DNA of 64,000 bases from Hypomesus transpacificus (Eukaryota > Chordata > Actinopteri > Osmeriformes > Osmeridae), in NCBI RefSeq assembly GCF_021917145.1, contig NC_061076.1, positions 146,501 to 210,500 on the forward strand, written 5' to 3'. Shown piece by piece: positions 1 through 64,000 of this stretch. Position 1 is the first letter of the stretch; each line of letters begins with the position of its first letter. Both the position numbers and the translations under genes were made by a program. The notes beneath the pieces are model-generated. The model did not search any database and was not told the origin of the DNA. It saw only the letters and a program-made list of their open reading frames with translations.

Positions 1-16
1 CAGATGCAGCTGTGAC

Positions 17-979
17 ATGTCAAACCTAACACAACCCAAGGACAACATCACAATAGTTTTCACACGAAGTATACTCTTTGGACCTGTGTCAGTAGCACCA
101 TTATTAATCTTTCTTTATATCAATGGGGTTGTATTATTCACTTTAAGGAGCAAGCCAGTCTTTCGAGAAACACTTCGATACGTCTTGTTGTACAATCTCA
201 TTTTTTCTGACACCTTCCAGTTAGCAGTGGGACAACTTCTGTACATACTGGCTGTTGCCCAGCTGTTTTTGATTCGCTATCTCTGTTTCTTAATTGTCAT
301 AGTGGGCATCCTTATGACTGAAATCTCCCCTTACAACCTGGCGGTGATGTCACTGGAGAGGTATGTGGCTGTGTGCTTCCCACTGAGGCACTCTGCCATC
401 GTCACCATCAAGAACACAGGTGTGTCTATTGCTGTGGTTTGGGCCATCTGCGGCATAAACACCATCATCCGAATATTTGTGTTGATCCTCCTGGAGTCTT
501 TGCCTCTAGATCAGTACATGCTGGGTTTCTGTGCTAAAGAAGCACTTTATAAACACAAAGTGTACTTTGTTTATGATTATACATTCACTGGTGTCACTTT
601 TGTATGTGTGGCTATCGTAATCTTGTCTTCCTATTTTGGTGTGATGATAGCAGCCAAATCTGCTTGCTCAGGCAAAGCCTCGACCAGCAAGGCTAAAAAA
701 ACAGTTGTGCTGCACATGATTCAGCTGCTTCTCATTCTGTCCTCCTTCCTCGTCTCCCCTATTCAATCGTTTTTCTATGGAAAAGTAGATCGAGTCACAT
801 TTGTACGTATTTGTTATGCCCTCTTTTTGTGCCTTGTGAACTTGCCCAGGTGTCTGAGTGGGCTGATATATGGCCTGAGAGACCAAACCATCAGACCCTT
901 TCTTCTGTACCACCTCAGTTTTGGTCTCAGACATCCCAAACTTGGACAAACATCCACTGTGCCTTCTAACAAACATTAA
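17..979 (+). CDS. Odorant receptor, OR131-2-like (class A GPCR)
   Basis: A single uninterrupted 320-residue reading frame, the normal intronless form and length of a vertebrate odorant receptor. Seven hydrophobic segments are visible. The receptor signature at the end of TM3 is MSLERYVAVCFPLRH (residues 111-125), with the DRY motif as ERY. A conserved Cys lies at residue 90, and an N-glycosylation site (NLT) at residue 3 in the short outer N-terminus. TM6 follows a Lys/Ala-rich loop (KAKKTVV), and TM7 ends in a SGLIYGLRDQTIRPFL segment typical of the fish 'odorant receptor 131-2-like' group. It should act at the olfactory cilium membrane by coupling to a G protein; the ligand is unknown. The ATG at 17 is the first possible start and gives a full-length product. 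The subfamily name is from memory of the motif style. Confidence 0.9.
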   Translation: MSNLTQPKDNITIVFTRSILFGPVSVAPLLIFLYINGVVLFTLRSKPVFRETLRYVLLYNLIFSDTFQLAVGQLLYILAVAQLFLIRYLCFLIVIVGILMTEISPYNLAVMSLERYVAVCFPLRHSAIVTIKNTGVSIAVVWAICGINTIIRIFVLILLESLPLDQYMLGFCAKEALYKHKVYFVYDYTFTGVTFVCVAIVILSSYFGVMIAAKSACSGKASTSKAKKTVVLHMIQLLLILSSFLVSPIQSFFYGKVDRVTFVRICYALFLCLVNLPRCLSGLIYGLRDQTIRPFLLYHLSFGLRHPKLGQTSTVPSNKH

Positions 980-999
980 TTACACCCCTTTGTACCACT

Positions 1000-1275
1000 A
1001 TATCATTTATTATGTCTTCTTGCGAAGATTGACATCATTGTCTGATTAAATGAATGCATAGCTGCATTTTTTTTATTCTTGCAGTAGGTTGCAGAATGTA
1101 AGTAATACAGAATAGAATGTTGCATCAATTGCTGACTGTTTCACCAAATTGACTACAAAAAGGCTTTATGAAATAGGCTGCTGTGCTGGAGATGGGAGGT
1201 ACAGTTTGTCAATTGTCTGTTAGTATGCCGCTATGGATGAAAGCATATGCTAAATAAATAAAATGTTTAATTTAA
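1000..1275 (+). repeat. OR 3' flank, copy A, with SINE/L2-like tail
   Basis: This downstream flank resembles 1700-1975: both have TTATGTC(T/C)TCTTG near the start, CTTTATG(A/T)AATAGGCT, then GGAGATG(G/T)GAGGTAC. Both end in a CTATGGAT(G/A)AAAGCAT tail like that of L2-tailed fish SINEs. It contains AATAAATAAA, which may serve as the receptor's poly(A) signal. Confidence 0.6.
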
Positions 1276-1699
1276 TTATATTAAAAGTAGAAGCTTGCTT
1301 AAAATAAATAGTTTTAAACCGTGATATTGTAATTTATGCGTTTCTTTTATCACTCTGTGGAGTTTATCGAGTGTCTCCTCCTGCTGTATAAACTGAAACA
1401 AACCCTTTCTGGTCTGGGAAATCAAGTAAATTACATTCATTATTAAATAACGGATTTACTAACTGCATGAGACTACATACATACATACACACAGACATAC
1501 ATGCATACATACACAAATCGCTAGCTGGTTACCATAAACCAATCTAGCTATGTACCCTAGAGCCCTCAGCCCTGCCTGTGATCTAGCTAACACCAACAAG
1601 GTCAGATTAACCCACTAGTAAGATGACGGTCACATGTTCACTCAGCAGAAACACAGATGCACTCAGTTACTCAATGACAATGCTTATAGTAAAATCTAT

Positions 1700-1975
1700 T
1701 GTATTATGTCCTCTTGTGAATGGATACATTATTGTCTGGAAACATTAATGTATGATAGATGTTGTTTGGTTTAAATGTACTTGGGGACTGAGAATGTAAG
1801 TGTTATCAAGAATTGAAGACATCAAGTTGCATGTATTGCTCAATGCTTCATGAAATTGGCTACAATTTGGCTTTATGTAATAGGCTATTGGTCTGGAGAT
1901 GTGAGGTACCGTTTGTAAATGCCTTGTTTGTATGTCACTATGGATAAAAGCATCACAAAAATAAAAAATAAAATA
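1700..1975 (+). repeat. OR 3' flank, copy B (diverged duplicate)
   Basis: Diverged duplicate of 1000-1275 in the same order and orientation, ending in an A-rich tail. With the receptor fragment at 2006 it looks like the remains of a local tandem duplication of the receptor locus. Confidence 0.55.
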
Positions 1976-2005
1976 AAAAGAGTATTAGATAAATGAAATG
2001 TCAAT

Positions 2006-2084
2006 GCCCAGGTGTCTGAATGGGCTGATATATGGCCTGAGAGACCAAACCATCAGACCTTTTCTTATGTACAACCTCAGTTGT
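2006..2084 (+). pseudogene. Odorant-receptor C-terminal fragment
   Basis: About 76 bp nearly identical to 845-921 of the intact receptor, with about four mismatches. It encodes PRCLNGLIYGLRDQTIRPFL and a few more residues, the TM7/C-tail segment. The frame is still open in this stretch, but no TM1-TM6 sequence lies upstream, so it is a receptor fragment rather than a gene. The high identity suggests recent duplication or gene conversion. Confidence 0.75.
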
Positions 2085-2094
2085 ACAGAAGAAA

Positions 2095-2342
2095 AGTATT
2101 TGTATTTTATATTGTATTTTATATTGTAAATTGGCAACTTATATTTTACTTATTGTATATTTTATTTTAATTGTATTCCACTTAGTATTGCTAGTTTATG
2201 TATCCTTAGTATAGTTAGACCACATATTTAAATTTAAGATTCCTATATGTCTACTGTATGCACCTTCCTGCCAAAGCAAATTCCGTGTCTGTGCAAACTT
2301 TCATGGCGAATAAATCCCATTCTGATTCTGATTTAAAGACAT
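2095..2342 (+). mobile_element. Non-LTR retrotransposon 3' end (fragment)
   Basis: An AT-rich stretch leads into GCCAAAGCAAATTCC, then GGCGAATAAATCCC and a short ATTCTG repeat tail. This arrangement is common at the 3' ends of fish LINEs. No coding domain is present and the family is not determined. Confidence 0.4.
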
Positions 2343-2507
2343 TAAATAAAGACATATTTGCCAGGAATCCCTTTTGACACAGAATATATAAAGAAAATGG
2401 GAACCGAAGTTTACAAAGGTTAAAACTTGAATGTTAAAAAACATAATTTATGCAGTTCCTTCATATGGGGGAGTAAGTATTAGACAGAATACATGTATAA
2501 AGTAGAA

Positions 2508-2527
2508 TGTGTGTGTTGTGTGTGTGT

Positions 2528-2599
<72 letters not shown>

Positions 2600-2633
2600 G
2601 CGTGTGCGTGTGCGTGTGCGTGTGCGTGTGTGT
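2508..2633. repeat. (GT)n microsatellite with GTGTGC variants
   Basis: About 125 bp of GT dinucleotide, interrupted near the right end by regularly spaced GC steps. It lies upstream of pgap2. Frames crossing it on the minus strand are His/Thr runs without coding meaning. Confidence 0.95.
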
Positions 2634-3331
2634 GTATGAGGGGCGGGGATGCGCTAGCGTACGCATGACGTCTGCTTGAGTTCCTGCTTCTACCTGTTGC
2701 CTAGTCATCTGGTTATACCAGAGCCTGTTCTGTAATAGACATTCTCTGGTTATACTGTTACAGTACAGTAGAGCTAATGGATGGATGACCGCTGGGCAGT
2801 AGGCTACCGTTACAGCTAGCGTACTATTTCGTTGAGTAGCAGTGATTAGTTGGCTAGTAGTTGACGACAGGACATGTCGGATGAATGGCATTAAAAAGCA
2901 ACAACGTTAGCTCGTCAACGAGTTAGCTTGGGTTTAAAGTACGTGGAGCTATTGACAGTAGTAGAGCTAGCACTATCTAGGCTACCGTGGTGAAGTAGAT
3001 ATTGGGGGATTACTACAACATCTTTCCATCTATCCAAGTATATGTATTTGAGCATATCGTATCATATCATACATAGCACTAAGATTGCGCTAACGTCAAA
3101 AACTAAGATGGTTCAGGCTTTAATTCCACCACCGGCGTCAGCGTCTTAGCTAGTCTAGCTAGCTCTAGTGTTGGCGGTAGCTAAGCACTATCACTAGAAC
3201 TGTTAGCTCGAGTTGCTAACAGTTCACACTGGGTAGAGCCGTTAGCAATGCTAGGAGGCTTTTATTAACAATCCAATGCCATGGCCCAATGGCTAACGAT
3301 GTTTGCTAGCTAACGTAACTTTGTCTGTAGG

Positions 3332-5806
3332 ATGCTTCAAGCACCATATGGGAGCCTGGACCGGGACAAGCCGCTCATACGGCTGCCTTTTACGCACTTT
3401 GCCGTGGGTACGGTCTTGATGGCGCTCACCGGCTTGATAGCCAGTATTGTCATATCTTTGATGTATCATTTCGAGGAGTCTACCTACACTCACTGTCAAG
3501 TAAGTAGGCTGAAACACCAGTTCAGCTATTGTTCCTTGAATATATATATATATATATGATTTATCTAGTCGTATGTTCTTGACTCCCTCTTACAATATAG
3601 GGTATTTATAACTGATATTACTCATCAATCTAGCCGTTGTGTCTCACCAGGTGCCGAACTACCTCCCCTCAATCAGTGCATCCATCAGTTTGGTGCCTGA
3701 GAGGTATATTTGGCGGTTCTGCATCGGTTTGCACTCGGCGCCACGGTTCCTGGTGGCGGTCGCCTACTTTACCTTCTACCGTGGGCGTTTTGCTAAGAGA
3801 CAGCTGGATCTGCTGTTCAGCGGACTGGCTCTGCTTGCTTCATTGGCAGAGAATGTAGGCCTTCTGATGTTGACATATGTCTCCTCAACAGAAACTTACA
3901 GTGAGTAATGTTGTGTACTCTATGCAGGAGCTGAAAACACACATACACACGTTGAAGCGGGGATAACTGGCTGTTATCCCCGCTTGACATGCAAGGTTTC
4001 TCTAAACATAGTGCATGTCAGTCCCTCCCTTGCTCTTGTTGGTACTTATCAACACACTAGACTGGGATAACTTTCTATTGATCAATCTCAGTTTTCTCCA
4101 CATTAAATAATAATGTCTTCATTTAGCAGACACTTTTATCCAACGTACGCTGTCGGGATTTTAACCTGCAACTTCCTGTTCGCAGTCAAATGCTCTACAA
4201 CTTGAGATGTACTCACACAGTTTTCTGACCTAAGACAAGAGGATAGAGCCGCCATAAGATGTGTTACTATTTGTTTACATGTGTAGATATTTGCTCCCAG
4301 CATCGTTCTAATGCACAGCGATGTATACTGATGTGTGTTCACAGGTGTGCATAAGTATGGCTTCATCGTGTTCATCGCCAGCTCTTTCCTACACATGCTC
4401 ATTACCTGCAGGCTTTGGCAGGTGGTTAAAAAGTACTCTCTGAACCCTGAGGTAAAATAACCACTCTTCCCTAATGTTGGGGACACACTATATGATTTTT
4501 TAAAATCTTATAAGATTGTCAAACTGTGAGAGACCACAAACATGAGGACAAAAAATCCTAGATTAAGCCGTTTTGCTCCTGCAGTGTGTGGTCACTCTTA
4601 ACACACCTCACACCAAGGGAACATCTGATAAAATCTGCAGAACCATCAAGATAATCGGGACATATGTTACCTAGGATAGTCGGAAGGGCCAAAATCGGTC
4701 CGATTATCCTGTGGTGTGTCCCCAGCATTAATCTACCTGCGTGTGTCAGCTGTCAAATCAGGTGTTTTATTTGTAATTTCTAATCATGAACAGTAAGTGT
4801 AGATGTGTGTGTGTGTGTGTTTGGCTGTGCCCAAATTACCTGCTTAACCTTTCCCTATTTAAGCCTTGAGTCCTGGTAGTTTTCAGCATATTTTGTTAGT
4901 TGACCTTGTTAAACATATCTGAAATAAATCAACCACACTCCTTTGAGTGCTGTATCACTTCTCACCAGCAGATGGCAGTGTAGACGACGGGATCAAGACG
5001 GTACACACTTAAGCAATGCACTTGATCCTGCCATTTAAACAAGTCTGCATAATTAGCATTAGGTTAGTGAACTTTTTGCTCCGATTGTGTCTACATTAAA
5101 AATGAGTCGTGCTAGCAGTAGAGATTTAGGGTGGTGGGGTTGAAGTTAGGCCTACTCGTCTCACATCAACACACTAATACGCACGCATAGATTCGACTAG
5201 CTTTTAAACAAAGGGCTTGAATAGCTTGTAAGCTTCGGCGAATATGTTGAAATGAGAGGAAGCCTCACAAAGCCTCCTGTTTTGGGTGTGTATCTGCAAA
5301 GGCATGCTCGGGGTGACCACAGATGATGAAACACATCAACACATATATTTTCTGAGCCCGGTAGAGGAAGTGGGCTGCAAAGAAACGTATCATCCGTACG
5401 TGAAGTAAAGCACTGTATCAGGACAGCAAACCTCTTTGGTTGGTCTTTCTGTATAAAAAAAGAAAAGAAAAAAATCCCATTATATATTTTTTCTTCGCAC
5501 AGTGGTGATGTCATATTACACTTTTAAAATGCTGCTCACTACAGTTTTCTTTCTCTCTAACTGTTCAGGAGATGACGTCATATCGTTGGAAGCTCCGGTT
5601 GTTTGTATTCAACGTGATCTGCCTTCTTGCCACCTTCTATTTCTTCAGGCGACACAACAAGTATTGCGAACCAGGAAGTGAGTGCTGCAGCCCCGCCCCC
5701 TCCTGTCTTTAACTTCGGGCGTTGGATATCATGACATCTTGCGTAATCAACCCGGCTTCAGAGGAAATGGTTTAAAAAAAGCACTTGTCACTTCACTTAC
5801 GCTCTC

Positions 5807-5851
<45 letters not shown>

Positions 5852-5990
5852 TTGTCTAGTTTATACTTTCTTTGCGCTCTGTGAATACCTGGTGGTCCTC
5901 TCCAACATGGCCTTTCATATGACGGCATTCTGGGACTTTGGGAACAAGGAAGTGATGGTGGCCACACCCCCTGAAGACAAGCGTTTTTGA
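3332..5990 (+). CDS. pgap2: Post-GPI attachment to proteins factor 2
   Basis: Five coding exons: 3332..3499, 3651..3900, 4345..4451, 5569..5677, 5860..5990. All introns are GT-AG and the phases agree, giving 254 residues, the length I recall for human PGAP2. Conserved blocks are [20 protein letters not shown] at the exon 1/2 join, [38 protein letters not shown] and [16 protein letters not shown] near the C-terminus. Several hydrophobic segments fit a multi-pass Golgi/ER membrane protein. The family is needed for fatty-acid remodelling and stable surface display of GPI-anchored proteins. An acceptor-like TGTCTGTAG just before the ATG suggests a non-coding upstream exon. Intron 3 carries a MITE and intron 4 ends in a (CT)n tract. 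It lies next to rhog, as I recall for human 11p15.4. Confidence 0.95.
3955..3985. repeat. Perfect 13-bp inverted repeat in pgap2 intron 2
   Basis: AAGCGGGGATAAC (3955-3967) and its exact reverse complement (3973-3985) are separated by a 5-nt loop. A second weaker pair, TGACATGCA/TGCATGTCA, follows at 3985-4020. Confidence 0.8.
4108..4205 (-). mobile_element. Short tRNA-derived SINE, truncated
   Basis: Read on the minus strand, a tRNA-Cys-like head (TAGAGCATTTGACTGCGAA, then TTGCAGGTTAAAATCCC) is followed by an L2-like tail ending GTCTGCTAAATGAAG. The central body is missing. It lies in pgap2 intron 2. Confidence 0.55.
4474..4728. mobile_element. MITE-like element in pgap2 intron 3
   Basis: A 255-bp non-coding unit with terminal inverted repeats ATGTTGGGGACACAC on the left and the complement of ATGCTGGGGACACAC on the right (14 of 15 match). 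It is flanked by TA on both sides. Size, TIRs and TA duplication fit a Tc1/mariner-type or similar MITE. No transposase is present. Confidence 0.65.
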
Positions 5991-7680
5991 GGAGGATGAG
6001 GGAGACTTCATCATTTACAACACTCCCAATCCTGGGGACTGATCTGCTGTGGCCAACTGTGAAAGTGTGTGTGTGTGTGTTTGTTTGTATGAAAGCAAAT
6101 GCCATGATTATTTTAATGCCTGTTTTATGGCAGCAACATTCATGGGTTTTCAGTTGTGAAATGGGAACCTGTGATGGCTATTTAAAGCCTGCAGTGTGGC
6201 TGTGTGGTGACTGCTCATCGTCACTGGTGATTACCTAACAGTCTTTGCTGGCAGTTGTTTGTCCACAGTTCCCACACACACTCACACGTTCACCTGCTAA
6301 GGCCTAGGAAGATGACATGGACATCTTGTTTTTCTCAGGAAATGAAAACCCCTTTAATGGACGGTTCTAGCATGTGTTCATCAGGTGTGACAGGTGCATA
6401 TTTGTGATGATGTATTTTAAAGTGTGGATGGTGAGTGGTAGCAGTGACAGCAACACATCTGGTCCCCACCAACCTGGTCCTCACCACCTGGTCCGAACCT
6501 TCTGGTCCGAACCACCTGATATCTTGAATGGGGCCCCAAACTTTAAGGATCCAGGTGTCAGGTGATTTTAGTTAAAAAAAAACAGTATGGATACTGGACC
6601 AGAATATTCAGAAGCTGCGTTTTTTTTTTTTTTTGTGAAATTATGATTTCTAACAAGAAAGAATCGTCGGTAGCCGCTGAAAGAACTAAGATGATTACTC
6701 AAAGAATTCATTACAGATGTTTTAGTAGTACAGGCCTGGAATCGAATCAATCATTCCATCCTGTTTGTGATACCAAATAGTTGTGACGCTGTCCAACAAA
6801 AAATAACCTATAACCTTGGCACGCCAGGTGCTAAAACAGAACAAAAGAATCCTAGTATCCCTCCGTCTGACGTATAGTATGAACAGCTGTCCAGTTTCAT
6901 AGCAATTACTCAACAGTTATTACAGTGAAGACAATTACTGCTCCAGTCAGTGTAGCACTGTCTAAATATGTGTCATAGCTTTTATACATTTAATTAAAAT
7001 TTAAAAAGCATACAAAGGGGTTGCTTCCGTTTGTCAAAACTGTCTTGGATGACAAAATGAGCCTCATCTTTTCTAGTACTGTAAGGTCAAATTACGATAG
7101 ACAGCTGTAGAACATCTCGGGGACTTAAGAAAAACCACATCATGACCTATCCCTGTCTTCCTGTTTATTTGACTGCAGTATTATAATCACAAGATATGGG
7201 GAAGGGAGTGGCTGGGTGTTGGATTGTGTCAATGGAAGCTCACCGTTTGAATAAGTAAACAGACGATTTAGGGTCACATGCTCGCGTTTAGACAAACGAG
7301 AATTGTAAACCTACAGCGTCTGAAAGGAAGTGCAGAGACTTAATTTGACTGTCAAATCAGAGAGGTGGAGAACAGTGTTGCAGCAGAGTAGTGCAAATGG
7401 ATTTCAGGTGTCGTCTGAACGTGAATATTCCTACCCTATGTGTTTTTTGACCTTTGTATTCTCAAAAGTCATGTTGGTAGCTGGTATGAGAGTGAAATAT
7501 ACGCTTCACCTGAGCCTGGGGCTAGCACTGCAGCGATGGCAGGTTTGGGCAAAGGTGAGGAATGTGTAGGTAGACTGTGTGAGCCTGTGTGTCAGTTCAG
7601 TCCCTCAGAATGTGAAACTTTGGGATGAGTGTGACACAGCAGGGGTCTTCACTGGGAGAACCTCCCTCTTCCTGCTGCAT
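5991..7680. other. pgap2 3' flank and intergenic DNA
   Basis: No gene is visible. The first few hundred bases probably form the pgap2 3' UTR. A short GGTCC(C/G)(C/A)ACC repeat (about 6460-6525) is the only clear structure. Confidence 0.5.
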
Positions 7681-7890
7681 GGTTCCTCACCCCTCCCTCC
7701 AGGTTCCTCACCCCTCCCTCTAGGTTCCTCACCCCTCCCTCCAGGTTCCTCACCCCTCCCTCCAGGTTCCTCACCCCTCCCTCCAGGTTCCTCACCCCTC
7801 CCTCCAGGTTCCTCACCCCTCCCTCTAGGTTCCTCACCCCTACCTCCAGGTTCCTCACCCCTACCTCCAGGTTCCTCACCCCTCCCTCCA
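7681..7890. repeat. 21-bp minisatellite, 10 copies
   Basis: Ten tandem 21-bp units of GGTTCCTCACCCCTCCCTCC plus A, with rare T or A variants. The period is a multiple of three, so long Pro/Ser or Gly/Glu pseudo-frames arise on both strands. Confidence 0.95.
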
Positions 7891-9109
7891 GGTTCCTCTG
7901 ACAAGACACAGAGTCACATCACACACAGGGGATCATGGTAGGATTTTAATTACAGGAATTTAATTCTCAGTTTAATATCAACTGTACGATGTTTCGGAAG
8001 CAAGGACTCCTACAGTCAGACACTTGATTATGTTGTATCATTGCATGTTCATAGACAAATTAGCAAAAATATTTAAATCGTGTTAGAAAAACAAACATAA
8101 ATTACAGATTTGATAAATATTCTACATAAGAAGGTGCTTTCAAGCACAGCTCACAGGAAGTGGACGGGGCTATGGGACGCGGGGTAGGGGGGGGCAGAGG
8201 GGAGACGTGCAGGTTCCAGTGGGTCAGGTCGCTACTGGAGGTCTGGGGGCGGAACCACAGGCTTGGAGGAAGACGAGAAGGCCCTCTTCCTCCCAGAGAA
8301 ACCCTGATGGAGAACGTGTTCCTGCTCTACGGAACAGCTGCCCAGTTCTAGTGATTCTGCCTTTTGAAATGTCACTATCGCAGAGCTAAGGGATGAGTGG
8401 TCGTTAGGGAGCGCACAGCTGGGTTCAGCCTTGACCAGGAAAGACCAGGAAAGACCAGGAAGTGCGAGGAAAGGGAGATGCTTGAGGCTGGTCGGCAGAC
8501 TGTGACGTTAGGATACCTTTACATTAGAGCGCAGGTGTTTACATAGAAGTCAGTGGTGTAGAAGGATGTTTTTGGTCCCACACTGTTTTATGTGTGTCTG
8601 CTTTAGAGATGCTTCACCTCTGTGAACACCCCCCCCCAATCTCCACTGACCAATCAGTCACAAGTAAAGACAGAAAGTGTCACTGCTCTGGCCTATCAGA
8701 ACTGACTAAAAGGTGGGAGGCTTTGGCAATTCGTCATTTGCAGAGCAATGCTACTCATTAAGCACTTAAAGTGACAATCTTTACATCTTTCCATGATTAC
8801 ATCTTTCTTGGGGCTAACTCAACTTGACCTCTAATGTTGGAGATTTGTTTTTTGGCGCCTCTCTCTCTCTCCCTGGTCTTCTTCTGGGGCAGTGACAATT
8901 GTATAAACACCCAGTCAGTAACAAGAAGGACATTTTTTTCTTGATAGATTTAGAATGAACCCTATTAAACACTAACCCTGTATATCTCCGTCCACAGTAT
9001 TTCAGGTCTAACAGGGTCTCTCTCGCTCTTTCCGTCCCTTCTCTCACCATTTCTCTCACCCACACCCCTCCTTCCTGTCCTCTGCGAATCCGCACCCAGC
9101 CCTCTCTCC

Positions 9110-10266
9110 CTACAGCAGAATGCATGATTTCTTGTGGGCTGTGGGTTGGGGGTTGAGAAAAGCCCTGACTGCCTCTGCAAACACATCTTTTATCCCGTCC
9201 TGGTTGAGGGCGGAGCATTCCAGGTAGCGAGCGGCGTGGATTTGCCGAGAGAGAGCCACGCCCTGCTGATGCGTGACAGGCGATTGGTTCTGCTCCTTCA
9301 GCTTCCTCATGGTGTCTGCGTCATTCCGCAGGTCGCTCTTGGTGCCCACCAGGAGAATGGGCACCCCGGGGCAGTGGTGGGAAACCTGGCACACACACAC
9401 AACCCCTCCTTTAACGCAACAACTTCTTTAATGCAACAACTCCTTTAACGCAACAACTCCTTTAAAAGCCAGTTCACACTGTGCCAACGATGTCAAGCAA
9501 ACACCAAACATTCTACTGGTGGATATTGGGCTTCGAATGTTTTGGATATATAACTGTTACTTTCACACTGCCCACACAAATGCCAACAGGTGTATCACAC
9601 CAAACCAACACAACCCAACAACTCCTGGCTGTTTATCTGTGTTTATTGGTGTTTGTTTGGGCAGTGTGAAGAACCCACACACACTAGTAAGGCAGCAGGG
9701 TCTGACCTCTGGGTGCCACTTGTGTTTGACATTCTCGTAGGAGGCGGGGCTGGAGATGGAGAAGCAGATGATGAAGACGTTTGTCTGTGGGTAGGAGAGG
9801 GTGCGGAGCCGGTCGTACTCCTCCTGCCCTGCCGTGTCCCACAGGTTCAGGCTGATGGAGCGCCCGTCCACGGTCACCTGCAGCCCACCAGGACCACACA
9901 GCACAATCACAAACCACTTTGTTGCCAGGTAAGTTTTCACATACAAGGTTATTGCTTTGGGGATGTTGGTGCAGACAATAAACATAGTGGTAAAATATAT
10001 ATATCAAGATAAAAACAAGAACTGTGGTGGAAAAAAAGCTGTATCTAAAATAGAAAACCCTGATAGCTTTGGTCTTCGTAGGGGGCTCAGGAACACAAGA
10101 GATACTCCTGTGGCTGGGCCCAGAGAAGCACACTGACCTGGCTGCTGTAGTTGTCAAACACGGTGGGGATGTACTCCTTGGGAAACGCTCCGGTGGTGTA
10201 AGAGATGAGCAGGCAGGTCTTCCCCACCGCCCCGTCTCCCACCACTACACACTTGATGCTCTGCAT
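9110..10266 (-). CDS. rhog: Rho family small GTPase RhoG
   Basis: Three coding exons on the minus strand: 10138..10266, 9707..9877, 9110..9385. Together they encode 191 residues, the RhoG length. Visible motifs are the P-loop GDGAVGKT (10-17), switch I with Thr35 (YIPTVFDNY), DTAGQ with Gln61, the base-recognition TKSD (115-118), and CaaX box CILL at the C-terminus for prenylation. RhoG cycles GTP at the membrane and activates Rac through ELMO/DOCK, driving ruffling, engulfment and leukocyte migration. An acceptor (GTTTCAG) places a 5' UTR stretch at 10267-10304 in the first coding exon; a further upstream 5' UTR exon is likely near 13027. Introns fall after codons 43 and 100. Which teleost rhog paralogue this is cannot be told. 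Confidence 0.95.
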
Positions 10267-10782
10267 GCTGAGCCCTGAACACGCCCCTCTGCCCCCTCAG
10301 CAACCTGAAACACACACAAACATACACACAAATATCAACACACAAACAAGTTAAGGTATACTTAAGCTTCTGTCCCCGCACTTGTCTACTGTCCTCTACA
10401 ACCATGGCTGGTTTAGCAGCTTTAAAGAACCCAGATTAGTGGAAGTGATAAATTATTACAACAGCGGTGCTTCTCCCTGTCAATGTTTGACAACAAGCAC
10501 GAATAGAACACAGAATCCATCTGCATTCAAACTCCCCTGAACAGTACGGTACGCTACGGTCTGGGCAGCACAGACAATGATAGAGAGTTGATGTATTTGT
10601 GTTTATGTAAATGAAGAGTACACAAGGAAACAGGAGCTGAATCTGAGATGTTATCCAGGGTTTACACAGTACAGCCAACTGACTAAGTTACTCTCTGGAA
10701 AACAAACACACATTACCCAGAAGTAGCATCCTCATCTAGTGTAAAATAGAATTATTTACATTTGTTGACATCATTTCCATAA

Positions 10783-10887
10783 CCTTTCTTTCCCTCCCTC
10801 CCTGTCTTTCTATCTACCTTTTCTCTCTCCCCCTCTTTCTTTCCCTCCCTCCCCCCCCCCCCTTCCTTTCTCTCTTCCCTCCCTCCC

Positions 10888-10929
<42 letters not shown>

Positions 10930-10930
10930 G
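10783..10930. repeat. Polypyrimidine (CT-rich) tract
   Basis: About 145 bp of nearly pure C/T on the plus strand, including a C run near 10850 and a (CT)n end. It lies within the probable rhog 5' intron. Confidence 0.9.
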
Positions 10931-11254
10931 ATGTTTGGATTGTGAGAGTGACTTGGCCCAGTCTCCAGGGAGACAGTTAGACCCTACTCCACCCTCTTCT
11001 CAGGGGTGTGTCCCAGTTAGCTCACCGTGGCTGGAGCCAGGGCCTGATCAGGGGCTAGCTGACAGGCTAGAAAAACTGACAGGCTAGCAAACTGCTAACA
11101 GAGATGACAAGGAGTAGCAGACTGTTTTAATACGTCTGACATTTGAAGAAATCATGACAGGTTAGAATATCACACTTTCGTTTTCTCAATTTGCAAAGGC
11201 TCTGAAGCAAACTCCCTCCCTTCCTCAAAGCAGAAGTGAGACCGGACACCCACC

Positions 11255-11670
11255 GCTCCCCTCTCTCCCTCTCTGTCGTAGCTCCCCTCTCCCCCTTTCT
11301 GTGGTAGCTCCCCTCTCTCCCTCTCTGTCGTAGCTCCCCTCTCTCCCTCTCTGTCGTAGCTCCCCTCTCTCCCTCTCTGTGGTAGCTCCCCTCTCTCCCT
11401 CTCTGTCGTAGCTCCCCTCTCTCCCTCTCTGTCGTAGCTCCCCTCTCTCCCTCTCTATCGTAGCTCCCCTCTCCCCCTTTCTGTGGTAGCTCCCCTCTCT
11501 CCCTCTCTGTGGTAGCTCCCCTCTCTCCCTCTCTGTCGTAGCTCCCCTCTCTCCCTCTCTGTGGTAGCTCCCCTCTCTCCCTCTCTGTCGTAGCTCCCCT
11601 CTCTCCCTCTCTGTCGTAGCTCCCCTCTCTCCCTCTCTGTCGTAGCTCCCCTCTCTCCCTCTCTGTCATA
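11255..11670. repeat. 26-bp minisatellite, 16 copies
   Basis: Exactly sixteen 26-bp units of GCTCCCCTCTCTCCCTCTCT plus GTCGTA, with GTGGTA and GTCATA variants. It lies in the probable 5' intron of rhog and is strongly asymmetric (pyrimidines on the plus strand). Confidence 0.95.
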
Positions 11671-13026
11671 GCAACAGTGAACAATACAATTAAGGAGACA
11701 CAACAGGGTGAGGGAGCGAGGGGGGGAAGAGAGAGAGAAAGGCAGAGTGAGAGAGAAAAAGAGAGGGAGGAATTAAAGGATGTAAATGGTTCAGAGTACA
11801 GTGTTTGTTCCAAATGAATAAAACAGAGTGAGTGACCATTGGTCCATCGTCGGTCAGTGTGTTGCGTAACCCCACAGCCCAAAGACAAGCGGTCCTGTCT
11901 TGGACAGGACACGCTGGCTTCACCGCTCCTGTCAGAGGGAATCTGTCCTCTGATAGCGCTGGTTGCGAGGGAGGTCAGGCCTCAGAAGGTTAGCTTAAAC
12001 AGGAAGGAAGGATCCGGAGGGATGGACTCCTTCTGCAGCTAGCTGGGAGACTGTTGCTCTCTGTGATCCACCGTAGTCTGAGTAGGGAAATATCAGCTAC
12101 TGGTCGTTCTAGTTCATCTTAGTCAACAATCGGGCTGCTAGAAACAAACCAACCAATAACGGAAGCCTTCAAACCTGTGACGTCATCGCCCGGTGTGTGA
12201 CACAGCTGGGTTTACACACAGTTACAAGCAACCGGATGAAGAACGACCTAAAGTATCTGTGTCGAGGGTGTCGAGGCGCTGATGAGTGAAGCTGTCAGAC
12301 TTCCAGCTTACCAAACACTAGAGGGGGACGGTCCCTGCTTCCAGTCCAGCGTTCCTCCTCCACCGGGGGCTTGAAGTGTCCGAGCAGCCCTGACCCTGGG
12401 CCATAGGTATAACTACACCCACTTCCTCTTATTCTGTCTGGCAGCGTGGGGCCACTTGCTTTATATATATCTGAAGTCGGTGGACCAGTTTTATTTACGT
12501 GAATAGATGCTTAAGTGGATGTGTCGTCTGTGTCCTTATCACCGATGGTAACGGGAGTCTGCTAGTCACAGACCACTGGGTATTAAACAGACTCTGACAC
12601 AAAACCTGGACACTTAAACTCACAAACACCCACACAAACAAACACGCACACATTCAGACACGTTCAAACACACTCACACACAGACTAGGAGCTAAACTAG
12701 GCCCCCCTCACCTTCCTTTAGAAATGTGAAGGAAACATGTCTGCATTCATAGGGAGTGGTCGATAAGCTACATCAATCAAGTTGCTCTCATCGTGGATGA
12801 TTATTGATTTATGTAGGCCTACTGTACACAGACTGAAAAGTTGTCCTTTACCAACATAATAATGGCAAATGCCTCTGAACACAAAAGTTAAGAAAAATAA
12901 ATAAGGAAATGGATGTGTTTAGGAAGGACGGAAAAGTTTACCACCCTTAACTGAAGCAGCTATTAATGAAGCGGTCCTTAGACACATTTTATCATTAGCC
13001 GACAATTTCTGATGCGATTGACTTAC

Positions 13027-13150
13027 CGTGCATAGTCTTCCACTAAGTTCAAAATACTCGGGCGCCTGGAGCGGATCTCCCGTTGTCTTCTATCTGCCGG
13101 GCAGAACTGCGCTATGAAGGAAGTCTGTTCACTTCGTGGAGGAAGTGTAC
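13027..13150 (-). other. rhog: Probable rhog 5' untranslated exon
   Basis: On the minus strand, GCACG|GTAAGT gives a strong donor whose exon ends at 13027. The upstream stretch is GC-richer than its surroundings. It points toward the acceptor at 10305, just before the rhog start codon. The exon's 5' boundary is a guess. Confidence 0.5.
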
Positions 13151-13739
13151 AAAACGACTGGTGTAGTTTGAGGAAGTTTACATGTATGAATTCGTCCTAC
13201 TGTAAATGCGTCTCCCCCGCCCCATAACGTTAGTTCAGATGTCATTTAGAGAAAACGGCGGTTAAGGGCAATAAATTAGCTTTTAAAACCTGACATATTT
13301 AGCTAATGAAGGCTTGATGAAGGTTGGCCAATTTGACGATGGTTTACCGTAATTTAATTGCCATGGGGAAATTAGTTCTCTAGAAAGTGTGCAATCCTGT
13401 CCTTTTTTTCTAGAACAAAACAAACAACCACTGAAATGTAAAAGCGGGATTTGGGGAAAACATTCTTACCAACCAAATTTAAAACGTATGTAGGCTAATG
13501 TCTCAGTCGACTGAAGTAGAATGATTTTGGCGTTTGAATTCCAAACATCGGACTGCATGCGCATCCAGCAATAGCCCTCAAGGTGTCTCTAAAACACCAC
13601 AGCAACTGATGTGACTACGTCGACCTGGTCGAAGAGGGAGATGTTTTTTTACAGTATAGAATTCTGACTTTAGTTTTCATTTTTTGTGGGAGGGACCTGC
13701 GGAAATAGGACACAACATTGATCCCTTGTCTCGTCGACG

Positions 13740-13918
13740 GTAACTTACTACCTGCGCTCGGGACAACAGCTTGCGAGCGAGGTCTTCATGAAGAACATCA
13801 CAGTATTCCGCAAAAAGTTATCTAATGGACATCTGGGACATTAGAAGTTTCTGATTACTCTCTCCGTTTTATAAGCAACAGATCAGAAGGAATCACATTA
13901 CATTCTCACACACTGACG
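13740..13918 (+). other. stim1: Possible stim1 5' untranslated exon
   Basis: A donor (CTGACG|GTGAGA) ends this stretch at 13918, and an acceptor-like TTCATTCGCAG occurs nine bases before the stim1 ATG. Non-coding first exon by inference; the 5' boundary is unknown. Confidence 0.35.
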
Positions 13919-14410
13919 GTGAGACCGCAAAAAGTTTTAATTTTACAAGTTGGAGGTGCGATGGCCGGATTTTTCCTACATGGCAACTTTGCATCGAGTG
14001 TGATTAGGCCTACTTTGTATTCTTTGTGTAAGAGTAACTACTTTGAGCCAGCTAATTATTGACACCAGTCAGTGTTTATTTAGGACTACAAATTGTATGA
14101 AGTATTTTTTTTGGAGGAAGTGGCTATGCAACCATTATGGCTGTCATTGTTGTGGTTTTTCTAAAATATTAGTGGCGGTTAGATACAGGCAGCAAGTGAA
14201 AGTAGGCTATAAATGGTGTTAACCTACCCTCGATTAACCTTGCTTGTTTCTTCGGCCTACTTTATCATGAAGTAGGCCTAGATCAATTTGAGCAATTTAA
14301 GGTCAGAGTTCCTACTAAGCACATACCTTAACAGGAAATGTTACAAGTTTATCATACTTTATCATGAAATGATTACCGATAAACGTATGTTTCATTCGCA
14401 GAGCCGCGGG

Positions 14411-23280
<8,870 letters not shown>

Positions 23281-24282
23281 AACCAGGAGACTTTGACTCC
23301 TGTCGTTTAGGGAACCGGGCAGCCCTGAAAATAGTTTTTATTTAATTTTTGTATGTATTTTTGGGGGCATTTTTCATGCTTTATTGGACTGTTTTTAAGT
23401 GATGTTGACAGGAAAGGCAGGAAGAGAGAGAAGAGAGAACAGACGAGAGAGAGAGAGGGCATGCAGCGAGGGGCCCAGGCCGGACCGTAGCTTATCGTAA
23501 GTGCATGGGCCCCTCGTTTCTCACCTATACGTATTTATACCTTTGGGGTCTTGTGGCTGTGTTCCCCACTGCAGAGTTACCAGATACAGCTTGCTGTCCT
23601 GTCTCTGACAGCTTCCTGTTCTGTGTCTGACAGCTTCCTTTTGCCTTTTATACAGGCCATGTTGCTGGAGGAAAACTGACCTCCTGCCTGATCACTGTGG
23701 CTAGTCCCAAAGGCGAACGGTTTAAAAACATTATTTGTGTATAGCACACCATCATGCTTTGCTAAGCTGCAAATGGGTTAGTGGTTAGTCCAAGGTTTAT
23801 TTATGTCATCTGGTTTATAAGCTTTAAGGGTCATTCTTTCATGTTTTGTTTTTACCAGGTACTTCTCTGTTTCAGGGACAGTTGGAACAGATTTTTTTAA
23901 TACAAATAGGAAATATATGTTGGCTAATTATGTTTTTGCATTGATGACATGGGATGTAAATGTGTTTGCACTTGGTGATAAGAGTTATTTAATAACTTTT
24001 GATTTTGCCAGGTTAAGAAACTATATATGTACATTAAGATGATTGAGATTTAATTGTCCTACTAAATGGAAAATGTGGCATTTTTTTTGCAAATTTTGAC
24101 ATGTGCACACACACATCACCTTAAATAATTACTTTGAAATATTAACATTAAAAACATTTGTTTGGTATTTAAGACAGATAATAATAATAATAATCATCCT
24201 GCTTTGTCAGACTTTAGGTGGTAAATTGTAATGTTCAGGTGAGTTTGTCAAGCAACAGTATGTACTGTATGTTAGGACATAA

Positions 24283-24398
<116 letters not shown>

Positions 24399-24486
24399 AA
24401 GGCCAAGCTTCACTGTGTGCTTTTTCCCACTGTTGTTTTGGAAGCTCAGAGCATCGAACCTTCACTTTTTATACTCATGCTGCAAA

Positions 24487-24492
24487 AATAAA
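24487..24492 (+). terminator. Poly(A) signal AATAAA, likely stim1
   Basis: Canonical hexamer about 1.2 kb past the stim1 stop. A GT-rich stretch (AGTGGTTGTG) follows some 20 nt later. Confidence 0.55.
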
Positions 24493-24769
24493 CCCGCCTG
24501 TTTGAACCAAAGTGGTTGTGAATTTGAATGAATTTTCCTCCCTTTTCGTGTCAAAGGTTTGCAGTTTGTTTTGCCTCTAGTAGTGTGTCCAGCAGTGGAG
24601 GTAAATCTCTACTGGCCTCCTCAGTCTCACCATAACATAGATAACATCGCTTCGTGACACAAATTTGTGTCCTCATGACCATGGAGCTCATGTGACCTCC
24701 AGTCTGGTGACCTCCAGTCTGGTGACAGTATGTGTCACTGTGGGACGTCAGGTAGCGTTGCTGGGTATG

Positions 24770-25185
24770 ATTTCTAAAATATGTTTTTAACCTTTCAAAA
24801 CTTATTTCGCACACAACTCAACACAAAAAAGTTTTTAGTTTTTGTTTTTAGTTTTTAGTTTTAGTAGGGAGTCAGGTGGCTGAGCGGGTAGAGCATCGGG
24901 CTAGTAATCCGAAGGTTGCCAGTTCGATTCCCGGCCGGTGCACATGACGTTGTGTCCTTGGGCAAGGCACTTCACCCTACTTGCCTCGGGGAGAATGTCC
25001 CTGTACTTACTGTAAGTCGCTCTGGATAAGAGCGTCTGCTAAATGACTAAATGTAGTTCTTTCGAAAATACTTTTTCAACCTTTTCACAACCCTTTTCCT
25101 TTCTTTTTTTTCAACCTTTCAAAAACCTTTTTGGTAAAAATGTCCTTTTGTTTCACACACAACATGACACAAAAACTTAGCAATA
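24770..25185. repeat. AT-rich dispersed repeat, two copies flanking a SINE
   Basis: Both sides of the SINE carry AAAATA(T/C)(G/T)TTTT(T/C)AACCTTT(C)AAAA, then CACACACAAC and ACACAAAAA. A third copy is at 46650-46765 in alg8 intron 5. Confidence 0.55.
24866..25056 (+). mobile_element. tRNA-derived SINE with L2-like tail
   Basis: Internal Pol III promoter: box A-like GTGGCTGAGCGGGTAGAGC and box B-like GTTCGATTCCCGG, in a tRNA-like head. A conserved body (GTGTCCTTGGGCAAGGCACT) follows, then an L2-type tail (TCTGGATAAGAGCGTCTGCT then AAATGAC). It appears full length and is inserted inside an AT-rich dispersed repeat. A related copy lies at 37531-37750 on the other strand. Confidence 0.85.
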
Positions 25186-25189
25186 TAAT

Positions 25190-25470
25190 AACAGTGTAAC
25201 ATCAGTGTAATTACAGTGTAATCATAGTGTATGATAGTGTAAAAACAGCATATCAACAGTGTAACAACAGTGTAATGACAGTGTAATAACAACATCATAG
25301 TGTAATTATAGAGTAATAACATCATCATAGTATAATCACAGTGTAATAACAACATCATAGAGTAACCATAGTGTAATAACAACATCATAGTTTAATCACA
25401 GTATAATAACAACATCATAGTGTAATCACAGTGTAATAACATCATTACAGTGTAATGACAGTGTAACAGT
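25190..25470. repeat. Degenerate tandem repeat, CAGTGTAATAAC-like
   Basis: Irregular 12-28-bp units built from CAGTGTAATAACA and ACATCATAGTGTAATC. Confidence 0.9.
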
Positions 25471-25991
25471 AAAAAAAGAATTGAACATTTGTTAACTCCT
25501 CGACTCAGTTGAGTCAATAGCAGATAGACCAGTAGAGGGTAGCAGAGGAATGATGAAAATGCCATAGAACCCATGTTCACACAAGCACACACGCACACAC
25601 GCACACGCACACACATACATACATACACTTGTTCACACACATGATCTCACACACACATGTACAAGCACAAATCTGATTTAATCTGTTAGATCTCCCTTTC
25701 ACACACCATCACATAAGGGGAGGTTCTAAGTCGTCTGCAAGAGAGAGTTGAGAAATGCAACACTTGTGAAATCCTTGGATCAGAGACAACCAAGAGGGGA
25801 AGTAGATTGAGAAATCCTTCAAACTGTCTGAGAAACATACCACATACCAGATTTGACATATAACATGTGTGAACATAGTAAAATATCCTGATCTCCCTTC
25901 AGACCTGAGCATTATACCCTCTTCCATAACTGTTCATGTTTGCTCGGTGTAGCACCAGATAGCACACTACATTCATGACTGACTCTGCGAA

Positions 25992-26321
25992 TCATCTCAA
26001 GCGCCGCCCCTCAGCAGATGCATACAGGAAGTAGTGAGAGGGAGGGGGCGGAGCAAGGAAGACATAAGGGACACACAGACAATCGTGTTTGTCGTCAAGG
26101 CCCTTATCCAAACCCCTTATATGGAAGACGAATGACTCTGTAGGGCTCTGAGGGCTTTGCTCAAGCATGTGTAGGTGTTGCTCCATAGGCTGAGGAAGCC
26201 ATTGATTGTTCGTTTGTCTTTGTTCTTCAGACTTGGTAAACGCGTCCACCGAGCTGGATGCAACGTCACCAAGACTTTCAGCCAGGCTGTGAAGGCAAGC
26301 AGTGGAAGAGGGGGAGGCCAT
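25992..26321 (-). other. Unassigned ORF, 109 aa, doubtful
   Basis: From the ATG at 26321 the frame runs to a stop at 25992. It stays open upstream of that ATG for at least about 90 more bases (reading LEGQSQGTSHQDVKTTTFQP). The composition is more protein-like than the neighbouring repeat frames, for example SLAESLGDVASSSVDAFTKS. I do not recognise a family, and there is no clear splice structure. It may be chance or the last exon of an unknown minus-strand gene. Confidence 0.2.
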
Positions 26322-26394
26322 GTTGTGAGCAGGCTGGAATGTGGTCGTTTTGACATCCTGGTGACTTGTTCCCTGACTTTGACCCTCCAGACGC

Positions 26395-26560
26395 CCATCC
26401 CCGCTATCCCCCCTCGCCCCCCAACCCCCTCGCCCCTCGCCCCCCCAGCCCCTCGCCCCCCCAGCCCCTAGCCCCCCCAGCCCCTCGCCCCCCCAGCCCC
26501 TAGCCCCCCCAGCCCCTAGTCCTCCCAGCCCCCAGCCCCCCCCCAGCCCCTAGCCTCCTG
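26395..26560. repeat. C-rich CCCCCAGCCCCTCGCC repeat
   Basis: About ten units of 15-17 bp, 80% or more C on the plus strand. It could form G-quadruplex or i-motif structures. Confidence 0.9.
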
Positions 26561-27598
26561 AGAAAGTAGCTGCATGAGTGACCTCACCGTCACCGCCCCA
26601 GTTCAGTTTCGTCATCATGTCCTGCTTTTCACTAAGGCCTCGTCTAACTGGATTCTGTTTCTGAGTCGGTGATTTATGGTGTGGGTGTGGGACACAGAGG
26701 GAAACATCTCTACCCTCTCCACCGACAGGATCCCAGTTAGAACTGGACGACAGAAGCTAAGCGTTGTTTGAACTTGTCGGGAAGTTGGTTAAACGACCAC
26801 CCACCACGACTGTGGAGATCTGAGAGCATTTAATCAGTGTGAGAAATACGTATAACACTTTAAGTCATTGTCCAATCAGCTTTATGGAATCTCAATTTAC
26901 TTCTTACATCAAGGGCAAAGGTTGTAGGCCGTAGGCCGTATGGCCCAAGGATTAACTGGGACATAATGACTGGCTCTCAGCCCAGTCCCTAGGGTAGAGA
27001 GACCTCTCCCTTGGTTTCTGATATTAACGTGATCAGGCACAGGGAGAACAGACTCAGACAGTCGGCTGTGGGCTCGAGAGGCTTGATGGTGGCGATGACT
27101 CAATTGAACAAAAGCAGAAACGAAAGCCTTTGCTCACTCAACTTCCCTTTTAGCGAGAAACACATGTTGACACCATTGAATACACTCTTGAATATTATTC
27201 AATATTTATATGTTTATATATATTTTTTTAGGTATTTAATCGATTTGCTACAACCAGGTACGACCTGCAAAAAGGTCTGACTGGTTGGACTGTATAACGT
27301 TTGTTTTGAACTCTCAACAAGGTGAATACTGTCTGAATTATGATGTTTAAAATGGGTAAGCCTCGAAAGTTGAAGAAACACTGTTATATGTCATGAAAAC
27401 GTGACAGTCCCAGTCAATCACAGTCCCGTAGGCCACAACTGTGTGCGCGCACACGAGCACCGCTTGGAGGCGCGCCATGGCGAGCAGATGAATTTCTACC
27501 ACCTTCACAAAATCTAGCTTGATACATAAACGCATGCACGCGACAGCAACTCTGCCCGCCGCTCACTCACGCCCTGGACATGTTGTGAGAGTGGAGGC

Positions 27599-27607
27599 TA
27601 TATATAA
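27599..27607 (+). promoter_or_regulatory. TATA box of the rcsd1-like gene
   Basis: TATATATAA lies 183 bp before the rcsd1 start codon, placing a start site near 27630 and a 5' UTR of about 160 nt. Confidence 0.55.
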
Positions 27608-27789
27608 CCACTGAGACCACACTTTTCCAGCCTACTAAGCGTTCTCGCATAGCTCACGCACGGCTTTGGGACAGCGGAGTGTGAGGACCGACGACTGAAG
27701 AGGGCGCAACTTTGACAAGTCCCAAAATAAAACTTTAGCGGGAGACCGCGACGTAGCCTACTGCAAACAACACCAGCCTTCTTTGGAGG

Positions 27790-28407
27790 ATGGAGGTAAA
27801 CATCATTTGAGGTGTTTTCGTGGCTTAGTTTGTGTCATAACAGTTTTGTACACGGTATGGATGTGTGTGTTTCGTTATGTTTTATTATTTAATGGGTTGG
27901 AGACCGTGGACGTACCCGGACACGCGCTCGGATAACTTCTACGATCAGTGCAATATACATTTGCATCAAGACTTAACGACACTTAAGTACATTTTATATC
28001 GTGGAAATGCTATACACATTTGAGTGATTATGTTTTAAGTACTATAAAGTTACAAATGTGGACAAAGTCGTTAAAGCCAGTCGTGTCACTTGTTTGAAGT
28101 TGGCATCTGCGCTGTGCCGTAAACAAGGTATAGTCTGGAGAACATTCTCTGTTTTCTGAATAGTAGATTAGGTTCATTCTACTACATTTGGTCATGCATG
28201 TTGTCACTTGCCATGGGGGTGTAGTAACTGCCTTTCTGGAGATTGTCTCAGCTGGTCTGTGAGATTTGACTCTACATACTGCACGTGCTGTGTACATGAG
28301 ACTGTTTAGACGACTCACTGATGCCGTTTCAGTACTCTGCTCATCAACAGGAAATATAACAGGAATGGACGCGCGCGCACACACCCACACACTCTAACTC
28401 TCTCACA

Positions 28408-28438
<31 letters not shown>

Positions 28439-29057
28439 CCCACACACACACACACAGGAAGTGGTGTAACTGCCCTAGCGGTTTTTAGCAGGGGTTTTCA
28501 TACTTGAATATCATTTTTAAGTAGTGTTGGTTTGTAAGAGTTTTTTAATCCATTTCATTTTAAATTATACTTTACAATCTCTTAAGCTGGTAAAGCTCAT
28601 TGTTCCCCAGCTTTAGCTCAGTGGTTAGAGCACCTGACTGCAGATCAAAGGTTGCAGGTTCAAATACCCCCCCACCCATGCGAAAGCCTCTATGAAATGA
28701 CTGCATTATTATGACATGATTACATTAGTATGATTAATGTAAACAGCGGCTGTGTAAGTGAACTGTCTGAGGGGAGATGCCAGCAGCACTGGTGCACCTG
28801 CAGGAACACGCTCGCTCCAGCTCGCTCCAGCATGGTGGAGGAGAAGGAGTGTCAACAACCAGGTTCAACACATGAGCTACGGACTTCATGGAGCCTTTTA
28901 AGATCACATGCTTAAGAGTGTGTGTGTGTGAGTGTGTGTGAGTGTGTGTGTGTCTGGCCTCCAGGCTATGTGATTTCATTATCTGTTGAATGCCAGTAAT
29001 GCAAGACCTCCAGCCAACCGGGACATGCATCAACCCCACATCAACAGCTGTGTGTGT

Positions 29058-29088
<31 letters not shown>

Positions 29089-29453
29089 GTAGTGTTTGTG
29101 TGTGCACTTTAGAGGAAGAGTGTTAGACCAGCGCTGTCTGAACTGCAGATAATGAAGGACGATAAGCCAGGAAGCTGGTTAGAGGTTGGTCTCGGTATGT
29201 TCTGTCATTATAAAACGGTGACATATTCAACTGGTGTAAGTTAGAGGCCAGCTAGTTTGTGGGCTGGCGTCAAGGTCTGAACTTCCGGTTCACAGCTTGT
29301 AATCCGGAGGGGTAACATATCTGTTAGACACACATGCACACATACACACGCTCACAAACACACAAACACACACACACACACACACAGAGAGAAGACTCCA
29401 CCTCAGGCCCACACAGGGCTGTTGGAGCCAGAACATGAGTTCATGGTGGTGAG

Positions 29454-29489
<36 letters not shown>

Positions 29490-29842
29490 GTGGGCTCTAC
29501 CCCTGTGGCCCCACCCTGCCTCCATGTCTCGCTCCCTCCCTGCCTCCCCCATCTTTCTCTGCCTCCCTCCCTGCCTCCCCCATCTTTCCCTGCCTCCCCC
29601 ATCTTTCGCTGCCTCCTTGTCTTGCTGCCTACTTGTCTCGCTCCCTCCCCCATCTTTCCCTGCCTCCCTCCCTCCCTGCCTCCCCCATCTTTCCCTGCCT
29701 CCCTCCCTCCCTGCCTCCCCCATCTTTCCCTGCCTCCCTCCCTCCCTGCCTCCCCCATCTTTCCTTGCCTCCCTCCCTCGTTGTTTACAGGGGCAGAGGG
29801 CCCCACGATGGAGACACCACGCTGGTTCCATTTAGCCCCAGC

Positions 29843-29941
<99 letters not shown>

Positions 29942-32900
29942 TTGTAAAAACCTCATAAAGGAAGAAAACAGTGGTGCAGCGTTGCCCAGGCGGCGGGCCG
30001 TAGCCTGCCGCCTCTGTCCCCTCCCCGGTGCAGGTCAGGTGTGTGTGGGGAGGAGAGGTCAGGTGTGGAGCTGTGATCACAGGTCACCTCCGCAGACTGT
30101 AACTCAGATGGAGCTGTGATCACAGGTCACCTCCGCAGACTGTAACTCAGATGGAGCTGTGATCACAGGTCACCTCCGCAGACTGTAACTCAGATGGAGC
30201 TGTGATCACAGGTCACCTCCGCAGACTGTAACTCAGATGGAGCTGTGATCACAGGTCACCTCCGCAGACTGTAACTCAGATGGAGCTGTGATCACAGGTC
30301 ACCTCCGCAGACTGTAACTCAGATGGAGCTGTGATCACAGGTCACCTCCGCAGACTGTAACTCAGATGGAGCTGTGATCACAGGTCACCTCCGCAGACTG
30401 TAACTCAGATGGAGCTGTGATCACAGGTCACCTCCACAGACTGTAACTCAGATGGAGCTGTGATCACAGGTCACCTCCGCAGACTGTAACTCAGATGGAG
30501 CTGTGATCACAGGTCACCTCCGCAGACTGTAACTCAGATGGAGCTGTGATCACAGGTCACCTCCGCAGACTGTAACTCAGATGGAGCTGTGATCACAGGT
30601 CACCTCCGCAGACTGTAACTCAGATGGAGCTGTGATCACAGGTCACCTCCGCAGACTGTAACTCAGATGGAGCTGTGATCACAGGTCACCTCCGCAGACT
30701 GTAACTCAGATGGAGCTGTGATCACGGGTCACCTCCGCAGACTGTAACTCAGATGGAGCTGTGATCACGGGTCACCTCCGCAGACTGTAACTCAGATGGA
30801 GCTGTGATCCCAGGTCACCTCCGCAGACTGTAACTCAGATGGAGCTGTGATCACAGGTCACCTCCACAGACTGTAACTCAGATGGAGATGTGAGCTTAGT
30901 GACATGGCTTCAGACACTGTACGTCAGATATATTTTATACGTAATAGTTGGTTTCTTGTTTAGATAAAAAGTTGAATGATGACAACAAACGAGCCTCTTC
31001 CTCAGGCAGGAAACAGCAGGGCCTCGTCAGGGACAGACGTCCGTGGGAACGAAGAACGCTCCATGTTTTCACAGTTGTAGTTTTAATTGGGTTAAGAAAT
31101 GCCTGGAATCCCCCTGGACCACGTGGCTGTGTTGACCTGGGGTGGGGCCTGGTTCTCACCCGGGGTCAAAGAGCAGGAGGCCACGCCTCCATTTGGGGTA
31201 TAGAGCAGAAGGCCATGCAGATGTGGTTGTCTCTGCTCTTGGCCTCGTGTGTGGATGCCACCGCGAACATCCTGTGTTTCTGGGCCTGCAGTTCTTCATG
31301 TGACGAGTGCATTCCTCTGTTCACCCTCCCCAGACCGGTTTATCACCTCAGTATTTCAGAGAGGAGGGTGGGCTGGACAGTTCGGGAGCTGTCAGTTACA
31401 TGTCTTCATTTCTCCAGGCTGTCGTATTATATTCATGCTACTTTAAGCAACACACAGTATACCTTAACATACAGTCCATAGCTTTCCATACAGCATAGCT
31501 TAGCATACAGTCTCAAGCTAACCCTAGCGCTCTCCATAGCCGTCTACAGCTTGTAAGAGGCCTCTGCTCTGTTGCTAACACCGATCAGGTTCCTTCAGCT
31601 CAGTAAACACCAAACGAGGGCAAGGCTGCGGTTTGTTTTTGTGTTAGCCCACCCACAGAGACCCCCTCAAACCAAACACACACACACACACAGAGACACA
31701 CACACACAGACACACACAGAGACACAGACTCACATGCATGTTACATGTTGCGCCTCTAGCCTAGCCCCCAGCCAGCCTCCTGCTGGAGGAGACAGGCTTT
31801 TATTGAGGGCGTTTCTGTTTGTCGACCAGTGAACATCACCGTGGATGGAACGAAGGGATGTGATCTCAGAGAGAGAGAGAGAGAGAGAGAGGGGAGAGGT
31901 AGAGAGAGGGAGAGAGGTAGAGAGAGAGAGAGAGAGGTAGCTCTTGGCCACAGTCATGGAAAGGGGGAGGGATATTACCTCAGACTGGCAAGGGAGGGAA
32001 GGAGACTGAAGAAGTGGGTGAAAACATCTTAAGACATGGAGAAAAAAAGAAAATAAATCCAAAGTTATATGATTACAGTCGTTTATTTACCCTAATCTGT
32101 GTTAGCTGTATAATGAGCTGAGACCTAAGCCTGTTGGAGTTTTGGTTGCCTTGACAGAGCAACAAAGAGAGGGAGATAAGCAAGAGTGTAATACTCTCAA
32201 GACTGGGATAAGGCCTGGAGGAGATACGGACAGTGAGGTCAGAGGGTGTTGGAGGGAGAGAGAGAGGCCCTTAGAGAGAGAGGGAAAGACACAGAAAGAG
32301 AGAGAGACAGAGAGAGGCCCTTAGAGAGAGAGACAGAGAGAGAAAGAGAGAGAGACAGAGAGTCTCTCAGACAGCAGAGCCAGCAGGAGAACTCTGTTGT
32401 CTGAGGTTCCTTCATCCTCTAGACAACTCTCTGTTTTCTTTTCATTGTTCTTTTAAGAACGTGGAGATCCCCCTCTCCAGACTCTCCACCCTGCCGGACC
32501 CCACTCTCCTTCGCAGGCGTGTGTCCTGCCGTATGAGGTCATTTCCTGTTGTGGAAACAAGGAAATAGTCCTAGCACGGGGGCTGTGGGACGGCAAGTGG
32601 GTAAACCATGTGTCATTCCTCAGGCTATCAGCTCTACCCTGTATCACAGCCCCCCTCCTGCCAGGAGGCGTGGGAGTCGGCCTGGCTTGATTCAGTGACG
32701 GTTCACAGACATGTTCCCCGTGACCATGTGTGTGTCACAGAGTGACCTGCACCAGTGAGAGGGCCAGCTAGAGATGTTTTGGGTTGCTAGTGACTACGGT
32801 GTCTTGTGTTTCAGAAAGATGTCCCAGCCAAGCCGTCGGTGGCGGAACTGGCTGGAAAGTTCAAAGGTCACGCACAACCCATCCCAACTGGAAATGAAGG

Positions 32901-35292
32901 GGTGAGATCTTTGTTGCATTTTAATCTTTGTCTTTCTCTACAGTGTGCCTGGTCTTTGAGTAAGCATTCCTTTTGATGGATGGATGGATCGAATTATTAT
33001 AATTCCTGGAGTTGGTGTGTGTGTGTGTGTGTGTGTTGTGCTGGTTCAGACCCTTGTGTGGGTGTGTGTGATGCTGGTTCAGACCCTGGTGTGTGTGTGT
33101 GTGTGTTTCAGAGTAAGCCTGTCAGGAGACGTCCTCCTCGAACCCTGCAGATCTCCACCAGACCCCCGGGACAGGGGGAGGAGGAGGAGGTGAGAGGGGC
33201 TGGGGAGGAGGAGGTGAGAGGGGCTGGGGAGGAGGAGGTGAGAGGGGCTGGGGAGGAGGAGGTGAGAGGGGCTGGGGAGGAGGAGGTGAGAGGGGCTGGG
33301 GAGGAGGAGGTGAGAGGGGCTGGGGAGGAGGAGGTGAGAGGGGCTGGGGAGGAGGAGGAGGAGGTGAGAGGGGCTGGGGAGGAGGAGGTGAGAGGGGCTG
33401 GGGAGGAGGAGGAGGAGGTGAGAGGGGCTGGGGAGGAGGAGGTGAGAGGGGCTGGGGAGGAGGAGGTGAGAGGGGCTGGGGAGGAGGAGGTGAGAGGGGC
33501 TGGGGAGGAGGAGGTGAGAGGGGCTGGGGAGGAGGAGGAGGAGGTGAGAGGGGCTGGGGAGGAGGAGGTGAGAGGGGCTGGGGAGGAGGAGGAGGAGGTG
33601 AGAGGGGCTGGGGAGGAGGAGGAGCTGGGGAGGAGGAGGAGGAGGTGAGAGGGGCTGGGGAGGAGGAGGAGGAGGTAAGAGGGGCTGGGGAGGAGGAGGT
33701 GAGAGGGGCTGGGGAGGAGGAGGAGCTGGGGAGGAGGAGGATGAGGTGAGAGGGGCTGGGGAGGAGGAGGAGGAGGTGAGAGGGGCTGGGGAGGAGTGGG
33801 GGAGTAACACAAACCAACACTGTACAAGTAATGTCTGCAGGCTTGTTTTTCATCCCCTATTGTGTGTTTCAGAAACCAGCCCTAACCAGCCCACTTCCTG
33901 CCAAGACGAAGAGAAACTCTGCTCTCATTGAGAAACTTCAGGTTGGTGCAAACGTGTTTCGGTTAGAAAGAATGACTCATTACCCTGTCTGAGAATCCCC
34001 TTTCCACCCTCACGTCTTAAGCACTGGAGGATCTGAGAGTGACGGTTTGGACAGGAACTAGCAAGGCAGACCCACTGTGGGTCAGATCTTTTGAACATGA
34101 AGTGAGTCAGTTGTAGTTTGTTTCTGAATAAAAACTAGAGCTTATCAAAACCAGACAGTGCTGCCCCCTGCTGGTTGTGAAGGAGAAGTGCAGTTGCACA
34201 TCATATACTGGGGTGGTTCAGCCTCAGGGTTCAGGTTTATAGTCAAAGTGAGAGCTGCCATTTTCTGCCACAGTCCTTAGGAAAAATAATCTGAAACTCT
34301 ATCTTGTGAAAAACAATGTTGAAGTTTTATCCAGCCTCTCTCTCTCCTGCCTCACTCTCTCCTGCCTCTCTCTCTCCTGCCTCTCTCTCTCCTGCCTCTC
34401 TCTCTCTCCTCTCTCTAGGCTAACCTGGCCTTATCCCCCACCAGCCTCCACCCCTCCCCTAAGAGCCCTGGGCTGAGGCTCCTGCCCCCGTCCTTCATCC
34501 CCCCCTCCCCCTGCTCCATCAGGCCCGTTACCACGACAACGCCAACCTCTCCGGGCGGCATGGCGGGCCTCCCTCGGTCCGGGGGGGACGAGGAGCCCCC
34601 CGCCACCTTCCAGACCCCCGCCTCCCCCACGGAGGGAACCCTGCTGCCCAGCATCAACAAGGTCTGTGTGTGTGAGTGTGTGTATGTCCCAGTGTGTGTG
34701 TGTGTGTGTGTGTGAGCGTGTGTATGTCCCGGTGTGTGCGTGTGTGTGTGTGTGTGTGAGAGCTTCAACCTCAACCGTTCCTGCTGCTCTGTGTCTCCAG
34801 AGTAGAGCCCGTGTCTCCATTCGTCGACGCCCACCCTCCCGGCGACACAGGAAGTCTAGCAGCGGAGAGGAAGTGGGCGGGGCCGAGGGAGAGGACACGC
34901 CCCTCTCTACCCCCGACGGTCCGGAAGAAGGGGGGAAGGGGGAGGAGGTGTTTAAAGGAGAGGAGGAGAAGGAGAAGAAGAAGGAGGAGGAGGAGAAGAA
35001 GGAGGAGGAGAAGAAAGAGGAGAAGAAGGAGGAGGAGGAAGGAGCTGAGGTCGTCTCTTCCTCCAGAGCCGACGCCAACGCGACAGACCCGGGCCCTGCA
35101 CACCCTCACAGACCGACAGACCCAGCAGGGGAGAACCCAGGGGTGAAGACCTCCACAGAGCCTCAGGCAGAGGAGGCCCGGGGGGGGAGGGAGGAGGGGG
35201 AGAGAGGGGAGGAAGGAGGGGAGGGTCCGGGAGAGGAGGCTTCGCCCCAGGCTGGGCAGGTCCCTGGAGAGAGTGGGGAAGGGGCGCTGTGA
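27790..35292 (+). CDS. rcsd1: CapZ-interacting protein (RCSD domain) homologue
   Basis: Six coding exons, all phase 0: 27790..27795 (Met-Glu only), 32815..32901, 33112..33189 (minimal form), 33873..33941, 34419..34661, 34801..35292, giving 324 residues. Resemblance to human RCSD1/CapZIP is clear in order: PSVAELAGKFKG near the N-terminus, SKPVRRRPP, RNSALIEKLQANLALSP, SPKSPGL, and SRARVSIRRRPPSRRHRKSS. The last of these matches the region I associate with actin-capping-protein binding. A long Glu/Lys-rich C-terminus follows. CapZIP binds the barbed-end capping protein CapZ and is a stress-kinase substrate, abundant in muscle. The exon 3 donor lies in a 24-bp minisatellite, so exon 3 may be longer in some transcripts. 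Exon 6 is low-complexity over about residues 205-250. A further C-terminal exon is not excluded. Confidence 0.85.
28610..28685 (+). mobile_element. tRNA-Cys-like SINE head or tRNA pseudogene
   Basis: TAGCTCAGTGGTTAGAGCAC (box A and D-arm), GACTGCAGATCA (anticodon loop with GCA) and GGTTGCAGGTTCAAATACCC (T-arm, box B) resemble tRNA-Cys. The acceptor stem does not pair well and there is no Pol III terminator at the expected place, so it is more likely a SINE remnant than a working tRNA gene. It lies in rcsd1 intron 1. Confidence 0.55.
29515..29795. repeat. About 29-bp polypyrimidine minisatellite
   Basis: Repeats of CCTGCCTCCCCCATCTTTCC and CTCCCTCC, roughly nine units, in rcsd1 intron 1. Confidence 0.9.
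29844..29940. repeat. 97-nt homopolymer C run
   Basis: Ninety-seven consecutive C residues with no interruption, directly after the polypyrimidine minisatellite. The true length may differ, because such runs are error-prone in sequencing and assembly. Confidence 0.9.
30069..30885. repeat. 43-bp minisatellite, 19 copies
   Basis: 817 bp, exactly nineteen 43-bp units, nearly identical. Each unit contains the perfect 12-bp palindrome CTGTGATCACAG overlapping an AGGTCA hexamer, then CCTCCGCAGACTGTAACTCA. It lies in rcsd1 intron 1. Confidence 0.97.
31860..32365. repeat. Scattered (GA)n purine tracts
   Basis: AG-rich simple repeats at about 31868-31937 and 32245-32362, in rcsd1 intron 1. Confidence 0.85.
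33178..33795. repeat. 24/30-bp minisatellite carrying splice donors
   Basis: Units of GAGGAGGAGGTGAGAGGGGC plus TGGG, some with two extra GAG triplets. It starts inside rcsd1 exon 3 and contains 22 GAG|GT(G/A)AGA sites between 33190 and 33776. Spacing is 24 or 30 bp for the first 17, then irregular. The plus-strand frame stays open to 33648 as Glu-Val-Arg-Gly-Ala-Gly repeats. Confidence 0.97.
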
Positions 35293-37530
35293 GATGGGGG
35301 TAAAGAAGACCCCCGATGAAGAGAAGGAAGGCAAGGTGATCTGAACGGTTAAATATCAACTCATCATTAATTAATGTTTCTCAATATCGTAGGGAGAGCT
35401 ATGGACTGTATGCTAAGCTATGCTGTGCTTAAAAGTAGCACAAATCTAATACGACAACTTAGAGGAATGCTTTTTCGAGTGGTGTTTGTGTTCCTCTTCG
35501 AGTACCATTGACCCCCTGGCCGCTTGTCGTCTCCACCACAGCAGACTGAAGACCTGACGGGATCCTACTCACCCTGTCATCCCCCTCCACCTCACCCTGT
35601 CATCCCCCCTGTCACCTCATCCTGTCACCCCGTCATCCCCCCCCCACCTCACTCTGTCTCCCTAACCCTCCTCCTCACCCCTCCACCCCAGGAGAGCAGA
35701 GGGGCAGACTGGTGCTTGTGGCTGTCCAGGCCCCCTCCCAGGCCGCCTCTCAAGCCCCCTTTCAGCCCCCCTCTCAAGCCCCCTTTCAGCCCCCCTCTCA
35801 AGCCCCCCTCTCATGCCCCCTCTCAGGCCCCCCTCTCCCTCTGGCCTCCCAGGAAACACACACAGCTCCGCATGTTAGGACCCGGGGGACCCAAGACCTC
35901 CTCCATCGATCCTGTCTCTTTTTATTTGTATTCTTTTGTGTCTTAAGCAGAGTTCAGATACAGTACTCGTGATTAGACGTTCATTTAATCCACATCTTAA
36001 GATGTGACCTTGCAGGTCTGAAACATGCCAGTTTGGAACTGGAAACCTTCACAACGGCAGACCCCAAACAGTCAAGTTGTATTCTAGAATAGTTTAAAAA
36101 TATCTCTGGTATCTATGTGTCTGAACCAAACATTAGCCTGTGTATTTTTTTCCCTTCATCTTTGGCCAAAAGGACTGTCATTATTTTGTTTGTGAACTGC
36201 TTTTTGAACTGCATTTGATCTAATTGTTTCAGTCATGTGACACTTCTCTGTACCACATCCTTTGCTGGTCTATTTATTACATATGATCTATATTCAGGAT
36301 TATAGGATTTAGTCAAACATTTTACTGTAAGTGAAAGGCTTATGATTCACGTTTCACCAAAGTCGTAGTGTACTACAGTCTCCACAAGGCGGAAGTGTTG
36401 CGGCTTCTTCGCTGCCTCTACAGATTCAGTCGTTAGTTTGAAATTGTGCCAAATACTAATGGGCTTAAATCACCTCAATGTCGTTTTTCTTGCTGTGAAT
36501 TAGGCAGCTTGCTCTCACCCCGAGAGTAATAGGATTATCAAGGACATTGTCCAGTTTTTCTCAGTCAATTTGGCATTTTCACAAACTTTATTTTGTTCTC
36601 AATATGGATGTAACCATCTTAACTAACTGCAAATGTAGCGTCAGTTCATCACACAACAGATCACAATATGATTGATTGCACATCATTAATGGTCTGCTGC
36701 ATCGAGAAAAGTATGTGTAGAAGATGTGCTGCGTGTGTACAGTTAACTTTATTCTGAACACCTGTTCTCATGGTGTTGAGAGCATCAAACTTTGGTTGAA
36801 GGAAAATGTCAAATTGATTGCTGCTCTGGCCTGTAAACAGGCTTTTTAATCCACTGGAAATGACCAGGGATGGTTGTTTAATGCTGGTAATCTGGTTACC
36901 TTTTGTATAAAATTGTTGAAAAAGTAAAATCCAACTTTATCAACGATTGCTTTGAAGTGATTTTTTTTACTTCCTGTTCGCAAACTGCAAGGCCAAATCT
37001 GTATTTTTGTTGCAAGACTGGTTGAAAGAAAGATGATTTAGAGATGGAAAAACCGTGCTGTCTTTACTGTAACTAATGATGTGTGATAAAGTGATTATTT
37101 TGTAATTGATTGTATCGTCAGCAATACGACAAATTGAAATACAGACTGATTCAAGATATATATAGCCTATCTTTTTTGTGTGTTGCTTTTCACCGAATCT
37201 GTGAGAAAGCGCTCAAGCTCCAGAAGAGTATATGACATGTGTTGTGTCTTAAATACACCCAGACCGTGCCAAACTTACGCCGTGTCAACACAAATGGGCT
37301 CACCGTTCCCTGTAGACATCGTTCCGTGCGGTGAGCCATGCTAATCACTGTAAACCCCATTCTGAGCTTAACACATCCAGCACAGACTGACGACAGCAGC
37401 TCGTCAGTGCTTCCTGCACTGAAAGTTCTGCCATGGAAGTTGTTTCTTGACTTTCCTGGTCGAGGTAATCAGTTAGACTGACGAGTGACGTCCGTTTTCC
37501 TGTACAGTAGTTCAAGTTCAAGTCTTTCAT
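35293..37530. other. rcsd1 3' region and intergenic DNA
   Basis: No gene is visible. A C-rich short repeat (CCCTTTCAGCCCCCCTCTCA) lies at about 35750-35845, and the rest is AT-rich unique sequence. No canonical AATAAA stood out, so the end of the rcsd1 transcript is not placed. Confidence 0.45.
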
Positions 37531-37750
37531 TACATTTACATTTAGTCATTTAGCAGACGCTCTTATCCAGAGCGACTTACAGTAAATACAGGGACATTCC
37601 CCCCCCCCGAGGTAAGTAGGGTGAAGTGCCTTGCCCAAGGACACAACGTCATTTTGAGCACGACGGGGAATCGATCCGGCAACCTTCGGATTACTAGCCC
37701 GACTCCCTCACCTCACCGACTCCCCTCACCGCTCAGCCATCTGACTCCCT
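37531..37750 (-). mobile_element. tRNA-derived SINE, minus strand
   Basis: Reverse-orientation relative of the 24866 SINE. The L2-like tail (CATTTAGCAGACGCTCTTAT) is at the left, the body GTGCCTTGCCCAAGGACACA in the middle, and a tRNA-like head with GGATTACTAGCCCG and CGCTCAGCCA at the right. The head carries a small internal duplication of CTCACCGACTCCC. Confidence 0.8.
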
Positions 37751-37766
37751 TGGGACTCCCCTGGGA

Positions 37767-38137
37767 GTCAGATGCAGAGAACAATTGTTCAGTTAACTGA
37801 AGGTCAGACAGGGCACTGACATTTTTGGGACAAGACAACGCAAAGCATCCTGGCATAACACAATATATGAGTATTCAGTTTAACATAGATTACATCTATG
37901 ATTAATTAAATCTATGTAGCTATATAACTCATCACAGTGTACAACGACAGTTGCCAGATATTAGGTTGGACTAAATACTTTGTTTTTTATTATTTTATTT
38001 CAATTCTATTTTAGCTTATCATAGATGTAATCTATGTTCTTAGTACTTATATGTTATGTTATGCCAGGTTGCTTGCATTGTCTTGTCCCAAGAATTTCAG
38101 TGCCCAGTCTGACCCTGTGTTGTTCTGTGCATCTGAC
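37767..38137. mobile_element. Foldback inverted-repeat element
   Basis: The left arm (37767-37904) and right arm (38017-38137) are imperfect reverse complements around a spacer of about 110 bp. Matching landmarks include GGGCACTGA with TCAGTGCCC, GGGACAAGACAA with TTGTCTTGTCCC, TGGCATAACA with TGTTATGCCA, and ATAGATTACATCTATG with its complement. No coding potential. It directly abuts the minus-strand SINE. Confidence 0.7.
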
Positions 38138-38748
38138 AATAAAAAACTTGAACTAAACCCCATCCCCATGGAAACAGAAAACTCTGTTGTTGGCATGTGA
38201 CCCCTACCCTCTGCTAAACCAAAGAGAAACTTCAATTACATATATTAATTTAGAAGACACTTTCATCCAAAACAAAGAACAAATAGCGCATGTGCCAGGC
38301 AGAAAATCAAGGACCAGAAATGTCCAGTTCCAACGGTATTTGAGCAGTTAGCGCCAGGTTTTACTGAATGCCTTATACCTATTTGCCATACAAACAAGGT
38401 CAAAGACGATTAAAAGAATCCAGCTCCTAGTTCTTCATTAATTGATTAGACAAATCAGGCGATGCAATGCGATTAATGCAAGTCTCTTAATCAAGGGTCA
38501 TCTAGAAGGTTCCAGAACAAGCTGTATGTCTGCACCAAGCCGTGCACGCACCAGGACCAGGTCAGGAAGCAGCCACATTCAACATGTAGGCCTTTCAAAT
38601 GAAACATGTAATGACCAGGAACTGTCCTGCTGGTATTCAGCATGCACACCAGACAGAGGCTCCTAATCCCTGATCAGGAACAGGGGAGTCAGAACGTACC
38701 AAACCCTGCGAGCCAATGGAGGGGCCAGTGATTGTATCAGGGTGGCCA

Positions 38749-38769
38749 TGCCCCCCCCCCCCCCCCCCC
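38749..38769. repeat. Poly(C) tract
   Basis: About 20 consecutive C residues, upstream of the guca1 gene. Confidence 0.9.
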
Positions 38770-39485
38770 ATGGCCTCCCTTTTGGAGGTGCCCCTGAACA
38801 CAGGTTCTGAAAGCTAGCGGTGTACCCAGAAAGCAGAAGGCGCGTCTGACTATAGCCTCCTCCGTGTCTCTAGGTTGGTGTTTAGGGAGAGGCAGTGGAG
38901 GCAGTGGAGGCGGTGGAGGCAGTGGAGGCAGGATCTCCTAGCTAACACAGGAGGAAACCCTGGTTGGAGGCAGACTGAGAGGTGTGTTATATAACCACGG
39001 CTGTTTCAGTGCCAGTGCCCATACCTGTCCTTGTGTGCATGCTAAAGCCTGTTGGCCTGATTCAGTTTGAGGCGGGGGGGTGGGGGGGTTATCTCATTAG
39101 GGAGGTATCTTAAGTGTTTCTCATGTCCCCAGCAGGTAGTAAGAGGGTTAGAGACTCCTGAGTTCTGCTGCCTGCCCGCCCGTGCTGCTCAGCTCGTCCA
39201 CAGGGATCCCAGCCAGTACACGGCCAGATCAACACTGCTTCTCCCACAGGGATCCCAGCCAGCACACGGCCCAGATCAACACTGCTTCTCCTGGTCTCCT
39301 CCGCCGTCCTCCTTGTTCCTCTCCTGCACTCTCCCCCTCCGGCCCTCTCCTTCTCTCTGAGGGACAGAGAGACAGGCTCAGGGACAAGTCAAGGACCGCC
39401 GTCCCCTCGCTACAGACCTCCAGCCTCCCCTGCTGTCCCCAGCAGAGGCTGCCCTCTCCAGGCTCCCCAGCCCCCCAGCAGAGCC

Positions 39486-40202
39486 ATGGGGAACCACGGG
39501 TCCAATCTGGATGATATCCTGGCCGAGGACATGCATCACTGGTACAACAAGTTCATGAAGGAGTCTCCGTCGGGTCTCATCACCCTGTTTGAGCTGAAGG
39601 CCATCCTGGGGCTGCAGGGCATGACCGAAAACGCCAACAGCTACGTGGACCAGGTTTTCATTACCTTCGACATGGACGGGGTGAGTACAAACAACAAGCT
39701 TCTCTTCAGATACGCAGGAGCGAATATCGGGGGTTGTTTTGGTGTGTGGTTTGGTCACTGCTGAAAGGACGCTTTTTGGTGGCATTGAGACGTCGTCAGC
39801 GATGGTGGTGGTTCACATGTGGAGGGAGGATAGGAGGAAGATGTTGAAGACACTGCAGACCTGTCGTCAGATCTGGGTGGCTTCAAGGGGAACGTCATGC
39901 AGTGTGTGTTCACTGACATCGATCACACACTCATCCAACCAATCAGAACCGAGTCCACCAAACATCGATAATCGATTTTGGAGAATTCATGCAAGCCCTG
40001 GTGAAAGGTGAAAGGTCAGAGATGGTTAAGCCTGAGACACCTAATGTGCTCTGATATGGAGCTAAGTAAGAGATGTTCTCTGAGGAGCTTCATGTCCTAA
40101 TGAGCTTACTCAGGCAGCATGGATGAGGAAGATCCCATTTAGGTTCTCAGTTGGTATGCTAACCTCAAGGGATTGTCTCGGTCAGGGCCTGCTGTGTGTG
40201 TT

Positions 40203-40252
<50 letters not shown>

Positions 40253-41957
40253 CTGCTTAATGACAATCCATGCAGAAAGTGGGTCTGAGTTTATGGGATC
40301 AAGCTGCCAGCTTCCAAGCAGCCATGCATGCCTTTAAACTCACGTCCTTCAACACCGACTGTGTCAGGTCTGAATGAGTGGGATCATCGACTGTAGTAGA
40401 AATATGAATATGAGGGAGATGGGCTATTGCTGCTGGTGCTGTTAGGAAGGCGTCACACTAATCATTAAACTAGGTGGAGCAGGCAATGTAATGTTTGATG
40501 CTGCATGGGTAAAACCACAGCTCTGGGTAATCTGTAACAGAAAGAAAAGGTCAGATTATCCTTTAATTTTAAAGAAGGGTAATCTGGGTATTATGGTTTG
40601 ATAATATCACCCACAGACCTTTGAAACACTACTAAGGAGTCCCTACCACAGCTCTACAGATGAGATCCCCTGATAGGGCATGCCTTCATCAAAGAGTGAT
40701 CTTTGATGATATGTCATTTCCTGTCAGGGGAGGAAGTGAGGGCTGCTTTCGTCTGTGCGCTGTAGTGGTGAAGCATTCTGGGTGTCATCAAATAGTTGAC
40801 CCAGTTTGATCAGATCTTATGTAAAGTAGTTTGGTTTTATGTGAATCGAGTGGTAGTATGTTTCTCTGAACCCATCTCTCTCTCTCTCCTTCCTGTTTAG
40901 GATGGGTACATAGACTTTGTGGAATACATCGCTGCAGTCAGTCTAATGCTGAAAGGAGAAATCAACCAGAAATTAAAGTGGTACTTCAAACTTTTCGACC
41001 AAGACGGAAATGGAAAGATCGACAAAGATGAACTGGAAACAATCTTCACGGTAAACATTTGTTTGATTACACGGTGTGTTCTGGTTCCAGTAGCCGTGAT
41101 GATCCGTTTATGTGGAAGGTAAACGGCAGGACAGATCTCAGGAATCAGAGATGAGAGAGGAGGCTGTTTCACCACCTAGAGCCTCGCGTCACTAGACGTT
41201 CAGGTTCACCTCAGGAGAAAGGTTCATTAGCTTGTTGGAAAAGCTGAAGGACATCAACCTACTTGATCTGCCTGATGATATCCTCTGAGATTAATTGAGA
41301 GAAGTAGGTTGGATTAGAACTTAAATTAGTCAAGGCCACCTAATCTTTGGGTGAGCTCATCCAATCAGTGCCTCCAATGGCATGCTAAGTGATGTCATAG
41401 ATGAATTACCTCATTTGCGTTCTGACCTCATTGGGTTTGCCGCTTATGAATAACTTTTGAAGAGGAAATTAAATTTTAATTATCATGATTATTGATTACT
41501 TACCAAAGTACCGACTTGCATTTGTATGTGGTACTTTGTTTTGGGAAACTGGAATAGAATGTGGATGCACACTGTTTAGTAAACAAATAAACAAACACTT
41601 TTGGAATCCTCAGGCGGTTCAGGACATCACACGTAACCATGACGTCACCCCTGAGGAGATTGTGTCGCTCATATTCACGAGGATCGACGTGAACGGAGAA
41701 GGTGAAGAGCGCACGAGGGCATGTTGATACCCTGACCTCAACACCGTCTAACTGCAGTACAAAGACCACATTGAACATCCATAGGATGTCATGAGAGCTT
41801 TGTTGACTGTAGCTGACCTTGTTCCCCTGCAGGTGAGCTGACTTTGGAGGAGTTCATAGAGGGAGCGAAGGGACACCCTGACATCATGGAAATGCTGAAG
41901 AAGATGATGGACCTGACTCCTGTGCTCATCATCATCGTGGAGGGACGCCCAGCATGA
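39486..41957 (+). CDS. guca1: Guanylate cyclase-activating protein (GCAP/GCIP type)
   Basis: Four coding exons: 39486..39680, 40901..41050, 41614..41701, 41833..41957, giving 185 residues. The N-terminus MGNHGS carries a Gly2 myristoylation site. A degenerate, calcium-blind first EF-hand ([12 protein letters not shown], about 25-36) is followed by three canonical loops: [12 protein letters not shown] (62-73), [12 protein letters not shown] (98-109) and DVNGEGELTLEE (140-151). [14 protein letters not shown] and [10 protein letters not shown] are GCAP family signatures. The protein should regulate photoreceptor membrane guanylate cyclase according to calcium. The sequence style recalls the fish/frog GCIP or guca1e/guca1g group rather than GCAP1 or GCAP2; I cannot settle the paralogue. 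A CRX-like TAATCC lies at 38664, about 0.8 kb upstream, as weak support for photoreceptor expression. Confidence 0.92.
40206..40247. repeat. (GT)n microsatellite
   Basis: Simple GT repeat in guca1 intron 1. Confidence 0.9.
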
Positions 41958-43340
41958 TAAGAGGACGCGCTGGCAGGAGTGTGGGAGACTGAAGAAAAAC
42001 GTCTTGAACATTTACCCTTTAAAGACCATTTATGAGATTACCCCATGAAGAACCAGAGGAGACGTGTTACAAGAAGCAGCCAAGCACACTACGTGGAGAC
42101 ACCTGGGGGGGGCACATCTGGGGGGGGCACATCTGGGGGACACTGAAGCTCGCTCTCTGATCTCCGGCTTCCAGCTTCCATCACAGTGAGCTCACCAGCT
42201 GGGCTCCTCTGGGAGGTCAAAGCTCACGCTGCTAACGTCCCTGCTGGAATCATGCTCCCTGGCCACTGAGAGAGAGCCTGTCCTTGGACTGTCTCTGATC
42301 CTCCTAATGCTGTAAAGGGTTCAGTTTGAGCTCCCCCCACCTGCCACACCACCGGGATTTACAGCTTCATCATGTCAACGAGGTTTCTTATTTTAGGAGG
42401 GATTTGAGCCAACTCAAGCAGCTCTCTGAAGGACTGCCAGGGAAGAGGGTTCTGTAGATACGCATACCTTTTGTTCGTTTGTTCACTGACACCAAAATCC
42501 TTGTGCTCCTGCCTGACCTGACCTGCTTTCCTGCATCCCTGGAGAAGCACAGGTCAGACGGTTGCCTTTACAAATATTTCCATGCTGGATGTCAATCAAA
42601 CTGACACTGACAATTAATCCGTTTCTCTCTGTTCCTCTGGCTGGCAATTACAAAACCCTGTACATGCTGAACTGTGCATCGTGTGAGGGAGTCTCTCTCA
42701 CGATACACAGTTTGACTCAGTCGATATCTAACCCTCCTGCTGATCTGGTCTGTCATAGTTGGCTTGAGTTTGTTCTGTTTTCCTAGTTTGTTGACTGTCA
42801 CAAATGGAAGTGGCATTGTTTATTTAATCATTACAATATTGAAACTGGTCAAGCTATGAGACTTGTGTATATATCAGTAAGTTACTAAGCAACAGAGGTA
42901 GATAATATCCCATCACAACCTTTCAGACAACAAATTGACACACAGTGGAATGTTATTATACAGTTCACTTTAAGGGAAGACTGACTGCTGGTTATCAGTT
43001 CTCTGTGAGGACTACTCTGAACTACAGACAGTAGTTGTTTTGTCTTTTGTTTTTGTCTTTTTATCTATTTTTGTATTCAGAGAATGGAAGCGAATGCACA
43101 CAGCAGAGGAGAGAATGACAGCGTATTGTACATAATGATGCTTGTGTTTTATAAAGATGTGAATTCCGACGTTGTATTGAGTGGACTGTGCATATTCATG
43201 ACAAGCTCTCAGGCTGTGACTTGTGTGCAATAGGAGAACCCAGTAAGCAATCATTTAACATTACTTACTGATTACAAGTTTGATTGATTTTTATTAATCA
43301 ATTTGTGTTGCCTTATCAATAAACCTGTTAAAAAGACACT
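41958..43340 (+). other. guca1: Probable guca1 3' untranslated region
   Basis: No reading frame of note from the stop to the AATAAA at 43318-43323. It contains a tandem pair of GGGGGGGCACATCT. A 3' UTR of about 1.4 kb is inferred from the lack of an earlier hexamer. Confidence 0.45.
43318..43323 (+). terminator. Poly(A) signal AATAAA, likely guca1
   Basis: Canonical hexamer in the convergent interval between guca1 (+) and alg8 (-). Confidence 0.45.
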
Positions 43341-44164
43341 GATTATTTGATGGATACTTATTTGTTTATAATATAAATGAGACACGGAGCTGACAGTTGA
43401 AGACCTGAGTCTTGGACACTCGGGATATTAGAGATGGAGCTCTGAGTACATGACAGTCACCTCCAGCTCCCTCAGTTCAACTTCATTTTAATTCACACCC
43501 ATTTACCAAGAACCCATAAATGACGACTAACCGACAACAACACAACGGAAATATCGTGTTCACAACACAAATGTTTTACTTCAAAAAGGTACAAAACAGA
43601 GTTTAAAGATGATTTCACATACTGTCCCTAAAAAGTTTATACTTTTGGTCCATCGTTGGAGAGAATTTTTACATATTTTACCCACCCCTCCTCTGGCTCT
43701 CCTTCAGCTATTCCAGTGATGATTTACCTCGAACTACCCCAACTCTGCTCCTGCTGAGTGGAATCATATCTGCTTGCTCCCTGCTGCAGCTCTGAGCCGG
43801 GTCTGTACAGATCTAATCCCATTAACCCACCTGGATTACCTGAGCGTTAAACCAACTACCATAATGCATAGTCCATAATCGTACAAATCGCCTGTGCAGT
43901 TGTCGCTCAAAAAAGACCACCACAAATCCCCTCACCAGTGGACTCGTCTGAGGAAAGACACTCTAACTGTACACACACTCAGCACTTCACAGGGGAGTCG
44001 TCCAACACCCGCCTAGGCACACCTGTTCCCACAAAAACACCTTCCCCTAAGACCGGTCGCTAAGCGCTGTTCTGGATTGGTTGAAGCGACACGTCGTTGC
44101 CGAGGGAACCCTCCAGAGCGTGAGCCAGGAGGTCAGGGTTGGCCGGCTGGGAGGAGACGGGCTC

Positions 44165-48409
<4,245 letters not shown>

Positions 48410-48843
48410 GATGTGTCTTGTTTTGTAAGCAAAACTTTATTGATAAAATGTTTGTTCCGAGTTATTCGATTTGAGAAGTCCGATAGTGTGGTAAGGTTAA
48501 GGCAGTACATCATTTAACAAACGAATAATAGTTAAACGTATGGATTAATGATACAACTAGACAGAAGATTTCTAGTGTCCATTGAAAATACATTTAAAAC
48601 TGTTACGTATATCAGTTTGTTTATATCCGGTGTCACCAAGTAAAATAGTATGTGTATGGTTGGAGGTGCCCTGTCTGAATGAAGAACACGAACGCGTTCT
48701 CCCCAGTATAGCTAATGCTTTTTACTTAGTCGCAGGTGGCTATAAGATAACTTAGGTAACATTTTCAAGCCTATTTTGTTTCTTATCCAGCAATAACTGG
48801 ATCGCGAATTTTTTAACATTTTCAGTCAAAGTTGGTTCAGATC
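48410..48843. promoter_or_regulatory. Shared promoter region of alg8 and ccdc90b
   Basis: 434 bp separate the two divergent start codons. There is no TATA box at a fitting distance for either gene, as is usual for housekeeping bidirectional promoters. The role is inferred from gene layout only. Confidence 0.5.
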
Positions 48844-50648
48844 ATGGCCAGGATAAGGCACTTAGCAACTACTTTGCGGTCAGTTTCGCGGCAGCTACAA
48901 ATTGCTAGTCCATGGGGACCACGACGCTTGAGAGGTGAGTAAAAAAAAAAGTGATTTGGAAGCGTCAAACAATTAAAATATCTAGTATACAATCAACCTC
49001 CAAATGTATCGGCTACCTTACTTGATTATATCTCTGTCGTTGTGTTTCCCACCCAAAGAGCTCCATTTTACGGCACCTGTTGCAGCTTATGACATGAGAA
49101 AAGTGGAGTTGATACCTCTCGAGCAAAGAAAGCTGACGTTTGACTCGCATGCCATGGTCATAGAGTTGGAAAACAACGGTAGGCTACGTCAGAGCTTAAA
49201 TTGATTGTATGATTTCAGTTTCTTCATTTCTTCAATCTCACTATCCTCATGATAACCTTCCATGGTAAAACACTTGTCAATTTTCTAGGTTTTCAAAAGA
49301 ATCAAGCAGAGCTCATAGTATCAGCACTAGTGACTCTGACAACGTCAAACATGGATATTGTATACAAGGACATGGTGACCTCAGCCCATCAGGTAGGTTT
49401 TGAGGGTGCACATGCCCCGCGTGTATAGACCTAATCAGAATGTTTGTAAACAAAGGTTTTTATAAAAATCTAGTAGGCTAGATACGCGGATATTAGACTC
49501 ATTACATCACAATCAATCACGTGTGTTAGGAGATCGCGCTGCAGCAGATCATGTCGCACCTGGACTCCATCCGGAAGGACATGGTGATCCTGGAGAAGAG
49601 TGAGTTTGCCAACCTGCGCTCCGAGAATGCGGTACATAACCTCCACTAGCCACATAATCATCTCCACCTTGTCTGTTTGGGCTCATCTGTAATGCAGCCT
49701 GTCCCTGTCCATTCAGCCTTAATGAGGTTGAGTCTCATTACAGAAAATGAAAACCGAACTGGAGCATATAAGAAGCAGATTACTGGTGAGTGTCTATGGT
49801 ATTTTATAATTTTTCAAATATTATATAAACTGTCAAGTCATTAAGAACCAATTCTTATTTACAATACCAGCCTGTCAAGTGACAAGTCATTCGAGGGGGA
49901 AAGGTGCTTCAAGATACAGATGTGTAACTCTGATGTGATGTATTGCTGTGCTGATTCCAGATGTGATGTTTTCTGCTTCAGGAAGAGAGTCAGAAGATCA
50001 GAGCTGAGGCCAAGCTGGACATCAACCTAGAGAGAAGCAGAGTCACAGATCTGGTGTGTGTGTGTGTGTTTCTGTGTGTGTGTGTGTGTGTGTCCGTCCA
50101 CCTGTACCTCCTCACCCTCTCTCATACAGCCTGTGTAAATCTGTTTCCTCAGTTTACCGACCAAGAGAACAAGCTGATGGAGGCCAGCACAGAGTTCCAC
50201 AGGAAGGTAATCCTGGTTCGGTTCCGTACCGTTACGCTACCAGGCCGGGTCCATCTGCACTCCTAACCCTCCGTCAAACTTCCCCTTAGAACGCAGACAT
50301 AGATCACGACACCATGGAGACCAATAAGAAGATTGATCTGGAGGTGGCGTCCCTTAAAACCATCTTGGAGTCCCTGAAGCTGGAGACTATTCGCTACCTC
50401 GCAGGTACGGCAGGGGGGGGGGGGCAGGAGACACGGGCGGAGGGTTCATTAGACATGGCACTTTTTGAAAATGGCGTATCTGTTTATATCAAATAATATT
50501 TAAACCTACGCCGCTGGTTTGATGTGCTTTAGGTAGTTACACAAAACTCATGATTTGAATACTGTTTTAAACTCTTGTCGCTTCTTTCACAGCGTCTGTG
50601 TTTGCCTGTCTGGCCATAACTCTGGGGTTCTATCGTCTCTGGAGGTGA
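48844..50648 (+). CDS. ccdc90b: Coiled-coil domain protein 90B (mitochondrial)
   Basis: Nine coding exons: 48844..48934, 49059..49178, 49289..49392, 49530..49631, 49744..49785, 49982..50053, 50153..50206, 50290..50404, 50593..50648, giving 251 residues. The Arg-rich N-terminus without acidic residues ([20 protein letters not shown]) looks like a mitochondrial presequence. Family blocks: [55 protein letters not shown] and the C-terminal membrane segment [20 protein letters not shown]. The middle is a long coiled coil. The family (DUF1640) includes MCUR1, a mitochondrial calcium uniporter regulator; CCDC90B itself is less well understood. The ETIRYLAASVF and FANLRSEN blocks fit CCDC90B better than MCUR1 as I remember them. 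Confidence 0.95.
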
Positions 50649-50998
50649 CTGGACACCTTCGGGAATGTTTTTCGCAACATTTTATACATGTTAATCCTGA
50701 TATATCACAAAGTAAAATGTGCTATACCTGTGAAGTTTGCAGGTTTCCATTGGGAACTGTACTGAGTTGATATTAGAGCATGCATGGTCACTATGTAATT
50801 ACGACACAACGCATAACGTTTTGAACAGCATTTATTTGCATGTCCTAAAACCTATAAGCAAACTGCCTTAGTACTTATTACAGTAGACTTTGCTCACCAA
50901 TTCCAAATGTGTTTATTTTATAGACTCTGGTTGTCCAGAGCAGGAACATGTTCACAATCTTGTGAATTTCTCAATGAATTGTACTGTGCATGAATCTA

Positions 50999-51004
50999 AA
51001 TAAA
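50999..51004 (+). terminator. Poly(A) signal AATAAA of ccdc90b
   Basis: Canonical hexamer about 350 bp after the stop. The ankrd42 stop codon lies only 155 bp further on, on the opposite strand. Confidence 0.65.
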
Positions 51005-51158
51005 CATTGCTCAAACATATTGTCATGCAACATTCGCTTTTTTCTTGGTTGTCTTTTTTTTCTCGATGATGGGAAGACATGGGGCGATGTCCTGGAGAGA
51101 GAACCAGAACTTACGATGTCTGTTGATTTTCAAATATTTCAACTAAGAAAACAAGATT

Positions 51159-54850
<3,692 letters not shown>

Positions 54851-55283
54851 TTAGACTGACGGATTTCGTAAAAAAGAAAAAAAAACTTTAATCGAACACT
54901 GTAGTTGAGGCAGTTGCAAATTATGTATCAAAGCATATTTTCTCAGTCTCGGTTTGAGTTACGTTGTTGCCTTCAAGTTTAAAAATGAGAATGCAAAGAT
55001 CAAATGGAAGATCAAACTTTCCTCTGAGCCTAGCGCTTCAATAGTTTTTTTTCCCCCCCTCCTAGTAGAGTAATGTTGGCGCTTAGCCATGACAACCTGA
55101 GCCTTGCAAGCTATTCAGCTCTCCACTAGGTGGCAGTGAACACTGTGGTTGGAATATTCTTAGTCCTCAACTTCACCACCACTACACACAAACAGAACCA
55201 TGACAAATTTCAAATATTAACTTCGGTTGACAATATGAACGGAATAAAGAACCAACACCACAAATACTTAATTTTTACTTAAC

Positions 55284-55289
55284 TTTATT
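55284..55289 (-). terminator. Candidate distal poly(A) signal of pcf11
   Basis: AATAAA on the minus strand about 800 bp past the pcf11 stop. A closer AATAAA lies at 55821-55826. Either may be used; the 3' UTR between them is AT-rich with no frame of note. Confidence 0.4.
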
Positions 55290-56081
55290 AATGATTCAAG
55301 CAATATGACAACGAAAACTAATATCAAAGGATGGGGGATTCTGGGAGAATTAATACAGAAAGCCACACCAATCACTATTCACACAAACACCTTTTAATAT
55401 ATTTTTTTATTGAAAACCAGTATTACCAAGCAAGTTTTTTTTTTTTTTTACTTCTGCAAAAACACCTGAAAATTCGGTTTAAAGCAGTTAGAAAGAAAGA
55501 CTACCAAGAAACTTGGATAAAGGTTAGCCACCATGTTATGTGTCCCGTTTACTTTTGAATAATAAGTCGTATTTCTTACCTTCTTCAACCTTAGAGATTT
55601 ATCAATACTTTTAAACAGTCATTTGTCAAAATTTCAAGGCTAGTTCTGAGGCCAAATTAGTCAATATACATTTTCCATTGTTTCAAATAAATTTACCTCA
55701 GCAACAAAACTTATGTACAATTTCTTTACTCTCGCAGAAAAATCATAAACTATTAAAGCTACCTTATTGGATCCTTCTGTAGCCTCTTACCAACATTACA
55801 CAAAGTATACCAAAAATAGCTTTATTTATAAATTAAATATGACATCTTTTCGTCAGTGTACAGCTTTTTGCAAGGTACATTTTCAGTGTTCATTCATCCA
55901 TCCATCCACACGCAAAACACCTGAATTTTACAGGCAGATTCCAAATACAAAAATGTATTCAAATGTATGGCAATCTGAGGGCCCTGCCTCAGTCAATTAT
56001 AAAAATATCTCTTCCTTACAAAATAAGGGAGGGGCTACGAGCAGCCAATAAAAGTGGACAGGAAAAGGAAGCAGCGTGGTT

Positions 56082-59000
56082 TCAGGAAGCAGCCGTTTCT
56101 GTTCCTGCCTCCACCTTAACCTGAACCTCCTCTTCCTTGGAAGCCACGCCCACCTCTGGCTCCGCTTCCTGTTTGACGAGGAGCGCACAGCTGGGCGCCG
56201 GCTGTTCCTCGTCCTTCACAAAGGCGCTCAGCGGGTGGTCGGTGAGCAGCTTGGTGGGAGACGGAGAGGCGTCTGGAAATGAGGACGTCTGCAGGAGGAA
56301 CACAGTCAGTCAAATATCAAACACATTCAAAGATAAGAGAAAAATTACAAATAAAATCAATCACAACGTGTTACTTACATTCTTGTAATCTTCAAAACAC
56401 GAAGGATGATATGTCTGTGAATAAAAAAAAAATTAAAAGGAACAGTTGAAACGTTAATAACTGCAAGTTCCTCATGGAGTCGTGTGGGTCCTCGTTCAGA
56501 CACCCACCTTGTCGTCGACGCGGATGGCGTCCCTCAGATGCCACTCCTCCTCCTCCTCCTCCCAGTACATCTCAAACTGCTCCTGGCAGATCTCACAGGA
56601 CTGGGGACACAAGCACAAGGACCATCAGACATCATGTCCAGCTGCAGCACATCCAGGGAGTCTGACTGGACACACTCTAAAACATCCAGATCAGAGGTCC
56701 CAGACTGGTCCGGTTCCCCAGGCCCGCTCACCTCGTCCACCACGTCAGCCGCCGCCCTCACGCTCTGAACCTCCTTCTCCTTTGCTGCTTCCTGGGTCTT
56801 CTGCACCACTTCCTCGTTGACCTTCTCAAAGAACAGGCTCTTCGCCCGCTCCTCCAGATCGGCGATCTCCTCAAACTCGATCCAGTCCTGAGGGCCACAA
56901 CGTCAGGGACAACGTCAGCTTCACAACTGTGGAACGGGACTTGGGACCCTTTACATAAAAAAAAAAAAGGTGCGTTTCCTGCCTGGACAGGAAGTGAGAC
57001 TCACCGTGAGGCTGTAGTACCAGCGGCGGTGTGTGACCTTCTTGCTGACGTCCTTCTCCGAGCGGTTCAGCCGGTAGTGCCAGTCCAGGTGGTCAGCGTA
57101 GACATCCGTCTGCGACGAGGTGAAGCGCATGCCGCATGAGTAGCACTGGATGCCGGTGTAGAGCTTGGTCACCACGCTGTCGTAGCGCCTGCAGGGAGGA
57201 AACAGTCATGAACACCAGGCTCCACCAGCGACGCCTCCATCACACCTCAGGTAAAGAACTCCTCCTTCTCCCTGTCCTCCTTCCTGCTGATGGTGAGGAG
57301 CAGGTCTCTCAGTGAGACGTGTTGACAGGGTGAACTTACAGCTTCATGTCCTCTATGGTGAAGCCTGTGAGGTCTGGAAGGTTCTCATCCTCCTCCTGCT
57401 CCTCCTCCTCCTCTTCCTCCACCACCACAGGAGGCGCCGGGGGCAGTGCAGCCGACTCTGCAGGGAGGGACAGCAGCATACACACGTCAGGCTGAGCACT
57501 GGGGTGTGTGTAAGAGTGACTGTGTGACACTGAGTGTGTGTGTGTGTGTGTGTACTAACCGGTTCCACTGGGGGCGGTCTCTGTCTGAGCAGGTTTGATG
57601 ATGCCGGTAGAGATTAGTTTCGTCAACAAGTCGTTCACATCCACCTGACCGAAGTGACTCTCCGGAAACTGAGGACCTACACAATCAATCAATCATCTGG
57701 TCAATTAGGTCCATAGTGTCTGGTTGGGTTTAACCTGAGTGTATGACTAATAAACCAGACTTAATTTCACATCAGGGGAGTTTAAAGAGAGCACTCACCT
57801 GGTTGGTTGAAAGGCACTGGGTTTTGTGGTAGGAAAGGCGGCTGGCCCAGGTTTGGCAGCATATTCATCTGGAACGAGATCATGCATGATTATGGCTGAC
57901 ACCACATCCAGTGAACAACTCACACACACACACGTCTTAATGAGCGTGTATCCGTGGTAAACATCGTCCTTCAAATCTCGGAGGGTCTCACCGGAGGTTG
58001 CATGTTTCCTGTCTGGGACGGTGGGTTCATGCCTCCTCCGGGGCCCCCGGGCCCGTAGAAGGAAGGACCGGGCTGGACGAAGGAGTTGGGGAACCCTGAA
58101 GAGGAGGGCACGTTGAACCCCCCAGCCTGGGGCCCCCCCGGCTGCCCTGAGAAGCCATGCTGCTGCCCGCCGCCGAACGCAGGGTTGTGAGGCTCCGGGA
58201 AGTGCTGGTTGGCCATGTTGAACCCGGAGGGCTGCTGGCCCCCTGCTGGGTTAGCCATGGGCTCGTAGACGGGGGCACCCGGTCGCAGTGGAGGCTGCAT
58301 GCCGGGGGGCCCGCAGAACCGGTGTCCCTGGTGCCCCGAGGGCCCGTCGAAGTGGGGCATGTCGAACCTCATGGGTCCCTGCTGGCCGGGTGCGTCGAAG
58401 CAAACTGGACCCGGCTGGTTCGAAGGCCCATCAAAGTGCATGGGAGTCGGCTGGAACCCTCCGGGTCCCTCAAACCTGCCTGGCTGCATGTGTGGGCTGT
58501 CAAATCTGCCCGGCCCATCGAAGCGTTTGGGCTGCATGGGGCCGTCGAAGCGCCCCGCTCTGGGGCCAGGGCTCTCGAACCTGGCTGGCTGTGGGCCCAG
58601 GGGCCCGTCGTAGCGGCCGTGGCCCTGTGAGGCTGGGGGCCCGTCGTAGCGGCCCTGCGGATCCCCTCCCCTCATGGGCCCGTGGGGCATCGGGGGCCCG
58701 TCGAACCTCCCAGGGCCGTCGAACCTGCCGTGAGCGTGGGGGTGAAGGTTGTCGTAGCGACCGTGGGAGCCTCCTGGCCCGTCATAGCGGCCTGGCCCGG
58801 GGCCGCCCTCGTAGCGGCCTGGGAGGTAAGCCGGTCTTCCGGGGCCGTCGTAGCGGGAGGGGTGGCCTTTGGGGGGCCCGTCGTACCTCTGCGGGGCCGC
58901 CGAGCCCCCTTCGGAGACATGCGGAGGGGTGTGACCGGGGGAGTGGGTGTGCCGGGGGAGGGGCACTCTGGAGGGGGGTTTGAGGATGGACCTGGGGGAC

Positions 59001-62000
59001 TCCAGGGGCCCGTCGTCAGAGTGCTCACTGTTGGGACTCTCGAATCTGGGGACGGGGCTGAGCCCGGCTGAGTCCAGCTGCTCCAGGGGGGAGAGGCGTT
59101 CTCTCTCGTACCCCACCGGGGGCTTCCTGGTGGGGCCCTCGGGCAGGGAGGGGCTGACAGAGCCCCTGTGGACCAGGCCGGCCTTGGGAGGGCCCCGGTC
59201 GTGCTTGGGGGGATCGTCACGGCGGGGGTCGGGTGTCCCGGCGTAGCGCCTGGGCGCGTCGTAGCCGCTCTTCTGCTCCTCCCGCTGACGCTCGCTCAGA
59301 GGGGAGGTCCACTCCATCTCGTCTGAAGAACACAAATACCACCATGAGAAACTGCGCAAGCTAGCCACTCAACACAGAGCTAATCACTACCATCCAGCCT
59401 GTGGTTTTTTACTAAAAGGACTAACAAAATAATCGAAGTAAAACACAAAACTTTTCCCACTTACTCTTGAGCCTGTCTGGCCCAGCAGAGTCCCTGGGGT
59501 GTGCCCTCCTCCTGAAGCGCAGGCCCTGCAGGGACTTGATCCTGGGGAACTCCCTGCCGTGGTTATATGATCCCTCCCTCATGGCAGCTGGGGGCTGCTG
59601 CTCCTCCTCCGCTGGCTCCTTCCCAAGCCTGTCCCTGGGCTGCCTGGGGAACGGGGGCACCGAGGGGTGGCCGGCCCCCCTGCTGCCCCCCGCCTTCCCC
59701 CCAGGGGGCGCGGCGGGGTCCATCTCCTCCTGACCCTCCTCCCCGCCCTCCCAGTCCTCGCCCCCCTGGCGCTGGGACAGCTGGGTCCTTCTCAGGCGGG
59801 ACTTGTGTTCGAAGTAGCTGAGCTCTGCGTCTGACAGGTTGTCCTGCGGGGCGGAGCCGGGGGTGGAGAGCAGGGTCTTCTTCTTGTTGGGGAAGTGCAG
59901 GCCGTCCTCGCTGGAGCCCTCCCAGGAGTCAGACCGCTGCTTCTCCTCCTGGTACTGGAACAGCTGCTTGATCTGGTGGGCCACGTTCAGGAAGTCCTCA
60001 TTGGAGATCTCCCCATTCTCTAAACGTCTACTGGCCTACAGAGATCCAGGAGGAGAGGGGAAATAAGCCAACGAACACTAACAAACTGATGAATATTAGG
60101 ACATGACACCTAGAGGTATGTTAGCTTAGCATAGTTATATGGTCAGCTGTAGCTGTACAGGTGGCTAGCGTACCTTCCTAAGCAGGTCTCTCTTGCTGGC
60201 AGAGGTGAGGGCCTCTGGTATCTGCAGGTTGGCGTCCACGCTGAGGCGGTGAGGCTTGGGGGTGCGAGGGGTGCTGGGTCTCTGGCCGCCAGAGAAGGAC
60301 TTGTGTCTCTGAGGACCAGCCTTCCCATGAGCCTCCTCTGACAACTTCAGACTGAAGAGGGAGAAACAGCTAAATCTGTTAGAAAAACTCGGACGATGGG
60401 ATTCAAACTACTAGAATTTCACATGAAAACCTGCAAGACAACCAGCTAAAAGGAGACAACTGAAAAAATTACACTCACTGTTTGTTCTCTTCCCATCCAC
60501 TCTTCCACCTGTGGGAGTTCTCCTTGCTGTCTTTGCTGTCGTGGGGAACACGGGAGGGCAGAGAGTCCCTGGCCTCCATGTGCCTCTCCTCCGCCGAGCG
60601 CTTCCCTCTCCTGGGCTCCGACGGGCCCTTCTTGGTTGTGGCCCTCTCGTCTCGGCCCTTCCCGTGCTGGGTGGAGTCCTCCACGTGACAGTGTTTGCCT
60701 CCAGACATCCGGGCCTTGCTCAGCTTGTGAGACGGAGGAGGAGGGGAAGTGGAGGAGCTCCTGGTCCTGGACTTGGGTGACCTCCTGTCCTTCCTCTTGG
60801 GGGAGGGAGGGGCGGGGGAGCGCGAGCGGGAACGGGAGCGTGTGCGTTTCCGGGCGTTGGTCCTGGCGTTCCCTCCGGTCTTGCTCTCTGACTTGCTCTC
60901 AGGGGTCTCGACGCGGTCGTGTTTGCTGATGGAGCCGTTGACCAGCTTCCCCCTGGCTGCTTTCTGAAGTTCCGGAGCTTTCCCTGGCTCCTCTTTCTCC
61001 TTCTTCTCAGTGCATCTCTTCTTCTCCTTTACCACCTCCTCCTCTTTAGCTTCACCCTTCTCGTGGACGTGTTTCCGCAGCCTGGGGTCTTTCTTCCCGG
61101 CGTCTGCCGACTTCACGTTCTCAGACTCTGAATGCTTGCTTTTAGCCAGCACCCCTTTAGCCAAGGGAGAAGGAGACTTGGACTTTGGTTTCTCCTCCGT
61201 CTCCTTCCTGGGCTGTCTCGCTTTCTCCGGCCTGCTACACTTCTCTGGAGCCCTCTTCTCAGGCGTGTGGGCTGGTGCTCCCATGTTGTGGACGTCTCGC
61301 TTGCTGTTAGGCTGCTCTTTGGGCTGCGGGGTGGGGGGGCCAGATCGGTTTAGACGCGGGTCTCTTGTGGGTGGTTTGCTCTCAGCTTGAGGGGGGACCC
61401 ACTGCTTAGGAGCAGTGTGGGGTGCCTTTGGCGCTGCTATACTGTGGGCTGGGGTCTTAACTGCTGTAGGCAGCGTCACCACTACATTTGCAGCCTGAAA
61501 GAAAACAAATATTAAAAAACCAGAAGCTTTTGAATTAGTACTGAATTCTGAGTATATGGTGTGGAAAATGCCGGTCTCACCAGCTGTGCTTTGGTCTGTT
61601 CCAGCTCCAGCTCAATCTTCTTGTGCTGCAGCTCCAGGAGTTGTTTCTGCTTGGCCAGCAGCTGCTGTCTAATGAGCTGCTCCTGGGTGATGCTTGCCTC
61701 GCTTGGGGGGGGCACGGGGGCCGGGGTGGGTGCGGCAGGGGGGGAGGGGGCAGGCACGGGCGAAGCGGCCTCCTCGGTCTAACCCAAAACAACACACAAC
61801 CAGTTGGTGCGACAGTACACAAGGTGTGGAACAGCCCCCCGGAAAAGAGACTGGATTTTCAGAGTACAATCAAGGTGGGAGAAATAACAGCCCTCCCACC
61901 CCTCCTCCTCCCTTCCCCAAACACTCACCGGTTTTATGAACCTAGGATTCACGTGAATGTTGACAGCCAGTGGTTTGATAGGCCAGGCCGGGTCATGAGA

Positions 62001-62564
62001 ATTCACCCGTACATCCAAAGCATAGAGTTTGTTTAGAGGGAATATCTCATCCCAAGTGGAGCGCAATTTGAACAGACTTTTCCTAGTGTTTTCATCCACC
62101 TGCAAAGAGAGAACATGCTTGCTTACTCAAAATGTATGTTCTATTAACTTCAGGACAGTCAAATATTAAATGGGACAATATTAAAGATCTTCAGAAGTAG
62201 TTGCCGTTTACTATTTAGAAGATTTTTACAGAAAACTAGCAAATTTAACACTTTAAAACAACTTCTTCCCCAATCAAAGGGGACTCACGCAACCCCGTAT
62301 TTTTATTAGCACAAAAGCACAGTGGCCAAATGTACAAAACTAAAAACACACATCAAGCCAGTGGGAAGGTTAGACAGCACAGCTGAAAGTTGTTATTCTT
62401 GAATTTCAATATGCCAAACATAATAAAAGAGAGTGTACCTTTTCAAAAACACATATAAATGAAGAGACTAGGTTTTTAGCAAACACTGCAAGGTATTCGC
62501 CTCCGACATTCTTCACTATGGAATCCACTAAGTACAAAACAGGAAGCTTCTCGGCAGGTGGGGC
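56082..62564 (-). CDS. pcf11: Pre-mRNA cleavage complex 2 protein Pcf11 (5' partial)
   Basis: Fifteen coding exons in transcript order: 62439..62564, 61929..62099, 61581..61778, 60479..61494, 60174..60351, 59465..60035, 57992..59322, 57799..57868, 57560..57676, 57340..57457, 57005..57188, 56732..56887, 56508..56600, 56379..56414, 56082..56288, giving 1523 residues. The first coding exon (about 65-70 residues) lies beyond the right edge. The CTD-interacting domain is cut but includes VLYLVDSIVKNVGGEYL and RKSLFKLRSTWDEIFPL. A Gln-rich helix (QLLAKQKQLLELQHKKIELE), an RS/KS-rich middle, the WKSGWEENK block and a GRFDGP repeat region follow. Two zinc-binding segments (CYSCGMRF with HLDWHY; CEICQEQF with YHPSCFEDY) lie near the C-terminus. 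Pcf11 bridges the RNA polymerase II tail to the cleavage machinery and promotes termination. Confidence 0.95.
58310..58900 (-). repeat. pcf11: Coding (R/H)(F/Y)(D/E)(G/S)P repeats in pcf11
   Basis: The large exon encodes about 25 short copies of RFDGP, RYDGP or RFESP separated by Gly/Pro/His/Gln linkers. They correspond to the mammalian FEGP-type repeats, with Asp mostly replacing Glu. Codon use is varied, so selection on protein rather than recent DNA slippage is likely. Confidence 0.75.
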
Positions 62565-64000
62565 CTGGAGCAATAGAAAACTTGATAAGTTTAGAAAACA
62601 ACAGGGGTTAAATCAACAATGCATCATATACACTATATAATGGTAACAATACAAACTTTAAACCCATATATTCGGTGCTGGAAAAAAAAAAAATCCTGCT
62701 AGCCAAAAATATTGAAGGTTGTTGCCATAACAGTAACAGGAAAAAAATTGTCCAAAAATTCTCATGTTAAGTAGACTACGGAGCAAAAATCAGTCTGCGG
62801 TGTTGCACAGTAGATGTGTCCAAGTAAAGAAAAGAAAATTGCCAAAAATGTTTCTTCTTCTGAGAATATAAAAGCTGTAGAATTCAAATGTCTTTTTTTC
62901 TGCACCAATTCACTTCACTGGTGCACTGCACAAGAATTCAAGAGGAAAAAATGTCCATCCACCAACACTGTTCAGTCTCTTCAAGAAAACCTCTCGATTA
63001 CCTCCAAAGAGCGTCTCAACAACTGAGAACACTCTTTGTACCTTTATCCGTTAAGGTGATTTACATCAAGACAAACCATCCCAATGTGAAAAATTAGTTC
63101 CATCATGGAATTTAAGTCCATTTTGAGAGGCCCCTTGAGGGCAAAAAAAATCGCTAACCCAGTCAAAGTTACAAAGTAAAAAAATTAAGACATTTTTTGT
63201 AAGTCTTGGAATGACTTCAAACACAAAATGCTGAAATCTAATTCCACTTAATTTACAGGGAACCATTTCACCTGCATAGACTCACATCGGTACTAGTAAA
63301 TAATTTGCCTAAACTTGTCAGATGTGCAGCTCAATAGCTGCACGTTAAAGACCAATGTCCTGATTCAGATGAGTGATAATGATCACTAACATTGTGAAAT
63401 GAGTCTCATTCCATTCATTCAATAACCCAGAGATTGATACCAATAAATTACACTGGGAAATAAAAAAGACAAAAAGCACATTTCATAATTTTTATTATCA
63501 CATTTTACCATCCATTTGACATTTCAAAATTCAAATAATTCACTAGTAAACTAACGTTATATCAAAACTAGGGTAACGTTAGCTGGCTGATCATTTTAAA
63601 TTGAGACCAGTAATGTTCCAAATGAACAGATTTCCTCGTAATGCAATGTCTACTGAACGGATAAATGTACAGAGTACGTCTGGTCAGTGCCTCAACATTA
63701 AACTAAGTTAGCATAACTCGAAAATTAAAAGCTAGCATTTGAGCATTGACTAGCCGCTTCACTGGCAACCTTGGCTGGCCTCACTAGATCATATAGACAA
63801 CGCAGTCACGCTGTTGTAGGCCTAGGTACCCTGGACTAAATAGTCTACGTTAGAATTACAAATGTTAGGCGACGTTTAGGGTACATACAATTAACACTCC
63901 ACTCAGGCTAACTAAATGTTAATACCAACCCACGTGTTCAGAACTTGAAACGAACTGAAAGGACTAACGACGTTAGTCGACCCAGAACGTTTAAGGTAGC
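62565..64000 (-). other. pcf11: pcf11 intron 1 (partial), AT-rich
   Basis: No coding exon is seen; the expected first exon (a segment like NMLTILAEEN) is not here. The DNA is AT-rich and unique, with a candidate poly(A) site at 63491. Confidence 0.55.
63491..63496 (-). terminator. Candidate intronic poly(A) site in pcf11 intron 1
   Basis: AATAAA on the minus strand, followed 10-35 nt downstream by a GU/U-rich run (TGTGCTTTTTGTCTTTTTTA), the expected layout of a working cleavage site. Confidence 0.4.

Follow-up and report, generated by a model that had tools for sequence, protein, structure and literature searches.

Minisatellites that multiply a splice donor have been reported in at least two human genes. 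The VNTR of ABCA7 intron 18, which comprises 23.7 copies of a 25-bp unit (592 bp) in the reference and is highly variable among people (about 12–427 copies), begins with the donor GT of exon 18, and this first donor is the canonical one (PMC5954066). Retention of one unit was reported at about 2%, and the accessible text names no other downstream donor among the approximately 24 units (PMC5954066). It was also reported that a longer VNTR leads to more exon 19 skipping and is associated with lower expression (PMC5954066). In the minisatellite of human IFI6 (6-16), two downstream repeat units are also used as donors, giving three mRNA species and isoforms (PMC4526556), while the minisatellites treated in the accessible part of a further report lie inside an intron and are not donor copies (PMC12783039).

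A donor minisatellite of this known type was found across the boundary between exon 3 and intron 3 of rcsd1 in Hypomesus transpacificus, within the 64,000-nt stretch of contig NC_061076.1 analysed here (the window, whose coordinates are used throughout). The array is real and well-formed; the initial annotation had called a series of same-phase donors of this size unusual, and it is indeed rare, but already known from human IFI6 and ABCA7. As far as it is described, the ABCA7 VNTR resembles the rcsd1 array in its approximately 24 copies, in starting at an exon donor and in having a unit that carries a donor GT. However, its 25-bp unit is not a multiple of three and retention of one unit shifts the frame, whereas the rcsd1 unit measures 24 or 30 bp and 17 donors are in frame; moreover, the ABCA7 VNTR was measured in people, whereas the rcsd1 array was read in one assembly. 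The IFI6 minisatellite is likewise a tandem repeat that supplies several splice donors, but it lies in a different gene and has a 12-nt unit, with isoforms longer by 4 or 8 residues, against the G-rich 24/30-nt unit of rcsd1. No prior report of the rcsd1 array was present among the matches listed for a donor-minisatellite precedent or for rcsd1 in fish, in searches that covered little of the subscription literature.

On its predicted product, the gene carrying the array is rcsd1 (CapZIP), an actin-capping partner, as had been proposed: residues 64–180 of the joined exon 2–6 product, encoded by exons 4–6, matched the Pfam family CAP-ZIP_m (PF15255; E=1.8e-10, 41.7 bits, cut-off 28.2), and a PDB search with the exon 4–6 region gave no match up to E=10. 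The model, on the + strand, joins exon 2 (32815–32901, starting with KDVPAKPSVAELAGKF, phase 0, placed from its splice sites and uninterrupted reading frame, while no exon 1 was located), exon 3 (33112–33189, 78 nt, SKPVRRRPPRTLQISTRPPGQGEEEE, preceded by AG at 33110–33111), exon 4 (33873–33941, 69 nt, phase 0, symmetric), exon 5 (34419–34661) and exon 6 (34801–35292, up to the stop), in a frame that, counted from exon 2, runs for 322 residues before a stop. In this model, each of exons 2, 3, 4 and 5 is a multiple of three, and the frame survives skipping of exon 3 or of exon 4. The proposed end of exon 3 at GAG·GTGAGA (the dot marks the junction; first intron base 33190) agrees with the model, in which donor 1 is in phase with exon 4. 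All donors share the 3′ splice region of intron 3 (33849–33872, +), composed of a branch-like TTCAT, a pyrimidine-rich stretch and TTTCAG. The layout is in agreement with that of human RCSD1, and SRARVSIRRRPPSRRHRK in exon 6, a candidate capping-protein-binding motif, resembles the human site.

All 22 of the GAG·GT(G/A)AGA sites previously listed were recovered, with first intron bases from 33190 to 33776, and the motif was absent from the remainder of the 64-kb window on both strands. Consecutive donors are separated by 24 or 30 nt, except for two steps of 47 (33598 to 33645 and 33699 to 33746). TRF reported the array at 33180–33770 (23.5 copies of 24 bp, score 800), and limits of 33174–33796 (+) were set by eye around the 24/30-bp repeat that crosses the junction. 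Its unit is made of the exon end GGGGAGGAGGAG and the donor with the intron start GTGAGAGGGGCT or, written from the junction, of GTGAGAGGGGCTGGGGAGGAGGAG, in which the intron start comes first, followed by the exon end; GAG triplets precede each junction, and a GGGG run lies downstream from +7. The core CTGGGGAGGAG was counted 24 times, the two donor-less cores, both GAGCTGGGG, being located at 33622–33630 and 33723–33731 (+), where the frame shifts occur; the second is perhaps a copy of the first. A special conservation of the donor within units was unsupported, with 22 of the 24 cores retaining it. Under a first-order Markov model matched to the composition of the array, sites numbered 0.42 on average and 4 at most in 2000 runs; chance composition was thus rejected as the source of the 22 sites, which, given also the TRF score, represent one motif copied by tandem duplication. 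The array starts at the exon donor of the gene model. On the opposite strand of the region (33079–33881, −), three frames are open for 244–257 residues, and 24 acceptor-like CCCCAG motifs follow pyrimidine-rich stretches, as the complement of 24 CTGGGG.

Relative to donor 1, 17 donors are in phase 0, three in phase 2 and two in phase 1. The first 17 steps had been described as multiples of three; donors 1–17 (33190–33598, +) do share a frame, but 17 in-phase donors correspond to 16 steps. The frame that enters from exon 3 remains open until the TGA at 33646, as had been stated, and use of donors 1–17 would add at most 408 nt, that is, the 136 residues already calculated. These residues, however, are arranged in units of 8 or 10 (VRGAGEEE or VRGAGEEEEE) and not in the six-residue Glu-Val-Arg-Gly-Ala-Gly unit of the initial annotation. 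In the model, retention of intron 3 leads to the stop at 33646, and donors 18–22 (33645–33776, +; phases 2, 2, 2, 1, 1) all lead to premature stops.

Donor strength was scored with a consensus matrix (maximum 12.69), on which the 22 array donors obtained near-equal values (9.94–10.1), above those of the donors of rcsd1 exons 2, 4 and 5 (7.62, 5.48 and 5.49, respectively); pairing of the array donors with the U1 5′ end was calculated at –9.6 to –9.7 kcal/mol. The GTAAGA at 33675 is present but, contrary to the initial annotation, was not clearly stronger than the others (10.1 vs. 9.94; U1 duplex –9.6 vs. –9.7 kcal/mol). Outside the array, the window contains 13 GT sites (+ strand) and 14 (– strand) that scored at least as high, so that donors of this grade are not rare in themselves.

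Predicted RNA structure gave two divergent indications. In the ordinary fold without quadruplexes, donor 1 was the least accessible of the 22 (mean unpaired 0.30), with values of 0.56–0.90 for donors 2–20 and of 0.46 and 0.44 for donors 21 and 22. With the G-quadruplex option of ViennaRNA, the 400 nt that begin with exon 3, which include donors 1–13, were predicted to form 13 two-layer quadruplexes (–323 vs. –75 kcal/mol without them); these enclosed the +1 G of 11 donors, all but donors 1 and 8, the last G tract being the –1/+1 pair; this placement is a lead only, the energy model being rough for such structures. Three-layer quadruplexes with loops of 1–7 were absent. Quadruplexes that spare donor 1 while covering 11 of 13 donors could favour donor 1, whereas the plain fold would favour interior donors, in the opposite direction.

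The account favoured here, and held as a whole to be rather probable, is an amplification of the junction in which donor 1 is mainly used and array length acts on splicing efficiency. A G-rich stretch of the exon 3/intron 3 junction (about 12 exon and 12 intron bases) would have been amplified by slippage or unequal exchange, leaving nearly every unit as the complete 5′ splice-site cassette observed in the sequence. The array shows signs of homogenisation, since its first six steps are all 24 and its longest exact internal repeat, at an offset of 180, spans 215 bp. When introns are gained by tandem genomic duplication, splice signals are likewise copied, but a new intron is created, whereas at rcsd1 an existing junction would have been amplified. 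By analogy with ABCA7 and IFI6, donor 1, with its 78-nt exon 3, would be dominant, donors 2–3 would leak to a small share, lengthening the product in frame by 8 or 16 residues, use of the deeper donors would be rare and donors 18–22 would be non-productive, most of the extra copies thus being probably little used. These usage figures come from other genes, in human, and their transfer to rcsd1 is an inference. Array length would then mainly influence how efficiently intron 3 is removed or how often exon 4 is skipped, in line with the ABCA7 report, instead of measuring out the length of the protein. The earlier proposal that array length could tune splicing is plausible, having been reported for the same architecture in ABCA7 (PMC5954066), although this precedent is human only; the parallel proposal on protein length is weakly supported, with a one-unit donor (about 2%) besides donor 1 in the accessible ABCA7 account and three donors in that of IFI6. 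A unit that spans the junction, donors in 22 of the 24 cores, their greater strength than those of exons 2, 4 and 5, the in-frame lengths of exons 2–5, with an exon 4 that can be skipped in frame, and the ankyrin-gene array described below, where a junction was amplified with no preserved frame, speak for this account, while the low accessibility of donor 1 in the ordinary fold counts against it. Classical competition work between equally strong donors favours the site nearest the acceptor, which would here be the non-productive donor 22, with a 97-nt intron, and also goes against it.

If donor 1 alone were ever used, the array would be inert filler that expanded a short intron to 683 nt. Such a neutral expansion would fit the introns filled or lined by minisatellites elsewhere in the window, for example in the STIM1-like gene (19850–20367) and the ankyrin gene, and the loss of the donor in two cores, which indicates that it was not strictly kept. 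However, nearby donors of equal strength are rarely fully silent, and a downstream unit is used in both human precedents, as far as these are described; neutral expansion was thus regarded as unlikely, though it deserves to be kept in view.

The opposite reading, in which many of donors 1–17 are used and produce a ladder of CapZIP forms with 0–136 extra VRGAGEEE-type residues, the range being set by array length, was judged improbable. It would draw on 17 in-frame, near-identical strong donors with no stop before 33646, on the more open interior donors of the quadruplex-free fold and on the three mRNA species of IFI6 (PMC4526556). Nevertheless, just donor 1 and the one-unit donor are named among the approximately 24 ABCA7 units in the accessible text (PMC5954066), the deep donors would require exons of up to 486 nt, and the rough prior of an in-frame open array was estimated by us at 2/9 (a length that is a multiple of three, then two of three frames open). 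A more elaborate version, for which the chances appear slim, holds that the array is a splice ladder that varies genetically: most of the 17 in-frame donors would be used, giving a nested CapZIP set per allele whose acidic linker before CAP-ZIP_m would vary in steps of 8–10 residues, under the control of two-layer G-quadruplexes predicted to reach across the junction with their last G tract.

It is similarly hard to credit that the acceptor-near donors 18–22 are preferred, lowering rcsd1 expression through mRNA decay. All five would introduce premature stops in the model, and the proximal preference between equal donors would direct splicing towards them, but a strong switch of this kind would be harmful and exon definition prefers the 78-nt exon to one of 533–664 nt. 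The reported fall of ABCA7 expression as the VNTR lengthens would also be in line with such a switch (PMC5954066). Finally, an assembly artefact affecting the copy number, or the array itself, is extremely improbable: a 215-bp exact internal repeat could be open to mis-assembly by short reads, and a 100-base gap (19351–19450, the sole N run in the window) and a 97-base poly-C run occur elsewhere in the assembly, but the unit variants (GTAAGA, GATGAG and the two donor-less cores) cluster in the 3′ part of the array and both flanks join the rcsd1 gene correctly.

The rcsd1 array provides an in-frame counterpart of the disease-linked ABCA7 VNTR and a natural test bench for the choice of the spliceosome among 22 near-identical donors of known spacing.

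A second junction-spanning minisatellite was detected by TRF at 52660–52862 on the – strand, where the end ACACACCTG of an ankyrin-gene exon (52852–52987, −) has been multiplied. This exon ends in GGAAACACACCTG·GTACGG, followed by a recurring run of CTG·GT, with eight sites at steps of 26 or 28. As in rcsd1, a tandem repeat covers the exon end and the donor and begins at the junction; unlike rcsd1, there are 8 copies, the donors are weaker (scores of 1.57–6.25) and, in the model, donor 1 continues the ankyrin frame into the next exon while donors 2–8 lead to stops. The gene was recognized by an Ank_2 match (Pfam, E=1.5e-13), and weak PCF11 (E=0.00083) and CCDC90-like (33.3 bits) matches in adjoining exons, both under the Pfam cut-offs, together with the human gene order, suggest ANKRD42. 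Junction amplification thus arises without frame preservation, and the case for a functional maintenance of the frame in rcsd1 is weakened. That donors 1–17 owe their common frame to selection was accordingly unsupported: the 24-nt unit is open in two of its three frames, and the ankyrin-gene array loses its frame. The presence of two such arrays in one 64-kb window, which is not a count, suggests that they may be common, and easily mis-annotated, in minisatellite-rich genomes.

Among ten TRF arrays in the window with a period of at least 10 and a span of at least 200 bp (counted by eye), two begin at a modelled donor and one stops just short of an acceptor (TRF end 20340, exon start 20368). 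In the incomplete gene models of the window, the remaining seven were not tied to exons. A preference of minisatellites for junctions is not claimed, as random placement gives a similar number by a rough mental estimate. When 23 arrays of the window were scored for donor-like motifs (score 7 or more), sets were found at 7681–7898 (n=12, −), 17881–18027 (n=3, −), 35568–35662 (n=3, −) and 52660–52862 (n=8, +, opposite to the ankyrin gene strand), with single sites in 19881–20340 and 53190–53489, and none of these sets was tied to an exon.

The intron of the STIM1-like gene (19850–20367, +) consists mostly of a GATAATGACGGT array and separates two SOAR-coding exons (Pfam, E=4.6e-41 on the joined exons); only 12 of its last 40 nt are pyrimidines, so that the 3′ splice site is without a normal pyrimidine tract. 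The run of 97 C at 29844–29940 is perhaps an assembly or gap-filling artefact. At 30066–30893, a 43-bp repeat reaches 19.3 copies with 98% matches and is thus very young or homogenised.
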